Below, piece by piece: positions 1 through 64,000 of a stretch of DNA of 64,000 nucleotides (position 1 is the stretch's first letter; each line of letters opens with the position of its first letter). The notes beneath the pieces are model-generated. The model was not told the origin of the DNA, made no database searches, and saw only the letters and a list, made by a program, of their open reading frames with translations. Made by a program: the position numbers and the translations under genes. Source of the stretch: Acidihalobacter yilgarnensis (GTDB lineage Bacteria; Pseudomonadota; Gammaproteobacteria; DSM-5130; Acidihalobacteraceae); contig NZ_CP017415.1 in NCBI RefSeq assembly GCF_001753245.1, positions 434,001 to 498,000 on the forward strand. The letters are read 5' to 3'.

Positions 1-1023
1 CGCGTAAAGCTCAGTCCGATGTACATGCATATGGGCGGTTTGCAGAACGGCACGAACGGCGTATCCGCCGATCGCTTGCTCGGTATGCCAATGATGGGTG
101 GAAAACCCACTGGAAAATACATGGCGGTGCCGACCAGCATGGATATGAGCATGCTCAATCTCTCGGTGGGTTACAGCTTCACGAAGAAATTTTTCGGCGG
201 CGCGATGTTCATGTGGAAGCAGAACAGCATGAACATGAAATTCAATTCCATGATGCGCATGTCCACAGGTGTCGATGGCTTCACGATGAGGTCCCAGGGC
301 CTGGGCGACACCATGCTGATGGGGAAATACCTGCTTTACGCCGATGATCCCTTGATCCCGCGTCGCGAGGTTTCGCTGTTCTTCGGTCTGAGCCTGCCGA
401 CTGGGTCGATCGATATCAAGAACAAGGATCATCCCGTCGCGATGCGTCGTAAGGAACTCGATCCCTACGGCATGCAGCTCGGTTCGGGTACGGCCGATCC
501 GACCATAGGCGTGCTGTACCAGGGGCGTGCGTCGCCCTATTGGTGGGGCATGAACGCCACCTACACGGCACGCCTCTACGATAACAAGCGACATTATCGG
601 CTGGGCGACGAGGCACATCTGGATCTCTACAGCATGTACCAGATGAATTATTCGACGGTTGCAGAATTTCAGCTGAATGGCATGCATCAGGGTGCGATTC
701 GGGGCGTGATGAATTCTGCCGCCTCCGGTGCTTCCGGCCATGCGATACAGGGCAATCCGATGTCGCCTTATGCGACGCCGTTGTGGAATCCAGCCAATTA
801 TGGCGGCGATGAAGTTGCGGTTACGGCGGGTATTCAGTGGCAGCCCGCACCGCTGTGGATTCTCGATTTCCAGGGCAGCGTGCCGGTTTATCAGCGTCTC
901 AACGGGTTCCAGGAAAGGCGCGACTACCGTGTGATGTTCACGATTTATCGGGAAATTCCGACGTCGCGCAGCGTTCGTTATTTCGGTTCGGGCGCCAATG
1001 GCCCCAGCAAACTCGGATTTTGA
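1..1023 (+). CDS. Met-rich outer-membrane beta-barrel protein, 5' partial
   Basis: The frame is open to the left window edge (six codons precede the first Met codon at 19), so the true start probably lies outside the window. The visible ~340 residues alternate short hydrophobic and aromatic strands with glycine turns, and end in a strand-rich region followed by a short Gly/Ser tail. The pattern fits the family annotated as transporter or phenol-degradation meta-pathway outer-membrane protein. The N-terminal part is unusually rich in Met and Met-His pairs (e.g. MYMHMGG, LLGMPMMGG), which suggests metal contact, perhaps copper; that is inference. A cytochrome c lipoprotein gene starts 6 bases after the stop and a TlpA-like gene follows, so the three probably form an operon acting in the envelope. 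Exact function unknown. Confidence 0.7.
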   Translation, partial: RVKLSPMYMHMGGLQNGTNGVSADRLLGMPMMGGKPTGKYMAVPTSMDMSMLNLSVGYSFTKKFFGGAMFMWKQNSMNMKFNSMMRMSTGVDGFTMRSQGLGDTMLMGKYLLYADDPLIPRREVSLFFGLSLPTGSIDIKNKDHPVAMRRKELDPYGMQLGSGTADPTIGVLYQGRASPYWWGMNATYTARLYDNKRHYRLGDEAHLDLYSMYQMNYSTVAEFQLNGMHQGAIRGVMNSAASGASGHAIQGNPMSPYATPLWNPANYGGDEVAVTAGIQWQPAPLWILDFQGSVPVYQRLNGFQERRDYRVMFTIYREIPTSRSVRYFGSGANGPSKLGF

Positions 1024-1029
1024 GGGGGG

Positions 1030-1377
1030 ATGAGCATCATGACTGAATCGCATCGAAACAATAAAAAAATGGCAGACGGAACCACCTGCGGACGTTTGTG
1101 GCGATTTTGTGCCTCCGCCGTTGCAGCGACGCTGCTTGGCGGTTGCGCGGCGGAGCAGACGCCGGTGCCGCAGGCGAGCTCAATGGCCGCGCATGTGTAC
1201 GAGGCGCATTGCTCGGCCTGTCATTCGTTGCCGTCGCCAAAGCGTCTTTATTACAGCCAGTGGGAGCATATGGTTGGGGTAATGGACGGGAACATGGTTC
1301 ACGAGGGTATGAAACCACTGACCCCGGAGGATCAGCGCATCATTCTTGATTATCTCAAGGCCAATGCGCGTCGGTGA
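1030..1377 (+). CDS. Small monoheme cytochrome c lipoprotein
   Basis: A 115-aa protein with a basic N-terminus, a hydrophobic stretch ending in a lipobox-like LLGGC, and one heme-binding CSACH motif about 20 residues after the lipobox Cys. This predicts a lipid-anchored periplasmic c-type cytochrome; several Met residues downstream could supply the sixth ligand. The start is ambiguous: ATG 1030 sits directly on a G-run, ATG 1039 has the same G-run at better ribosome-binding distance, and ATG 1069 would leave a shorter signal peptide. It lies between a barrel protein and a TlpA-like thioredoxin, which fits envelope redox work. The electron partner is not evident. Confidence 0.75.
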   Translation: MSIMTESHRNNKKMADGTTCGRLWRFCASAVAATLLGGCAAEQTPVPQASSMAAHVYEAHCSACHSLPSPKRLYYSQWEHMVGVMDGNMVHEGMKPLTPEDQRIILDYLKANARR

Positions 1378-1384
1378 TTGGCCG

Positions 1385-1939
1385 ATGAAATCGATGCGTA
1401 TACGAATTGCGGACATGCGCCTGCTGGTGGCTCTATTCGCCCTGTTGGTTGGCAGCGGTGCTGCGTGTGCGGATGCATTTTCGGATCTGCGGATCATCCG
1501 GCCGCATGTGTCTCTGCCAGCACCCGATCTCGATCTGAGCGATCTTGGCGGACGGACAACACGCTTGTCCGATCTGCGTGGCAAGATCGTGATTCTCAAT
1601 TTCTGGGCGACGTTCTGTGCGCCCTGCCGCGAGGAATTGCCATCGCTGCAAAGGTTGGCGCGTCGGTATGCGGACAAGGGCGTGGTGGTTCTGGCGGTGG
1701 CGGAGGACCGGGGAGGGCGTGCGGCGGTCGCGCCGTATCTGAAGAAAAACGGTTTCACGCTGCCGGTCTTGCTCGATCCATCCGGCGCGGTGCGCAAACG
1801 CTATGAAGTGCGCGTGTTTCCGATGACCTATATCATCGGTCGGGACGGTCATATTCTGGGCTTGGCCATTGGCGCCCGCGATTGGTTCGGTGCAGCGGCG
1901 CGCCGCCTGCTCGATCCGTTGATAAACACGCCTCCCTAA
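1385..1939 (+). CDS. TlpA/ResA-like periplasmic thioredoxin
   Basis: Signal peptide (hydrophobic core LLVALFALLVG, cleavage after a CADA-like site) followed by an AhpC/TSA-redoxin-type thioredoxin fold. The active site is WATFCAPC with Cys at about residues 78 and 81 counted from 1385. A cis-Pro context is visible in VFPMTYIIGRDG. Such proteins reduce disulfides in the periplasm, often for cytochrome c maturation, which fits the CXXCH protein encoded just upstream. The frame opens at 1346 inside the previous gene, but ATG 1385 gives a normal signal peptide. No consensus ribosome-binding site is obvious. Substrate unknown. Confidence 0.85.
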   Translation: MKSMRIRIADMRLLVALFALLVGSGAACADAFSDLRIIRPHVSLPAPDLDLSDLGGRTTRLSDLRGKIVILNFWATFCAPCREELPSLQRLARRYADKGVVVLAVAEDRGGRAAVAPYLKKNGFTLPVLLDPSGAVRKRYEVRVFPMTYIIGRDGHILGLAIGARDWFGAAARRLLDPLINTPP

Positions 1940-2090
1940 CAACCGGGTCTGGAGTAGAGAGAGGTCTCATGCGTGCCGTCCCAACTTGCGTTGCAGAGGG
2001 TAATGGCATAATCCAGCGAGCTTAGGCGCAGTTCGCGGATCAGCCCATCGGGGGCAATGCAGGCGAGCTGTGCGAACGCCGAGGGAGCGG

Positions 2091-2222
2091 ATGAAGGAAG
2101 AGACGCGCGCGCGCATCAAGCATTGGGGCAAGCGATTCGGCTGGATCGCGCTGGCGTTTTACCTCGTCAAGGGTCTGGTGTGGCTTGCCATTGGCCTGGG
2201 GGCCTGGTCGTTGTTCAAGTAA
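2091..2222 (+). CDS. 43-aa single-pass membrane miniprotein
   Basis: A short ORF preceded at good distance by the purine-rich GAGGGAGCGG. It encodes a basic, charged N-terminus (MKEETRARIKHWGKRF) and one long hydrophobic helix (about residues 17-41, LAFYLVKGLVWLAIGLGAW) ending in Lys. The build is typical of small inner-membrane proteins with cytoplasmic N-termini. It overlaps the tail of the convergent cupin gene by 8 bases. Function unknown; the strong ribosome-binding site and clean helix are the reasons for calling it. Confidence 0.55.
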   Translation: MKEETRARIKHWGKRFGWIALAFYLVKGLVWLAIGLGAWSLFK

Positions 2223-2649
2223 TCCCGCGAGCCGGCGGTGTCCCGCCGGGCGTCCACGGGCCATCCACGCGCGCGGCCTCTCCGTCTCCGGGCCAGGGCG
2301 GCAGGGTTGCCGCGATCACCGCAAGCGGCGTGTCCGGCGCAGCGCGGAACTGAAAATGGACGCCGCAGGGCAAGGTGAGGCAGATGCCCGGTTCGAGGGC
2401 GACAATTTCTTCGTGCGATGCCTGTCGCCGCCACAGCTCGCCACATCCCTCCAGCACATACCAGATTTCCGTCACGCTGCGGTGCATGACCGCGGCCGAT
2501 ATCTGTCCTGCGGCCAGCTCGAAGCGGGCCATGCTGCCGCCCCTCATGCGCAACAGAACGCGAACCGTCGATCCGTCTGGCGCGATCTCCGCCGCCGCCT
2601 GCGCGAGCGGTAGCGTGGCGAAGGTATCGGCTGGGTCGTGCGGATTCAT
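2215..2649 (-). CDS. Cupin-domain protein
   Basis: A 144-aa single-domain protein with a small beta-barrel cupin pattern. Motif 1 is seen around MHRSVTEIWYVLEGCGELW (His then Glu metal ligands) and motif 2 around LTLPCGVHFQFRA (Pro-x3-His). Residues G, P and H are spaced as in metal-binding cupins of the mannose-6-phosphate isomerase or dioxygenase type. Substrate cannot be deduced. It is read toward the small membrane protein gene and lies 17 bases downstream of upp on the same strand, so it may be the last gene of the ABC ATPase-upp operon. Confidence 0.75.
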   Translation of the reverse strand: MNPHDPADTFATLPLAQAAAEIAPDGSTVRVLLRMRGGSMARFELAAGQISAAVMHRSVTEIWYVLEGCGELWRRQASHEEIVALEPGICLTLPCGVHFQFRAAPDTPLAVIAATLPPWPGDGEAARVDGPWTPGGTPPARGIT

Positions 2650-2666
2650 CGCTGGCGGCGCATCAA

Positions 2667-3350
2667 CTATTTAGTGCCGAACAATCGGTCGCCGGCATCG
2701 CCGAGACCGGGGCGGATATAGGCGTGGTCGTCAAGTTCGCGGTCGAGTGCGGCAGCATAGACGGGCACGCCCGGATGGGCCTCGCGCAATACCGCGAGCC
2801 CCTCGGGGGCGGCGACCAGGGCCATGAAGCGGATATTGGCGTCGGCTACACCGTGCCGGTTGAGCACGTCGATTGCGTAAGCTGCGGAATGCCCGGTGGC
2901 AAGCATGGGGTCGACCAGGATGAACAGCCGGCCTTCGGGCTCCGGCAGCTTGACCAGATATTCCACCGGGCGCTTGGTCTCGGGGTCGCGATAGAGTCCG
3001 ATATGACCTTCGCGAGCCGAGGGCATGAGTTCGTGCAGCCCACTGGTCATGCCCAGCCCGGCGCGCAGAATGGCGACCACCGCCACCTTTTTGCCCTGGA
3101 TCATCGGTGCTTGCATGGTTTCGAGCGGGGTGTCGATGGCGTGATGCTCCAGCGGCAGGGTGCGGGTGATTTCGTAACCCATCAACAACGAAATCTCCTT
3201 GAGCAGGCGCCGGAACTGGATGGTAGGCGTGTCGATTCGCCGCGCCAGCGAGAGCTTGTGCTGGATCAACGGGTGGTCGAGAAGGTGAAGATTGGGAAAG
3301 TCCGGGTTGTGCACAGAAGGTGTCCTCAGAGTCGATGTGTCGTCAGGCAT
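2667..3350 (-). CDS. upp: Uracil phosphoribosyltransferase
   Basis: Salvages uracil to UMP with PRPP. At 227 aa it is slightly longer than typical UPRT. The type I PRTase PRPP loop reads [12 protein letters not shown], and the C-terminus ends in the UPRT signature [13 protein letters not shown], which binds uracil. The frame extends to 3395, but ATG 3350 overlaps the end of the upstream ABC ATPase gene by 8 bases and leaves the expected N-terminus, so I prefer it. Coupling to an ABC importer ATPase suggests pyrimidine or nucleobase uptake and salvage, though no permease gene is present. Confidence 0.93.
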
Positions 3351-4155
3351 GGTAGGCGGCGTGAAGGCCTTCGTGTACCTGGGTGACCAGTTCATGGAAT
3401 CGCGGCAGATCGCGTGTGCCGAAGTCGCGGGAGGCCGGGAGGTCCACGTCGATTATGCGGGCGATGCGGCCAGGGTCGGCTTGCATCACGGCGATACGGG
3501 TGGATAGGAATACGGCCTCGGCGATTGAGTGAGTGACGAAGACCACTGTCTTCCCGGTGCGTCGCCACAGCGCGTGTAGATCTTGGTTCATGCGTTCGCG
3601 GGTGATCTCGTCAAGTGCGCCGAAGGGCTCATCCATCAGCAGCAGCTCAGGGTCGAGCGACAGCGCGCGGGCGATAGAAACGCGCTGCTGCTGGCCACCC
3701 GAGAGCTGCCACGGGTAGCGCCCGGAAGCCTCGGCGAGGCCCACTTGCGCCAGGCGTTCGCCGGCGATGCGCCGGGCTTCAGTCCGTGACCAGCCGAGCA
3801 GGCGCAGCGGCAGCATGACGTTGCCGAGCGCGGTGCGCCAGTCGAGCAGGGTGGGAGCCTGGAAGACGTAGCCATAGCGCCGCTCGCGACGGGCCTCGGC
3901 GGCACTCAGGCCGTCGATGCTGATGCGACCGGCGGATGCCGACTCAAGGTCGGCCAGGATGCGTAGCAAGGTGGTTTTGCCGCAGCCGGACGGCCCGATC
4001 AGGGATATGAATTCGCCTCGCGCCACATCGAGATCGATACCGCCGAGCGCGAGCTGCGAACTGGCGGCGGAGCGCCCATAGCGTTTCTCCAGTGCCTCGA
4101 TGCGTACCAGGGAGGCCGCTGTGCCCGAGTATCCGATGCCCTCTGCTGAGTTCAT
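3343..4155 (-). CDS. Orphan ABC transporter ATPase, SsuB/TauB/ThiZ type
   Basis: A 270-aa ATPase with Walker [11 protein letters not shown]-loop FQAPTLLDW, signature LSGGQQQR, Walker [13 protein letters not shown] and switch His VTHS. The sequence style ([14 protein letters not shown]) is that of nitrate/sulfonate/taurine and pyrimidine-precursor importers. It would act at the cytoplasmic face of the inner membrane. No permease or solute-binding protein lies next to it in the window: the 490 bases upstream are non-coding. It overlaps upp, implying a role in nucleobase or pyrimidine-precursor uptake; this is inference from context. Confidence 0.88.
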
Positions 4156-4643
4156 GCCCGGTTTGCTCCACTTGCGAGGCCGTGTCCGCGCGTCGTGCCG
4201 CGCGGTGGCCTGCGTCGTTATGGGATGGCCGGTCTGGCCGGCTCTCGGTGCATGGTAATCGGTGCGGCGGCGCAGCCCAAGGGTATGGCGTTGTGTTCGC
4301 GCATGGCCGATCCGTCCACCCGTCTCTGACGTTCAGGCATGAGTCTAGCGTTTCTCACCCGGTAAGCCGTGGTGACGGGCGGCGTTCCATTTTGGGGCGC
4401 ACGTGCGCTTGGAGCTTCATGATGGTGCGCTGGAGTTTCGCGTGGCGTATGTGTGTACCAAGGTACGACAAGAGGCATGAAATCTGCTTGTTCGTATGCA
4501 GCCCGTCCGTCTGAGGCGGAAAATGGAGAGAGGCGCCCCCAGTGCCTGCAACGCCAACCTGCCCATGACGTGCTACGTACGACCGGACAGGCGCAGGCGC
4601 TCCAGCCCAACCTAATAATCCAAGATAATGATGCGAGGTTGAG
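4156..4643. other. Intergenic region, no supported gene
   Basis: About 490 bases between the divergent ABC ATPase and the sensor kinase. Frames that stay open here have compositional bias but no domain-like sequence. The last 60 bases are AT-richer (around CCTAATAATCCAAGATAATG) and probably hold the kinase promoter, but no convincing -35/-10 pair was found. Confidence 0.5.
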
Positions 4644-6752
4644 ATGCTTTCAGGAAAGCGCGTTTTGGGCGGAAAATATGCCGATATCGTGTTGGCAATT
4701 GCCCTATTTCTGGTCTTCGATTTGGGCGTTTTAATGATTAACTTCTACACGTCCTACCAAATTTCATCGGAGGCGGTCGCAATCAATTTGGCCGGCCGTC
4801 AGCGAATGTTGTCGCAGCGCATGACCAAGGACCTGTTGGAAATGCGTACGGCTACGCCGGCCGGTCAGGTCTACGACAACGCCCGCCGCGAACTGATCGC
4901 GACGACCATGATGTTCGATACCACGCTAGAGGCCTTTTATCGTGGCGGCCAGGCGGCAGATACTAATGGGCTGCCGGTGATGCTGGCGCGCCTGACTGAC
5001 CCTCGGGCACGTCAGATACTGGAAACTTCGCGCGGCATCTGGCTGCCGCTCAAGCGGGCGATCATTGCGGCGAATGGACCGACGGCAAGTGCCGGCACGG
5101 TCAAAACCGCAGCGACATTATTGATTGAGCGTAATCTGACGCTGCTCAAGCTCATGAACGATCTGACCACCCGGCTGGCTGGTTTGGCGCAAGCCAAGGC
5201 TTCTCATCTTCGCGAAATTCAGACCGGTGGCATCGTGCTGGCATTGTTGAACTTCGCCTTCATCCTATTCCACTTTATACGAAAACTACGCCGCAGCGAC
5301 GCGGAAGCGGAGAGCGCAAGAAGGGAAACGACGGAAATCCTCGATACCGTAAACGAGGGGTTTTTTCTGCTTGATCGCGATATGCGTATCGGGTCGCAGT
5401 ATTCGAAGGCACTTTCGAAAATTATCCGTAAACCGCTCGTGGGCGAAGAGGATTTTATTCGTCTTTTCGAGGACATCGCCGATGCGGAAACCCTTGGTGT
5501 GGCTCGCGAATATCTCGGCCTCCTGTTTGAAGACCGGATTCGTGAGCGCCTGACCACGGACCTCAATCCGCTGGAACGCGTCGAGGTGCATTTCTCACGT
5601 GAAGGCGGTGCCTTCGAGACGCGCTACCTGAGTCTGTCGTTCACGCGCGTCTATGTGGACGGGATGATTTCGCATGTGCTGGGTACTTTGAGCGACGTGA
5701 CCGATCAGGTACGCCTGGAAAAAGAAGTCGAACTCGCCAACAAGCGTTCGCAGGAAGAGGTCGAACTGCTGGTGGGCTTGCTCAAGGGCGATGCATCGCA
5801 GACCGCAGCGTTTATGCAGAAGACGGAAGCTGGATTGCTCAGCGTGAACGAACTGCTCAAGGGCAGTCACGATGCCGCCAGCCACGTCAGAACGGTGGAG
5901 AAGATTTTCCCAGTGATCCACACGATCAAGGGCGATGCCTTCGCGGTCGGCATCGATGCCTTCGGCAACATGGCACACGAGGTCGAAAAAACCTTACTGC
6001 CGCTGCGCGGCGTGACCGCTATCGCCGGTACGCATTTCCTGCCGATCACCGTTCTGCTTAACGAAATGCTGGCGCGCATCAAGCTGGTACGCGGACTGCT
6101 GGATCGTGTCACCGATATCCAACGCTCAATCGCCGAGCCGAATGCCGGTACGGCCGAACGTTGGACGCAGGAATTCAAGGCATTCGCCGGCCGGGTAGCC
6201 AGTGATCTGCACAAGCGGGTCGAGCTGGAGACCACGCTGCCGGTCCTGGACGATCTGCCGTCGTCAGTGCTGCAGAAGTTGCGCGATATGTGCATCCAAC
6301 TGATCCGGAACGCGGTCGCCCACGGTATCGAGCCTGCGGAGGCGCGGCTCGCCAGTGGCAAGCCGGCAATCGGAGCGATACGCCTCAAGCTGGAACGTTA
6401 CAGGACTGGCGAATTGCATCTGAGTTGCCGCGACGACGGGCGCGGTATTTCGCCTGGACGTATCCGAGAATCACTGCTGCGTGCCGGGCGCTACACTCAG
6501 GCGCAACTCGACGAACTGAGCGACAAGCAGATCGTGATGAAGATATTCGAGTCGGGATTTTCGACCAATAGCGATCCAGATGCCCATTCCGGCCACGGTG
6601 TCGGCATGGATGTCATCAAACAGTTGGCGATGGCGCTGGGCGGACGTTTGGGATTGGGCACGCGACCGGGGCAGTTCGCCGAGTTTCGTGTGCAGCTGGA
6701 AATGGAGAACGCACGCCCATCCGAGCCGATGCCGGTGAGGGTGGCGTCATGA
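4644..6752 (+). CDS. Membrane sensor: PilJ-like N-terminus, PAS, Hpt, CheA-type kinase
   Basis: A 702-aa signalling protein. Order: TM1 (about 13-35); a type IV pili/nitrate-sensor periplasmic domain with the motif NLAGRQRMLSQRM (about 48-60); TM2 (about 194-212); a PAS-like segment (about 230-360); an Hpt domain with phosphorylatable His426 in HTIKG; and a CheA-type HATPase (N box LIRNAVAHGIEP, G1 DDGRGI, G2 GHGVGMDVI). It lacks the P5/CheW-coupling domain of true CheA, so it is probably a stand-alone kinase controlled by its own periplasmic domain. It overlaps the CheY-like gene by 4 bases (ATGA). Stimulus unknown; nitrate/nitrite-like ligands are suggested by the N-terminal family. Confidence 0.85.
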   Translation: MLSGKRVLGGKYADIVLAIALFLVFDLGVLMINFYTSYQISSEAVAINLAGRQRMLSQRMTKDLLEMRTATPAGQVYDNARRELIATTMMFDTTLEAFYRGGQAADTNGLPVMLARLTDPRARQILETSRGIWLPLKRAIIAANGPTASAGTVKTAATLLIERNLTLLKLMNDLTTRLAGLAQAKASHLREIQTGGIVLALLNFAFILFHFIRKLRRSDAEAESARRETTEILDTVNEGFFLLDRDMRIGSQYSKALSKIIRKPLVGEEDFIRLFEDIADAETLGVAREYLGLLFEDRIRERLTTDLNPLERVEVHFSREGGAFETRYLSLSFTRVYVDGMISHVLGTLSDVTDQVRLEKEVELANKRSQEEVELLVGLLKGDASQTAAFMQKTEAGLLSVNELLKGSHDAASHVRTVEKIFPVIHTIKGDAFAVGIDAFGNMAHEVEKTLLPLRGVTAIAGTHFLPITVLLNEMLARIKLVRGLLDRVTDIQRSIAEPNAGTAERWTQEFKAFAGRVASDLHKRVELETTLPVLDDLPSSVLQKLRDMCIQLIRNAVAHGIEPAEARLASGKPAIGAIRLKLERYRTGELHLSCRDDGRGISPGRIRESLLRAGRYTQAQLDELSDKQIVMKIFESGFSTNSDPDAHSGHGVGMDVIKQLAMALGGRLGLGTRPGQFAEFRVQLEMENARPSEPMPVRVAS

Positions 6753-7132
6753 AGGTCATGGTGGTGGACGACTCGACGATTATTCGCGGCAAGATCGCAG
6801 CCATCGCCCGTAAGGGTGGGCTGGGCACGGAGATCGTGGTTGCAGGGCTTGCCGCCAACGGTCGAGAGGCTGTGCGCTTGTGTAAGCAGACGCAGCCAGA
6901 CATCGTGACCATGGATCTGACGATGCCTGAGATGGATGGTATCGAGTGCATCGAATCGCTCGTTCAGCTCAAACCCGATGTGCTGATCCTGGTCGTGTCG
7001 GCGCTGGCCGACAAGAGCACGGCGATACGCGCGCTCAAAAAAGGCGCACACGGGTTCATTTGCAAACCGTTCACGGATGATGAGCTGATCGAGGCCCTAT
7101 CTGAATTGATCGCCATGAGGGTGCGGGCATGA
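6749..7132 (+). CDS. Single-domain CheY-like response regulator
   Basis: A 127-aa receiver domain without output domain. The acidic pocket is D7-D8, the phosphoacceptor Asp56 lies in TMDLTMPEMDG, the switch Ser in VVSA, and the conserved Lys in CKPF. Translationally coupled to the kinase upstream (ATGA overlap) and to the cheX-like gene downstream (4-base overlap). It is therefore probably phosphorylated by that kinase and reset by the CheX-like phosphatase. Its target (motor, pilus or enzyme) cannot be seen. Confidence 0.92.
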   Translation: MKVMVVDDSTIIRGKIAAIARKGGLGTEIVVAGLAANGREAVRLCKQTQPDIVTMDLTMPEMDGIECIESLVQLKPDVLILVVSALADKSTAIRALKKGAHGFICKPFTDDELIEALSELIAMRVRA

Positions 7133-7584
7133 ATGCAACGGAAATGCAGGTTTTTGTCGACGCCACGACACACTATTTCGTACAGTCCACTGGCTTGGAG
7201 GCGGAAGTCCACGCACCATACCTATCGGACGCCACGATGCCGGATGTGTTCGATTACACCGGCGTCATTAGCGTCGTTGGCGATTTTCGCGGCTGTATTT
7301 ATTTCTCCGCACCGCGCGCGATGATGCGCCATCTGCTGGTCGAAATGGGCGAGCAGAACCACTCCGACGACTACTTGCTCGACATGATTGGCGAGATCGC
7401 CAACACACTCTCGGGTAATGCCCGGCGCCACTTCGGTCCGGAGTTCATCATTTCAGTGCCAGTCTCGCTCAAGGGCAACCTGACAGATATTCGCCCACCT
7501 TCCGATCTGCGTCCCTACGTAGTGCCCGTGCGTTGGAAGAGTTATCGCTCCGTGCTGGTTATCTGCGTCGAGCGTGGCGGCTAA
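7129..7584 (+). CDS. cheX: CheX-like phosphatase domain protein
   Basis: A 151-aa single CheX domain. The CheC/CheX/FliY phosphatase signature E-x2-N is present as E89 and N92 in IGEIANTLSGN. CheX proteins speed dephosphorylation of CheY-P, so this gene completes a kinase-receiver-phosphatase circuit with the two preceding genes. Start and stop codons of the three overlap, implying one transcript and matched amounts. A 6-bp hairpin (TCGGCT-GCA-AGCCGA) lies downstream but has no T-run. No other chemotaxis genes are in the window. Confidence 0.88.
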   Translation: MNATEMQVFVDATTHYFVQSTGLEAEVHAPYLSDATMPDVFDYTGVISVVGDFRGCIYFSAPRAMMRHLLVEMGEQNHSDDYLLDMIGEIANTLSGNARRHFGPEFIISVPVSLKGNLTDIRPPSDLRPYVVPVRWKSYRSVLVICVERGG

Positions 7585-7776
7585 CGCGGGTACGGTGCGC
7601 TTCTCCCCCGAGATGAGTGTGGACGGCTGAGGGGAATCGCGGCTATCAAGTTGCAACGACTGTGGAGGGCTCATCACCTGGAAGCGAGCGGGAATTACGA
7701 GCGCAGATCATTCAAAACATCTCGGCTGCAAGCCGATGGCTTAGCGATGTCCCATGTGCGAGCGGCAGGCAACGCG

Positions 7777-8268
7777 CTATTGCGTGATGAGCCCCACTTT
7801 CAGGCCCTCTGCCCGATAGATTGTTTCACCCTTGTGGATGACTTGGCCGTCGGCGACGCCTACCGACAGTTGCCCTGAAAATACCCGTTTGATGTCGAGA
7901 CGATACTGAATCGATCCGGCATCCGGATGGATTTGCCCACTGAACTTTACTTGGCCGACGCCAAGTGCTCGCCCTTTGCCCGGTAGGCCTGACCAGCCGA
8001 GGAAGACTCCCAATAATTGCCACAGGGCATCCAATCCCAAGCAACCCGGCATTACCGGATCATCTTTGAAATGGCAGGCGAAAAACCAGTGGGTTGGGTG
8101 GATATCCAGACTGGCTTCCAAGTGTCCTTTGTCGTAGCGGCCGCCGGTAGAAGATATGCAATGGATCTGGTCGATCATCAGCATATGGGCGCTGGGTAGT
8201 TGTGCATTACCCTCACCAAAAAAACCACCCTCCGCCATGGTCAGAATTTGCGCTTTCGTGAAGTGCAT
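7777..8268 (-). CDS. fabA: 3-hydroxydecanoyl-ACP dehydratase/isomerase
   Basis: Closely matches FabA in length (163 vs about 172 aa) and sequence. The hot-dog fold active site has catalytic His66 (WFFACHFKDDPVMPGC) and Asp80 (LGLDALWQL); the family motif GKGRALGVGQVKFSGQ follows. FabA dehydrates 3-hydroxyacyl-ACP and isomerises trans-2- to cis-3-decenoyl-ACP, making unsaturated fatty acids with FabB. A near-perfect ribosome-binding site (AGGAGG) precedes ATG 8268. No fabB is adjacent. It lies 38 bases downstream of an AraC-type regulator gene on the same strand, so the two are probably co-transcribed. Confidence 0.95.
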   Translation of the reverse strand: MHFTKAQILTMAEGGFFGEGNAQLPSAHMLMIDQIHCISSTGGRYDKGHLEASLDIHPTHWFFACHFKDDPVMPGCLGLDALWQLLGVFLGWSGLPGKGRALGVGQVKFSGQIHPDAGSIQYRLDIKRVFSGQLSVGVADGQVIHKGETIYRAEGLKVGLITQ

Positions 8269-8306
8269 CGGGTTCCTCCTAAAAGAAAAACCGGCACTCT
8301 CGCGAA

Positions 8307-9116
8307 TTACAGATGTTCTGTATTGTAAAAATCGGACGAAAAGCGCTGGAAAATGGAATGTGGATTGGACAGCAGGTGCCGTTTGTATTCATTTAACAGA
8401 TGGGCTTGGTCGTAGAATCCGAGTTCTGCGGAAAGCGCAAGCGAACATTTTGGGTTCTCGTGCAATGCCTTGGCGACACGCTGGATCCTGATGATCCGTG
8501 AGAACGCCTTCGTCGTCAGGCCAGTGCGTTGGCGAAACAATTGATTGAGGTGATGGCCGCTTGCGCCGATTTTTTCAGCGAGGGCACTGATTCTGATATT
8601 TCCGAAGGATAAATAAATCAGTTGCATTGCCAGATCGGATTTTGATGGGGCTTGGGGCACGAAGTGCCGCAATAGCCAGTCCTCACAGATCCGGGCGCGC
8701 TGGATGAAGTCGGTCCGATCGTAAATTCTGTCGCACAGCTCGGCTGAGTCGTTGCAAGTGAGGTATCGGCTATCAACCATCTGGTTCGTGATTTCCGATA
8801 GATTTAATTTGAAAAAATGGTGCAACGCGCCTGGATAGAAGCGAATGCCGAAATAATCGCCCGCGCGTGGGATTGGAATATCCAATGCTTGTGTGTTTGC
8901 ACCACCGATTCGCACAGAATCGATGCCGATAAAGAGGGCTTGGGTACCGTCCGGGATGATTGGGTAGCGTGTGGGTCCCGTTGCGCGAACTTGCAGGTAG
9001 GAATGCACGATTCCCGCCATTCTTTTCGTGGCAGGATGTTCGCGCACGGAAAGGCCAAAGTGTTGATGAGCCGTAGGTGTCAATAATGGCTGGAATGGCT
9101 GGTAGCCTGGGTTCAT
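8307..9116 (-). CDS. AraC-family transcriptional regulator
   Basis: A 269-aa protein. Residues about 1-150 form an AraC-type sensory domain similar to DUF6597. The C-terminal ~100 residues hold two helix-turn-helix motifs of the AraC/XylS type (ISALAEKIGASGHHLNQLF and LALSAELGFYDQAHLLNEY). It sits directly upstream of fabA on the same strand, suggesting control of fatty-acid unsaturation or membrane adaptation; that is inference. Composition is AT-richer than the neighbouring genes, hinting at separate origin. Confidence 0.88.
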   Translation of the reverse strand: MNPGYQPFQPLLTPTAHQHFGLSVREHPATKRMAGIVHSYLQVRATGPTRYPIIPDGTQALFIGIDSVRIGGANTQALDIPIPRAGDYFGIRFYPGALHHFFKLNLSEITNQMVDSRYLTCNDSAELCDRIYDRTDFIQRARICEDWLLRHFVPQAPSKSDLAMQLIYLSFGNIRISALAEKIGASGHHLNQLFRQRTGLTTKAFSRIIRIQRVAKALHENPKCSLALSAELGFYDQAHLLNEYKRHLLSNPHSIFQRFSSDFYNTEHL

Positions 9117-9483
9117 CGATATTCGATCATTTGAGTATTTGTCTGTAGCGATGGATATCGTTGATTGGGATTCGTTGTGACGCGGTCATATTCTCTTACG
9201 ATGGTCCTTGGGTGGGCGTTCCACGCTTTAGAAGCTGGTCGCGTATGTTGCTTGACATCCACAGGCGATGGATGGCTTCCAGCCGGGAAATTCATGAGCC
9301 AGATGCCCCTAGTGCCTCGTGCAGAAAGCGCCCATTCCGAAATCTCCATGAAATATGTGCGCTGCGATCTGTGAAGGGTGTCTGCCTGTGGGCAGTGCTC
9401 ACGGTCATGCCGCTAGGTCTGTTCCTTCCGCCGCAACTGGTCAAAGCCCTGTGTTGCGGTCACATGACGTGTTCGGCTGACGA
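9117..9483. other. Intergenic region, no supported gene
   Basis: 367 bases between the start of the AraC gene and the end of the MOSC gene. An AT-rich stretch with imperfect TCGATATTCGAT-like repeats near 9115-9160 probably holds the AraC promoter. Frames open here show no recognisable protein. Confidence 0.4.
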
Positions 9484-10284
9484 TCAGGTGCTGACGAAGG
9501 CTGTGGCTTCGGCCATGAGCGTATCCCCGAGTGCGAATGCTCCGCCTTCCAGCACCTCCGCATACACGCCCATGTAGTTATGTCCGAAGTGCTGCATCAG
9601 CTGGCGCGGTACGTCGATGTCGCGTTGGGCGGTGGCGGGGTTGACGGTGGTGGCGGCGCAGCGGGTGATCGGCGAGACGACGTGCAGACGTGCCTTGCCA
9701 AGCCGGATGTGGCCGTCGACCCAGTTGAGCTCGTTCCAGGCGGGCAGGCCGCTGAAGTAGACGTTGGCGCGGAAGCGCAGGGGGTCGAGGTCGGTGCCGA
9801 CACGCTCAGAAAGCGCGGCGATGCTGGCGAGGTTGATGAGCGAGACGTACTGGCCAGTCTGCGCGTTGGGCCGGCGGCGTGCGTCGCCAAAGGCATGTCC
9901 TGCGGCCTCGACGAGCTTCGGCGGGACGCCGGGCGCATCGCCGAGGAAGTCCGCGAAGAAGCGTTCGATCGCCTCGCGGCCGTCCGGCGTGTCCAGTGTG
10001 ACCGTGAGCAGGGTCTCGCCGTCGCGGACGATTTCGAAATCGCCGTCGCTGGCATCGAAGCGGGTGTGCAGCTCGGCCAGGCGTTCGTCACGCATGAGCA
10101 TGAAGAAATTGGTTTTGGGTAGGTGCACCGGGTGCGCCGGGTCGAAGGCCGAGTCGCTGCGCGCGAGCGCGAAGCGACGATCATGCGGGAGGCAGCGGCC
10201 GGCTTCGAGGGTCACGGCGGTGAGTGCCTCGGGGCTGAGCCCCTTGACGGGGTAGCGGTAGAGGCGTTCGACGGCGGGGCTCAT
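9484..10284 (-). CDS. MOSC-domain protein (MOSC N-terminal barrel + MOSC)
   Basis: A 266-aa protein with an N-terminal MOSC beta-barrel (YRYPVKGLSPE motif near the start) and a C-terminal MOSC domain. The latter holds the conserved Cys in TRCAATTVNPATAQRD, the residue used in sulfur carrier or molybdenum-cofactor binding members (e.g. YcbX or mARC relatives). Likely role: Moco-dependent reduction of N-hydroxylated compounds or sulfur transfer. It overlaps the upstream asparaginase-like gene by 4 bases (ATGA). Confidence 0.88.
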   Translation of the reverse strand: MSPAVERLYRYPVKGLSPEALTAVTLEAGRCLPHDRRFALARSDSAFDPAHPVHLPKTNFFMLMRDERLAELHTRFDASDGDFEIVRDGETLLTVTLDTPDGREAIERFFADFLGDAPGVPPKLVEAAGHAFGDARRRPNAQTGQYVSLINLASIAALSERVGTDLDPLRFRANVYFSGLPAWNELNWVDGHIRLGKARLHVVSPITRCAATTVNPATAQRDIDVPRQLMQHFGHNYMGVYAEVLEGGAFALGDTLMAEATAFVST

Positions 10285-10790
10285 GGGTTCTCCTGGTTCG
10301 GGGCGTCGGTGGTGGATTCGAAGCGTCCAGCCTCTCGATTCTTGCGCACGTGGTCGGCCTCGAAGATACGCCCGCTCATGGCGATATAAATCCCTTCGGG
10401 CAGGCTTTGCACGGCGCCGACCGCGAGGCCGAGATTGAATGCCGCGTCGCTGTTGCGAAAGCGCGCGGGCTGCATCGCACCGGTGAACACGATGACCTTG
10501 CCGGCGATGCCAGCGAGCGCCGCGGCGGTTTCGGTCATGGTGTCGGTGCCGTGGGTGACGACGATGTGGCGGTGCGGGCAGGCCTCGACGCGCGCGCGGA
10601 CCAGGGCGCGGTCGGCGTCGGTGAGTTCGAGGCTATCCTTTTTGATCAGGCTGGCGACCGTGAACGTAAAGTCCACGCGGCCTTCTTCCAGGATGTCGGT
10701 GGCCATCGGTTCGCCGATCCGGTAGTCGGAGAGGGCGTCGTAGTAGACCTTGTCCAGGGTGCCGCCGGTAGCGAATATCTGCAGGTGCAT
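10281..10790 (-). CDS. Short asparaginase-domain protein
   Basis: A 169-aa protein covering only the N-terminal asparaginase domain. The first catalytic Thr motif is FATGGTLDK at residues 5-13 and the second is THGTDTMTETA. Full L-asparaginases are about 320-350 aa, so this is a one-domain version; such short homologues occur in other proteobacteria, and activity is uncertain. The frame extends upstream to 10982, but ATG 10790 places the motif correctly. It is translationally coupled to the MOSC gene. Confidence 0.85.
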   Translation of the reverse strand: MHLQIFATGGTLDKVYYDALSDYRIGEPMATDILEEGRVDFTFTVASLIKKDSLELTDADRALVRARVEACPHRHIVVTHGTDTMTETAAALAGIAGKVIVFTGAMQPARFRNSDAAFNLGLAVGAVQSLPEGIYIAMSGRIFEADHVRKNREAGRFESTTDAPNQENP

Positions 10791-10860
10791 GCGCGTCGTC
10801 CGTGTGCGCCGCGAATGCGGCGGGTCTGGCGCGACCTTACCCAAATGCACTGGGCTTGTG

Positions 10861-10879
10861 AATGTGTCGTGGTCACATT
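10861..10879. promoter_or_regulatory. Inverted repeat AATGTG-N7-CACATT
   Basis: A perfect 6-bp inverted repeat with a 7-base spacer in the space between the divergent asparaginase and exbB genes. The symmetry suggests a dimeric-regulator site. The spacing does not match the usual CRP or FNR box, so no regulator is proposed. Confidence 0.3.
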
Positions 10880-11075
10880 TGCCAACAAAATAACGGGGCT
10901 CGACGCCGTCGGGGTGCTTCCCAGGCTTGCGTCGGCGGGGTAGTCTGTGGGCGCTCCCTCCCGTTCGGGCGGCGCTTTGCATGCGGAGGCGAGCTTATCC
11001 CACAATAGACCACTCGAATGTCCGGCGTGCTCTGTGCGCGCTTGCCGTTCGCCCACACGAATCGGGTGTTCACCT

Positions 11076-11729
11076 ATGCAAGATGTCTACGCTTCCTGGC
11101 ACACGCTGCAGTTCGGCGGGCCGCTGATCTATCCCTTGCTGTTCCTCGCCGTGCTGATGGTCGCCATCCTGCTGGACAAGGCCTATGTCTACTGGCGCTT
11201 CACCCGACCCTCGTCGACCCTGATGCGGTTGATCGATAATCTGGGTACGGGCTGGGCAGACATCGAGCGCCAGGTGTCGGTAAGTAACCCCCATCACCAC
11301 TTCGTGCGTTTTGTGCGCGTGATTCTGCAGAACCGCGACCAGCCGACCTGGTGGGCCGAGTCGCGCGCGAGCGACGAGGCGCAGTCCATTGAGCAGTCGC
11401 TGGCGCGCGGTTTGTGGATGCTGGAAACTATCGTCACCGCCGCGCCGTTGCTGGGCCTGCTAGGCACCATTTACGGCATGATCCACGCCTTCAGCCTGTT
11501 CGGTAGCCATGGTCTGGTCGACCCCAAGGGCGTGACCTCTGGCGTCGCCGAGGCGTTGATCGCGACCGCGGTCGGTCTGGTCGTCGCCGTGGTCGCGCTG
11601 TTCGGCTACAACTATTTCTCGCGGCTGCAGACCCGCACCCTGGATGAGATGGAGCGCATCGGCACGCGGCTGCTGGATCGCGCGCGCCTCGATGCCGAAA
11701 CGCGTGGGACCCCCGATGAAGCTGCGTAG
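11076..11729 (+). CDS. exbB: ExbB/TolQ/MotA-type proton channel
   Basis: A 217-aa inner-membrane protein with three hydrophobic segments: about 15-38, 110-135 (TAAPLLGLLGTIYGMIHAF) and 150-180 (GVAEALIATAVGLVVAVVALF). The latter two are the hallmark MotA/TolQ/ExbB region. It uses proton-motive force to drive a TonB-type protein. The frame is open upstream from 10947, but ATG 11076 gives the usual short N-terminus. It overlaps exbD by 14 bases. First gene of an exbB-exbD-tonB operon. Confidence 0.92.
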   Translation: MQDVYASWHTLQFGGPLIYPLLFLAVLMVAILLDKAYVYWRFTRPSSTLMRLIDNLGTGWADIERQVSVSNPHHHFVRFVRVILQNRDQPTWWAESRASDEAQSIEQSLARGLWMLETIVTAAPLLGLLGTIYGMIHAFSLFGSHGLVDPKGVTSGVAEALIATAVGLVVAVVALFGYNYFSRLQTRTLDEMERIGTRLLDRARLDAETRGTPDEAA

Positions 11730-12120
11730 ATCGCGCAAGGCCCGGCGCGGGCGCATCGAGATCATTCCGATGATCGATGTGATGTTTTTCCTGCTGGCGA
11801 CCTTCATGCTGGCCTCGTTGTCGATGCAGAACCTGCACTCGCTGCCGGTGAATCTGCCTAAGGGGACGGCCGAGAAAACGCAACCCGTGGCGCCGGTCAC
11901 GCTGACCGTGACCAAGGACGATCGCATCTATCTGAATCAGACCGAGGTCACGCTGGCCGATCTGACGGCGAAGCTGCGCGGGTTGTTGCAGCAGCATCAT
12001 GCAACCTCCGTGATTGTGGCGGCGGACGAGAATGCCCGTGAGGGCGTCGTGGTGCGCGCGATGCTGGAGGCCCGTCATGCCGGCGTTGAACACTTTCTGA
12101 TCGCCGTCGAGAAGAAATGA
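11716..12120 (+). CDS. exbD: ExbD/TolR biopolymer transport protein
   Basis: A 134-aa protein: basic cytoplasmic N-terminus, one TM helix with the key Asp in IIPMIDVMFFLLATF, and a periplasmic ExbD domain ending in a dimerising strand region. The Asp in the TM helix carries protons in the ExbBD motor. ATG 11716 overlaps exbB by 14 bases, and the stop overlaps tonB (ATGA), so the operon is tightly coupled. Confidence 0.93.
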   Translation: MKLRRSRKARRGRIEIIPMIDVMFFLLATFMLASLSMQNLHSLPVNLPKGTAEKTQPVAPVTLTVTKDDRIYLNQTEVTLADLTAKLRGLLQQHHATSVIVAADENAREGVVVRAMLEARHAGVEHFLIAVEKK

Positions 12121-12962
12121 GCACGCAGGCCGCCTGGGGGTACTCGCCGCCGGACGATCCGATGCGTCGGCTGTTCTGGGTGGTGCCGCTTGCGCTGTTG
12201 CTGGTGATCGTGTTCGTGCTCGGGATCGGGCACTGGCTGGTGCGCAGCGCGCCAGCCGCCAAACCGCCGCCGCCGGTCGACGCACGCATCTATGAACTGC
12301 CGCCCTCGCGCTCGGCGATGTTCTCGCCCAAATCCGGTAAACCGGCGACGCACACACCCTCGCATGCGCCGACGCATGCGGCGCAACCGCCTGCGCCGCC
12401 TCCGCAACATGCCGCGCGACCGGCGCCCAAGCCCTCCGCACCGCGCGCATCGGCACCGCCCAGCGAGTCCGCCGGCCAGCCCGAACCGCGTGTCTCGCTG
12501 CCGGCGAAACCCCAGCAGACGCCGTCACCCCATCCTGCTCCCCGGGCCGCGCCGACCAAGCCGCTGAACTGGGCCAAGCTCAATCAGCAGATTAATGAGG
12601 CCGTCGCCTCGACCATCAGCCGTTCCGAGCTGCCGCAGATACATGATCCGCACACCCTGGTTGCGCGTTTCTATCTCGCCACGGTCCTGCGCAAGTTGCA
12701 GCGCATCGGCGATATGAACTATCCCGGCGACCTAGTCGGTGACACGCGTGTCATGGTGATCATCGGTCGCCAAGGCGAGCTGATTGGCTACAAGTTGCTC
12801 GATTCCTCCGGCAATCCTGCGCTTGATCAGGTCGCTGGCAATATCGTGCATATGTCGGCCCCGTTCGCGCCGTTCCCAGAGAAAATGGGCAAGCAAACTT
12901 CGCGTGTGAAGCTGGTGATCACCATGCACTTCGAGGGTTACCGCAATCTCAATCCGGAATGA
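12117..12962 (+). CDS. tonB: TonB energy transducer
   Basis: A 281-aa protein: short N-terminus, TM helix (about 17-42), a Pro/Ala/Lys-rich periplasmic spacer (about 50-150) and a C-terminal TonB domain (about 190-280, with VMVIIGRQGELIGYKLLDSSG). It links the ExbBD motor to TonB-dependent outer-membrane receptors; none is encoded here. Coupled to exbD by ATGA. No clear terminator follows. Confidence 0.9.
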   Translation: MSTQAAWGYSPPDDPMRRLFWVVPLALLLVIVFVLGIGHWLVRSAPAAKPPPPVDARIYELPPSRSAMFSPKSGKPATHTPSHAPTHAAQPPAPPPQHAARPAPKPSAPRASAPPSESAGQPEPRVSLPAKPQQTPSPHPAPRAAPTKPLNWAKLNQQINEAVASTISRSELPQIHDPHTLVARFYLATVLRKLQRIGDMNYPGDLVGDTRVMVIIGRQGELIGYKLLDSSGNPALDQVAGNIVHMSAPFAPFPEKMGKQTSRVKLVITMHFEGYRNLNPE

Positions 12963-13174
12963 GGTCGTGCGCGATTTGATTCGAGTGCAACTTATCGCCA
13001 ACCAGGCAGTCGAACTGGGATCAAGCGGCGCCTGAACGGTCTTTCCCTGATGAATCTGAATACCTGACACGCTCTTCCGGCGTGCGGGGCGTCACGCGTT
13101 GCGACACGCTGGAAGGGCTATGCAGTCATTGAATAAATTTATCGAAAAAAGCCATGACGGGGTGCAAGAAGGCT

Positions 13175-13203
13175 TTGACTCCCGGCACCGCAAACAGTAC
13201 AGT
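13175..13203 (+). promoter_or_regulatory. Sigma70-type promoter of the RND efflux operon
   Basis: -35 TTGACT at 13175-13180, a 17-base spacer, and -10 TACAGT at 13198-13203. Transcription would begin near 13209-13211, inside the adjacent palindrome and about 33 bases before GTG 13243. This makes earlier in-frame starts (13099, 13120) unlikely. Confidence 0.65.
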
Positions 13204-13215
13204 CCGACCGGTCGG
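13204..13215. promoter_or_regulatory. TetR-type operator palindrome CCGACCGGTCGG
   Basis: A perfect 12-bp palindrome immediately downstream of the -10 box, covering the predicted transcription start. This is the kind of site used by TetR/AcrR repressors of RND pumps, so the operon is probably repressed by roadblock or occlusion. No tetR gene is next to it in the window, so the regulator would act from elsewhere. Confidence 0.6.
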
Positions 13216-13242
13216 TATGTTCCCCGGAATGAGAGCGCAGTC

Positions 13243-14760
13243 GTGCCAGACATCTTTCGTATTACGCTAAGACCCCTGGGTCTCCTCACGCTGGGGATGG
13301 CGCTGTCCGCCTGCAGCTTCGAACCACCGATCCACCTCCCGGCAGGCCCTGGCAGTGCGGGCTATACCGCAGGAGCGGCACCGCACAAGACGGTTGCGAG
13401 CATGGGCAAGGGTGGTGCCGCGCAGACCCTGAGCTACGGCAAGGATATGAGCACCGTCTGGTGGCGGCTGTTCCACTCCCCGCGGCTCGATGCCCTGGTC
13501 AGCCTGGCAATGCAACACAACCCGACCCTGGATCTGGCGCGTGCCCAGCTGCATCAGGCCGAAGCCGTCGCCTCGATCAATGCCAGTGTGTTTTATCCTC
13601 AAGTCAGCGCGAGCCTGGGTGCACAACGCGCCAAATCAGTCACGCAGAGCGGCGGCGGGAAGACGAATGCCTACACCTATTCGCTGTTTACCGGCGGTGT
13701 CGGCGTCAGCTACTACCCCGACATCTTCGGCGTCAATCGCATGGTTTATCGCGGCAGCGAGGCCCAGGTCGAGTATCAGCGTTACGAGCTTGAGGCCGCG
13801 GGGCTGACGCTCAGTGGCAATGTCGTCACCGCCGCCATCGGCGAGGCCGCGGTGCGTGCCCAGATCGACGCGACCCGGCGGATCATTGCGCAGGAACGGC
13901 ATCTGCTCAAGTTGACCGAAACCCAATACCACGTAGGCTCGGTCAGCCAGCTCAACGTGATCAATCAGCAGGCCCAGCTGGCCAGCAGCGAGGCCTTGCT
14001 GCCGCCGCTGATGCAACAGCTCGCGGTTTACCGTCACGAGATGGCGATTCTGGTCGGTCGCTACCCGAGCCAGTGGCACGACAAGCCCTTTACGCTCGAC
14101 GAGCTGCATCTGCCCAAGCACATTCCGGTCAGCCTGCCCTCCACGCTGGTCAAGCAGCGACCGGACGTGCAGGCCGCCGAGCGCCAGATTCGTTACGCCG
14201 CCGCCCTGGTCGGCGAGTCGCGCGCAGAGTTTTTTCCCGCGCTGCAGCTCACCGGCAGCTTTGGCTACAGCAGCAATACGACCAATCTGCTGTTCAACCC
14301 GGTGAGTACGATCTGGAGCCTCGCTGCTTCGCTGGTGCAGCCTATCTTCGAGGGCGGCAAGCTCGACGCTCAGGAGCGTGAAGCCAAGGCGGTATTCGAT
14401 GGCGAGTTCGCCAATTACCGTATGACCGTGCTGGGTGCCTTCCAGCAGGTGGCCAATGCGTTGCGCGCGGTGCAGAACGATGCCGATGCCCTGGCTGCCG
14501 AGCAGTCGGCGCTGGATTCCTCGCGTCAGGCCCTGCAAATGGCCGAATACGACTACCGCACCGGCGAGACGGATTACCTGGCGCTGCTCGCCGCCGAAGT
14601 GCAGTACAACGACGCCAAGATCGCCTATCTCAAGGCACAGGCGCAGCGTTACCAGGACACCGCCTCGTTGCTGCTCGCACTGGGCGGCGGCTGGTGGCAC
14701 CAGCCGGTCAAGGGCGTGCCGGCGTCGATGATTCATGCCAAGGCTGGACACTCCTCATGA
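13243..14760 (+). CDS. NodT/OprM-type outer-membrane efflux lipoprotein
   Basis: A 505-aa outer-membrane factor of the TolC superfamily. The signal peptide ends in a lipobox (LGMALSAC), followed by two OEP domains with long helical stretches (NPTLDLARAQLHQAEAVASI; the conserved RPDVQAAERQI). It forms the exit duct of a tripartite pump with the adaptor and RND genes downstream. GTG 13243 is chosen because the promoter and operator lie just upstream and because it yields a standard 24-residue lipoprotein signal; the frame itself extends to 13099. Confidence 0.88.
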   Translation: MPDIFRITLRPLGLLTLGMALSACSFEPPIHLPAGPGSAGYTAGAAPHKTVASMGKGGAAQTLSYGKDMSTVWWRLFHSPRLDALVSLAMQHNPTLDLARAQLHQAEAVASINASVFYPQVSASLGAQRAKSVTQSGGGKTNAYTYSLFTGGVGVSYYPDIFGVNRMVYRGSEAQVEYQRYELEAAGLTLSGNVVTAAIGEAAVRAQIDATRRIIAQERHLLKLTETQYHVGSVSQLNVINQQAQLASSEALLPPLMQQLAVYRHEMAILVGRYPSQWHDKPFTLDELHLPKHIPVSLPSTLVKQRPDVQAAERQIRYAAALVGESRAEFFPALQLTGSFGYSSNTTNLLFNPVSTIWSLAASLVQPIFEGGKLDAQEREAKAVFDGEFANYRMTVLGAFQQVANALRAVQNDADALAAEQSALDSSRQALQMAEYDYRTGETDYLALLAAEVQYNDAKIAYLKAQAQRYQDTASLLLALGGGWWHQPVKGVPASMIHAKAGHSS

Positions 14761-14826
14761 AGTCGCAATCCAACCATTTCCGTTTTCCCGTGAACGTCAA
14801 TACCTCTGAGATCGAGGGGGTCTGTT

Positions 14827-15918
14827 ATGAAAAAGCGCCTAGCCATTGTCATCGTCGTGCTCGTTGTCCTGTTCGGTGGCGTCTTCGGCTGGAAGGCCTT
14901 CGTCGGCCACAAGATGGCGGAGATGATGGCGCATATGCACATGCCGCCGGCCACGGTGAGCACCGCGACGGCCAAGACAGAGATATGGCACGCCAAGACC
15001 TTCGCGGTGGGCACTCTGAGCGCGGTACAGGGCGTGAACCTGATGGCGCAAATCGCCGGCGACGTGACGCGGATCGATTTCCATTCCGGCGAATACGTGA
15101 AGGCAGGGCAGCGCCTACTGCAGATCGACGACAGTACCCAGCGCGCCCAGCTTGAACATGACGTCGCGCAGATGCACCTTGCACAGGTGAACCTTGATCG
15201 TACGCGCAAGTTGATCGCGCATCATGCGACGAGTCAGGCCCAGGTCGATACCAATCTGGCCACGCTCAAGAGCGCCGAAGCCGCCGTTTCCAGCGATCGC
15301 GCCACTCTGGCCAAGCTCAACCTGCGGGCGCCGTTCAGCGGCCATCTCGGTGTGCGCGAGGTCAGCCTCGGTCAGTACGTTTCGGTGAGCACGCCGTTGG
15401 TTGATCTGCAGTCCTGGAGTCCGCTGTACGTCAACTTCACCGTGCCGCAGAGCGAAATCGCCCGCGTCGAGGTCGGCACGCCAGTCGAGGTCACGGTGAA
15501 CGCCTACCCAGGCAAGATCTTCAAGGGCAAGGTACACGCTCTGGGCTCTTCGGTAGACACCGCGACCCGTCAGCTCAGCGCGCAGGCGGTGATTGGCAAT
15601 CCAGGCGACGTTCTGCGCCCCGGCATGTTTGCGCGCGTCAGCGTGATCGGCAAGAAGCCTCAGTCGGTCGTCGTGGTGCCGGCCACTGCACTCGCCTACA
15701 ACACCTACGGCGATTACGTGTACATGATCGAGTCCAAGCAGGAAGGCGGCAAGACCGTCAAGATCGCGGTGCAGCGCAAGGTCGACCCTGGGCTGCAGCG
15801 CGACGAGCTGGTGCAGATTAAGTCCGGGATCAAGCCGGGCGAGACGGTGGTGATCGCCGGACAGGTCAAGCTGCACAGCGGCGCTGCGGTGGTCATCAAC
15901 AATTCGGTAAAACCCTGA
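14827..15918 (+). CDS. RND efflux periplasmic adaptor (membrane fusion protein)
   Basis: A 363-aa protein with an N-terminal TM anchor (about 4-24), a His/Met-rich patch (MAEMMAHMHMPP), a barrel-sandwich/lipoyl domain (GDVTRIDFHSGEYVKAGQ and its second half LRAPFSGHLGVREVSLGQYV), an alpha-hairpin, and beta-barrel plus membrane-proximal domains. It bridges the RND transporter and the outer-membrane factor. Ribosome-binding site GAGGGGG lies about 6 bases upstream. It sits between the outer-membrane factor and RND genes in one operon. Confidence 0.93.
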   Translation: MKKRLAIVIVVLVVLFGGVFGWKAFVGHKMAEMMAHMHMPPATVSTATAKTEIWHAKTFAVGTLSAVQGVNLMAQIAGDVTRIDFHSGEYVKAGQRLLQIDDSTQRAQLEHDVAQMHLAQVNLDRTRKLIAHHATSQAQVDTNLATLKSAEAAVSSDRATLAKLNLRAPFSGHLGVREVSLGQYVSVSTPLVDLQSWSPLYVNFTVPQSEIARVEVGTPVEVTVNAYPGKIFKGKVHALGSSVDTATRQLSAQAVIGNPGDVLRPGMFARVSVIGKKPQSVVVVPATALAYNTYGDYVYMIESKQEGGKTVKIAVQRKVDPGLQRDELVQIKSGIKPGETVVIAGQVKLHSGAAVVINNSVKP

Positions 15919-15931
15919 GGCCGACGTCGAT

Positions 15932-18900
15932 ATGAAATTCACCGACATCTTCGTCCGCAGGCCGGTCCTCGCGACCGCGCTCAGCCTGGTCATATTGTTG
16001 CTCGGCCTGCAGGCCTTCACGCAGATGACCGTGCGTGAGTATCCGCAGATGACCAACTCGATGGTGACGATCACCACCACTTACCCGGGCGCCAGTCCGA
16101 GTACGGTGCAGGGGTTCATCACCACGCGGCTGGAGCGGGTAATCGCGAGCGCTCCCGGCATCGACTACATGACCTCGATCAGTTCCGAGGGTGCCTCCAT
16201 CATCACCGCGTACATGAAGCTCAACTACAGCCCCGACGCGGCGGTGGCCAACATCCAGTCCAAGGTGCAGCAGGTGGTCAACCAGCTGCCCGGCGGCTCG
16301 CAGCTGCCGATCGTCAATGTGACCGTCGGCGATCCCACGGCCTTGATGTACATCGCCTTCTACGGCGACAAGTACAGTCAGCAGCAGATCACCGACTACC
16401 TATTGCGCGTGGTGCAGCCACAGCTTGCCTCGGTGGCGGGTGTCAGTCAGGCGCAGATCCTGCCGGCCGGTCACGGCAACGGCAATACCTTCGCCATGCG
16501 CGTATGGCTCAACCCGAGCGAGATGGCGGCCCTCGGCGTGACCGCTGCTGAAGTTACAAAGGCTTTGACCGCGAACGATTACATTTCCGCGGTAGGGCGC
16601 ACGCACGGCAAGAACGTCGCGACGATGATCACCGCGACCACCAGCCTGCACGACGCGGCTTCTTTCCGTAACCTCGTGGTCAAGCAGTCCGGCAACACCC
16701 TGGTACGCCTCAAGGACGTGGCCAAGGTGCAGCTCGGTGCGGAGAACTACGACTCGGAGGCATTCTTCGACGGCAAGACCGGGTCCTTCATCGGTATCCA
16801 GCCCTCGCCCTCGGCCAATTCGCTTGATGTCGCACGCGGCGTGAAGGCGGCGCTCAAGCAGATCGACGCCCAGCTGCCGCCTGGCATGCATACCGCCATT
16901 CCCTACGATGCCAGCACCTACATCTCGACCTCGATCGACGAGGTGCTGATGACCGTAGGCATCACGCTCGGCGTGGTGGTGCTGGTGATTTTCCTGTCGC
17001 TGGGCTCGGTGCGCGCGGTGATGATTCCAGTGGTCGCCATACCGCTGGCGATCATCGGCGGCGGCTTCATCATGTGGGTGATGGGTTTTTCGGTGAACCT
17101 GCTCACGCTGCTCGCCATCGTGCTCGCCATCGGATTAGTGGTCGACGATGCCATCATCGTGGTCGAGAACGTGCATCGACATATCGACGAAGGCAAGACG
17201 CCCTACGAAGCCGCACTGATGACCGGCCGCGAACTGGGCGGGCCGATCGTGGTCATGTCCACGACGCTGATCGCGGTGTTCGCGCCGATCGGCTTCATGG
17301 GTGGCTTCACCGGAAGCCTGTTTTCCGAGTTCGCCTTCACCCTGGTGGCGACCGTGCTGGTGTCGATGATCGTGGCGCTGACGCTGTCGCCGATGCTCAG
17401 CGGCAAGGTGTTGCGACCGAGTAGCGATCACGGTCTGGTGCACTTCATCGATACGCGTTTCAACGCCTTCAGGGGGCTCTACGACCGTCTGTTGCACGGC
17501 AGTCTCACGTATGTGCCGGTCACGCTGTTGTTCGCTGCCGGTATTCTGGTGAGCATTTACTTCCTGTTCACGACGACACCCAAGGAGTTGGCGCCGCAGG
17601 AAGATCAGGGCGTGGTCTTCGCCATGGGCACGGCACAGCCGACGGCGACCGCAGGTTACCTGCGCCGCTACGGCATGATGATCCTGCACGACTTTTCGAG
17701 TCTGCCGGTGTTCTCCAAGAGCTTCATGGTGACCGGCTTCGTGCCCGGTGGCGGCGGCACCAACGGCCTGTTCGCCGGTATGCTGCTCAAGCCCTGGGGG
17801 CAGCGCAGCGAAACCGCGATGCAGGTCGTGCCGCAGGTGCAGCGGATGCTGGGCGGTATACCCGGCTTGCAGATCGCGGCCTTCCAGAAGCCAGCCCTGC
17901 CGGGTTCCGCAGGCGGCTTGCCGATCCAGTTCGTGGTGCAGTCGAGTTCGAGTTACCACAAGATTGACGAGGTCACTAACGAGCTGATCAAGCGTGCCTA
18001 CGGCAGCGGCCTGTTCATGTACGTGACCAAAGATCTCAAGATCGACAACCCGGAGATCGTGCTCAAAATCCACCGCAACATCGCCGCCAGCCTCGGCTTG
18101 ACCATGCAGGCGATCACCCAGGATCTGCAACCGCTGCTCGGCGGCAACCTGGTCAATCGCTTCGACATGCAGGGCCGCAGCTACGAGGTGATTCCACAGG
18201 TGCCGGACAAGTTCCGCGAGAACCCCTCGTTGCTCAAGCAGTACTATCTGCAGACGGCCTCGGGCAAGCTGGTGCCGGCCTCCACCGTGGTCTCGATTCA
18301 GCGTAGCGTGCAGCCAGAGTATCTGCCGCAGTTCCAGCAGCAGAACTCGGCGACCATACAGGCGATCCCGCGCCCCGGCGTGACCCAGGGCGAGGCGCTC
18401 GGCTTCCTGCGCACCACCGCCAAGCAAGTGTTCCCGGCCGGCTTCAGCGTTAACTACGCGAGTCAATCGCGCCAGTTCATGCAGGAGAAGGGCGGATTGA
18501 TGGTGACCTTCGTGCTGGCGATACTGCTGATCTATCTGCTGCTCGCCGCCCAGTTCGAGAGCTTCCGCGATCCGCTGATCGTGCTGATCACGGTGCCGAT
18601 GTCGATCAGCGGTGCGCTGATCTTCATGAGCCTGGGATTAGCCACGATCAATATCTATACCGAGGTGGGACTGATCACGCTGATCGGACTGATCGCCAAG
18701 CAGGGTATTCTGATCGTGCAGTTCGCCAACGATATCCAGCGCCAAGAGGGACTCAACAAGCGCGCGGCGGTCGAAAAGGCCTCCAGCATTCGACTGCGCC
18801 CGATCCTGATGACCACCGGTGCGATGGTCTTCGGCGTGGTGCCGTTGCTGATGGCAACCGGACCCGGTGCCGTGAGTCGTTTCGATATGGGCCTGGTGAT

Positions 18901-19042
18901 CGCGGCCGGCCTGTCGATCGGCTCGCTGTTCTCGCTGTTCGTGGTGCCGGCGGTATACACGTTGCTGGCCAAGGACGTCACCGGGGAATATCGCGCTCGC
19001 CAAGAGGCGGGTGGTGACCCTGGCCCCTCGGCTTCGGCCTGA
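15932..19042 (+). CDS. RND multidrug efflux transporter (HAE-1/MexB-like)
   Basis: A 1036-aa inner-membrane proton antiporter of full family length. TM1 lies near 11-30. TM4 has the proton-relay pair Asp-Asp in GLVVDDAIIVVEN (about 405). Two large periplasmic loops and a repeated second half (TM7-12 with IYLLLAAQFESFRDPL and GLIAKQGILIVQFAN) complete the fold. The pattern fits the MexB/MdtB/MuxB group; substrates cannot be told. Starts 13 bases after the adaptor gene and is followed by a rho-independent terminator. Confidence 0.95.
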   Translation: MKFTDIFVRRPVLATALSLVILLLGLQAFTQMTVREYPQMTNSMVTITTTYPGASPSTVQGFITTRLERVIASAPGIDYMTSISSEGASIITAYMKLNYSPDAAVANIQSKVQQVVNQLPGGSQLPIVNVTVGDPTALMYIAFYGDKYSQQQITDYLLRVVQPQLASVAGVSQAQILPAGHGNGNTFAMRVWLNPSEMAALGVTAAEVTKALTANDYISAVGRTHGKNVATMITATTSLHDAASFRNLVVKQSGNTLVRLKDVAKVQLGAENYDSEAFFDGKTGSFIGIQPSPSANSLDVARGVKAALKQIDAQLPPGMHTAIPYDASTYISTSIDEVLMTVGITLGVVVLVIFLSLGSVRAVMIPVVAIPLAIIGGGFIMWVMGFSVNLLTLLAIVLAIGLVVDDAIIVVENVHRHIDEGKTPYEAALMTGRELGGPIVVMSTTLIAVFAPIGFMGGFTGSLFSEFAFTLVATVLVSMIVALTLSPMLSGKVLRPSSDHGLVHFIDTRFNAFRGLYDRLLHGSLTYVPVTLLFAAGILVSIYFLFTTTPKELAPQEDQGVVFAMGTAQPTATAGYLRRYGMMILHDFSSLPVFSKSFMVTGFVPGGGGTNGLFAGMLLKPWGQRSETAMQVVPQVQRMLGGIPGLQIAAFQKPALPGSAGGLPIQFVVQSSSSYHKIDEVTNELIKRAYGSGLFMYVTKDLKIDNPEIVLKIHRNIAASLGLTMQAITQDLQPLLGGNLVNRFDMQGRSYEVIPQVPDKFRENPSLLKQYYLQTASGKLVPASTVVSIQRSVQPEYLPQFQQQNSATIQAIPRPGVTQGEALGFLRTTAKQVFPAGFSVNYASQSRQFMQEKGGLMVTFVLAILLIYLLLAAQFESFRDPLIVLITVPMSISGALIFMSLGLATINIYTEVGLITLIGLIAKQGILIVQFANDIQRQEGLNKRAAVEKASSIRLRPILMTTGAMVFGVVPLLMATGPGAVSRFDMGLVIAAGLSIGSLFSLFVVPAVYTLLAKDVTGEYRARQEAGGDPGPSASA

Positions 19043-19052
19043 ATCGACTGAG

Positions 19053-19081
19053 ATGGCCACCTCCGGGCGGCCATTTTTTTT
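19053..19081 (+). terminator. Rho-independent terminator of the RND operon
   Basis: Hairpin ATGGCC (19053-19058) / GGCCAT (19069-19074) with a 10-base loop, followed by a run of eight T. It lies 10 bases after the RND stop codon. Confidence 0.8.
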
Positions 19082-19244
19082 GGGTCGTCGGAGATCAGCG
19101 GTTGGGGTCGGCGCACACGCGATTCGGTAAATCGGCGTTTCCTATGCGCTTAGCCAACTGCGGTTGATGGTGCAGTGAGTGGAATCGGCGGGATGGGTTC
19201 ACACGCCTAGAGCTGCAGTGTCCTTTATCGGGCTTGGGTGCAGG

Positions 19245-19942
19245 CGGGCGAACCCCGTTGCTCGGCCCATCCCTGCGCCTCACCCCTCCGGCGCTGATGC
19301 TCAAAATCACTCCTAGTGTCCTATGGCGTCTTCTGGCCAGGCGCTAGCGGTCATGGCGGTATGGTTTCACACGCCATCAACGACGGAGTGCTTGTGTGGC
19401 CCCGGTGCAGGCGTGCGAGTAACTTTCTTTGGACGAACAAAGAAAGTCACCCAAGAAATTCGCCCCGGATCGCCTTGGCCCTACGGGCGACCTCGCGTGA
19501 ATACGTCTGGCCGGGGTCGCAGCCAAGCGCCATCCGGGCGCAGGCTGCTCGGCCCGGGTCCGCCGGGCCGAGCCCGTCCAGCCGCATCCCCGCGAGGCAA
19601 GGCGATAAGGGGGTAGGAAAAGACACAAGCGCAGCGCGTCACGGTCGCGCAGCGGCTTCGCCTTTGATCTTGATACCCGGTTACGCCTTGCCTCGCCCGT
19701 GCGCGCCGACGCGGTTTCGGGCGGCAGGACGCAGCGCGAGCAGGCTTCGCCCTGACGGCGATTGCCTGCGTGCCCCTCGGCGGTGTGTGCGGGCGCGGTC
19801 TGCCCGCAGAGACAAAGCGTTTCGGGCGCGTTTCTTTCGTCAATTTCTTTACGCAAATAAAGAAAAAATCGTCGGGGGCGACTATCGCGCAAGCCCCGGA
19901 GGGGTGAGGCGCATGGATGCGCCGAGCAAACCGGGTCGGGCG
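19245..19942. repeat. ~700-bp imperfect inverted repeat (two head-to-head copies)
   Basis: Outer arms 19245-19291 and 19896-19942 are near-complementary over about 47 bases; both carry the CCGGAGGGGTGAGGCGCA block, on opposite strands. Inner matching blocks include TTCTTT...AAAGAAA hairpins at about 19422-19447 and 19849-19868, and a CGAGGCAAGGCG block at 19593-19604 facing CGCCTTGCCTCG near 19684-19695. The whole segment therefore looks like two diverged copies of a 300-350 bp element in inverted orientation. Open frames across it are Arg/Ala/Pro-rich and not protein-like. It may be a non-autonomous mobile repeat or a structured non-coding element. Confidence 0.6.
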
Positions 19943-20470
19943 CGCCGCCGAGTCAGATCAAAGGCGAAAAACCGATTCGCGCCCGAAACCCTGCGCCGGG
20001 GCTTGGTAATTTTGGTGAGTGAGTTTTGTAGATGGAAAGAAAATGTTGGGTCGCAAGACTATGGCTATGAGCGTGGCGCTGAATCAATGCAACAATACGA
20101 GAACAGACCCCGAATCACGAGACCCCGAATCACGCTGCGTTTTTTCACGCTTGGCCATCGCTCAGCGGCGGAACTTATCAACCGCCCGCGGCTCTACTTT
20201 ATTAACCCGCTGTCTATCGTGGTCATTCGCTTGGCGCGTAGGGGCGATGGTGCTCGATACCGTGGAATCTCACATGTAGGGAAACAGGCTCGGCTATTGC
20301 GGTGTGACCGCGCCAGTTCCTAATTTTTTTGCGTGAGTGGGTATTGGACCGCGGACGCAGCCATTCGATCTCAGCTGTGCGCAGAGGTGTACTTGTTGTC
20401 AGCTATAGGGTGTATTTGATGGCTTGATGTGATGTATAAGCCTTAATAAGACGAGCATGATTGTAGTTTA
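19943..20470. other. Intergenic region left of the cassette array
   Basis: No supported gene. It starts with a partial third copy of a block shared with the inverted-repeat element (GATCAAAGGCGAA at about 19957) and turns AT-rich after 20320. No integron integrase gene is present here, where it would be expected. Confidence 0.5.
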
Positions 20471-20527
20471 GACACCTGCTAGGTGTGGTTCAACGCACCC
20501 TTTTAGGGTGTCTACTTTTAGTTATGC
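20471..20527. promoter_or_regulatory. Tandem hairpins at left boundary of cassette array (attI-like?)
   Basis: Two adjacent perfect hairpins: ACACCT-gct-AGGTGT (20472-20486) and CACCCT-ttt-AGGGTG (20496-20510). Ten bases on comes GTTATGC at 20521, the consensus recombination heptamer (G^TTRRRY) where cassette 1 begins. This is where an attI site would lie, but without intI it cannot be confirmed; it could also be a degenerate attC. Confidence 0.35.
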
Positions 20528-20790
20528 ACTACGGTGATTCGGGGTGTTTTCTATCAGCAGTCTGGTAGCCAAATCAAGCTGCAAACAACCCCAAATTCCG
20601 GCTCGCGCATCGTCGGGGCTTGGTGCATAGTGGCAAACAAGGGTGTCGCTTACAGGGAGGTTCCGCACATCATGCGTTCGCAGTCTTATCATCATTCCGT
20701 GCCTAACATCACGCTCAACCCGACCGCCCACCGTCTACGCCGCTGGGTTCCCTCCGCGCGTCGCGCTCCGGCGGCGGGTTAGCTCAAACG
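20522..20790 (+). mobile_element. Integron cassette 1
   Basis: Bounded by GTTATGC at 20521 and the G^TT of attC1 at 20790. It is homologous to cassette 3 over its full length. A GTG-started frame (20534-20782, 82 codons) is conserved in both copies (see next entry) but runs into the attC. R'' of its attC (GCCTAAC) differs by one base from the complement of its own left boundary (GTTATGC), so it may have lost a base match by mutation or been captured in exchange. Confidence 0.7.
20534..20782 (+). CDS. Small cassette-encoded ORF, doubtful coding
   Basis: An 82-codon GTG-started frame. The translated part before attC matches the corresponding frame of cassette 3 at many positions (GVF-QQ-GS, SGSR-VGAWCIVA-KGV, EVPH-MRS). 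The last third is just translated attC (TLNPTAHRLRRWVPSAR). Conservation of the peptide suggests possible coding, but nucleotide conservation alone could explain it. No ribosome-binding site; function unknown. Confidence 0.3.
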   Translation: MIRGVFYQQSGSQIKLQTTPNSGSRIVGAWCIVANKGVAYREVPHIMRSQSYHHSVPNITLNPTAHRLRRWVPSARRAPAAG

Positions 20791-20796
20791 TTATGC
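20701..20796 (+). repeat. attC1 site
   Basis: R'' GCCTAAC at 20701 and R' GTTATGC at 20790-20796. The inner arms AACCCG-A-CCGCC and GGCGGCGGGTT pair with one extrahelical base, as required for folded bottom-strand attC recombination. Length 96 bases. Confidence 0.85.
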
Positions 20797-20814
20797 ATCA
20801 ATAGGAAAGCGTGT

Positions 20815-21321
20815 GTGGAAGAAATAACGTTACACTCTATAGAAAGAGCATCTGAAGAAGCTGTAAAACTTTGGTCTCTTTCGAGTGCACAATACCCGTT
20901 TCAGAATAGGCTCATTCAAGAACATGCAAATGCAGCAATTATCGAAGTTATAAGTTCATTTGCGCTAAACGCACGTAGAGCCATGGAAGTCTTATCACCA
21001 AATGTAAAGTACCCACTCAACGCGGCAAGATGGAAATGGGAACCTACTACGAAAGGAGACAAAGTAGCGGATCTATGGGATGCCCTGAATAGAATTATCC
21101 ATGCCCAGAAGTTGTATGTTGGGTTTGAGCGGTTGCCAGATAATGTTTCAGTTATTGATGGTGGCGCAATAATCGTTCCATATATTCGAGCGGAAACAGA
21201 TCGTAAAGAATTGGCGTTTATTGATCCCTTTTCTTTAGCATATGCATTTTTGTATGGTGCATTACCAGCACTCATTGAGGCAAGAAATTCTCAATTCGAG
21301 GGTGTACCAAGTAATGCATAA
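20815..21321 (+). CDS. Cassette 2 hypothetical protein
   Basis: A 168-aa, mostly helical protein starting at GTG 20815 with AGGAAA upstream. No family recognised. The N-terminal half is amphipathic helices (ERASEEAVKLWSLSSAQYPF; SSFALNARRAMEVL); the C-terminal part ends in a Pro/Ala helix (YAFLYGALPALIEARNSQF). Length and helicity would allow a HEPN-like bundle, but no R-x4-6-H motif is evident. Its stop codon TAA lies inside the attC2 R'' box. Composition is clearly AT-richer than the surrounding chromosome, as expected for captured cassettes. Confidence 0.75.
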   Translation: MEEITLHSIERASEEAVKLWSLSSAQYPFQNRLIQEHANAAIIEVISSFALNARRAMEVLSPNVKYPLNAARWKWEPTTKGDKVADLWDALNRIIHAQKLYVGFERLPDNVSVIDGGAIIVPYIRAETDRKELAFIDPFSLAYAFLYGALPALIEARNSQFEGVPSNA

Positions 21322-21387
21322 CAAGGCGCTCGTTCGGACGCAAACTACGCTGCGCTTCGTTTGCGCCACACAGCTTGGTCGTTAGGC
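21316..21387 (+). repeat. attC2 site
   Basis: R'' GCATAAC (21316-21322) is the exact complement of GTTATGC at the cassette's own left boundary (20790-20796). R' GTTAGGC lies at 21381-21387. The central arms GACGCAAAC and GTTTGCG pair around CTACGCTGCGCTTC. Length 72 bases. Confidence 0.9.
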
Positions 21388-21653
21388 ACTCGGGCGATTC
21401 TTGGTGTTTTCTGTCAGCAGTTTGGTAGCCCAATTTGGCTGCAAAAACGCCCTTCAAATTCCGGGTCGCGCACCGTCGGGGCTTGGTGCATAGTGGCAGG
21501 GAAGGGCGTCATCCACAGTGAGGTACCGCACGTCATGCGTTCGGAGTTTTTGCATTACATCGTGCCTAACAACACGCTCAATCCGACCGCCCATCGGCTA
21601 CGCCGCTGGGTTCCCTCCGCGCGCTGCGCTCCGGCGGCGGGTTAGCTTTAACG
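21382..21653 (+). mobile_element. Integron cassette 3, homologue of cassette 1
   Basis: Starts at TTAGGC (21382) and ends with attC3. Along its length it matches cassette 1, with a GVFCQQFGS...VGAWCIVAGKGV frame conserved (readable from about 21391). No start codon with a ribosome-binding site is evident, so it may be a gene-less or tiny-ORF cassette that duplicated within the array and then diverged. Confidence 0.65.
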
Positions 21654-21659
21654 TTGGGC
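21564..21659 (+). repeat. attC3 site
   Basis: R'' GCCTAAC (21564-21570), complement of its left boundary GTTAGGC. R' GTTGGGC lies at 21653-21659. 96 bases, nearly identical to attC1 in its inner arms. Confidence 0.9.
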
Positions 21660-21732
21660 GGCAAGTGGGGTTGATGAGTGTCGCTAAGCAACAAATTGAG
21701 GATATTGTCCTGCAGGACAGAGGAATCGCTAA

Positions 21733-23349
21733 GTGCTCGTATACGCAAATGAAATCGAAATTGTTGGCAACAATCCAGCATTGCAAGTGTTGCGGGGTAT
21801 CGCTGTTTGGCTATCCGAGAAGTTGGATGAGCGTTTTACTATTCGAGATGTCACTTTGCCAAACGAAAGAACGGGGGGGAATCCAAAGGTTTGGTTACGC
21901 ATTGATAGAGCAATAGGTGACGATTTCAAACTTTACTCTTGGGTATTAAAGCACTCTGATTCACAGGTATCAGGTAGGCAGTGGGTAACGGAGCTTGGCC
22001 TCAAAGATGAGGATGGAGGGCCTTCTCACTTTTCATGTGTTGTGTATACCGAAGAACAAAGTATTTTGGTTTCAGAACCCGTGCAGGCTAGTCGCCCGAG
22101 AGTCGTTAGATTTATTTTTAACAATGTCCAAAATGAAACTGATGTGCAATTCGCCCTAGGCAGCATTGGTTCTGGAGTCAAGTGGGTTGGAAGCGATATC
22201 GATTCTTATCGCGGTTTGCTCGCCGATATCAATAATGAAACTCGCAGCTATCCATTAGTTCTTGTTAGTCCAGATAACGAAGGAAAATATGTCGTTGATC
22301 CGAAAAAACTTCAAGGCACATTATTTGGGTTAGCCCAAGTCGTGGGGGTTGATAAAGACTTTAATAGCTACGACATGGAAGAAGTGCTAGGTCGCGAATA
22401 TTCGGCATGGGCTGGGGCATTAAATATCATCCGTACTCCGCATCGTGACGGCCGAGTATTCACACACCTTATCTTTCCCAGAGACTTTCCAGTTGATCTG
22501 GATACCCCGCATAAGAAGGAATGCTTTATTTTAGGGCGCGTAAGCCACAATACAAATATACCGAGACAACGAAACAGAATTAGGCCTGAGGGAGTTCGCG
22601 CGTTTGCTTCGAGGAAACGACTTGAAAAGAGAATTGCTGATTTGGCGGAAAAGCCAGATGATGCACTCCGTGATGAACTTGGAATGGTTTACGAAGAACT
22701 GTCGTCCCTGAATACTCAGCTTGAGCAATCACAACAGGAGAAGGAAAGTTTAGAATTCAGCTTGCTTGAAAGTGAGGAACTTATTCACGAACTCGAGAAA
22801 AAAGCCAAAACCAGCGCCTATCTTCACAGCCAACGAGGTGACACATCGGAAGCCCTACCTGCGGATGATGCTATATTCACGGAACTTATTGGTGTAGCTA
22901 CCGATCCGAAAGGACCCACACCCGAGGAGTGTCTAGTCCTGCTTGCAAAGTTATATCCCCAGCGATTGGTGGTGTTGCCAACTGCTTTAGAAAGTGCGAG
23001 GGGAGTTAGTACGTTCTCTCAAAGTCGTCGGTTACTTGATATGTTGAACCGTCTTGTAACCGAATACTTGCCTAAATTTATAAAAAGTGGTGATACTGCC
23101 GCACGTACGACGTTCACCAATAATGAGTTCGCGGCGCGTGAATCAGATAAAGTTGTAAACAATAAGCAATTCTTGGCGTACAGAATATTTGCAGTTGAAG
23201 GAATGCAAGTTGAGATGCTCAAGCACCTCAAAGTAGGTGTTGCCGACGATCCAAAATCAACCATTCGAGTTCATTTCGAGATCGATCAAACATCGAAACG
23301 CGTGATAATCGGTCACTGTGGTTTACATTTGCCACTCCCTGGACGGTAA
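21733..23349 (+). CDS. Cassette 4: 538-aa coiled-coil protein of unknown function
   Basis: Starts at GTG 21733, directly after an in-frame TAA, with AGAGG upstream. An alternative ATG at 21674 with a GGGG ribosome-binding site is in another frame, so an N-terminal frameshift cannot be excluded. Domains by eye: mixed alpha/beta region 1-280 (with LVLVSPDNEGKYVVDPKKL and GLAQVVGV around 170-205); a charged coiled coil about 288-365 (EELSSLNTQLEQSQQEKESL); and a C-terminal domain 366-538 ending in a compact beta-like unit (IRVHFEIDQTSKRVIIGHCG). No TM segment or catalytic motif recognised. This is the largest cassette in the array. Size and architecture recall effectors of anti-phage systems, but that is only a guess. 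Confidence 0.8.
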   Translation: MLVYANEIEIVGNNPALQVLRGIAVWLSEKLDERFTIRDVTLPNERTGGNPKVWLRIDRAIGDDFKLYSWVLKHSDSQVSGRQWVTELGLKDEDGGPSHFSCVVYTEEQSILVSEPVQASRPRVVRFIFNNVQNETDVQFALGSIGSGVKWVGSDIDSYRGLLADINNETRSYPLVLVSPDNEGKYVVDPKKLQGTLFGLAQVVGVDKDFNSYDMEEVLGREYSAWAGALNIIRTPHRDGRVFTHLIFPRDFPVDLDTPHKKECFILGRVSHNTNIPRQRNRIRPEGVRAFASRKRLEKRIADLAEKPDDALRDELGMVYEELSSLNTQLEQSQQEKESLEFSLLESEELIHELEKKAKTSAYLHSQRGDTSEALPADDAIFTELIGVATDPKGPTPEECLVLLAKLYPQRLVVLPTALESARGVSTFSQSRRLLDMLNRLVTEYLPKFIKSGDTAARTTFTNNEFAARESDKVVNNKQFLAYRIFAVEGMQVEMLKHLKVGVADDPKSTIRVHFEIDQTSKRVIIGHCGLHLPLPGR

Positions 23350-23365
23350 CTGTCGGAGTGTTGCC

Positions 23366-23434
23366 GCCCAACAAGGCGCTCGTGTGGGACGCTGCGCGCT
23401 AACGCGCTTGCTCCCCACAGCTTAAACGTTGGGC
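23366..23434 (+). repeat. attC4 site
   Basis: R'' GCCCAAC (23366-23372), complement of cassette 4's left boundary GTTGGGC (21653). R' GTTGGGC lies at 23428-23434. Inner arms GTGGGAC...CTCCCCAC and GCGCG/CGCGC. 69 bases. Confidence 0.9.
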
Positions 23435-23459
23435 CCCATCATTTTAGGGAGTATTTTGA

Positions 23460-24071
23460 ATGACACTCACAAATGCATACGTGCAGGTTTATGGTCAGTT
23501 GCCTGAGATATTTCAGCGCATCTCGGAAGCCGCTGCCCCCGAGAAGTTCACAACTCAGCATCTGAAGGATTGGGGATATACATCATCCAATTTCCGTGCC
23601 GTAATTCCAATCTTAAAGGCGCTCGGTTTCCTGTCTGCGGATGGTACACCGACTACTCGATATCACGACTATCGGGGTGCTCACCCACGGCAGGTAATGG
23701 CAGAAGCAATCAAAGAAGCATACGGTGATCTTTTTACGATCAAAGCAAAGCCCACTACCGCTGACCGCGACCTAATTGAAGGAAAATTCAAAAGTTCCCA
23801 TAACGCAAGTCCCAATACCGCAAAGCTAATGGCGGCAACGTTTTTCGCGTTGTTGGATCTCGCTGACATGAATGCGAAACCACCAGTTCCAGCCGAGGCG
23901 AAGGTCGTACCACAAGAGACACCAGCGCCAAAGGAAGCAGAGGAAGTATTGCCAAAGGTGCACGGCCGTCCATCCCTGCACTACAACATCCAAATACACT
24001 TACCTGCAACAAAAGACATCGAGGTATTCAACGCAATCTTCAAGTCATTGAAGGAGCACCTCCTTGACTAA
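23460..24071 (+). CDS. Cassette 5 gene A: DUF5343 protein
   Basis: A 203-aa protein whose N-terminal ~145 residues match the DUF5343 winged-helix-like pattern: LPEIFQRISEAAAPEKFT, then FRAVIPILKALGFLSADGTPT and YHDYRG. A Pro/Ala-rich linker follows (about 145-175), and a C-terminal strand-helix unit (LHYNIQIHLPATKDIEVFNAIFKSLKEHL). The start has GGGAG about 9 bases upstream. Its last 8 bases overlap the start of the HEPN gene, implying translational coupling and perhaps a complex. DUF5343 proteins often sit beside HEPN or other toxin-like genes; a regulatory or antitoxin role is inference. Confidence 0.82.
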   Translation: MTLTNAYVQVYGQLPEIFQRISEAAAPEKFTTQHLKDWGYTSSNFRAVIPILKALGFLSADGTPTTRYHDYRGAHPRQVMAEAIKEAYGDLFTIKAKPTTADRDLIEGKFKSSHNASPNTAKLMAATFFALLDLADMNAKPPVPAEAKVVPQETPAPKEAEEVLPKVHGRPSLHYNIQIHLPATKDIEVFNAIFKSLKEHLLD

Positions 24072-24651
24072 CTTCCGGAAGGATCTCCGTGACTACATGT
24101 TTCGCGGCCTGATGTTTGAATCAGAGGCGGGGCAATTCCAGGCTGCCGGTATTCAGGTCGGTGCAGATCATGGCCAAGCCGAAGAACGGTTGCTGTCGGA
24201 AGCGCTAACACCCTTTGGTGTTTCACGCCGAAATGGCGCTCTTGAAATGGCCCGCCTGTATGCCGTTCTTCATTGCTTCGAGAACGAAGTTCGCTCCCTA
24301 ATCCGCGAAACGCTTGAAGAGAAAGAAGGACCGGAGTGGGCCAACAAACTTCCCGCCAAAGTAAAGCAGCATGCCGAGTCTCGACAAAAGACAGCGTTCT
24401 CGGATTCGTGGCTTGAAGGGGAGAAGTCCGACATCCTCGGCTTTGTCGATTTCGGCCAACTGGCGTCAATCATTCTCGAAAATTGGAAACACTTTGAAGC
24501 CCTGATGCCATCTCAGCATTGGCTCAAACAACGGATGGATGAATTGGAGAAGGCCCGCAATTTTATCGCCCACAACCGCACGCTTCTCCCAAGCGAATTC
24601 CAGCGCATTTACATGTATGTCGCCGACTGGAACAGGGTTATCGGACTTTAA
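24064..24651 (+). CDS. Cassette 5 gene B: Swt1-type HEPN protein (candidate RNase)
   Basis: A 195-aa protein from TTG 24064. The C-terminal ~130 residues match the Swt1-like HEPN helical bundle: the FENEVRSLIRETL helix, LPAKVKQHAESRQKT, FVDFGQLASIILENWKHF, and the HEPN active-site motif R-x4-H in KARNFIAHNR, followed by SEFQRI. HEPN domains with this motif are usually metal-independent RNases in toxin and abortive-infection systems. The partner DUF5343 gene overlaps it by 8 bases. Together they fill one two-gene cassette, as seen for toxin-antitoxin or defence cassettes. Confidence 0.82.
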   Translation: MTNFRKDLRDYMFRGLMFESEAGQFQAAGIQVGADHGQAEERLLSEALTPFGVSRRNGALEMARLYAVLHCFENEVRSLIRETLEEKEGPEWANKLPAKVKQHAESRQKTAFSDSWLEGEKSDILGFVDFGQLASIILENWKHFEALMPSQHWLKQRMDELEKARNFIAHNRTLLPSEFQRIYMYVADWNRVIGL

Positions 24652-24658
24652 CCATGTT

Positions 24659-24730
24659 GCCCAACCCGTCATTCCAGCGGACCGTCAAAAAGCTGCGCTT
24701 TTCGCCGTCCGCTGAATTCAAACGTTAGGC
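24659..24730 (+). repeat. attC5 site
   Basis: R'' GCCCAAC (24659-24665), complement of GTTGGGC at 23428. R' GTTAGGC lies at 24724-24730. Strong inner stem CAGCGGACCG/CCGTCCGCTG with GCGCTT loop region. 72 bases. Confidence 0.9.
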
Positions 24731-24737
24731 CTACGCA

Positions 24738-25196
24738 ATGGACCTGCCAGACACCATCACCATCCAAATCAATGACCAAACCGGACAGCCGGTGCCGGAC
24801 ATTATTGTTCAGCTTACAGTTAAGTCTGGAAACCGGAACGCGTACCAGATACTGAGCCCTAAGACTGGGAGTGACGGCCATGCCCAGATCACGAAGCCAG
24901 ACTTCATCGGCCAGTTCGAAGATCATTGGGAAATGGGCCTTATGGATTACAACGGCACAGTTGAGTCAGCGAGCCCAGATGTTCAGGTGAGCCTATTCGA
25001 TCCCTCCTGGCACATAGCAAACCCAGAGGCTTGTTTGGCTTGGCCGCTGTTCAAAAATGAGCAGGGGCACTGGGCATCGCGCCAGGCACAATACGAGCAC
25101 CTCGTTTCATGCGCAAACCCTCACTACTTAGCCACGCCGAAGCCGGTAAACCTTGAAACAAACAACAAAATTTCTCTTACTGTGAGCAAGCCGTGA
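24738..25196 (+). CDS. Cassette 6: small beta-sandwich-like protein
   Basis: A 152-aa protein from ATG 24738, seven bases after the attC boundary and without a ribosome-binding site, as is common for cassette genes. The N-terminal half reads like an Ig- or transthyretin-like beta-sandwich (ITIQINDQTGQPVPDIIVQL, then SDGHAQITKP). The C-terminal half has several Trp and ends near attC6. No signal peptide. Family not recognised. A role in binding or in modifying a partner is possible but unsupported. Confidence 0.75.
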   Translation: MDLPDTITIQINDQTGQPVPDIIVQLTVKSGNRNAYQILSPKTGSDGHAQITKPDFIGQFEDHWEMGLMDYNGTVESASPDVQVSLFDPSWHIANPEACLAWPLFKNEQGHWASRQAQYEHLVSCANPHYLATPKPVNLETNNKISLTVSKP

Positions 25197-25202
25197 GGGA
25201 AG

Positions 25203-25260
25203 GCCTAACCAGCAGCCCAAGCCGACGCCGTACCGGCGCGGCTTACCTTGAACGTTAGGG
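25203..25260 (+). repeat. attC6 site
   Basis: R'' GCCTAAC (25203-25209), complement of GTTAGGC at 24724. R' GTTAGGG lies at 25254-25260. Compact 58-base site with inner arms AGCCGACGCCG/CGGCGCGGCT. Confidence 0.9.
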
Positions 25261-25290
25261 CCACAAAGAATCAGGTGAAGGAGTGGTTTT

Positions 25291-25704
25291 GTGATAGTTA
25301 CGGGAATTTTTCTTAAAGCCAATCAAGCTAGAATCATTACTTTATCTGGCTCACGCGCATCACATGAACTGCTAGCTGAGAAGTTTACGAAACTTGATCT
25401 GCCAAAGAATCCGACACAGGATGATGTAGAGGTGTTTGTGCAGGCATTTAGAGCTCATTGCACGAGCAACAGCATTGATAAGGTAATAATCAACAGGCGC
25501 GCCACTAACGGTCAAGGTGCTGGCGGTGCAGGAACTTTTCTCCTGGAGGGTGTTTTTCTAGCTACTTCGCAAGCTCCAGTGGAGTTTGTTCATTCAGCAA
25601 CAATTCGCGCGACAGATCGGCGTGAACCTGATTTGAAAATCGAACGACCAAGCACCGTGGATTTGGGGAAAGCATACGATTTAGCATTTGAGGGCTTAAA
25701 TTGA
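25291..25704 (+). CDS. Cassette 7 gene A: DUF3010-family protein
   Basis: A 137-aa protein from GTG 25291 with GAAGGAG upstream. It follows the DUF3010 pattern: an N-terminal strand pair ([16 protein letters not shown]), a helix, the conserved [19 protein letters not shown], and a late [13 protein letters not shown]. The family is small, with a fold reminiscent of RNase H-like domains; function unknown. The stop overlaps the kinase start by 4 bases (TTGA), so both are made together. A DUF3010-kinase pair is unusual and is discussed in the findings. Confidence 0.8.
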
Positions 25705-26819
25705 ACCCAAAGAGCTTCAGCACTGACGATTTGCCCGAAGAGGCACAGCAAGCTCTTGCACAGTTCCCGGAGTTTGAAGCTCTCGAATACAATGCCTCAG
25801 GTGCTAATGGTGATGTATTGCTAGGGCATCATCGTGTCTTGAAACGGCGTGTTGCTCTTAAAATTTACTTTCACGAAGATAGTGAGATTGATCAAGAACC
25901 AGCCATTTTAGCAAGAGTAAATCATGAAAATGTTTTAAAGGTTTACGACGCGCGAAAACTCGAAGCTAATTGCTCGTTTTACATGACGCCCGCTGCCGAT
26001 GAAGGAGATTTGGCGAAATTCCTAGATAAGTATTACCTGTCCACTAGTTTATCTCATAGCTTGCTATGCCAGCTTTTGTCGGGTTTGTCAGCATTACATG
26101 ATCCAACAATTGGGATAGTTCACCGGGATCTGAAGCCTGAAAACTTATTGGTTAACAATGATAAGCTTGTAATCGCCGATTTTGGCTCAGCTCGAAAGTT
26201 CGATTCGGCAACAGGTCAAGCTCCTGCATCAAAGCACAGCATTCTTTTCAGACCCCCTGAAGCTTTTGGGTCTGGCGCATTTTTCGATAGAAGTTCGGAT
26301 GTCTATCAATCCGGAATAATAGGATATATGCTTTTTGGCGGCAGTCTTAGCAACGACTTATTAACGCATTTAAGTCAAAGAGACATGAAAGCCTTTAGGG
26401 AAATCAATCAAAATGATGACTTCGCTACTTCGCAGTTTATCGACGGTTGCTTAGAACAGCGAATTAGCAAGCAACGTCTTCTCGACTGGTCTAGCATCCC
26501 TTGCTTCATACCCGCGCCATTGAAGCGAGTTTTGCGCAAAGCTGTCCAAAGTCATGGTGAAAGATATGATTCCGTTAGTGAGTTTCTGGCAGAACTAGCC
26601 AGGGTCAGAAATGGTATGCCTGAATGGATTCAAACCAAGGCAGGACCGAAGCTAGAGAATTGGAAAGGAACCGATTTCCTTCTAGAGCGCGATGGCGGGT
26701 TTTTTCAGGTAAAGAAAAAGAGGCACACGAGCAACAATTTTAGAGCAGATAAAAACTATACTCCTGGAAAGTTAGATGCAGTATTTAAACAACTTCGAGC
26801 TAATACTGGGCTCCCATAG
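25701..26819 (+). CDS. Cassette 7 gene B: Ser/Thr protein kinase
   Basis: A 372-aa soluble eukaryotic-type kinase from TTG 25701. Kinase motifs: glycine-poor N lobe with VALKIYF (Lys), an acidic helix residue in QEPAILARV, catalytic loop [13 protein letters not shown] in [10 protein letters not shown], and [21 protein letters not shown] in the activation/P+1 region. A C-terminal extension (about 305-372, Lys-rich, [12 protein letters not shown]) follows and could bind a partner or nucleic acid. No TM segment. Gene end abuts the R'' box CCCTAAC. Hypothetically the kinase phosphorylates or gates the DUF3010 partner. Confidence 0.85.
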
Positions 26820-26850
26820 CCCTAACAATGCCATTAACTCGTAAAATAGA
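26820..26850 (+). repeat. attC7, truncated
   Basis: R'' CCCTAAC (26820-26826) is the exact complement of cassette 7's left boundary GTTAGGG (25254-25260). The remainder of the site, including R', is missing: after about 25 bases the sequence changes to the AGGGGTCAGGTCTCGT block that precedes the IS. The array was therefore cut here. Confidence 0.7.
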
Positions 26851-26883
26851 AAAGGGGTCAGGTCTCGTATTGTAGCGTGCTGC

Positions 26884-27306
26884 GGTAATCCGCCCGAAAA
26901 GTAGTAGCGTTCAGAAGTGGAATTTTCCGATACTCACCGGTAAGGAGATTCCGCATGAAGAAATCGCGATACACGGACAGCCAGATCATCAGCATTCTCA
27001 AGCAGGCCGAGGCCGGCACGCCCGTGCCTGAGCTGTGCCGCGAGCACGACATGAGCAGCGCCACGTTCTACAAGTGGCGGGCCAAGTACGGCGGCATGGA
27101 CGCTTCGCTGATGGCCCGCCTGAAGGAGCTGGAGGACGAGAACCGGCGGCTGAAGAAGATGTACGCCGAAGAGCGTCTGGTTTCGGAGATTCGCAAGGAA
27201 GCCCTTGAGGGAAAATGGTAAGGCCCTCTTCGCGCCGGGAGAGGGCCCAAGACTGTGTGGCGCAACGGGGTATCAGCATCGGCCTGGCCTGCCGTGCGTT
27301 TGGGAT
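26884..27306 (+). repeat. 423-bp tandem direct repeat, copy 1
   Basis: Left IS end, orfA and the first codons of orfB, followed directly by a second, apparently identical copy at 27307-27729. The junction is GGGAT|GGTAATCC. Both copies start at the IS terminus, so the duplication used the IS end. Possible routes are one-ended transposition, circle-junction reinsertion or slippage. Confidence 0.85.
26955..27221 (+). CDS. IS3-family transposase OrfA, copy 1
   Basis: An 88-aa protein with a helix-turn-helix ([20 protein letters not shown], then [17 protein letters not shown]) and a leucine-zipper-like tail ([20 protein letters not shown]), typical OrfA of the IS3/IS407 group. It binds the IS ends. 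Ribosome-binding site AAGGAG. This copy belongs to the duplicated 423-bp unit and is followed only by a truncated orfB start. Confidence 0.9.
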   Translation: MKKSRYTDSQIISILKQAEAGTPVPELCREHDMSSATFYKWRAKYGGMDASLMARLKELEDENRRLKKMYAEERLVSEIRKEALEGKW

Positions 27307-27729
27307 GGTAATCCGCCCGAAAAGTAGTAGCGTTCAGAAGTGGAATTTTCCGATACTCACCGGTAAGGAGATTCCGCATGAAGAAATCGCGATACACGGA
27401 CAGCCAGATCATCAGCATTCTCAAGCAGGCCGAGGCCGGCACGCCCGTGCCTGAGCTGTGCCGCGAGCACGACATGAGCAGCGCCACGTTCTACAAGTGG
27501 CGGGCCAAGTACGGCGGCATGGACGCTTCGCTGATGGCCCGCCTGAAGGAGCTGGAGGACGAGAACCGGCGGCTGAAGAAGATGTACGCCGAAGAGCGTC
27601 TGGTTTCGGAGATTCGCAAGGAAGCCCTTGAGGGAAAATGGTAAGGCCCTCTTCGCGCCGGGAGAGGGCCCAAGACTGTGTGGCGCAACGGGGTATCAGC
27701 ATCGGCCTGGCCTGCCGTGCGTTTGGGAT
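27307..27729 (+). repeat. 423-bp tandem direct repeat, copy 2
   Basis: Second copy of the unit at 26884-27306. It runs on into orfB (GGGATCAGTCAGACATGC), so this is the copy continuous with the rest of the element. Confidence 0.85.
27378..27644 (+). CDS. IS3-family transposase OrfA, copy 2
   Basis: Same 88-aa product as the copy at 26955-27221. orfB begins at ATG 27638 in another frame, overlapping by 7 bases. In IS3 elements the two are normally joined by -1 frameshifting into an OrfAB transposase. Confidence 0.9.
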
Positions 27730-28192
27730 CAGTCAGACATGCTATCGGTATCAAGCGAAGCTGTCGGAAGAGAACGCGCGCATCGCCGACTGGCTGGTTC
27801 GGCTGACGCACAAGCAGCGCAACTGGGGCTTTGGGCTGTGCTTTTTGCACTTGCGCAACGTCAAGGGCTTTGGCTGGAATCACAAGCGCGTGTACCGCAT
27901 CTACCGGGCGCTGGAACTGAACCTGCGGATCAAGCCCAAGCGACGGATCGTGCGCGACAAGCCCGAGCCATTGGCCGTGCCCGAGGCGCTCAACCAGAGC
28001 TGGTCGATGGATTTTATGCACGACAGCTTACAGGATGGGCGCCCGTATCGGCTGTTCAACGTCATTGACGACTACAACCGCGAAGGATTGTGCATCGAGG
28101 CCGACTTCTCGCTACCGGCCGAACGGGTTGTGCGCGCACTGGATCGGGTCATCGAATGGCGCGGCAAGCCGCAGGCGATCCGCTGCGACAAC

Positions 28193-28419
28193 GTGCTAAC
28201 TGTAGAGTCAAGCGCTGAGGTACAGGCGAAAGCAGCCTAGGCCGTGCTGGACGTCCTTGAATGGCTGTATCCGCCGCTATCGAACGATGCCCGTGGGCTT
28301 CCACGATCGAAAAGATCCCCTGATCTAACCATAGTGAACACGAGGTCCGCCAAGCGGCCTCGACCGTGCTTAAAACAGCATGGGGTCCCGTGGAAGGCCC
28401 GAACATTATCTACGGGATC
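28193..28419 (-). ncRNA. Candidate bridge-RNA region of the IS110-type element
   Basis: The 227-bp non-coding end downstream of the transposase. IS110-family elements encode a bridge RNA that pairs donor and target DNA; in the IS1111 group it lies at this end. Visible structure includes the hairpin CGAGG-N12-CCTCG (about 28350-28371) and further short GC stems. The boundaries and the pairing loops have not been determined. Confidence 0.35.
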
Positions 28420-29700
28420 CTAATCGGTCCCAACGGCCCTACAGAGAGGGGTCGATCCACGGGGCAAACTCGTTTCGAAATAACAGCGGTACGTGGTTCG
28501 ATGCTTGACCAGGCTGTAAGCGACCCGCGCCATCTTGGCCGCGACCGCCGTCAACGCTTTGCGTTTGCGATCGGCGTTGAGCGGGTCGGGTTGCACATAA
28601 CGCTCGTACTTTTGCCGGAAGCTGTTCTCACGCATGCGCACGGCGATGGTGGCGGCGAACCAGAAGGCGAAGCGCAGTCTGGCGTTGCCGCGCTTGGACA
28701 ACTTCTCCTGGCCACGGAACTGGCCTGATTGCGACTTGGACAAGTCCAGGCCGCAGTACTTGAGAAACTGCCGGTGATGGGAAAAACGGCGCAAATCGCC
28801 TGCCTCGGCCAAGATAGTGAGGGCGAGCACAGGCCCTATACCGGGAATGGATCGCAACGACTCGTAATCGGGGCGTCCCTGCAGCAGGCGATGCGCGGTC
28901 TCGGCCAGGGCCTCGCGTTGTTCGATCAGTTGCTGATAACGGCGCAGTTGGAGCCGAAACGTCTCGATGGCCACATCGTCGCCAGCGATCGGCAAGCCAA
29001 CGCTGGTACACGCCGTATCGTACAGTTCCCGAATCCACGAGCGTTTGTTGACCTTGCGCCCAACCACGTTCCAGGCCTCGCGCTCGAACGCCTCAAAGGA
29101 CAACGCACGCACTGAGGCCGCCGTCGGGAAACGGATCAGGAAGCGTGCAAACCACTCCGCCTGCGTGGAGTGGAAGTAGCGTTCGCTCTCCGGGAAATAC
29201 AGCGGCAAATAGTGTGTCATCAGGCTGTGCTGGAGCCGCGTTCGGGCCAGACTGATCTGGTAGTGGGTTTTGGACAGCTCCTGCAGCCCATGGTGGCCGG
29301 CGATTAGCGGATCGACATAGCGCTGAGTAACGCCCTGCTTGAGCAGGGCGAGGATCACTGCGGCATCCTTCGGGTCGTTCTTATCCCACGAGTTGAACAG
29401 CGCCTCGCGGTAACGAGCGCCAGCGATCGAGGAAACCAGGCAGACATCGAAACCCTCCTTGAGCAAACGGTACGCCAGTGTCCGGTGGCAATCCCCGGTC
29501 GGTTCAAAGGCGATACGAACCGGAGCAGGGCACAAATGCAGCAGATCGACCAACCGCTGATGGTCTTCCTGCAAGCTGTTCATCCGGAAGCGCCGATGCT
29601 TGCCATCAGGCGTTTCGATGAGAACGGCATGGGTACGCTTGGCAATATCGATCGCCACCCAGGTGGCCGCTGGCGTAGCATCATTGCGGGTAGTCATCAT
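28420..29700 (-). CDS. IS110-family transposase (DEDD recombinase)
   Basis: A 426-aa protein. N-terminal RuvC-like DEDD domain: VAIDIAKRTH (Asp), IAFEPTGDC (Glu) and KNDPKDAAVIL (Asp-x-x-Asp). C-terminal transposase-20 domain: LRSIPGIGPVLALTILAE, FLKYCGLDLSKSQSGQF with the nucleophile-type Ser region, then KRGNARLRFAFWFAA. The frame is open to 29769; ATG 29700 is preferred because AGGAG lies 7 bases upstream and the family N-terminus starts soon after. Confidence 0.92.
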   Translation of the reverse strand: MMTTRNDATPAATWVAIDIAKRTHAVLIETPDGKHRRFRMNSLQEDHQRLVDLLHLCPAPVRIAFEPTGDCHRTLAYRLLKEGFDVCLVSSIAGARYREALFNSWDKNDPKDAAVILALLKQGVTQRYVDPLIAGHHGLQELSKTHYQISLARTRLQHSLMTHYLPLYFPESERYFHSTQAEWFARFLIRFPTAASVRALSFEAFEREAWNVVGRKVNKRSWIRELYDTACTSVGLPIAGDDVAIETFRLQLRRYQQLIEQREALAETAHRLLQGRPDYESLRSIPGIGPVLALTILAEAGDLRRFSHHRQFLKYCGLDLSKSQSGQFRGQEKLSKRGNARLRFAFWFAATIAVRMRENSFRQKYERYVQPDPLNADRKRKALTAVAAKMARVAYSLVKHRTTYRCYFETSLPRGSTPLCRAVGTD

Positions 29701-30105
29701 CGCGAATCTCCTGTGGTGTGTGAGAACCCTCAGGATGCTCTTCTCGATGATGGCTGCCCAACGGCTCATGCTTCGATATGTACTACGGGCCAGAATACGT
29801 CAGCACGACCCTGGCCGCCTGGGCAGCCAAGCAACGGCATTGCGCTCAACTTCATCCAACCCGGCAAACCGCAGCAGAACGCCTATATCGAGCGCTACAA
29901 TCGCACCGTGCGCTACGACTGGTTGAACCAATACCTGTTCGAGTCGATCCACGAGGTCCAAAACTTCGCCACCCGCTGGCTCTGGACCTACAACCACGAA
30001 CGGCCAAACATGGCCCTCGGAGGCATCACCCCAAAACAGAAGCTCGCCCTGGTGGCTTAACCCTTCCATTTCTGAACATCGCTAATAATGGGGGGATTAC
30101 CCTGC

Positions 30106-30391
30106 CTCAATGGTGACTTGCTCAGGTCTCGTTTTGTCACATGTAACTGGTAGACTACGAACAGCGTTACCAAGAACGGCTGGACCGTGTCTAGAGAACT
30201 GGTGGCGATTCACATCTCGGTTTCTTTTGACCCATACCCACCGGTCGGGCGGCAGTGCAGGCAACTGCCGGGACGCCGAGCTGCAGCGCGTGGTAAACGC
30301 GCGTGCCAGATGATCGGGCAGTGAATGAGGGTCAGCTTGCTGCTGACCCCGGTCAAGTGGCCACTTGTTCTTCTTATACCCGTCGCTGTGA
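30106..30391. other. Intergenic region right of the IS
   Basis: No supported gene. It contains a second copy of the TCAGGTCTCGT-TTGT motif (30121-30136; first copy 26858-26873, now on the other side of the IS) and a hairpin GGGTCAGC-N5-GCTGACCC (30329-30349) downstream of the cytochrome b561 gene. The hairpin may help terminate that minus-strand operon but has no T-run. Confidence 0.45.
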
Positions 30392-31066
30392 TCAGATTCT
30401 CACCAACAATACGACCCCGATGAAAATCGAGGCTGCGACGAGTATCGCGCGCCACGGCGTCACGAAGTACGGAGTCTCACCTGATGCTCGGTGCGATTTA
30501 TAGCCATGGATCATGGCCGACACCAGATTTTCCCCGCGGACAAGGCGGTAGAAGACAATCGCGGTGAGGTGCAGCCCAATGAGGAGCAAAAGGAGATTGA
30601 AATTGGCGGCGTGCAAATGTGCGAAGCGCCGTCCGGTCTCGTAGGAAACCCACTGCGACAGGGGGCCTGAGGCGCCGCCGTCGTCATTGACCGCGAATAG
30701 GCCGAGGATGGTTTGCAGCAGCAAAAGGCTTAGCATGACGATAATGCTGAGTGCGCCCAGCGGATTGTGACCGAGCGATTCATCGCCATCGCGCTTGAGG
30801 AGCTTGCGGACATAGCGCCAAACGCCCGCGGGACCGCGAACGAAACTACTGAACCGGGCAGTCTGTCCGCCACAAAAACCCCACACGATCCGAAACGTCA
30901 CAAGGCCGAGGACACCGTAGCCGGCGAGCAGGTGCCATCGCATGTGGTCGGTGTCCGCGGTCCACCAGCAGATCGCGAACAGGATCAGGACGCTCCAGTG
31001 CCAGATCCTCGTCGGCAGATCCCAGACCCGAACGCGCTTTCGAACTGCACTCTTCGTATTGGCCAT
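30392..31066 (-). CDS. Cytochrome b561-family membrane protein
   Basis: A 224-aa integral membrane b-type cytochrome with four or five hydrophobic helices. Heme-ligand His candidates are in VWDLPTRIWHWSVL, MRWHLLAGYGVLGL, RFAHLHAANFNLLLLLIGLHLTAIVFY. The pattern fits the Ni/Fe-hydrogenase-type cytochrome b561 group that passes electrons from quinol to a periplasmic partner. It follows the cytochrome c' gene by 3 bases, so c' is its likely partner. Confidence 0.9.
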   Translation of the reverse strand: MANTKSAVRKRVRVWDLPTRIWHWSVLILFAICWWTADTDHMRWHLLAGYGVLGLVTFRIVWGFCGGQTARFSSFVRGPAGVWRYVRKLLKRDGDESLGHNPLGALSIIVMLSLLLLQTILGLFAVNDDGGASGPLSQWVSYETGRRFAHLHAANFNLLLLLIGLHLTAIVFYRLVRGENLVSAMIHGYKSHRASGETPYFVTPWRAILVAASIFIGVVLLVRI

Positions 31067-31069
31067 GCA

Positions 31070-31564
31070 TCACCACCAGCTGCTGCGCGTGCGGAAAACT
31101 CGATGGCAACTGTCGCAGGACTGACCGAGTTTCCTGGCATTGAATGCGAGCGCGTTAAGGTCGTGCTTGGCGGCGTCGCGTGTGAGGTTATCAGCACTGA
31201 TTTTCATCCTCTGAGCGGCCCGGGCGAACGCGGTGGGTTTTTCCCAGATTTCCCGGCTCGCTTGGGTGGCGACTCCATGTCCTTTCCCACTGCCCGCAGG
31301 GAACCATGTGGGCAGAGCATTGGAGAGTGCGGCAATCTGCTTCGCGTACACTCCGATCCAGTGCCAATCCGGGTGCGAGCGATGCATCTCATCCCGCAGA
31401 AACTTGTCGTTCCTGCCGAGTGTTTTGAAGTGCGCCTTGCGTGCGTGGACGATTTGCGTGATGTCGGCGGCATTGGCGCCACCCGCCAGACTCATCAGCA
31501 GCGCGGCGCTTATGCATACGAGCGGAACGCGGCGGCGGCAGGAGCGAAAGCTGTTAAAACCCAT
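31070..31564 (-). CDS. Cytochrome c'
   Basis: A 164-aa protein with an N-terminal signal peptide (LVCISAALLMSLAGGANA), a four-helix-bundle body and the heme motif CDSCH near the C-terminus followed by a basic residue (HRVFRTRSSWW). A C-terminal CXXCH is the hallmark of cytochrome c'. Roles include NO binding and electron transfer. The frame opens at 31642; ATG 31564 gives a proper signal peptide. Forms an operon with the cytochrome b561 gene. Confidence 0.87.
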   Translation of the reverse strand: MGFNSFRSCRRRVPLVCISAALLMSLAGGANAADITQIVHARKAHFKTLGRNDKFLRDEMHRSHPDWHWIGVYAKQIAALSNALPTWFPAGSGKGHGVATQASREIWEKPTAFARAAQRMKISADNLTRDAAKHDLNALAFNARKLGQSCDSCHRVFRTRSSWW

Positions 31565-31642
31565 GGAGATTAACCCTTGATGTGGAGTAGGCAGGCGGGC
31601 GGCATAGCCACCCGGTGAATTATCTTCGAAACGTCGTCCCAA

Positions 31643-32271
31643 CGTTCAGACGCGGATGATATACGCGTCATTGGACTGGCATCGGCAAGATGCCGACGAG
31701 AGGTGTGCAATGACACGCGGGGAATCGACCTCAATGTCATCTGGTCTGTGGAGTCGAGTGCCGCATGATCGCAGTGACTGGCAGGCGCCTCCCCCGTATG
31801 CACGATGTGGTCTTCACCTTTCTGGGCGCGCTGCGGTGCAACGTGCGTAGCGGTGCGGCGTGCGCCAGCCGCTCGCCATGACCCTTGACGTTGCGGATCG
31901 TGATCGGCAGCCTCTGGCACCTCAGTGACGCGCGCAGGTTGTGGATCTGAGAGGTGCGTACGCGCATTCGGCTTGCCCGCCCACATCAGTGTTTCCAGGC
32001 GTTCATGGGAAACGGCCCGCGTGCCGCGACCGTGCAGGGCCTGCAGCCGTTCGATTTTTTTGGCGCGCAAGGCGATGGACCAGCCGTTGAGAAAAGCTTG
32101 ATGGGTGAATGGATCGAGACCCAGGGGGCGATATAACGGTGCTTCGGATGGCCAGATGCGCGTCTGAGCAGCGCGCGGATGCGCAGCAGTATTGCCTCTC
32201 TCGTCGTTTGGACTGGGTGTAAAAGACCAGCGCCCAGACGGCATGAGCAAAATCGCCATAAACAAATGCAT
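31643..32271. other. GC-rich region, possible decayed coding sequence
   Basis: Minus-strand frames stay open (e.g. one covering 31570-32271), but overlap the cytochrome c' start and show no recognised domain. Short stretches look protein-like, e.g. TRAVSHERLETLMWAGKPNA, so this may be the remains of a gene. I do not call a CDS. Confidence 0.35.
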
Positions 32272-33028
32272 TAATTAGAAGAGAATTTCTGAATGTGGTT
32301 TCTTCAACCATGTCATCGCTAATGGACTTTTCAGGCGTAATGAGTGATTGATGAAAATCACAGAGGGATGCTGTGGGACGATACTATGCCATAGAAATTA
32401 GTTGTGAATTATTACCGGTCAGTAAGGAATTGTGACTCAATCCATTCATGTAAATTATTGCCCTGAGATCTGGGTGGGGTAATTGGGAAAATAATGCCAT
32501 ATAAAACAAGGTATATTAATGGTTTTGCAATAAGTCAGTAATAAATTTGAAACAATTGCACCTGAGAAAGGTTACGAATAGTGATTCGACGCCACTCATT
32601 TATTGCGATATGAGTGACTACGGCGCTATTTTAACCTGGATATAAAGCGGTCATGCCGAGAGCTGCCTCCGGTTTTCAGTGCTGCCTACGGAGTTTGTTG
32701 GCGAAATGAATCGCGTCGCACATTGAACCTCCATCATTGCCGCATGAGAATATGCGTCCCCTGAGTTCACGGGTTTCAACCCACAGCCGTCCGGTAGGTT
32801 CGCATGACACTCGTAACACGCAAGGTGGGTGATTTTGGAATATATCGATGCGGCTTAATAACTAGGCGGCTTCGGGTTGAATTAGGCTTTCAATGTCACC
32901 GTAATTCACGGTCCAGCCATAGCTTATACAGATGCTCCATGGCCTACTGAATCGCCGCTAGCTACTTGCGGATTTGGCCATTGAACCGCTTGATGCGGAA
33001 AGAGCATGAACGACCGGAAGTGATCCGG
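32272..33028. other. AT-rich intergenic region
   Basis: Long AT-rich stretch without a supported gene. Composition differs sharply from the flanks. The right part (from about 32960) holds a frame ending SFRIKRFNGQIRK on the minus strand that could be a transposase remnant; it continues into the adjacent MITE. Confidence 0.4.
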
Positions 33029-33192
33029 GCTGTGTCAAAACAAAAGACATCGCGCGATGATTCAATAAATTCCCCACCCAGGCGGAATAATATCAAATGA
33101 TTCTGCGCCATCACTCCATAAGCACAGAAAATCAGACGGCGCTTGATATCAGGTGTGCCACTCAATATTCAGAATGCATGTTTTGACACAGC
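33029..33192. mobile_element. 164-bp MITE-like element
   Basis: Perfect 14-bp terminal inverted repeats: GCTGTGTCAAAACA at 33029-33042 and TGTTTTGACACAGC at 33179-33192. It has no complete transposase gene. Termini of this kind belong to DDE transposons of the IS5/IS1182 type. No target-site duplication is obvious. Its right end abuts the stop codon of a decayed gene. Confidence 0.6.
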
Positions 33193-33517
33193 TTAGGACG
33201 ATAGCCGCCTCGCAGAATACGCCTTCGAGATCACAACAGTGCAAACATGAGCGCTTGGAACGGCTGCTTTCACACGCGCGAACGCGGCCTCGATCTCGAC
33301 GGTTTCGTCCGGTGTCGCGTTGGGGGACCGGGATGATGCCCTCGATCTGTACCACGTGCACGTCGACGGGATCGTCGGTGGCCAGCTCGCGCATCCGTTC
33401 GCGGACCACGCGTGCGGTCTCTTCGATCATCGGGCGATAACCGATTTCCCGAGGTCCGAAGGCGCGGGTATGACCTGTGGCGATGGCCAGACGCTTGTCG
33501 GTGCGGGGTGTGATCAA
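33193..33517 (-). pseudogene. Frameshifted gene of unknown function
   Basis: Read from TTG 33517: ITPRTDKRLAIATGHTRAFG, then REIGYRPMIEETARVVRERM and GIIPVP. The frame then breaks at a G-run (33322-33326). In the next frame it continues TPDETVEIEAAFARVKAAVP and VCTVVISKAYSARRLSS to a TAA at 33193-33195, beside the MITE end. Both halves are strongly protein-like. Family not recognised. Immediately upstream another frame ends GQAMYRTVRVHDQTLTGLGE-AAKH*, overlapping this start, so an operon has probably decayed here. Confidence 0.5.
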
Positions 33518-33702
33518 TGCTTCGCCGCTTCGCCGAGTCCCGTTAGGGTTTGGTCGTGGACCCGCACCGTCCGGTACATCGCCTGTCCGTCAGCAAGGTA
33601 TTGACCGATAATGACTTGCTAGGTCTGTAATGGCTCATCAAGGGTGTCGAGGGGCAGTCGAGCTGAGTCCGGCGCCCGCCCACCGTGGAATACCGCACAT
33701 AA

Positions 33703-34722
<1,020 letters not shown>

Positions 34723-34731
34723 GGTCATGAA

Positions 34732-36540
34732 ATGAGTCTTACGCCCATCGTCTCCGGCGAATCGGACGATTTGGATATCACCCGCCTGTGCCACCGTTAT
34801 GCCACCGGCGAGGCCACGCCCGAGCGGGTGCTGCGCGAGGTGCTCGCACGCATCGCCGACTGCCCGACGCGCCATATCTGGATCGAAAGATTGTCCGATG
34901 ACGATTTGCTGCTGCGCGCGCGGGCGCTGGGCGCATTGACGGCTGCCGAGCGGAATGCCCTGCCACTCTACGGCGTGCCCTTCGCGGTCAAGGACAATAT
35001 CGACGTGGCCAGCTATCCGACCACCGCGGCTTGTCCCGATTTCGCCTATGTGGCCACGCGTACCGCAACCGTGGTCGCGCGCCTGGAGGCCGCGGGTGCC
35101 ATGCTGATCGGCAAGACCAACCTGGATCAGTTTGCCACGGGGTTGGTGGGGACGCGCTCGCCCTACGGCGCCTGCGACAATGCTATCGACCCCGCCTATG
35201 TGGCCGGCGGGTCGAGTTCTGGTTCCGCAGTTGCGGTGGCGCGTGGATTGGTCAGTTTTTCGCTCGGTACGGATACCGCCGGTTCCGGACGTGTGCCGGC
35301 TGCGTGCAACGGCGTGATTGGATTCAAGCCGACGCGGGGCCTGGTCAGCACCGCGGGGGTGGTGCCCGCCTGCCGTTCACTGGATTGCATTGCCGTATTC
35401 ACGCATAGCGTGACGGATGCCGAGCGGGTTTTGAACGTCGCCCTAGGAGAGGATGCACGCGACCCGTACAGCCGCAGCCAGCATCCAAGACCCGCGCGCC
35501 CTGCGTTGACCGAGGGCGAATTCCGTTTTGGTGTGCCGGCTGCGGAGTTTCTGCGTTTTTATGGTGACACGGAATCCCGCGATCTCTTCGCTGCTGCGGT
35601 CGAGCACCTGGAAGCCCTGGGTGGTAGGCGGATCGAGATCGATTTTGCTTCCTTTCTGGCTGCCGGCAGTCTGCTCTACGACGGCCCTTGGGTGGCCGAG
35701 CGCCTGGCCGCGATCGGTCACTTCATGCATCAACACCCGGAAGCCCTGCTGCCGATCACGCGGCGGATACTGGAGGACGGTATGGCCTATGACGCCGCCG
35801 AAACCTTCACCGCGCAATACCGGCTTGCCGCCCTGCGTCGTTCGGCCGAAATGGAAATGGCGCGGGTCGACGTGCTGATCACGCCGACTATCGGCACCCA
35901 AGTCCTGCGCACCGCAGTCGAGGCCGAACCGATGGCCACCAACCGGCAGCTCGGCTATTACACCCAGTTCGTCAACTTACTCGACCAGTGCGCCATTGCC
36001 GTACCCGCCGGACAGCGCGCAGACGGCATGCCGTTCGGACTCTCATTAATCGCGCCCGGCATGGGCGACTGCGATCTGCTGACGTTGGCCGCGCGTTTTA
36101 TGGGCGAGCTCCCGGCGCTTGCCGCTGCGAACGACATGCCCGACGAGATCCATCTGGCGGTGGTCGGTGCACACCTTAGCGGACAACCGCTCAATCATCA
36201 GCTGCTAACCTGCGGCGCCCATTTGCTGCGCCGTTGCCGAACCGCACCGGCCTACCGGCTGTATGCCTTGCGGGCGACGAAACCGCCCAAACCCGGCTTG
36301 GTGCGCAGTTTTCCCTCCGGTGCCGGCGAGTCCATCGAAGTCGAGGTTTGGGCCATGCCGGCGGATGCCTTCGGCGGGTTCATTCGTGAGATACCGCCGC
36401 CGCTGTGCATCGGCTCGGTGGAGTTGGAGAGTGGCGAGTGGGTCCAGGGTTTTCTCTGCGAGCCGCACGCCCTGGTTAACGGCGATGACATCACGGCTCA
36501 CGGTGGCTGGCGAGCCTATTTGCGCGCGAAAGAAGCCTGA
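34732..36540 (+). CDS. atzF: Allophanate hydrolase
   Basis: A 602-aa cytoplasmic enzyme converting allophanate to 2 NH3 + 2 CO2. The amidase-signature domain (about 1-450) has the catalytic Lys in VPFAVKDNID and the Ser-cisSer pair in AGGSSSGSAVAVARG. A C-terminal domain typical of AtzF/DUR1,2-type hydrolases follows (about 480-602; EVEVWAMPADAFGGFI, GWVQ-like strands). No urea carboxylase gene lies in the window, so the allophanate source is unclear. Next to adenine deaminase it suggests nitrogen recovery from purines or other ring compounds. Confidence 0.93.
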   Translation: MSLTPIVSGESDDLDITRLCHRYATGEATPERVLREVLARIADCPTRHIWIERLSDDDLLLRARALGALTAAERNALPLYGVPFAVKDNIDVASYPTTAACPDFAYVATRTATVVARLEAAGAMLIGKTNLDQFATGLVGTRSPYGACDNAIDPAYVAGGSSSGSAVAVARGLVSFSLGTDTAGSGRVPAACNGVIGFKPTRGLVSTAGVVPACRSLDCIAVFTHSVTDAERVLNVALGEDARDPYSRSQHPRPARPALTEGEFRFGVPAAEFLRFYGDTESRDLFAAAVEHLEALGGRRIEIDFASFLAAGSLLYDGPWVAERLAAIGHFMHQHPEALLPITRRILEDGMAYDAAETFTAQYRLAALRRSAEMEMARVDVLITPTIGTQVLRTAVEAEPMATNRQLGYYTQFVNLLDQCAIAVPAGQRADGMPFGLSLIAPGMGDCDLLTLAARFMGELPALAAANDMPDEIHLAVVGAHLSGQPLNHQLLTCGAHLLRRCRTAPAYRLYALRATKPPKPGLVRSFPSGAGESIEVEVWAMPADAFGGFIREIPPPLCIGSVELESGEWVQGFLCEPHALVNGDDITAHGGWRAYLRAKEA

Positions 36541-36667
36541 GTTAAAGCGCCTCGCCGTGGCTGCGTTGTGACTAGGTCGCATGGGGACACGGTCTTGGGT
36601 GGCTACTGATCGGCCAGCCCCGTTATTGCCAGATGAATTCCCGCGCACATCCCTCAAGAGATTGACG

Positions 36668-36754
36668 ATGACAAACGAAACGCAACGCCAGATCATGAGT
36701 CGACTGCGTATCGACAGCCAGCGTCTGTGGAATTCACTTGAGGCGAATCTTTAG
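36668..36754 (+). pseudogene. N-terminal remnant of a Zn-dependent hydrolase
   Basis: A 28-codon ORF, MTNETQRQIMSRLRIDSQRL-WNSLEANL*, directly after atzF. The start resembles the N-terminus of M20-type amidases such as N-carbamoyl-amino-acid hydrolase, beta-ureidopropionase or allantoate amidohydrolase. The remaining ~380 codons are missing. This suggests a deleted third gene of a nitrogen-catabolism operon. Confidence 0.5.
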
Positions 36755-36925
36755 AGACATCGGTAGCTCGGGTGGGCCGCGCTGATTTTTACGCGCTTGG
36801 CACACTGGTTTAGAATGCGGTCACAGGCGCACGTACGATCCAGTCGTAACCGACGTCGTATGCGCAAATTCTCACGACCCGCCTGCGCAACCTTCCGTGC
36901 AGCGACGGGGCAGACTGTGAACAGC

Positions 36926-38011
36926 ATGGACGATTGCATCATTGTGGGCGGCGGCCTGATCGGTATGCTTGCCGCTCGTGAACTCAGCGCCACGGGTTTG
37001 GCGGTGCGCCTGATCGAGCGCGGTGAGCTTGGCCATGAGGCCTCGTGGGCGGGTGGCGGCATCCTCTCTCCGCTGTATCCCTGGCGTTATCCAGCGGCCG
37101 TGACGCGACTCGCGCGCTACGGTCAGGCCCGCTATCCCGCGCTGGCCCGATGCCTATACGAAGAGAGCGGCGTCGATCCCGAATGGGAACCGAGTGGCCT
37201 GCTGGTGCCCAGCGCGTCGGAATACGACGCAGCGCGTGCCTGGGCCGAGCAGCAGCACGTTGAACTGGAGCACCTGGATGCCGACGGTATGCGGCGGTGC
37301 GAGCCGGCGCTGGCGCCAATGGGCGAGGGCGGTCTGTGGCTGCCCGGTATTGCGCAGATGCGCAACCCGCGCCTGGTGCGTGCATTGCGTGTAGGCCTTG
37401 CCGGCAGTCGCGTCGTGGTCGAAACGGGTAATCCCGTTCAGGGGCTGCGGGTGAACGCTGGACGCATCTGCGGCGTAGACACCGCGCGCGGTCCACGCGC
37501 AGCCGGGCAGGTTGTGGTCGCCGGAGGTGCCTGGAGTGCCGGCTTGTTAGCCGCACTAGGACCGCCCCCGCCGATCCGCCCGGTACGCGGGCAAATGGTT
37601 GTTTTTCGGGCAATGCCGGGTCAGCTGCAGCGTATCGTCCTACACGGTGACCGCTATCTCATCCCGCGTCGCGACGGACGCATTGTCGTCGGCAGCACGC
37701 TGGAGGAGGTTGGTTTCGACAAGTCCACCACGGGCGAGGCTTGCACCTCGCTGACGCAGGCTGCCTGCGCGCTGATGCCCGCATTGTCTGACCTGGCGGT
37801 CGAACACCAGTGGTCCGGCTTGCGCCCAGGTTCGCCCGAGGGCATTCCCGTCGTCGCCGAGCATCCGCGTGTGCGCGGGCTTTTCATCAATGCGGGGCAT
37901 TATCGCAATGGCGTCATCATGGGCCTGGGTTCCGTGCGGGTGATGGTCGATCTTATGCTCGCGCGTCCGCCGGTGATCGATCCCACGCCCTACGATTACC
38001 CCGTGATGTGA
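36926..38011 (+). CDS. thiO: Glycine oxidase ThiO
   Basis: A 361-aa FAD-dependent oxidase of the DAAO family. The dinucleotide-binding motif IIVGGGLIGMLAARELS lies at the N-terminus, followed by LIERGELGHEASWAGGGILSP; later motifs include VVAGGAWSAGLL and the C-terminal GHYRNGVIMG. ThiO oxidises glycine to the iminoacetate used for thiazole synthesis in thiamin biosynthesis. ATG 36926 chosen; GTG 36917 is possible, and the frame is open to 36797. No other thi genes in the window. Confidence 0.92.
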   Translation: MDDCIIVGGGLIGMLAARELSATGLAVRLIERGELGHEASWAGGGILSPLYPWRYPAAVTRLARYGQARYPALARCLYEESGVDPEWEPSGLLVPSASEYDAARAWAEQQHVELEHLDADGMRRCEPALAPMGEGGLWLPGIAQMRNPRLVRALRVGLAGSRVVVETGNPVQGLRVNAGRICGVDTARGPRAAGQVVVAGGAWSAGLLAALGPPPPIRPVRGQMVVFRAMPGQLQRIVLHGDRYLIPRRDGRIVVGSTLEEVGFDKSTTGEACTSLTQAACALMPALSDLAVEHQWSGLRPGSPEGIPVVAEHPRVRGLFINAGHYRNGVIMGLGSVRVMVDLMLARPPVIDPTPYDYPVM

Positions 38012-38038
38012 GCGGTAGCGTAATGCGATTCATTATAG

Positions 38039-38055
38039 TTCTAGACCCCGTCTAA
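38039..38055. promoter_or_regulatory. Inverted repeat TAGAC-CCC-GTCTA upstream of Fur-family gene
   Basis: A short palindrome about 25 bases before ATG 38077, in an AT-rich promoter-like stretch (TTATAGTT upstream, TAAATATTGCGATAG downstream). It could be an autoregulatory site for the regulator it precedes; not a canonical Fur box. Confidence 0.35.
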
Positions 38056-38076
38056 ATATTGCGATAGCATTTCAGT

Positions 38077-38511
38077 ATGACCAACTCCGTCCATCAGCCG
38101 AAGATCGAGCGTGCCGCGGTGATTGCACTACTGCGCGAGCACGGCATCACGCCGACGCAACAACGCGTGGAGATCGGCTGCTTGCTGTTCGGTGGTCATC
38201 AGCATATTTCCGCCGATCAGGTACTCACGCGTTTGAGCGGTGGCCGGCGTGGTGTGTCCAAGGCCACGGTGTACAATACGCTCGGGTTGTTCGCTGAGAA
38301 GGGCCTGCTACGCGAAGTAGTGGTCGACCCGACCAAGATGTTCTTCGATACGAATCTGGATCCGCATCACCACCTGTACCACATAGAATCCGGTGTGCTG
38401 GAGGACATAGAGGCAGCGGACGTTACCATCAACCGCATGCCGACCTTGCCCGATGCGTTCGATGTTGCCGGGGTGGACGTCATTATCCGCGTCAAGCCCG
38501 CAGCCCGCTGA
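38077..38511 (+). CDS. Fur-family transcriptional regulator (Irr/PerR-like)
   Basis: A 144-aa protein with the Fur winged helix (HGITPTQQRVEIGCLLF; the recognition helix ISADQVLTRL and ATVYNTLGLFAEKGLL) and a dimerisation/metal part with the His cluster DPHHHLYHIESG. The C-terminal CxxC pairs of structural-zinc Fur are absent, as in Irr-like members. It may respond to heme or peroxide; the exact cue is unknown. Confidence 0.9.
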   Translation: MTNSVHQPKIERAAVIALLREHGITPTQQRVEIGCLLFGGHQHISADQVLTRLSGGRRGVSKATVYNTLGLFAEKGLLREVVVDPTKMFFDTNLDPHHHLYHIESGVLEDIEAADVTINRMPTLPDAFDVAGVDVIIRVKPAAR

Positions 38512-38529
38512 ATCCGCACCACGTTGGCG

Positions 38530-38558
38530 TTGAGCTTTGCTCTAGCTTTGTCTATCCT
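38530..38558 (+). promoter_or_regulatory. tRNA-Thr promoter
   Basis: -35 TTGAGC (38530-38535), a 17-base spacer, -10 TATCCT (38553-38558). The mature tRNA starts 11 bases on, close to the predicted transcription start. Confidence 0.6.
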
Positions 38559-38568
38559 TACGCCCCTT

Positions 38569-38644
<76 letters not shown>

Positions 38645-38665
38645 TAGAATTGCATATCGAAGCGA

Positions 38666-38690
38666 AGCCAGCCGAGTGCTGGCTTTTTTT
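38666..38690 (+). terminator. Rho-independent terminator after tRNA-Thr
   Basis: Hairpin AGCCAGC (38666-38672) / GCTGGCT (38678-38684) with 5-base loop CGAGT, followed by seven T. Confidence 0.85.
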
Positions 38691-38753
38691 ATGCTCGGCG
38701 GTTGGGCCGGTATGGGTATCCAAGATGCGATACTGCCGGGAAAGGAGCCACCG

Positions 38754-39749
38754 ATGCCAGATGTGCTGAATACCGAACACCCTTACGACAGGCTGACGCC
38801 GGATACGGTACTGGACGCGATGGAGGTGGCCGGCTGTCAGCCGACGGGGTCGGTGCTGGCGCTGAACAGCTATGAGAATCGTGTCTATCAGATCGGCGAC
38901 GAGGCGGCCGGATTCCTGGTTGCCAAGTTCTATCGCCCCGGACGCTGGAGCGATGCGCAGATCCATGAGGAACATGATTTTGCGCGGACATTGGCGGAGC
39001 TGGAAATCCCGGTGGTTGCGCCGATCACGGATGCTCGGGGCGAGTCGCTGTTGTGCCATGCGGGGTTTCGCTTCGCATTGTTTCCCCGGCGGGGCGGCCG
39101 CGCACCAGAGCTGGATGACCCGGACACGCAGTATCGGCTGGGTCAGTTCATCGGGCGTCTCCATGCCGTGGGTGCCGCGCGGGCGTTCCGCGAGCGGCCG
39201 ACATTGACGCCAACGCACTTTGGCCACGCGAGCGTTGATTATCTGTTGGCCCATGATGCGGTGCCGCGCGAATACGTCGGGCAGTATCACGACCTTGCAA
39301 ATGAGCTGATGGCGGTGGTCGATGCGCAGTTTGCGGCGACGCCGTGTCGCGCGATCCGCTTACACGGCGATCTGCATGCCGGTAATGTGTTGTGGACCGA
39401 CCATGGCGCGCATCTGGTAGACCTCGACGACAGCCGGATGGGGCCGGCGGTACAGGACATCTGGCTGCTGCTTAGTGGTGAGCGGGCTGACATGCAGCGC
39501 CAGCTTGGCGAAATTCTGGCCGGTTATGAGGAATTTTTTGAGTTCGACCGGCGCGAGCTGGCGTTGGTAGAGCCATTGCGTACGCTGCGACTGCTGCATT
39601 ATGCGGCGTGGCTTGCGCGGCGCTGGATCGATCCTGCCTTTCCTCAGGCGTTTCCCTGGTTCGGTACGCTCAATTATTGGGAGGAGCAAATCCTCACCTT
39701 GCGCGAGCAGCGTCTGCGTCTGCAGGAACCGCCGCTGCGGGCCGCCTGA
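38754..39749 (+). CDS. srkA: Stress response kinase SrkA (RdoA/YihE)
   Basis: A 331-aa APH-type kinase close to E. coli YihE/SrkA (328 aa). Conserved parts: LNSYENRVYQIGDE at the nucleotide loop, VAKFYRPGRWSDAQI with the Lys, catalytic IRLHGDLHAGNVLW, and metal Asp in LVDLDDSRMGPAVQD. SrkA phosphorylates Ser/Thr and counters stress-induced programmed death in E. coli. ATG 38754 has AAAGGAG 7 bases upstream; the frame extends to 38676 through the tRNA terminator. Confidence 0.93.
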   Translation: MPDVLNTEHPYDRLTPDTVLDAMEVAGCQPTGSVLALNSYENRVYQIGDEAAGFLVAKFYRPGRWSDAQIHEEHDFARTLAELEIPVVAPITDARGESLLCHAGFRFALFPRRGGRAPELDDPDTQYRLGQFIGRLHAVGAARAFRERPTLTPTHFGHASVDYLLAHDAVPREYVGQYHDLANELMAVVDAQFAATPCRAIRLHGDLHAGNVLWTDHGAHLVDLDDSRMGPAVQDIWLLLSGERADMQRQLGEILAGYEEFFEFDRRELALVEPLRTLRLLHYAAWLARRWIDPAFPQAFPWFGTLNYWEEQILTLREQRLRLQEPPLRAA

Positions 39750-39804
39750 GTCTGCCGGTTTGGCATGTCTGCTGGTCCGATGTTCCCATGCGCCTGAGCG
39801 CGCA

Positions 39805-40728
39805 TTACGGAGCCCGCGCGGTCCGCCCTTGTCCCTTTGCGTCGTCACCCCGTTCAGGTTTGCCAAGTGCGAGCAGTGCCTTGGCCGTGTCGGCAGGGAG
39901 GTGGTAGTCGATGTCGAGTCCTTCGCGTCGAAGCACGAGTTCGGGCTGGGTGGAAATGAGCGTGAAGCGATAGGTCTTGCCGTTGTCCAAGGTGATGGCA
40001 ATGGGCTGTGCGGGTTTGCCGTCGGTAGGCGCTTTGGGTCCGGTGGTGACGCGGTAGGCTGAGGCGAGCGACCAATTCTGCAGCAGGCGCACGATCTGAT
40101 CCGACATCAGGTGAGTAGGGCGGGGGGTGACGGTCCAGCCGCTTGGCGATTTGGCGCGGATGTTCAGATTGGGGAGGGCGAGGTCTCGGATGTGCGCGTC
40201 GGGTGGCAACAGATCGAGGCTGATCCAGCGCAAGGCGGGCGATTCAGGCAGATCGGCAAGGGCATTCTGGATGAGATATAGGTGTTTGCCGGCGAGCGCA
40301 TAACGCAGGTTGTTGACGGGATTGAGGTTGCCGAGGCGGAGTGCATGGTCGTTGCCATAGTGGATCGTGACTCGGGGCGGGGCGAGGCCGTAGTGCTCAA
40401 GATCCAGGCCCTTCAGAGTGTAACGGCGTGGGCTGCGCGATTCGGGCAACGCGAGCAGGGATTGCACCAGCATGCGATTGGCACGGGCCTGCAGCGGGGC
40501 GACGATCCGCCAAATACCTGCTTTGCGGGCGAATTCCAGTTTCGGCTCGCCCTGGCGGGTGAGCGTGATATGCCGGATATCGGAAGCGTGCAGATCGGGG
40601 ACGAGGACGTGTCCGGCGGGTGCAGTGGGTCGGCTGACTCGCCACACGGTGGCGGCAAGGAGCACGACTACAACCAACAGGCCGAGGTTGAGCAGCCCTC
40701 GTCGCTGACTACCTTCGTTGGCCATCAT
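39805..40728 (-). CDS. DUF4340-domain membrane-anchored protein
   Basis: A 307-aa protein: N-terminal TM helix (about 12-30), then a DUF4340 beta-repeat region (LTRQGEPKLEFARKAGIWRI; YTLKGLDLEHYGLAPPRVT). Proteins of this family follow GldG-type genes in ABC loci of gliding and other bacteria. It is the last gene of the four-gene minus-strand operon and starts at the gldG stop (1-base overlap). Probably a periplasmic accessory of the transporter; substrate unknown. Confidence 0.87.
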   Translation of the reverse strand: MMANEGSQRRGLLNLGLLVVVVLLAATVWRVSRPTAPAGHVLVPDLHASDIRHITLTRQGEPKLEFARKAGIWRIVAPLQARANRMLVQSLLALPESRSPRRYTLKGLDLEHYGLAPPRVTIHYGNDHALRLGNLNPVNNLRYALAGKHLYLIQNALADLPESPALRWISLDLLPPDAHIRDLALPNLNIRAKSPSGWTVTPRPTHLMSDQIVRLLQNWSLASAYRVTTGPKAPTDGKPAQPIAITLDNGKTYRFTLISTQPELVLRREGLDIDYHLPADTAKALLALGKPERGDDAKGQGRTARAP

Positions 40729-42095
40729 CAGCGTGCGGCGCGCCGTCGGCGCATCCAGATCAGCGTGCCAGCGAGTAGGAGCCCGATGGGAAGTAGGATC
40801 AGGAAGCCGGCGGCGATGGCATAGCCTTCACCGCGACTCAGCACCAGTCGGGTGTCGGGCGCGGACGGCAGGTGGATCTGCACAAGGTTGTCGTCGTGAC
40901 TGAGCCAGTTGAGAGTGGCGGTTGCGAGATTGAGGTTGGCACCCAGTCCGATGAAGGCGTTGCTGGCGAAGGCGCTGGTGCCGAAGACGACGATGCGCTG
41001 CTGATGGCCATCCGCCAGATTGCGACTGAGGGCTTCGCCCAGTACCAGAGGACCTAGGGTGTCGCCGCGTGCGGCGTCGTACTTGACGTCGCCCTTGAGC
41101 GGGCCGGTTTCGCTCCAGCTCTTGGGCAGCGAGCGCAGCAGCGCGCTGGCTTGCCACGTCTTGCCGCCTGTGGGCTGGGCGATGGCGGCGGTGAAAGGCA
41201 TCAGGGTCTGCACCTGCAGATGGTTGGTGATCGGCGACTGGCCATAGTCGAGGACCGGCACCACGGCTGGATTCTGGATGCCGATCATGGCGCGCAGTTC
41301 GGGATTGGCATCCACTACCGTGCCCGGCAGGAAATGCAGGTCTAGCGCTTGGGCGAGCGGTGCCAGGCCGTGCAGTGGGCCGGGGTCGTGCAGCCAGAGG
41401 AGGTCGCCGCCGTGGTCGATGTAGTGTGTGATGGCGGCGGTTTCGCCGGGCGTGAAGTCGGTCTCGGGGCCGGCGATGACCAGGACCGCGGTATTTTCCG
41501 GGATATTCGGGGTGCGCAGCAGGTTGAGCGGTTGGATGTGCAGACCGGTCTGCGCCAGGCTGTCAGCGAGTCGACTCAGGCCGTGACTGCTGCTATCCAA
41601 CGGGCTGCGCTCCTTCTGTCCCTCGAGGAAGACGACCCAACGGTTGCCGGTCCGGGCGAGCTGCATGAGGGCGTTGGCAATGGTCTGTTGTCCCAGGTTG
41701 TCCACGACGCGGCTATGGTCACCGATCTCGATCACCATCTGGCCGGTGTGACTGACGCCGAATTGTTGCGCCCGCTTGGGTGAGAGATCGGGATTGACGA
41801 AGCTCAGGCTTACGTCGTGACCGGCATGGCGGTATTGCGCTAGCTGCCGGCGGATGCGTTCGTGCAGTGATGCGTCGTCGCTGACAAAGGCGATGAAGTG
41901 GATCGGCTTGCGAATGCCGGCGACCAGCTGGCGTGTAACCGGGGCGAGGCTGTTGCGATGGGTGTAGGTCCAGTCCTGATCGAAGCGATAGCGATGGCTT
42001 AGCCAGGCGAGCAGACCGACGGCGATCAAAAAAAGCGAGATGAAGATCAGGGAGTTGATCCTGAGGTGCCAGCGTGTGGTGCGGGAGATATGCAT
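40728..42095 (-). CDS. gldG: GldG-family ABC auxiliary component
   Basis: A 455-aa protein: TM1 near 15-32, a large periplasmic region with a GldG-type ABC-associated domain (LAPVTRQLVAGIRKPIHFIA; DHGGDLLWLHDPGP), and a C-terminal TM (about 427-448) followed by RRRR. Partner of the GldF permease and GldA ATPase in an uncharacterised ABC-2 exporter. Lies 8 bases downstream of gldF. Confidence 0.88.
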   Translation of the reverse strand: MHISRTTRWHLRINSLIFISLFLIAVGLLAWLSHRYRFDQDWTYTHRNSLAPVTRQLVAGIRKPIHFIAFVSDDASLHERIRRQLAQYRHAGHDVSLSFVNPDLSPKRAQQFGVSHTGQMVIEIGDHSRVVDNLGQQTIANALMQLARTGNRWVVFLEGQKERSPLDSSSHGLSRLADSLAQTGLHIQPLNLLRTPNIPENTAVLVIAGPETDFTPGETAAITHYIDHGGDLLWLHDPGPLHGLAPLAQALDLHFLPGTVVDANPELRAMIGIQNPAVVPVLDYGQSPITNHLQVQTLMPFTAAIAQPTGGKTWQASALLRSLPKSWSETGPLKGDVKYDAARGDTLGPLVLGEALSRNLADGHQQRIVVFGTSAFASNAFIGLGANLNLATATLNWLSHDDNLVQIHLPSAPDTRLVLSRGEGYAIAAGFLILLPIGLLLAGTLIWMRRRRAAR

Positions 42096-42103
42096 GCGAT
42101 ACC

Positions 42104-42859
42104 TCAGCGGGGCAGCCGCAGGCCGTCGAGCTGGCGGACGGTGAGAACCAGGAAGGTCAGGATGAACAACAGGTAGTAGGCGAGATCACTGCTCCTGAAT
42201 TCTCCGCGCAAAAACGACAGGAAATGACTGAATTGCGAGAGGTAGATGAATAGCTGGCTGGCGGTGTTCTGCGAGGTGCCGGAGATGTACAGAACGACCA
42301 GGAACAGTAATAGGCCGAAGGTGCCGACCGCAGCCAGCGTCGGCTGCCCAGTGAGGCTGGAGATATAGAGCCCGGCAGCCGAGAAGGAGGCGAGTAATAA
42401 CACCAGCCCAAGCACTGCCGCCGCCAGGTGTCCCCAGTCGAGATGGGTGCCGAGCGAAAGCGATAGTGGCATCAGCGAGACCATGAGAATCATCAGTAGC
42501 ATGAAGCTCATGAGCCCGAGATATTTGCCGAGTACGATCTCGGTCACCGAGACTGGCGCCGAGGTGAGTAAAGGCAGGGTGCGACTTTGGAGCTCCTCGC
42601 TGAAGCTTCGCATGGTGAGCAACGGGGAGACTGCCAGCATGATGATACCGGACCACATGAACAGCGGCGAGACGACCAGTTCGGTCACGCCCGGTGCGCC
42701 GGAGATGCCGGTTAGCCGGGGTTCAATCGTATCGATGAAATTTTGCAGCGTGCTCAGGAAGATCAGGGCGAGGACAAACTGGACGATGGCGAGCACAACC
42801 CAAGCCAGTGGCGAGTAGAACATGCGCCTAAATTCGAGTCGGGCGATCGTCAGAATCAT
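42104..42859 (-). CDS. gldF: ABC-2 permease, GldF type
   Basis: A 251-aa inner-membrane permease with six hydrophobic helices (e.g. LAWVVLAIVQFVLALIFL; the SFSEELQSRTLPLLTSAPVS loop typical of ABC-2 permeases). Its ATG overlaps the TGA of the ancestral gldA frame (ATGA at 42856-42859), showing where gldA should end. Confidence 0.9.
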   Translation of the reverse strand: MILTIARLEFRRMFYSPLAWVVLAIVQFVLALIFLSTLQNFIDTIEPRLTGISGAPGVTELVVSPLFMWSGIIMLAVSPLLTMRSFSEELQSRTLPLLTSAPVSVTEIVLGKYLGLMSFMLLMILMVSLMPLSLSLGTHLDWGHLAAAVLGLVLLLASFSAAGLYISSLTGQPTLAAVGTFGLLLFLVVLYISGTSQNTASQLFIYLSQFSHFLSFLRGEFRSSDLAYYLLFILTFLVLTVRQLDGLRLPR

Positions 42860-43808
42860 GCCGACAGCTCCTCAATATCCTCGTGTTCATGGTAGATCGT
42901 GTTCAGGAAGGCCTGTTCCAGGCTGGCGCGTTCGGGGTGAGTTCGCGAAGTCCCCAGTCGCGCGCGACTGCTTGCTCGGCGATACGTTCGGCGGGACTGT
43001 ATTCGGCGGCATGTTCTATGCGAAAGCGCCCATCTGCCTGCGCCTGAACGGAGATGACGCCTTCGATTGCGTTCAGCTCGTGGGCGCTCGGCGGGGTGGA
43101 GAAGGCGACCTTCAGGGTGGTGCTGGGCCGTTGCTCGGCCAGATGCTGCAGGGTGTCGGTGAACACGGTATGTCCACGGTTGATGATCATGACGCGGTGG
43201 CAGGTGGCTTGCACCTCGGCAAGTATGTGCGTCGACAGGATTACGCCGTGTTCGCAGCACAGCTCACGGATCAAATCCCGGATTTCGCGGATCTGCAACG
43301 GATCGAGACCCACGGTGGGTTCGTCGAGAATGATCACGGCGGGTTGGTGGACGATGGCCTGGGCGATGCCGACCCGCTGTTGAAAACCCTTGGAGAGGAT
43401 CGCGATCAGCGCGCGTCCGGCATCCTCTAGCCCTGTGCGCGACTTGGCCAATTCGACTGCTTCGGTCGTTTCCCTACGAGGGATGCCGTGTAGGCGCGCG
43501 GCATAGCGCAGGTATTCGTCGACGGTCAGGTCGTGATAGAGGGGGGGGTGCTCGGGCAGATAGCCGATGTGGCGCTTGGCCTTGCGCGGTGCGTCTAGCA
43601 GGTCGATGCCCTTAATGTGAATACGTCCGGCGCTGGGCGCGAGGTTGCCGCTGATCATGGACAGCGTGGTGGATTTGCCGGCACCGTTGGGGCCGAGCAG
43701 GCCAAGCACCTCGCCGGATCGTAATTCCAGGGAAATACCTTGCACCGCGCAGTGGTTACCGTAATAACGGGCGAGCCCGCGTGCCTCGATCAGGGGCGTG
43801 TCGGTCAT
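42856..43808 (-). pseudogene. gldA: ABC ATPase GldA, frameshifted near its C-terminus
   Basis: From ATG 43808: Walker A GPNGAGKSTT, Q-loop/LPEHPPLY, a signature-like LSKGFQQRVGIAQ, Walker B IILDEPTVGLD and switch STHI, then a C-terminal domain. The current frame reads DWGLRELTP and then diverges to a stop at 42903. One base of shift at GGGG 42934-42937 restores the family ending ERASLEQAFLNTIYHEHED, with its TGA overlapping gldF. So the gene, or the assembly, lost one base. The 5' ~290 codons are intact, and a shortened ATPase might still work. Confidence 0.88.
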
Positions 43809-44075
43809 GGGGCGGTGTGTTGTCCGTCGGTTGATTGATGATGCATGGCCATGTGACGTCCGTGCAGTAGGCGCTGAGCCTTTGTCCAAGAACACGGTGC
43901 GATGGTTCCCCAAGATCATTTTTAGGGCCATCGAATATGAATTCGTATTGCTTATGGTACGCGTGCCCACCCCATCGGGCAGGCTTACCCTACTCCGAGG
44001 GGGTGAGGGTGTGTCAATGGACGCTGATCGGTGCCTCCGATATAGTGAACATACTGGTTCAAAGGGGATTCGAAC

Positions 44076-45278
44076 ATGACTTTTTCGTTATCCATGCTGT
44101 ATGGATATCTTCAGTTGCCGTGGTGGGGTTACGTGCTGGTCGCACTCGCGCTGACCCATGCGACGATCGTGACGGTGACGCTGTTTCTGCACCGCTGTCA
44201 GACCCATCGCGCACTCGACATGCACCCGTTGCTGCAACACTTCTTCCGTTTCTGGCTGTGGCTGACTACCGGCATGGTGACCCAGGAATGGGTGGCGATC
44301 CATCGTAAGCACCACGCCAAATGCGAGACCCTGGAAGATCCCCACAGCCCGCACGTCTACGGTATCAAGAAGGTTATGCTGGAAGGCGCTGAGTTGTATC
44401 ACGCCGAGTCCATGCATCCGGAGACCATGGCGCACTACGGACACGGTACACCGGACGATTGGCTGGAGCGTCACGTCTACTCGCGACACAATCTCATGGG
44501 CGTCACGCTGATGGCGATCATCGATGCGGCGCTGTTCGGCGTTTACGGTATTGCCATCTGGGCGGTACAGATGATCTGGATACCGTTCTGGGCGGCAGGC
44601 GTGATCAATGGCCTGGGGCATTATCGTGGTTACCGCAACTACGAAACGACCGACGGCTCCACCAATGTTTCGCCGATCGGCATCATCATTGGTGGTGAGG
44701 AAATGCACAACAATCACCATGCCTTCCCCAGTTCAGCCAAATTTTCGATGCGGCCGTGGGAGTTCGATATCGGCTGGATGTACATCCGCATGTTGCAGGC
44801 CTTGCGCTTGGTGCGGATCAAAAAAGTGGCACCTCGCCCGCTGTTCGTGGCGAACAAGGATAAGCTGGACGTGGATACAGCCCGTGCAGTGGTCGTTGGC
44901 CGGCTGCACCTGATGGCCAATTATGCCCGCCAGGTCATGCTGCCGGTGTTGCAGGAAGAACTGCACAAGGCTGACGACTCCTGCCGTCGACTGCTCAAGC
45001 AGGGACGCCGGGCGCTGGTGCGCGAGGAATCCCGTATGGATGAGCGCGCGCGTATGCGTCTCGCCAGTGCGCTGGAGAGCTGTGAGTCATTGAACACGGT
45101 CTACCAGTTCCGGTTGCGTCTGCAAGCGCTGTGGAGCCGTACGCAGGCCACCGACAAGCTGCTGGGGTCTTTGCAGGAATGGTGCGTGCAGGCCGAGGCG
45201 AGCGGGATTCGCGCGTTGCAGGAGTTCGCCCGCGACCTGCGCGGGTACTCACTGGACAAGACCGCGGTTTCCCGTTAG
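44076..45278 (+). CDS. Acyl-CoA/acyl-lipid desaturase (DesA/DesC-like)
   Basis: A 400-aa membrane di-iron desaturase. Histidine boxes: HRCQTHR (about 37-43), HRKHH (about 74-78) and HNNHH (about 210-214). Four hydrophobic segments are interleaved. After about residue 270 there is a long helical, charged C-terminal extension not needed for the catalytic core. It introduces double bonds in fatty-acyl chains, complementing FabA in membrane fluidity control. A terminator follows. Confidence 0.92.
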   Translation: MTFSLSMLYGYLQLPWWGYVLVALALTHATIVTVTLFLHRCQTHRALDMHPLLQHFFRFWLWLTTGMVTQEWVAIHRKHHAKCETLEDPHSPHVYGIKKVMLEGAELYHAESMHPETMAHYGHGTPDDWLERHVYSRHNLMGVTLMAIIDAALFGVYGIAIWAVQMIWIPFWAAGVINGLGHYRGYRNYETTDGSTNVSPIGIIIGGEEMHNNHHAFPSSAKFSMRPWEFDIGWMYIRMLQALRLVRIKKVAPRPLFVANKDKLDVDTARAVVVGRLHLMANYARQVMLPVLQEELHKADDSCRRLLKQGRRALVREESRMDERARMRLASALESCESLNTVYQFRLRLQALWSRTQATDKLLGSLQEWCVQAEASGIRALQEFARDLRGYSLDKTAVSR

Positions 45279-45299
45279 CGGGGGAGACGATGAGGAACC

Positions 45300-45337
45300 A
45301 GGCCCGGCCCTGCGTGTTTGTGGGGACGGGCCTTTTT
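45300..45337 (+). terminator. Rho-independent terminator after the desaturase
   Basis: Stem AGGCCCG (45300-45306) / CGGGCCT (45327-45333), with TTTTT following. The 20-base loop is long, but the T-run and position support it. Confidence 0.65.
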
Positions 45338-45385
45338 GCATGCGCAGAGCGAATGCGTGGAGACGGCAAATCGTACGAACCCGGG

Positions 45386-45427
45386 AACGCATAAGGCCCG
45401 GCAGTTGCCTGCCGGGCCTTATGCGTT
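45386..45427. terminator. 19-bp perfect hairpin between desaturase and rpmG
   Basis: Left arm 45386-45404 and right arm 45409-45427 are perfectly complementary over 19 bases, with a TTGC loop; the stem contains AAGGCCCGGCAG. It lies 33 bases beyond the rpmG stop on the minus strand and is probably the ribosomal-protein terminator, though no long T-run follows. Confidence 0.6.
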
Positions 45428-45460
45428 CGATCCGACCTTGTCGGCCGGATGGATATGCTG

Positions 45461-45628
45461 TTACTTGATCTTGCCTTCCTTGTAAGACACATGCTTACGG
45501 ACGACGGGATCGTATTTCATGATCTCCATCTTTTCTGGCATGTTCCGCTTGTTCTTGGTCGTGGTATAGAAGTGACCCGTCCCGGCGGAGGAGATCAGTC
45601 GAATCTTTTCGCGAGCACCCTTGGCCAT
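45461..45628 (-). CDS. rpmG: 50S ribosomal protein L33
   Basis: A 55-aa basic protein: [20 protein letters not shown], then [20 protein letters not shown] and a Lys-rich tail. Length and sequence are those of bacterial L33 without the Cys zinc pairs. It lies 11 bases downstream of rpmB in the standard rpmB-rpmG order. Confidence 0.97.
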
Positions 45629-45639
45629 CGTTCTGCTCC

Positions 45640-45876
45640 TTAAACCTTTTCACCGCGGTTGCGGATTTCCGACAGAACGGTTTCGATACCTTTCTTGTCG
45701 ATGATGCGCATACCGTGCGAGGAGACGCGCAGGTTCACCCAGCGCTGTTCGCCCTCAACCCAAAAACGGTGGCTATGCAGATTGGGCAAAAAGCGGCGGC
45801 GGGTCTTGTTATGGGCGTGGGAAACATTGTTCCCACTAAGAGGGCGTTTGCCCGTCACCTGACAAACTCTGGCCAT
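45640..45876 (-). CDS. rpmB: 50S ribosomal protein L28
   Basis: A 78-aa basic protein of normal L28 length, beginning [20 protein letters not shown] with [13 protein letters not shown] following. ATG 45876 gives the family N-terminus; the frame extends 4 codons upstream. First gene of rpmB-rpmG. Confidence 0.97.
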
Positions 45877-46010
45877 GCGCGACTCCAAAACTCAGTATTC
45901 CTAAGAGGGCCGGAATGTTATGCCATCGACCGTGCGATGGCAAGCTCGGCGCTCGCTGGCGGGGGCGTCGGTCGGCCGTTATAGTGATGGGCTGGCTGGG
46001 AGCGAGACAA

Positions 46011-46379
46011 ATGGATCGTATTTTCATACAAGGTTTGAAGGTGGCCGCCGTCATTGGGGTGCATGAATGGGAGCGGCGCATCACGCAAACCCTGTGCGTG
46101 GACCTGAGTTTCGCGGCGGACGTCCGCCGCGCGGCGGCCAGTGATGCGCTGGAAGACACGGTTGACTATGCCGCAGTGGCGGCCCGTTTGCGTGCTCTGG
46201 GCGAGGAGGCGGCTTTCGGGTTGGTCGAAACCTTCGCGGAGCGCTGCGCCGAGCGCGTGATGACGGAATTCGATGTGTCGTGGGTGCGTGTCGGCGTGAC
46301 CAAGGATGTGGCCTTGCCGGGGCGTACGGAGGTGGGCGTGGTGATCGAACGCGGCGTACCGCCCGAGTCTGCGCCGTGA
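46011..46379 (+). CDS. folB: Dihydroneopterin aldolase
   Basis: A 122-aa FolB: MDRIFIQGLKVAAVIGVHEW at the start with the conserved Glu, VDLSFAADVRRAAASDALED, and the catalytic-Lys region TKDVALPG. It cleaves dihydroneopterin to the hydroxymethyl-dihydropterin that FolK then activates. Its stop overlaps the start of the MBL gene (GTGA); folK follows after it, so this is a folate operon. Confidence 0.93.
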   Translation: MDRIFIQGLKVAAVIGVHEWERRITQTLCVDLSFAADVRRAAASDALEDTVDYAAVAARLRALGEEAAFGLVETFAERCAERVMTEFDVSWVRVGVTKDVALPGRTEVGVVIERGVPPESAP

Positions 46380-47113
46380 GCACGCGCCGTCTTCGTTTTT
46401 TGGGCACTGGCGATTCCGAGTCGATGCGCTTCTGGAATACCAATCTGTTGCTTGAGAGCGAGGGGCGGCGCCTGCTGATCGATTGCGGCTACACAGTCAA
46501 ATATGCCCTGCGCGATGTTGGTCTGACGCTGGCGGATATCGACGCGATTATGATCACCCATGTGCATGCCGATCATGCCTTCGGTCTTGAGCGCGCAGGG
46601 TACGAGACACGCTACACCCTTGGGCGACGCATTCCGCTGATCCTCGAACCGGACATCCTGCCGGCGCTGTGGGAGCACACGCTCAAGGGCAGCATGGGGT
46701 TGAGCAGCGACGGGGAAAACCGACTGGAGGACTTTTTTGACGTACAGCCAGTCGTTGGGCATTGCTTCGAGTTTGCCGGTTGTGCGCTGCGCACCTTCCC
46801 GACCGAACACACCCCCGGCATGGCCACCTATGGCTTGATCTTCGATGATGACGTGATCTTCACTGCCGACAGCAAGCCGTTGGACTGGTTAGCAGCGGAT
46901 CGTAGCGCGCGGCGCATACTCCATGACTGCAGTCTGCAGTCATGGAATCCCGTACATGCGACGCTGGGCGAGTTGATTGAGGCTTATCCCCGCACGGTGC
47001 GTGAACGGTTACTTGCGATCCACTACGGCGACACGCTGGAGGCGCATCGGGGTCTGATCGAACGCGAGCTGGGCGGGGTGGCCGATCAAGGTGGGGAGAT
47101 CGCCTGGGGATGA
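46376..47113 (+). CDS. Metallo-beta-lactamase-fold hydrolase
   Basis: A 245-aa protein with the MBL zinc motif THVHADHAFG (about 60-69), later His residues in FPTEHTPGMATYG and Asp in FTADSKPLDW, and a C-terminal LAIHYGD. Start is GTG 46376, overlapping the folB stop. The fold resembles RNase Z-like or phosphodiesterase enzymes; substrate unknown. Between folB and folK it could be a pterin-phosphate hydrolase, but that is conjecture. Confidence 0.85.
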   Translation: MSTRRLRFLGTGDSESMRFWNTNLLLESEGRRLLIDCGYTVKYALRDVGLTLADIDAIMITHVHADHAFGLERAGYETRYTLGRRIPLILEPDILPALWEHTLKGSMGLSSDGENRLEDFFDVQPVVGHCFEFAGCALRTFPTEHTPGMATYGLIFDDDVIFTADSKPLDWLAADRSARRILHDCSLQSWNPVHATLGELIEAYPRTVRERLLAIHYGDTLEAHRGLIERELGGVADQGGEIAWG

Positions 47114-47655
47114 ATGCCCAGTATCCGCGCGTGGCAGGCTATGTGATCGGCATCGGCAGCAATATCGATCCCGAAGCCAACGTGCCGCGGATACTCGATG
47201 CGCTGCTGCGGCATTTCGGCCACCTGAGCATGAGTCGGATTTTGCGCACACAGCCGGTCGACATGGCTTCGGCACGGGAGTTTTTCAATCTGGCGGTGTT
47301 TGTGGAGACGCAGATCGCGCCTGCCGCCCTCAAGAATATCTGCAACGGGATTGAATGTGCCTTGGGGCGTGATCGGGGTGATCCGTCACGGGCACTCAAG
47401 GACCGGGTGGCCGATCTCGATATTTTGTTCGCACTCGACCCCGGCGAGCCGCTACCAGCGCTCGCGCAAGTTGACGGCGTCTATTTTCAGCCGGTCGTCG
47501 CCGATATCTATGGCCTACTGGGTCTGCCGGTGACAGCAGGAGGGGTAGCGGGTGTGACGATTCGCCTGGGCGAGGTTTCAGCGGGCGAGGTGCCGGCCAC
47601 CATCCACCGGGATGGACGTACCGGTCAGATAGTCGTTGTCGAGCAGCGCCCTTAG
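47110..47655 (+). CDS. folK: HPPK, 6-hydroxymethyl-dihydropterin pyrophosphokinase
   Basis: A 181-aa FolK: IGIGSNIDPEANVPRILDAL near the start, FFNLAVFVET, and the ATP-binding signature ALGRDRGDPSRALKDRVADLDIL. It transfers pyrophosphate from ATP to 6-hydroxymethyl-7,8-dihydropterin. ATG 47110 overlaps the previous stop by 4 bases. Its 3' end overlaps the convergent folM by about 78 bases. Confidence 0.9.
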   Translation: MNAQYPRVAGYVIGIGSNIDPEANVPRILDALLRHFGHLSMSRILRTQPVDMASAREFFNLAVFVETQIAPAALKNICNGIECALGRDRGDPSRALKDRVADLDILFALDPGEPLPALAQVDGVYFQPVVADIYGLLGLPVTAGGVAGVTIRLGEVSAGEVPATIHRDGRTGQIVVVEQRP

Positions 47656-48314
47656 TGCGCGATAAACCGCTTCAGGACCACCTTCGCGGCCTAGTGGCGT
47701 TTCCGCGAGTACGCGGCGACGCATTTCCGGGGTATGGCTGTCCTTGAACAGGATCGGCCCTGGTTGCAGGCAGTTGACCTTGATCCGGGGCGCATAGCGC
47801 TTGGCGAAGGATTGGCTGAGGTTTTCGAGTCCGGCCTTGGTCGCGCAATAGAGGTCGAACTCGGGTTTGGGGCTCAAGGCGAAAATATCAGTGATGTGCA
47901 CGATATCGGTGGGCGAGTCGTTGGCATCGGCACCCGCGTGGAGCAGCTCGACCAGGCCCGTATTGATCAGATAGGGTGCGAGCATATGGATCGCGCAGAA
48001 GGTCTCGAACATCGCAGCGGCGGCGCTGGGTTCGGGGGGGTGGGTGTGAAGGCCGAGGCGTTGTGCACGATCGCGCGTAGCGCTGGCGTACCTGCGCGCA
48101 CGGCCTCAACCAGCCCGAGGACACCGTCCGTCCGGTCGAAGGCCGCCTGGATCGTGATGGCTCCGCGTGCGGCCAGGGCTTCGAGCGAAGCGTTCGGTCG
48201 ATGGTAGTGCGCGATGACCGCGTGACCGTCGTCCAATAGGCGATTGGCTAGATGCAGGCCGACGCGGCGGCCCGCGCCGGTGACGAGTATGGGAAGGTTG
48301 TCGCTGGTGGCCAC
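47578..48314 (-). pseudogene. folM: FolM-like pteridine reductase (SDR), frameshifted in a 7-G run
   Basis: The 5' part (start 48314) has the SDR cofactor motif VTGAGRRVGLHLA, where the TGxxRRxG form is typical of FolM. The 3' part has the catalytic YCATK (Tyr-x3-Lys), PGPILF and the C-terminal PVDGGRHLAR. The two halves are in different frames, joined at a run of seven G (48034-48040). One base (or two) must be gained or lost to make one protein of about 245 aa. FolM reduces dihydromonapterin/dihydrofolate. Either a true frameshift or a homopolymer sequencing error. Confidence 0.88.
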
Positions 48315-48414
48315 GATGCTGAGTCGGTCGCGTGTGTAGAATGACGAAAGCCAGACTGTACCTCATCCATGCGAACATGTGGCCGGCCGATGCGGGCCGA
48401 TCCTGGAACCCACG

Positions 48415-49617
48415 ATGAATCAGCACCAGACCGACCGATTGCCGACCCCGACGCCCGAGGCCGCCGCGCTCAGCGAGACGCTGGTTGCCGAGATTGCCGA
48501 CGAGGTCGCTGCCAGCGGGAGTTGGATCGGTTTTGACCGCTACATGGCACGTGCCCTGTATGCGCCGGGCAAGGGGTATTACAGCGCGGGGCTTGCAAAC
48601 TTTGGCGCGGCCGGCGATTTCGTCACTGCTCCGGAATTGGGCGAGCTTTTCGCGCGCACCTTGGCTCGGCAGGTCGCAACCGTATTCGCGGCACTGGGCG
48701 GTGGCGAGCTGTTGGAATTTGGCGCAGGCAGCGGTGCACTCGCCGCCGCGTTGCTGGACGAATTGGGGCGCCTGGGCGCACTGCCGACGCGTTATGCCAT
48801 TCTGGAACTCAGTGCCGATCTGCGCGAACGGCAGCGCGAAGCCATCGCCGCGCGTGCGCCGGAGGCCTTGGCGCGCGTGACCTGGCTGACGCACTGGCCC
48901 GAGACGCCACTGCGTGGCGTCGTAATCGCGAACGAGGTACTGGATGCCATGCCGGTACGCAGCTTCGGTCTGGCCGGGGGGCGGGTCTGGGAGCATGGCG
49001 TTGAGCTTACTCACGAGGGGCTGGGCTGGGCATCGCGCCTAGCAGACTCCGAGTTCGAAGCCGCGGTGCGCCGTTGTCTATTCTTGCCGATCGATGAATA
49101 CCCCGAGGGTTATCGCGGCGAGATCAATGACCAATTGTTGCCTTGGTTCGAGGGTTTGTCCGCATCGCTGGAGCAAGGCGTGGCGCTGCTGATCGATTAC
49201 GGCGGTGTAGGCGCGGAAGTCTATCGGCCGGGACGTGTCGACGGCACGCTACGCGCTTATTATCGGCATCGGTTGCTGGATAGCCCGTTCTGGTGGCCCG
49301 GTCTGTGCGATCTGACCGCCGATGTCGACTTCACGGCAGCGGCCGTGGCCGCAGAAAACGCGGGTTTGCGCGTGGCTGGCTTCGCGCCTCAGTCGCAGAT
49401 GTTGTTGACCGGCGGGCTGGAGGTTGTATTTGGCGAGGCCTTCGCGGCCGCGCCGGATGAGCGTGCGCGGTTAAGGCTGGCTCAGGAAGTTAAGCGTCTG
49501 ACCTTGCCGGACGAAATGGGGGAGCGCTTTTGGGGATTGGCGCTCACGAGGGACTATGACGGTCCACTGCCGGGTTTCGAGGCGCGCGATTTTCGCTATC
49601 GATTGATGCGTGACTAG
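48415..49617 (+). CDS. SAM-dependent methyltransferase, MidA/NDUFAF7 family
   Basis: A 400-aa protein of the DUF185 family. Motifs: YMARALYAPGKGYYSAGL, GDFVTAPELGELFARTLA, the SAM-binding LEFGAGSGALAAALL, NEVLDAMPV, and LIDYGG later. Mitochondrial homologues methylate an Arg in complex I subunit NDUFS2; bacterial targets are less clear. ATG 48415 is preferred; the frame opens at 48379. It is divergent from folM and runs toward uppP. Confidence 0.88.
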   Translation: MNQHQTDRLPTPTPEAAALSETLVAEIADEVAASGSWIGFDRYMARALYAPGKGYYSAGLANFGAAGDFVTAPELGELFARTLARQVATVFAALGGGELLEFGAGSGALAAALLDELGRLGALPTRYAILELSADLRERQREAIAARAPEALARVTWLTHWPETPLRGVVIANEVLDAMPVRSFGLAGGRVWEHGVELTHEGLGWASRLADSEFEAAVRRCLFLPIDEYPEGYRGEINDQLLPWFEGLSASLEQGVALLIDYGGVGAEVYRPGRVDGTLRAYYRHRLLDSPFWWPGLCDLTADVDFTAAAVAAENAGLRVAGFAPQSQMLLTGGLEVVFGEAFAAAPDERARLRLAQEVKRLTLPDEMGERFWGLALTRDYDGPLPGFEARDFRYRLMRD

Positions 49618-49661
49618 GATGGCAAGGTCGCCCATTGGGTGACCGGATTGATGGGGGGAGC

Positions 49662-50462
49662 ATGCCGCTGACACATTTGTTGGCTCTGGCTGTGTTACAG
49701 GGACTGACCGAATTCCTGCCGATCTCAAGCTCGGCACACCTGATTTTGTTACCGCGCCTGCTGGACTGGCCGGATCAGGGGCTGGCATTCGACGTGGCTG
49801 TGCATCTCGGTACCTTGAGCGCGGTGGTGATCTACTTCCGGGGCGAGTTGTGGCGTATGGGCCGCGACTGGCTGGCCTCGCTCGCCGGACGGGGCACGAC
49901 GTCGGAGGCGCGGCTCGCCTGGGCGGTACTGCTGGCGACGGTGCCGGTGGGACTTGCCGGCCTGCTGTTCAAGGGCTGGATCGAGCATGCGCTGCGCACG
50001 CCGCTGGTGATTGCAGCCGCGACGCTGGGCTTCGGGCTGCTGCTGGGGCTCTCGGATTGGGCTGGGCGGCGGCAACGCGACGAATACACCTTGGGCTGGC
50101 GCGGCGTGCTGGCGGTCGGTTTGGCTCAGGCGCTGGCGCTGATTCCGGGCACTTCGCGCTCAGGCGTCACCATGACCGCAGGTCTGGCGCTCGGGCTTAC
50201 ACGCGAGGCGGCGGCGCGCTTTTCATTCCTGCTTTCGATTCCAGTCATTGTCCTTGCCGGTGGTTTGGAGGTGCGCGATCTGGCGACAGCCGGGGTCGCG
50301 GTGGACTGGGCGACCCTATGGCTCGGGGCACTGGTTTCCGGGGCCAGCGCATTGGCTTGTATCCACATCTTCCTGCGACTGATCGCACGTCTGTCGATGT
50401 GGCCCTTCGTGTTCTATCGACTGGTACTCGGGTTGGCACTGCTCGTGATCTACAGTTCGTGA
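49662..50462 (+). CDS. uppP: Undecaprenyl-diphosphatase (BacA/UppP)
   Basis: A 266-aa membrane enzyme with the two signature motifs, GLTEFLPISSSAHL near the N-terminus and LIPGTSRSGVTMTAGL in the middle; hydrophobic helices throughout. It dephosphorylates undecaprenyl-PP to recycle the lipid carrier for peptidoglycan. ATG 49662 follows GGGGGGAG. The 3' end overlaps the convergent GGDEF gene by 13 bases. Confidence 0.95.
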   Translation: MPLTHLLALAVLQGLTEFLPISSSAHLILLPRLLDWPDQGLAFDVAVHLGTLSAVVIYFRGELWRMGRDWLASLAGRGTTSEARLAWAVLLATVPVGLAGLLFKGWIEHALRTPLVIAAATLGFGLLLGLSDWAGRRQRDEYTLGWRGVLAVGLAQALALIPGTSRSGVTMTAGLALGLTREAAARFSFLLSIPVIVLAGGLEVRDLATAGVAVDWATLWLGALVSGASALACIHIFLRLIARLSMWPFVFYRLVLGLALLVIYSS

Positions 50463-51727
50463 ACGTTGTCGCCGGGGTGGATGCGCCAGACGCGATTGCG
50501 CCCCGAACGCTTGGCTCGATACAAGGCGTCATCGGCTGAGAGCATCAGTTTTTCGGGGTCGCTCAGATCGTCGGGCCAGCAGGCCATGCCGATGCTCATG
50601 GTCGGCGACATGGCGTCAAGCGGATCTTCCCAGGCGTGTGTCGCGATGTCGTGGCATAACCGGCCGGCGATCGAGAACGCCTCCTCGGGTTCGGTTTCGG
50701 GCAGCAGGCAGAGAAATTCCTCACCACCCCAACGTGCCAACCAGTCGCCCCGACGCATCAGCTGTCTCAGACGTAGGGCGACGGTTTGCAGGACGTGATC
50801 CCCCGTCGCATGGCCGTGCAGGTCATTGACGCGCTTGAATTCGTCGAGATCGCAGATCAGCAGAGCGTAGGGTCTGCCCGTACGCAGCGCATTGGCGTGC
50901 TCGCGCCCCAGGATGTCATGCATGGCGTGGCGATTGATGAGATCGGTCAGTGCGTCGTGCTCTGCCTGATAGCGCAGTCTTTCGAGTAGCGATTGCTCGG
51001 CGCTGATGTCGCGCAAGACCAGTACGCCGCCGTTGGGTGCGGGTGTCTGGTCGAGCGGTACCAATCGTAGCTCTACCCAACGGGGGGCGCTGATGAGCTT
51101 GAGTGGGCGCTCATGTCGATAGGGAAGCCCGGTACCGAGTTGATTGAGAAGATGAGTAATCCAGTGTGGGTCTTCGATTTTCAGGGTGGCGGATAATGCT
51201 TCGTCGATGCGTGCGCCGACGATCCAGCCGGTGATGTCGCGGGCGGTCGGATTCAGGTAACGGATGTGTCCTGCGAGGTCGAGCGATACCACGCCCTCTT
51301 GAAGGGCGCTGAGCACAGCTTCGTGGCGTTGCCGCTCGGCGCTGATGCGCGCCTCCATCTCGACCCGCTCGGTAATATCGCGAATCGTGCCGACACTGAC
51401 CCGGCCCTCGTGTTCGTCGCCATGGGTGATGCTCACGTCGACCTCGACGTGGATGATGCGGCCATCCTTGCATAGCATGCGCTTGGTGTGGCGCGAAGAG
51501 TTGCACTGGCCGACTTCCAGGCTCTGTTTGACCTTGAGATTCATATCGCGGTCGTCGGGATGGACGGTGTCGATCAGGTGGCGGCCGATGGATTCCTCCA
51601 CGCTGTAGCCGGTCAGTTGCTCCCAGGCGGGGCTCAGGTAGCACCAATACCCATTGCGATGGGTGCGAAAGACCACGTCGCGCAGATGGGCGGTAATGTC
51701 CGCAAGTTTTGGCTGCTCATCCAGCAT
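50450..51727 (-). CDS. PAS-PAS-GGDEF diguanylate cyclase
   Basis: A 425-aa cytosolic signalling protein: PAS 1 (about 12-120, WCYLSPAWEQLTGYSVEE) with a PAC-like end, PAS 2 (about 135-255, GVVSLDLAGHIRYLNPTARD), and a GGDEF domain (about 260-420) with the active site WGGEEF. The form GGEEF is catalytically competent in known cyclases. It makes c-di-GMP from 2 GTP. No TM segment, so the PAS domains probably sense an internal redox or ligand cue. Confidence 0.92.
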   Translation of the reverse strand: MLDEQPKLADITAHLRDVVFRTHRNGYWCYLSPAWEQLTGYSVEESIGRHLIDTVHPDDRDMNLKVKQSLEVGQCNSSRHTKRMLCKDGRIIHVEVDVSITHGDEHEGRVSVGTIRDITERVEMEARISAERQRHEAVLSALQEGVVSLDLAGHIRYLNPTARDITGWIVGARIDEALSATLKIEDPHWITHLLNQLGTGLPYRHERPLKLISAPRWVELRLVPLDQTPAPNGGVLVLRDISAEQSLLERLRYQAEHDALTDLINRHAMHDILGREHANALRTGRPYALLICDLDEFKRVNDLHGHATGDHVLQTVALRLRQLMRRGDWLARWGGEEFLCLLPETEPEEAFSIAGRLCHDIATHAWEDPLDAMSPTMSIGMACWPDDLSDPEKLMLSADDALYRAKRSGRNRVWRIHPGDNVHEL

Positions 51728-51812
51728 CCGCGTATCGCCTTCTGCAGTTGGAAATGACCGTGAAGGGATGAGAATAGATCAAGTCGTTGGATATGTTCGA
51801 TGTTGTGTGCGG

Positions 51813-53063
51813 TTATTCGGTGTTCGGCCGGGGCAGCAAGGTGATGGCTGCTGCGCGCGCGCGGTGCAGGTGTTCGGCCAGTTGGCTGCCCGCGTGGCCT
51901 TGAACGATCAGGGGTTGAACGGGCACGGCGCGTGCGGCGGCGAGGGCGGCACGCAGGAAATCAGGCTGCGGATAAGCCTTGGCTTCGAAACCCGGTCGTC
52001 CGCGGGCATCGGCCTCACAAGCGAGCAGGAACTGTTCGAACCGTTCGGGACGGCGGAAGGCGTCGACACCTTCGAGCAGTTTGAGAATGGTGTCGGCGCG
52101 CATCACCAGTACCTTGTGTACGTTGCCGTGTTCGCGTGCCGTCAGTCGCGCGAGGTCGCGGAAGTCGTTGGGTACCTTGAGGCGGGCGCAGAGCGCGGTG
52201 ACCAGGCGCTCGCCGCGTGCCTCGTGTCCGCGGTGACTGGGCCATTCTCCGGGGGGCGTCAGGCCCTTGCCCAGGTCATGCACCAGTGCCGCGAAGCGGA
52301 CCAACGGTTCCGACGACAAACGAGCGGCTTGCTGCAGCACCAGCATGGTGTGCACGCCGGTGTCGATCTCGGGGTGCCACTGTGGTGGTTGCGGTACGCC
52401 CCAGAGGCGATCCAGTTCGGGGACCAGCTTCGCCAGCGCACCGCAGGTGCGCAGGGTCTCGAAGAAGCTTTCGGGTGCGGGCGCGGCAAGCGCGCGTACC
52501 AGTTCCTGCCAGACGCGCTCGGGCACCAGGGCATCGACCTCGCCGGCGGCGGTCATGTCGCGCATTAGGGCGAGCGTCTCGTCGGCGATACGAAAGCCCA
52601 GCGGCACGAGGCGCGCGGCGAAGCGGGCCACGCGCAGAATGCGCACCGGATCCTCTGCGAAGGCAGGAGAGACGTGCCTGAGCACTCGCTGGTCGAGGTC
52701 TTGGCGTCCGCCGTAGGGATCGACGAGGCTGCCGTCTGCACGGCGTGCGATGGCGTTGATCGTCAGATCGCGCCGGCGCAGGTCTTCCTCCAGCGTCACA
52801 TCCGGGGCCGCATGCACCGCAAAGCCGTGATAACCCGCGGCGGTCTTGCGCTCAGTCCGCGCCAGTGCATATTCCTCACCGGTATCCGGGTGCAGGAAGA
52901 CGGGGAAGTCCTTGCCGACCTGCTTGAAACCCAGGCGCAGCATCTGCTCGGTGGTGCTCCCGACCACGACCCAGTCGCGCTCCTTGATCGGCAGGCCGAG
53001 CAGGCCGTCGCGCACGGCACCGCCCACCAGGTAAATTTCGTCGGGCATCGGGCGCGTCGCCAT
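51813..53063 (-). CDS. cca: tRNA CCA-adding enzyme with HD domain
   Basis: A ~416-aa class II nucleotidyltransferase. Head domain: [42 protein letters not shown]. Neck and body follow ([16 protein letters not shown]), and the C-terminal HD phosphohydrolase has HDLGKGL. It adds or repairs the CCA end of tRNAs. The frame extends to 53090; ATG 53063 is preferred (7 bases after the previous stop), ATG 53048 also possible. Confidence 0.93.
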
Positions 53064-53070
53064 GAACGGC

Positions 53071-54021
53071 CTAATACTGGCTGAGATCACGCAGGCGGTC
53101 GTAGTGTCGCTGCGGGGTCTGGTTGCCGAGATATTGCGGGGCGATGCCCTCCAGTGCGGTGGGGCAATGCGCTACGTTGGGTGGGCATATGCTGTCGATG
53201 GCCAGCGAGCGGTAATTGTCCATCGTGAATAATTTGCCAGGCAGCCGCTCCAGGACCAATGCCTGGACGCGAGCGGCCCAGTCGGGGAGCCCTACAATGC
53301 GTCGACGCAGGCCCTTCACACGAGCCACGTAGATGACCAGCTCGCGCAGGGTATAGCGCTTGGGGCCGCACAGATCGATGCGCGCGCCATGATTGCGAGT
53401 GTCGCTGAGGGCCGTCGCGAAGGCGTCGGCGACGTCACCGACGTAGACCGGCTGCAAGCGGGCCTCCGGGCAGGCGAGCGGGAACACGGCAGGGATGGTG
53501 TCGAGCAGCATGGCGAAGTGACTGAGGAAGTCGCCGCCGGGTCCAAAGATCACCGAGGGCCGTAGACTGGTGACAGCGAGCGCGGGACCGCTGAGTGTGT
53601 GCACCAGGGTCTCGGCCTTGGCTTTGGTACGTAGGTAGTGGCTGGTGCCGGGCGTGTTTTCCGCGCCCAGGGCGCCCATATGGAGTAGGCGACTGACGCC
53701 CTTGCCCTGGCAGGCATTGACGACCTTGTTGGCGAGCTCGACGTGCGCGTGCTCGAACCCGCGTCCGTCGCGACCGCGCTCGTTGAGGATACCGACCAGA
53801 TTGACGACGGCCTGGCAGCCCTCGAAAACGCGTGCGAGGCATTCGGGGTCATGCACATCGGCCTCGACGAGCTGTATACCGTCGAGCAGTTGCAGATCCC
53901 GATGGCGTTGCGGGTGCCGGGTGGGTATGCGTAGCTGGAGTCCGTGGGCACTGAGGCGTGCGGCGAGATGGCGTCCGACGAAGCCGGTACCGCCGAGTAT
54001 GCAGACGCGGGTCAACTTCAT
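53071..54021 (-). CDS. NAD(P)-binding protein, NDUFA9/complex I-type SDR
   Basis: A 316-aa Rossmann-fold protein: [16 protein letters not shown] near the N-terminus, [25 protein letters not shown], and [15 protein letters not shown]. This pattern is typical of atypical SDRs related to NDUFA9. Conserved next to cca in an operon (gap of 7 bases). Redox role unknown; it may bind NADPH structurally. Confidence 0.87.
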
Positions 54022-54206
54022 GGGCTAAGTTCGTTCCTGATGGAAAGTTCGCTCGTGCAGGGTTTTAACCACTGTTTTATAGTGGAAACGCGCTCTGTTT
54101 TGGAGGGATGGCGCAGGCTAAATCATACCGGTATCCAGTCGGGCCTGCCAAAATGGTGTGCGGTGTGGATGAGGGTGTGGCCGCTGGCATGATTTGAGGG
54201 CGAGGC

Positions 54207-55532
54207 ATGACGCGATCGGGAGCGGTCACGCACTGGCGACGGAGGTTGTTCTGGTGGGTGCGCGCGTTGTCGCTGGCGGTCTGTGTCGGTCCGCTTGTGG
54301 TCTTGGCGGCACCGGTTGGAGCGGCGCCGGTGATCGGAGCGATACGCTTCGAGGGTAACCGAGTGACACGCGATGTTGTGTTGCGCCAGCAGTTGCTCAT
54401 TCGCGTCGGTGAGCCTCTGATGCCGTCAGCAGTCGAGACCTCGCGTCAAGCCATCATGAATCTGGGATTGTTCGTGCGGGTCCAAGATCGCGTATCACCA
54501 ATGCCAGATGGCCGGGTGGCGGTGATCTTCACCGTCAAGGAAAAAACCTATACCTGGGTGCTGCCGCGTCTTGGTCGTACCGCCGACGGTGACATTAGTT
54601 ATGGCGGGCAGTTGGAGTTCGACAACGTGTTCGGGCTGGATCAGCGACTCAAGCTGATTGCCGAACAGAAGCAAATTGCAGGTGGCGGCACCTCCGATCA
54701 GCAAAGCGTGGAGTACGCCGCCGCGCGCCTACCCGGTAGCGCCTACGGCTTCAGTGCAAAGCTCGGCGCTACCGAGCAGCGTGAACTGCTATACGCTCCC
54801 GATGGGGCGGAGGGCGTGTACCGCAACCGGGTGTCGACGCTAAATGTATCGCTGACGCGTTGGTTGAATCGAGATGGCCTCAACAGCGGTTGGAGCACCG
54901 GATTGGGTCTCGGGGTGAGCGAGATTGGCTACCGGTATCTCTCGGGGAGGCCGGGCCTTGCCGCCTCGGGCCGCGAGGTCGGTGTGAATACAAATATCGG
55001 CTACACGCGTGTGCGGCTGGGTCGCTACGGTTACCGGCAGGGTGTGGAGTACGGCTTGAGTCTGGGTGCGGGTGGGCGGCTCATCGGCAGTCATTACAGT
55101 CAGCTTGGCGTAGGCGGTTATTACCGTCGTTACCGACGGTCGGAAGGTGGGGCGGAAAACCTCAATTACCAACTGCGCTTCGGCTTCAGCAGTCGGACGT
55201 CGAGTCTGGGGCCGGCTTATACCCTGGGTGGCGCCGATACCTTGCGTGGCTACGTCCGCGATTCGCTGGAGGGCAACGCCTACGTGCTGGCCAACGTCGA
55301 ATATCTGCACCCGATGTTCGGGCGCCCGCTGCTGCGTGGCGTGCTGTTTACCGATCTGGGTAATGCTTGGTATCGCGGAGACAGTGCCCCGTGGCGGCTT
55401 GATCCGGCGTTCGGAGTGGGGGTGCGCTGGCATATCGACTGGCTGGTAAACGTGGACCTGCGCGTGGATATGGCCTATGCGGTCGGCCAGAGGCGCTACC
55501 AGGTTTACGCGGGGTCGCGCTCGATGTTCTGA
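54207..55532 (+). CDS. Short Omp85-family protein (single POTRA + barrel)
   Basis: A 441-aa outer-membrane protein with an N-terminal signal-like helix (about 14-40), one POTRA domain (IGAIRFEGNRVTRDVVLRQQ..., about 42-115), and a 16-strand-type barrel with the Omp85 motif GGADTLRGYVRD in loop 6. True BamA has five POTRA and TamA three, so this belongs to a smaller class. It may be a TamA-like assembly or lipid-transport porin. The frame starts at ATG 54207. Confidence 0.82.
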   Translation: MTRSGAVTHWRRRLFWWVRALSLAVCVGPLVVLAAPVGAAPVIGAIRFEGNRVTRDVVLRQQLLIRVGEPLMPSAVETSRQAIMNLGLFVRVQDRVSPMPDGRVAVIFTVKEKTYTWVLPRLGRTADGDISYGGQLEFDNVFGLDQRLKLIAEQKQIAGGGTSDQQSVEYAAARLPGSAYGFSAKLGATEQRELLYAPDGAEGVYRNRVSTLNVSLTRWLNRDGLNSGWSTGLGLGVSEIGYRYLSGRPGLAASGREVGVNTNIGYTRVRLGRYGYRQGVEYGLSLGAGGRLIGSHYSQLGVGGYYRRYRRSEGGAENLNYQLRFGFSSRTSSLGPAYTLGGADTLRGYVRDSLEGNAYVLANVEYLHPMFGRPLLRGVLFTDLGNAWYRGDSAPWRLDPAFGVGVRWHIDWLVNVDLRVDMAYAVGQRRYQVYAGSRSMF

Positions 55533-55534
55533 AT

Positions 55535-56515
55535 TCAGCCGCCGGTCATGGACATGAAGCGCACGACCTTGGTCGGTTGCTCACGGAATTCGTGCCGTTC
55601 GGGTTTGAGGTCGATGGCCTGGCGCAGGGCGCCTTCCAGACCGGCATCGTCGATACCGGCACGTAGCAAGGGGCGCAGTTCCAGTTTGTCCTCCTGTCCG
55701 AGGCAGAGGTAGAGCGTACCTTCCACGGACAGGCGTACGCGGTTGCAAGTCTCGCAGAAGTGCTGAGAAATGGGTGTGATGAAGCCGATGCGCAGTCGGG
55801 TGCCGGCGACCTGGACGTAGCGGGCAGGACCGCCGCCAGGCATGACGCCAGGAATCAACTCGAAGCGTCGGGCAAGGCGCGCCTTGACGGTCTGGAGGTC
55901 GAGGTATTGATCGCCTGCATTGCGCCCGGTATCACCCATAGGCATGGTCTCGATGAAGCGCAGAGTGAAATCGTGGTCGATGCAGAACTGCACCATGTCC
56001 TCTATTTCGTCGTCGTTCACCCCGCGCATGGCCACCATGTTGATTTTGATGGGGCCGAATCCGGCGGTCTTCGCAGCCATCAGGCCGGAAAGGACCTTGT
56101 CCAGCTTGCCACCGGTGATTGACTTGAAGCGTTCCGGCTTCAGTGTGTCGAGGCTGACGTTGATGCGCGAAATACCAGCCTCGCGCAGCGCTACTGCAGA
56201 CTTCGACAGGCGTGTGGCATTGGTGGACAGCGATAGATCCTCGATACCTGGGAGGTCCGCCAAGCGGCGGGCCAGGAGCGGCAGGTCTTTGCGAACCAAG
56301 GGCTCGCCGCCGGTCAGGCGTACGCGACGCACGCCCAGTCGTCCGAAGGCCGCGATAACGCGCTCGATTTCGTCGAAGTCGAGCCATTCCGCCGGTTCGC
56401 TGAAGTCTTTGAATCCACGTGGCATGCAGTAGCTGCAGCGGAGATCGCACTGGTCGGTGACCGATAGGCGGACGTATTCGATAGGGCGGTTGAAGCGATC
56501 GATCAAAGTCGTCAT
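55535..56515 (-). CDS. moaA: GTP 3',8-cyclase MoaA (molybdenum cofactor biosynthesis)
   Basis: A 326-aa radical-SAM enzyme. N-terminal [4Fe-4S] motif CDLRCSYC, GGEPLVR, and LSTNATRLS; C-terminal cluster Cys in HFCETCNRVRLSVEGTLYLC; C-terminal Gly-Gly. It starts Moco biosynthesis from GTP with MoaC. ATG 56515 is preferred; the frame extends to 56680. It is divergent from soeA, a Moco enzyme, which fits shared supply or control. Confidence 0.95.
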   Translation of the reverse strand: MTTLIDRFNRPIEYVRLSVTDQCDLRCSYCMPRGFKDFSEPAEWLDFDEIERVIAAFGRLGVRRVRLTGGEPLVRKDLPLLARRLADLPGIEDLSLSTNATRLSKSAVALREAGISRINVSLDTLKPERFKSITGGKLDKVLSGLMAAKTAGFGPIKINMVAMRGVNDDEIEDMVQFCIDHDFTLRFIETMPMGDTGRNAGDQYLDLQTVKARLARRFELIPGVMPGGGPARYVQVAGTRLRIGFITPISQHFCETCNRVRLSVEGTLYLCLGQEDKLELRPLLRAGIDDAGLEGALRQAIDLKPERHEFREQPTKVVRFMSMTGG

Positions 56516-56717
56516 GGCGGGCAGTATACGCCCGGCGGCTGGGCTCGAATACTTGACAAAACTGCGGGTTATCGGGTTTTCGATGTGAACAATAAGTATT
56601 TTTTTTGTTCCATTAATTTTTTCGATTAGAAAATAAAAAAGACTAGTTTGAGTCTGGCCGCTGCGAGGGTCAGACTGCACTGTCTATGTTGTCGGACACA
56701 GTAGCCAGAGGTTCTGC
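56516..56717. promoter_or_regulatory. moaA-soeA divergent promoter region
   Basis: A 202-base divergent spacer, very AT-rich from about 56575 to 56645. A TTGACA at 56553-56558 could be the -35 of the soe promoter, but the -10 at normal spacing (GTTTTC) is weak. No riboswitch structure was recognised. Confidence 0.4.
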
Positions 56718-59618
56718 ATGAGCGCGATCCCCGAATTCGAAAACCACGAGAAACAGGAAGTCAAATACACCACCTGTTACATGTGTGCCTGCCGCTGCGG
56801 AATCAAGGTCACCGTGGAGGACAATCAGGTTCGCTTCATCCAGGGCAACCGCAACCATCCGATCAATAAAGGCGTGCTCTGTGCCAAGGGCAATGCCGGT
56901 ATCATGAAGCAGAATTCGCCAGCCAAGCTGCGTTCCCCGTTGCTGCGTAAGCAGGGTAGCGAGCGCGGGAGCGGCGAATTTGAGGAAATCTCGATGGAGC
57001 GCGCGCTCGATATTCTGACCGAGCGCCTGCAGAAGATCCGCGAGACCGATCCCAAGAAGCTGGCCTATTTCACCGGTCGTGACCAGATGCAGGCACTGAC
57101 CGGCCTGTGGGCCAGCCAGTTCGGCACCATCAACTGGGCGGCCCACGGTGGCTTCTGCTCGGTGAACATGGCCGCGGGTGGTCTGTACACGATGGGGCAT
57201 GCCTTTTGGGAGTTCGGTGATCCCGATTGGGATCGCACGAAGTATTTCATGATGTGGGGCGTGGCCGAGGATCATGCCTCCAACCCGATCAAGATCGGTC
57301 TGGAAAAAATCAAGCGTCGTGGTGCCAAGTTCGTGGGCGTCAATCCCGTACGCACGGGTTACCAGGCGATCGCTGACGAATGGGTGCCGATACGTCCGGG
57401 TAGCGACGCGATGTTCGCCCTGTCGATGGCGCATGTGCTGCTCAAGCACGAGCAGTTCGACTGGGAATTTTTGATTCGCTATACCAACACCCCGTGGCTG
57501 GTGATCAATACCCCTGGCGAACAGGGTGATGGCCTGTTCGTCCGTGATGCCGATGGCAAGCCGATGGCCTGGGACATGGTCAGTGAGGCCTTCGTCGACG
57601 CCACGCGAGCAGACATTCAGCCGGCATTGTTCTGGGAAGGTAAGGGTCCGGATGGACGGCCTGTCAAGAGTGCGATGTCGCTTCTGGCCGAGAAATATCT
57701 CGACGAGCAATACGCCCCGAAGAATGCGGAGCAGGTGACGGGTATCCCGGCCGAGACCATCGAGCGTCTGGCGCTGGAGATGGCGCATGTCGCATTCAAG
57801 GAAACCATCGAGGTCGAGGCTGAGTGGACCGACTGGGCCGGGCGCAAGCACGACAAGTTCATTGGACGCCCCGTGTCCATGCACGCGATGCGCGGTATTT
57901 CGGCGCATTCCAACGGCTTCCAGGCTTGCCGCGCGATTCATCTGGTGCAGGTGCTGCTGGGCTCCATTGACTGCCCCGGCGGCCATCTGGCCAAGCCGCC
58001 TTACCCCAAGCACATCCCGCCGTCGATCAAGCCGGCCAAGGAAATGGCGCCGAATACGCCGCTCAAGAGCCCGCCACTGGGCTTCCCCAAGGCGCCGGAG
58101 GATCTGGTCATCGACGCCGACGGCAACCCGCTGCGCATCGACAAGGCATTCTCCTGGGATGCGCCGATTTCCAATCACGGTTTAATGCATATGGTCATCA
58201 CCAATGCCGTGAAGGGCGATCCCTACCCGATCGACACGCTGATGTTCTTCATGGCGAACATGGCCTGGAATTCCAGCATGAATACCAAGGAGATGCAGGA
58301 TCTGCTGCGCACACGCGGCGAGGATGGTGAATACAAAATCCCCTTCCTGGTCGTGTCCGATGCCTTCCACTCAGAGATGGTCAACTTCGCCGATCTGGTG
58401 ATTCCGGACACCACCTACCTCGAGCGCTATGACACCATTTCGATGCTCGATCGTCCGATTTCTGAGGCGGATCTGGCCGCCGACGCGATCCGTCAGCCGA
58501 TCATTAAGTCCGATCGGGACGTGATGGCCTGGCAGGAGGTTCAGGTCGAGTTGGCCGGTCGCCTCAAGTTCCCGGCCTTCACTAACTCGGACGGCACGCG
58601 CAAGTTCAAGGACTACAAGGATTTCATCGTCAACTACGAGAAGGAGCCGGGCATCGGTTTCCTGTCGGGTTGGCGTCTGGACGAAGATGGGAACGAAGTC
58701 CATCTTCGCGGCAAGCCGAATCCGAAGCAATGGGAACGCTATATCGAGAACCAGTCGTTCTTCGCCTATCACCTGCCGGAGCACACGCGCTACTACCGCT
58801 TTGCCAACAAGGATTACTTGGCGTTGGCCAAACATGCCGGCTGGGTGGGCTCGACAGACCCGATCATCATGGAGCTGTATTCCGAGACGTTGCAGAAATT
58901 CCGTCTTGCCGGGCAAGGGCTGTACGATGGTCCGCAGCCGAGCAAGCCGGAACACAAGGAGCGGATGGTGAAATATTTCTCGCCGCTGCCTGAGTACTAC
59001 AAGCCGTTGGAGCAGTGTCGGATCGATGAGGATGAATACCCCTTCCACGCCGTCAACCAGCGCCCCATGTTCATGTACCACTCGTGGGATTCTCAGAACG
59101 CGTGGCTGAGGCAGATCATGTCGCAGAACTACTTGTTCATGAGCCGCCAGCGGGCCGTCGAGATGGGTATCGCGGACAAGTCCTGGGTCTGGCTGGAGTC
59201 GCACAATGGACGGGTTCGCGTGCAGGTCAAGCTGATGGAAGGCGTCGAGCGCAACACCGTGTGGACCTGGAATGCCATCGGCAAGCAGGCCGGCGCCTGG
59301 GGTCTCAAGCCTGAGGCCAACGAGGCGACCAAGGGCTTTCTGATGAACCACCTGATTCGTGAGCTGCTGCCGCGCAAGGGCGATGCGGTGGATAACATCA
59401 CCAATTCAGATCCGGTGACCGGGCAGGCGGCCTGGTATGACCTGCGCGTGAAGATCACGCCGGCCGCACCGGGAGAGACCGGTAGCTGGCCGACCTTCGA
59501 TACCATCAAGCGGCTGCCGAATGTGGCGGAATCACCGGATGTGCTGCGCTATCACTCGCACGAGCCAGTGGGCATACGGCGCGATCTTAGCGATGTGCTG
59601 ACCCGCGGCCAGAAATAA
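56718..59618 (+). CDS. soeA: Sulfite dehydrogenase catalytic subunit SoeA
   Basis: A 966-aa molybdopterin oxidoreductase, of SoeA size. N-terminal [4Fe-4S] ligands Cys20, 23, 27 and 55 (CYMCACRCG; GVLCAKG). It has no Tat signal, matching the cytoplasmic SoeABC enzyme rather than periplasmic relatives. Moco-binding stretches WAAHGGFCSVNMAAGG, NPVRTGYQAIADEW and the C-terminal dinucleotide-binding domain follow. It oxidises sulfite to sulfate and passes electrons via SoeB to membrane SoeC and quinone. Related polysulfide/thiosulfate reductases are the main alternative, but the three-gene set and lack of signal favour SoeA. Confidence 0.88.
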   Translation: MSAIPEFENHEKQEVKYTTCYMCACRCGIKVTVEDNQVRFIQGNRNHPINKGVLCAKGNAGIMKQNSPAKLRSPLLRKQGSERGSGEFEEISMERALDILTERLQKIRETDPKKLAYFTGRDQMQALTGLWASQFGTINWAAHGGFCSVNMAAGGLYTMGHAFWEFGDPDWDRTKYFMMWGVAEDHASNPIKIGLEKIKRRGAKFVGVNPVRTGYQAIADEWVPIRPGSDAMFALSMAHVLLKHEQFDWEFLIRYTNTPWLVINTPGEQGDGLFVRDADGKPMAWDMVSEAFVDATRADIQPALFWEGKGPDGRPVKSAMSLLAEKYLDEQYAPKNAEQVTGIPAETIERLALEMAHVAFKETIEVEAEWTDWAGRKHDKFIGRPVSMHAMRGISAHSNGFQACRAIHLVQVLLGSIDCPGGHLAKPPYPKHIPPSIKPAKEMAPNTPLKSPPLGFPKAPEDLVIDADGNPLRIDKAFSWDAPISNHGLMHMVITNAVKGDPYPIDTLMFFMANMAWNSSMNTKEMQDLLRTRGEDGEYKIPFLVVSDAFHSEMVNFADLVIPDTTYLERYDTISMLDRPISEADLAADAIRQPIIKSDRDVMAWQEVQVELAGRLKFPAFTNSDGTRKFKDYKDFIVNYEKEPGIGFLSGWRLDEDGNEVHLRGKPNPKQWERYIENQSFFAYHLPEHTRYYRFANKDYLALAKHAGWVGSTDPIIMELYSETLQKFRLAGQGLYDGPQPSKPEHKERMVKYFSPLPEYYKPLEQCRIDEDEYPFHAVNQRPMFMYHSWDSQNAWLRQIMSQNYLFMSRQRAVEMGIADKSWVWLESHNGRVRVQVKLMEGVERNTVWTWNAIGKQAGAWGLKPEANEATKGFLMNHLIRELLPRKGDAVDNITNSDPVTGQAAWYDLRVKITPAAPGETGSWPTFDTIKRLPNVAESPDVLRYHSHEPVGIRRDLSDVLTRGQK

Positions 59619-59638
59619 CGAAATAAGGAGCTAGGACC

Positions 59639-60334
59639 ATGCGACTCGGTCTCGTCATCGATCTGGATACCTGCGTTGGCTGTCACGCCTGCGCGGTGGC
59701 CTGCAAACAGTGGAACACCTCGGGCACAACCGGCCCGCTGACCGACTACCGCCCGTATGGGGCCGACCCGAGCGGCGTCTGGTTCAATCGTATCCGCCAT
59801 TACGAAGTGGGCGAGTATCCCAACAGCAAGACGATCAATTTTCCGATGTCCTGCATGCACTGCGAGGACGCAGACTGCGTGACGGTATGCCCGACAGGGG
59901 CGTCCTACAAGCGAAAGGAAGACGGGGTGGTCCTGATCGACCAGACCAAGTGCATGGGCTGCAACTACTGTTCGTGGGCCTGTCCCTACGGTGCCCGCGA
60001 GCTGGATCGCGAGTCCGGCACGATGAAAAAATGCACCCTGTGCATCGACCGTATTTACGACGAGACGCTCGCGGAGATAGACCGTCAGCCAGCCTGCGTG
60101 ATCACCTGTCCGGCGCACGCACGCTTCTTCGGTGACTTCGACGACCAGAATTCCGAGGTCAGCCGCTTGGTGCGCGAGCGCGACGGAATGCAACTGATGC
60201 CCGAGTTGGGGTACAACCCGACCAACCGTTACCTGCCGCCGCGCATCAACACGCCGATCCCCACCGAGGATGTACGTCGCGACAGCCTCGCCGGCAAGGT
60301 CAAGGAATGGGTCAACAAGGCGGTGGCGCGCTGA
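59639..60334 (+). CDS. soeB: SoeB, four-cluster iron-sulfur subunit
   Basis: A 231-aa ferredoxin-like protein with four Cys groups: CVGCHACAVAC (about 12-22), CMHCEDADCVTVCPTG, CMGCNYCSWACPYGA, and a fourth with KKCTLC and CVITCPAHA. Each ligates a [4Fe-4S] cluster, linking SoeA to SoeC. Ribosome-binding site AAGGAG before ATG 59639; 20 bases after soeA. Same operon. Confidence 0.92.
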   Translation: MRLGLVIDLDTCVGCHACAVACKQWNTSGTTGPLTDYRPYGADPSGVWFNRIRHYEVGEYPNSKTINFPMSCMHCEDADCVTVCPTGASYKRKEDGVVLIDQTKCMGCNYCSWACPYGARELDRESGTMKKCTLCIDRIYDETLAEIDRQPACVITCPAHARFFGDFDDQNSEVSRLVRERDGMQLMPELGYNPTNRYLPPRINTPIPTEDVRRDSLAGKVKEWVNKAVAR

Positions 60335-60375
60335 GCCGCGCCGGTCCACTGCACGTAAGCTTGAGGTAAGTCACC

Positions 60376-61320
60376 ATGCATCCGGCATTGTCAGTCATTT
60401 TTTTCACCGTCGTTTCCGGCGCGGGTTTCGGGCTGTATTCGCTCACCGCAATCCTGCAGCTATTTCGTCTCGGGCCGGCGATGGACCGCTCCGAGCTACT
60501 CACCGCGCTGATCACCGCCTTCGTGCTGATCGTGGCCGGCCTGATCTCTTCCACCGGCCATCTGGCCAATCCGAAGAACGCTTGGCGTTCCTTTATGCGG
60601 GTCAAGACCTCGTGGCTGTCGCGTGAGGCGGTGTTGGCCGTGATCTTCTTCCCCTTTGGCTTTCTCTACTTGCTGGGTGTTTACCTTTATGGCGCCCATG
60701 TCCCGGCGTTTTTCGGGCTGATGGGGTTGATTGGTATCGTGCTCGGTTTTATGACCGTCTTCGCGACGGGCATGATCTACGCGTGCCTCAAGACTATGCG
60801 CCAGTGGAACACCCCGCTGGTACCGGCCAATTACCTGCTCATGGGGTTGACGTTGGGTGCGTTGTTCCACTTGGCGATCGAGGCCTATTACGGGGCGAAT
60901 CTTCAGTTCATCACCGGTGTGGCCGGTACGGCACTGGTCATGACCGGGGTGATGAAGGGCATCTACTACTACTGGATTATCAAGACCAGCGGGCCGAGCA
61001 TCAATACCGCCACGACCTTCACGCGCGCGACGGTGCGCCTGTTGGATGTGGGGCATACGGCAGGTACCTTTCTGACGGAAGAATTCGGTTATCAGGTGGA
61101 GGCCGGTCGCCTGCTCATGCTGAAGGCGCTGGTATTCGGATTCGGGTTCATTTTGCCCTTGATCCTGATCGTAGCCGCGGCGGCGTCTCAGGGCGCTGGC
61201 TTTTTGCTGGCAACGTTGGCTGTATTGTCGTCACTTGCGGGTAAGGGCATTGAACGCTGGCTGTTCTTCGCGGAGGCGCGCCACGTGGTTAATCTGTACC
61301 ACGGAGCACAGCACACCTAA
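60376..61320 (+). CDS. soeC: SoeC, DmsC/NrfD-type membrane anchor
   Basis: A 314-aa protein with eight hydrophobic segments, of the DMSO reductase anchor DmsC family (LIVAGLISSTGHLANPKNAW with the conserved His). It anchors SoeAB at the inner face of the membrane and delivers electrons to the quinone pool. It ends the soe operon and is followed by a strong terminator. Confidence 0.9.
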   Translation: MHPALSVIFFTVVSGAGFGLYSLTAILQLFRLGPAMDRSELLTALITAFVLIVAGLISSTGHLANPKNAWRSFMRVKTSWLSREAVLAVIFFPFGFLYLLGVYLYGAHVPAFFGLMGLIGIVLGFMTVFATGMIYACLKTMRQWNTPLVPANYLLMGLTLGALFHLAIEAYYGANLQFITGVAGTALVMTGVMKGIYYYWIIKTSGPSINTATTFTRATVRLLDVGHTAGTFLTEEFGYQVEAGRLLMLKALVFGFGFILPLILIVAAAASQGAGFLLATLAVLSSLAGKGIERWLFFAEARHVVNLYHGAQHT

Positions 61321-61340
61321 TTTTGGCTCCGTGTCGTATC

Positions 61341-61379
61341 ACGCAAGACGCCCGCATACAGCGGGCGTCTTGCGTTTTA
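61341..61379 (+). terminator. Rho-independent terminator of soeABC
   Basis: Perfect 15-bp stem ACGCAAGACGCCCGC (61341-61355) / GCGGGCGTCTTGCGT (61361-61375), loop ATACA, then TTTT. Confidence 0.85.
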
Positions 61380-61641
61380 GCGTACATACCTACCGGATGT
61401 GAGTTGTCTCTGCATCTTGGCATCTGCGGGGCGCGTCGAGGCTGCGTTGTTCGATCGTAACGCTTTCGCTATGTGAGGTTTCGAGCTTTATAAGAGGGCG
61501 GCGGCGAGGTGTTCGTATGCCGCTTTTGACTGTAAGGGTACCTACCCGCAGGTGTCCTGGACGCTCTCGTACGCGATGTTTTCACGAGCCTGTGCGCAAT
61601 GGCTGGGCCAGCATGACTGGGTCAGCGGTGGGGGCGCGATC
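61380..61641. other. Intergenic region, no supported gene
   Basis: 262 bases between the soe terminator and the convergent membrane-protein gene. No convincing ORF or site seen. Confidence 0.4.
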
Positions 61642-62496
61642 CTAGTGTCGGTGGTGTCGCCACTGCAGCAACTGCTGGATCAGGGAGCCGACGCCGATCA
61701 GCATCACCACGATCATGACCAGAATGAAGGCGAGTCCAAGGTGGGCTAGGTTATGGATGTGTAGCCCCGTTGCGATGCTCAGGTCTGCCCAATGAGGCGC
61801 GAGCAGGCCAAAGAGCCCACCGGCGATGAAGACGATGCCACCCCAGCTCAGTGTGCGCCCTGCGGTGATCAGCGCAATGCGCCGTATCGCTTCTGCGGGC
61901 AGCCCGATGCGCTGCGCCGTCAGGCCGATGAGCGCACCCGAAATTGCCTGTACGAGGGTCGTGCCCAGGCCGAATAGGGCGCCTGGCAGCCAACCGAGTG
62001 CCGGACCTGGCATGGCAGGCGCGAGTACGGTGTAAATGATGAGTGCGAAGGCACCGACGCCCCAACCAGCGATAAATCCGTGTATCAGCGGCATCCACGG
62101 ACGAGGTGTGCGTAACGCGTCTGTCGCGAGAGGTGTCTGGCGTGGACGCCATAAATGGAAATGATGGCCTCCGCGGACATAACGCCCACCTAGCCACATC
62201 GCCGTACCTACGATGAGGTAAACGTAGTAATTGAGGTGCGCGGATGCCGTGAACCAGTGGTCCAGTGTGAGATAGGCCAGTTCGCTGGCGAGCGCGCGCT
62301 GGACGGTGAACGCCAGTGAGAAGCTCAGGCCTGCGATGAGGCCGCGTCGCGTGGAGTAGCCGCCGATGGCATAGCTGTACGTGATCGGCCAGGTATGTTC
62401 GTCGGGTGTGATCCCGTGCACGATACCGAGCACGAATGCGGTGGTGAGCGCGGTGCCAAGGCCGAGGTCGGCGGAAGGTGCCCAGAGGTCGATCAC
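61642..62496 (-). CDS. Polytopic membrane protein, NicO/UreH-like
   Basis: A 284-aa membrane protein with six to eight hydrophobic segments. The first holds VHGITPDEHTWPI, a His-x4-Asp/Glu-His arrangement similar to the metal motif of nickel/cobalt (NicO/RcnA) and UreH-type proteins. A His-rich loop (GGHHFHLW) and a His-rich tail (WRHHRH) are also visible. It could transport a divalent metal; TauE-like sulfite export is an alternative given nearby soeABC. GTG start at 62496. It lies 30 bases downstream of rhlB on the same strand. Confidence 0.6.
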   Translation of the reverse strand: MIDLWAPSADLGLGTALTTAFVLGIVHGITPDEHTWPITYSYAIGGYSTRRGLIAGLSFSLAFTVQRALASELAYLTLDHWFTASAHLNYYVYLIVGTAMWLGGRYVRGGHHFHLWRPRQTPLATDALRTPRPWMPLIHGFIAGWGVGAFALIIYTVLAPAMPGPALGWLPGALFGLGTTLVQAISGALIGLTAQRIGLPAEAIRRIALITAGRTLSWGGIVFIAGGLFGLLAPHWADLSIATGLHIHNLAHLGLAFILVMIVVMLIGVGSLIQQLLQWRHHRH

Positions 62497-62526
62497 GTGG
62501 CGATTCGTTAACTCAAAGTGTCCAGG

Positions 62527-63870
62527 TCAACCGGGATTGGGTGTCGGTTTGCGGCGTCGTCGTCGATGGGCGCCGTCCGTGCGTGGTTTGTCTTCGCTGA
62601 CCTTGCCTGCATGTGGCGGCTTCGATTCGCTACGCCCTGGACCGCGAACCGGGTGGCGCTTGCGCTCGTGGCGTATCTGCGCCCTCGGTTCCTTCAGGAG
62701 CGCGGGCTCGACGACCTGCGATTGGATCTTCATCCCGATATAGGCCTCAATCTCCGGTAGATAGAAGGCGGTATCCTCGCAGGCGAAGCTAATGGCGTCG
62801 CCTTCTGCGCCGGCACGCGCGGTTCGTCCAATACGGTGGACGTAGTCTTCTGGAGATTGCGGAAGGTCGTAATTGAAGACATGGGAGACGTCAGGTATGT
62901 GCAGGCCGCGTGCCGCCACGTCGGTTGCCACCATGATTGACATTTCGCCGCTGGTGAAAGACTTGAGTAGGTTTTGGCGCTTGTTCTGCGGTACATCACC
63001 GGAGAGCAGGGCGGTTGGGTAGCCATTGTCCTCAAGGTATGCGGTGATTTCCTCAGCCGCACGCTTGGTGTTCGTGAAGACGATGCTGCGTTCCGGTTGT
63101 TCGCGCTCCAGCAGGCCGAGTAACAAGGGAATCTTTTCGCGGTTGGACGGGAAGTACACTTCCTGCCTCACGCGCTCGGCCGTGACCTGCTCCGGTTCGA
63201 TACGCACGGTTTGCGGGTTGTTCATGTGTTCGTAGGCCAGTTCCATGACACGATACGACAGTGTGGCCGAAAACAGCATGGACAGGCGGTGTTCCGGGGT
63301 CGGCATGCGGCGGAGCAGGAAGCGGATGTCTTTGATGAAACCGAGATCGAACATGCGGTCCGCTTCGTCGAGCACCATAACCTGGAGTGCGCGCAGGTCG
63401 AAGACGTGCTGCTTGAAATAATCGATGATGCGTCCGGGCGTACCGATCAGTACGTCTACGCCTTCTTCCAGGCTGCGACGCTGCTTGTCGTAATCAACGC
63501 CACCGTAGATCAATCCCAGACGCAGGCCTGTATGGTGCCCCAGGGCTTCGGCATCCTTGTGGATCTGGATGGCGAGTTCACGCGTGGGCGCCAATACCAG
63601 CGCACGTGGCTGATTGGCCTTACGTGGCTCGGCGGACGGGTGGCTGAGCAGACGATTGAAGGTGGCGATGAGGAAGGCGGCGGTCTTTCCGGTGCCGGTC
63701 TGCGCTTGCCCCGCCGCGTCTGCCCCGCCCAAGGCGATGGGCATGATCGCGGCCTGGATCGGCGTCATCTTCGAAAAACCGCAGTCCAGAATGCCTTGGC
63801 GTACCGCGGGAACTAGCTCTAGGGAATCGAATGTATGCTCGGACAGGTGGGTGTCAGTCATAGTGGCCAT
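62527..63870 (-). CDS. rhlB: DEAD-box RNA helicase RhlB
   Basis: A 447-aa helicase close to E. coli RhlB (421 aa). N-terminus [13 protein letters not shown] aligns with the RhlB start. Motifs: Q motif TPIQAAIMP, Walker [21 protein letters not shown] box [16 protein letters not shown], and [11 protein letters not shown] basic Arg/Lys-rich tail follows. RhlB works in RNA decay with RNase E. ATG 63861 (MTDTHL) is an equally likely start; neither has a clear ribosome-binding site. Confidence 0.93.
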
Positions 63871-64000
63871 TGGCAGCGGGCTTGAAATGGGTCAGGCACT
63901 CGGCCCACAATCGAGGTCATGCAGGATCGATGTCAGTTTGCTGGGTGCCGGAGCCTGCACCATATCCGTAAGCTGCGGTCTTGCCAAGTTATCTATTTCG
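63871..64000. other. Upstream region of rhlB, window end
   Basis: 130 bases; no gene seen. Probably the rhlB promoter region, possibly divergent to a gene outside the window. Confidence 0.4.

Follow-up and report, generated by a model that had tools for sequence, protein, structure and literature searches.

The two genes between 25291 and 26819 raise the question of why a small protein of the orphan Pfam family DUF3010 and a Hanks-type kinase share one integron cassette, and what the two might do together. The initial annotation of this DNA had presented them as a possible undescribed system, made of a protein with an RNase H-like fold and a soluble kinase. We found that the pair is a real, mobile and conserved two-gene unit, which is best read as having an anti-phage role. 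We consider it likely that the cassette is an abortive-infection module like that of phage 933W, in which a RuvC-fold partner and a Stk-type kinase bring about a shutdown triggered by infection.

In the window (the whole stretch of 64,000 nucleotides that was analysed) both genes lie on the plus strand and share four bases, 25701-25704. The DUF3010 gene has a GTG start with GGAG at 25280, the kinase gene a TTG start with GAGGG at 25690, and the pair sits within one cassette of a short attC array (Table 1). The start of this cassette is marked by the R' box GTTAGGGC(C) at 25254, and the R'' box GCCCTAAC at its other end is the exact complement of that R'. The overlap and the single shared cassette that had been annotated are thus borne out by the ORF coordinates and the boxes, and the locus has the make-up of an integron gene cassette, that is, ORFs bounded by attC with complementary R' and R''. 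Note that the closing attC is truncated: beyond R'' it has been destroyed by IS insertions that begin at about 26840 and reach to 30060.

Table 1. Features of the cassette array around the DUF3010-kinase pair (positions in the window)
Feature	Position	Strand	Evidence
attC-like site, upstream cassette	20701..20796	+	attC scan
attC-like site, upstream cassette	21316..21387	+	attC scan
attC-like site, upstream cassette	21564..21659	+	attC scan
HEC-07-like candidate defence protein, 538 aa, neighbouring cassette	21733..23349	+	PADLOC E 6e-31
attC-like site, upstream cassette	23366..23434	+	attC scan
PDC-M34A (DUF5343) and PDC-M34B (HEPN_Swt1), candidate phage-defence pair, neighbouring cassette	23460..24651	+	PADLOC E 1e-73, 3e-68; Pfam
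attC-like site, upstream cassette	24659..24730	+	attC scan
152-aa protein, cassette directly upstream of the pair	24738..25196	+	weak Ig-like (Big_1) match below cut-off
attC directly before the pair	25203..25262	+	direct reading and attC scan
DUF3010 gene, 137 aa	25291..25704	+	PF11215 E 9e-29, 101 bits against a curated cut-off of 25
Hanks-type Ser/Thr(/Tyr) kinase gene, 372 aa	25701..26819	+	PF00069 E 3e-28, 99.6 bits against a cut-off of 31.7
Lys-rich C-terminal kinase module, residues 309-369, four strands and a helix	26625..26807	+	AF2 secondary structure
R'' GCCCTAAC of the pair cassette's own attC, abutting the kinase stop	26819..26826	+	direct reading
Nested IS elements: IS3-type orfA twice, IS110-type transposase on the minus strand	26955..30060		ORFs; Pfam HTH_Tnp_1, DEDD_Tnp_IS110, Transposase_20

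Besides the site at 25203-25262 there are five complete attC-like sites upstream, between 20701 and 24730. The attC stem score separates sites poorly, and the calls rest on the R'/R'' boxes, on clustering and on direct reading. The GC content of the array is 44-52%, compared with 58-65% on most of its flanks. A full integron integrase is present in the genome (TIGR02249 above cut-off, C1:22520-23458) at a distance of about 430 kb, so that the array is detached from it. Since we saw no promoter inside the pair cassette and the integrase is distant, the pair may be silent in the window. The pair is absent from two genomes of the same genus, in keeping with a mobile cassette.

Some further features of the array were seen in passing. 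The stretches 20534-20796 and 21361-21659 are alike in sequence and hold no convincing gene, and the long attC sites at 20701-20796 and 21564-21659 are closely similar; these stretches may be gene-less cassettes. The HEC-07-like protein (21733-23349) has a central coiled coil and is the sole gene of its cassette. Downstream of the pair, the IS3-type orfA is present in two identical tandem copies (26955-27221 and 27378-27644), and the IS3-type orfB is interrupted by the minus-strand IS110-type transposase (28420-29769), with the remainder of orfB at 29485-30060. According to the parts of PMC12409362 covered here, integron cassettes are well known to carry anti-phage systems. Like the cassettes of Vibrio chromosomal and mobile integrons described there, the window array has defence genes flanked by attC; on the other hand, the window array is small and far from an integrase, and those parts of the paper mention no Stk-type kinase pair.

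Following the suggestion of the initial annotation, we searched genomes for adjacent DUF3010 and kinase genes, and the adjacency was found elsewhere as well. Eight mobile DUF3010 loci, five from partner-first and three from kinase-first searches, all have a kinase downstream (8/8). Among those from the partner-first searches are plasmid pHG1 of Cupriavidus necator H16 (66% and 54% identity), a prophage contig (L086) and two Pseudomonadota genomes (L119, L120), while the kinase-first searches gave the pair on Rhizobium plasmids (L083) and on two viral contigs (L147, L148); in L148 a P2-like prophage carries it between its scaffold gene and its terminase gene. The window DUF3010 had no match in the phages collection, and three viral scans gave no further DUF3010-linked pairs. 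A kinase-first contig scan with the window kinase was saturated by the HRDLKPEN pattern and returned only generic kinases, which were kept as a background set. Since DUF3010 and the kinase are found together again in many unrelated loci, their adjacency in the window is not due to chance.

Ordinary DUF3010 is a core chromosomal gene of many Gammaproteobacteria and accounts for about 36 of the 40 matches in 398 genomes. None of the 40 core chromosomal loci that were read has a kinase motif nearby. Because a kinase follows the eight mobile loci but none of the 40 core ones, DUF3010 is of two kinds, of which only the rare mobile kind is kinase-linked. The core proteins belong to the same Pfam family as the window protein and have its length (profile match E 2e-30), but they stand alone (without a kinase in 40/40) and keep Glu or Asp in strand 1, where the window protein has Phe. 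Several of the mobile pairs adjoin defence genes, namely IetAS on pHG1, a type IIG restriction enzyme at L086 and McrBC at L119. Upstream of the pHG1 pair there are AAA ATPase and TniQ-like genes (L082 1554-5661), which suggests a Tn7/Tn5053-like element adjoining the defence genes. The DUF3010 of pHG1 (L082 7581-7991) is not listed as a gene in the plasmid records.

A more distant match led outside the DUF3010 family: an E. coli kinase in a lambdoid immunity region, which is Stk of phi24B and related phages. The parts of the citing literature covered here describe Stk of 933W as an abortive-infection kinase that shows little activity until the cell is infected, is switched on when HK97 infects and excludes this phage (PMC3681748, PMC8008677 and PMC6356687, citing Friedman et al. 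2011). We see that the lambdoid stk is preceded by an ORF of 153 aa (orf153), annotated as hypothetical or RuvC-like, with an overlap of 7 bases, and that in lambdoid prophages this pair lies in the immunity region beside the cI repressor gene. EDL933, the host of 933W, carries the same orf153-stk pair, and of the 223 E. coli genomes that match it at all, 221 contain at least 80% of the pair. Lambdoid phages have a small basic ORF of 54 aa immediately after stk (L085 5020-5184, L273 3005-3169), not seen in the window, which could be a third, minor member of the operon.

The same arrangement extends beyond E. coli. Nearly all non-generic prophage kinases of the Stk kind on viral contigs have a RuvC-like ORF upstream, as does the kinase of an SPbeta-type Bacillus phage. 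A partner-first scan of prophages of Pseudomonadota and Bacillota gave the partner ORF followed directly by a kinase motif in 38/38 loci, and the pair of the prophages is also present in one further genome, from an even draw (G162). We compared 30 pairs, DUF3010-linked and prophage ones together, whose members we call linked. In most of them the gap between partner and kinase is between -8 and +12 bp (-4 in the window). Like the 933W module, the window pair has a RuvC-like partner directly upstream of the kinase, (nearly) overlapping with it and homologous to the 933W partner.

The homology of the partners is seen in a profile comparison. DUF3010-linked and prophage partners align with an hhalign score of 42.5 (E 2e-6), compared with 11.6 +/- 1.9 (maximum 17.4) for 100 column-shuffled controls and 10.4 for a reversed one, and the prophage partner profile finds the DUF3010-linked partner of genome G041 at E 5e-7. 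The prophage partner, including that of 933W, is accordingly predicted to be a remote relative of DUF3010. On the kinase side, the window protein is about 25% identical to the 933W-type Stk and matches phrog_2361, the phage Stk family, at E 1e-37 (131 bits), a model of phage kinases that has no curated cut-off. A maximum-likelihood tree splits all 30 linked kinases from 45 background kinases with support 98, and among the 30 it has one group linked to DUF3010 (support 99) and one from prophages (87). Since this tree is unrooted, a single exclusive clade is not proven; the linked kinases need not be one, and those linked to DUF3010 may branch with the background kinases. Partner and kinase distances are strongly correlated (Mantel r 0.93 overall, 0.89 and 0.86 within the two groups), as expected of a unit that is inherited together.

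The window pair and the 933W/phi24B module thus have in common a compact, soluble Hanks-type kinase with all catalytic residues, a phrog_2361 match and a short C-terminal module, an overlapping RuvC-like ORF upstream, and a mobile context. They differ in the type of partner (PHROG_3875 in the phages, DUF3010 in the window), in the C-terminal module, which is not recognisably homologous between them, and in their setting (prophage immunity region against integron cassette), apart from the distance of the kinases noted above. Because orf153-stk of 933W belongs to the set of overlapping pairs of a RuvC-like ORF and a kinase, we read the window pair, judging by sequence, as a relative of the 933W Stk module that has diverged from it and is carried by an integron; that module itself consists of two conserved genes, not one.

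In the window kinase we find Lys54 (which binds ATP), Glu66, His141-Arg-Asp143-Leu-Lys-Pro-Glu-Asn148, Asp160-Phe-Gly and PPE at 185-187, and with them the VAIK lysine, the glutamate of helix C, the HRD and DFG motifs and the APE region of Hanks-type kinases. The catalytic residues are invariant in 30/30 linked kinases, and the whole motif set, including the APE region, is invariant or nearly so among them. The residue table therefore agrees with the intact HRDLKPEN and DFG motifs noted before; of the two observations that had been named in advance as speaking against the pair, genes never adjacent elsewhere and dead kinase motifs, neither was made. The AlphaFold2 model of the kinase has a pLDDT of 91. 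The Lys-rich C-terminal extension of the initial annotation is real as well, and in the model it is a confident small module of beta-sheet plus helix with many basic residues (pLDDT about 90). In both the DUF3010-linked and the prophage kinases a module follows a conserved Trp. A profile of the prophage C-termini found nothing above background among the DUF3010-linked tails, so the module of 933W Stk is not recognisably homologous to that of the window kinase and there is no detectable sequence homology between the two groups of tails. From the order of strands and helix we had suspected an AP2-like or double-stranded-RNA-binding fold for the module. A Pfam scan of the kinase tails gave no usable match and the fold search was swamped by kinase domains, and we claim no identity for the module.

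The partner scores well above the curated cut-off of its Pfam family (Table 1). DUF3010 has been placed in the RNase H-like superfamily near the resolvases, and conserved active-site residues have been reported for the family (PMC3985635). In an AlphaFold2 model of moderate confidence (pLDDT 69) the window protein has the RuvC-type RNase H-like fold: RuvC proteins make up its eight closest VIA-align matches, at 8-15% identity, and the best of them reaches Z 10.2 with an rmsd of 2.7 over 104 residues. The RNase H-like fold that had been proposed for DUF3010 is upheld by these matches. In RuvC the catalytic acid of strand 1 is Asp7, and the acid at this position is essential in two-metal nucleases of the RNase H-like fold. 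The window protein shares the fold of the Holliday-junction resolvase but lacks this first catalytic acid, with Phe at residue 7. The acid is missing in 27 of 30 linked partners (Arg takes its place in 22/30, an acid is there in 3/30); Asp or Glu is kept in the DUF3010-linked copies L120, L147 and L148. As the strand-1 acid is missing, we rejected DUF3010 as a direct resolvase, and no resolvase activity is expected of the window partner. Because the acid is lost in 27/30, the partner in most members is probably a sensor or regulator rather than a nuclease or resolvase. Another residue, Glu86, is conserved in 29/30 partners; by our reading it does not correspond to a catalytic residue of RuvC, and it perhaps marks a site of binding. 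A KEOPS chain is also among the fold matches. KEOPS offers a structural parallel, in that Kae1, which has a related fold, binds and restrains the small kinase Bud32 there.

The defence kinases PD-T4-6, Stk2 and MAD6 share with the window pair only the kinase domain, and we rejected membership in them on these grounds. Their PADLOC models match the window kinase domain with 96, 48 and 110 bits, respectively, but they have other sizes and domains, and none of them includes a RuvC-like partner. The PD-T4-6 profile (292 residues) is matched only over 15-211 and the Stk2 model (500) only over 180-315, neither of them at full length, while the match to the MADS kinase MAD6 reaches 73.9 bits against the NCBIfam NF047741 cut-off of 460.

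How could such a pair work? One overlapping mRNA would encode both the partner and the kinase, and in the uninfected cell the kinase would be held inactive. The RuvC-fold partner would most likely be the sensor of infection, or the route by which infection is sensed, and it might recognise a nucleic-acid structure made by the phage or a phage recombination or replication protein; alternatively, the partner might hold the kinase off until a phage infects. The kinase would then autophosphorylate and phosphorylate host or phage proteins, and this phosphorylation would halt growth and phage production. By analogy we infer that the integron copy acts like 933W Stk, with the partner as sensor or activator and abortive infection as the outcome.

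A different explanation would be a toxin-antitoxin pair in the manner of HipBA, in which the kinase is a constitutive growth-arrest toxin, the upstream protein its antidote, and defence a by-product of losing the antidote. The small upstream gene that overlaps the downstream kinase has the right layout, and addiction would suit the mobile setting of an integron cassette or a plasmid. However, HipBA consists of a HipA-family kinase and a DNA-binding antitoxin, whereas the window has a PF00069 kinase without a HipA match and a DUF3010 partner with a RuvC fold, which is not that of a DNA-binding antitoxin. Moreover, a strict antidote should not be lost while the kinase frame is intact, and this is the case at three loci: codon 61 of the pHG1 DUF3010 gene is an in-frame TAA in the two plasmid records, and in E. 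coli SHP24 and SMN013SH2 (L271, L272) the RuvC-like gene that precedes stk carries an IS1, within it or at its beginning. These loci argue against a strict antitoxin role, and the partner may perhaps be dispensable; they agree with a partner that acts as a sensor, where its loss would do no more than put the system out of action. Two of the 38 prophage loci (L228, L232) show the opposite state, with the kinase frame broken and the partner intact. Altogether we regard a toxin-antitoxin pair as unlikely.

It is also rather improbable that the pair serves the lysogeny or physiology of its carrier, such as prophage induction or DNA repair signalling, instead of defence against other phages. The lambdoid pair does lie beside cI in the immunity region, and from its RuvC fold the partner might be expected to contact intermediates of DNA repair. 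The lambdoid immunity region is, on the other hand, also the home of classical exclusion genes such as rex, 933W Stk excludes HK97, and the pair is found outside phages as well, beside defence genes in the integron, on a plasmid and on a chromosome. A last possibility, that the RuvC-like protein is an effector nuclease which the kinase merely switches by phosphorylation, agrees with the fold, with the genetic coupling and with the conserved active-site residues reported for the DUF3010 family (PMC3985635), and L120, L147 and L148, with their Asp or Glu, could still work in this way. Given Phe7 in the window, Arg in 22 of the linked partners and the loss of the strand-1 acid in most of them, we think it very unlikely.

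We therefore return to the abortive-infection module. The pair is probably a mobile anti-phage switch with a second component that has been overlooked. In the literature searched, which includes few subscription papers and preprints, we found nothing that describes DUF3010 in defence or assigns the RuvC-like ORF to the Stk system. Of the undescribed system of the initial annotation, the pairing as such does have a precedent in stk of 933W, with a RuvC-like ORF that is a remote DUF3010 homologue in the same overlapping layout; what is undescribed in that literature is the partner as a part of the module, the DUF3010 branch and the location in an integron. More tentatively, the pairs may represent a widespread, unnamed two-component class of abortive infection, carried by prophages, plasmids and integron cassettes and spread over two or more phyla, in which a RuvC-fold receptor, mostly without its acid, switches on a Hanks kinase. 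The receptor might respond to phage recombination or replication intermediates or to a resolvase-like protein of the phage, and Stk of 933W would be the first, incompletely described member; we hold this wider picture to be possible, though doubtful in its full extent.

Papers since 2011 cite 933W Stk as an abortive-infection kinase encoded by one gene alone, and the parts of the citing literature covered here do not explain how infection activates it. The conserved, co-inherited RuvC-fold partner could be the sensor or regulator that this picture lacks, and the question of Stk activation becomes directly testable through one small gene. For the families involved, the finding links a mobile branch of the orphan Pfam family DUF3010 to phage defence, and it adds a kinase system to the defence genes known from integron cassettes.
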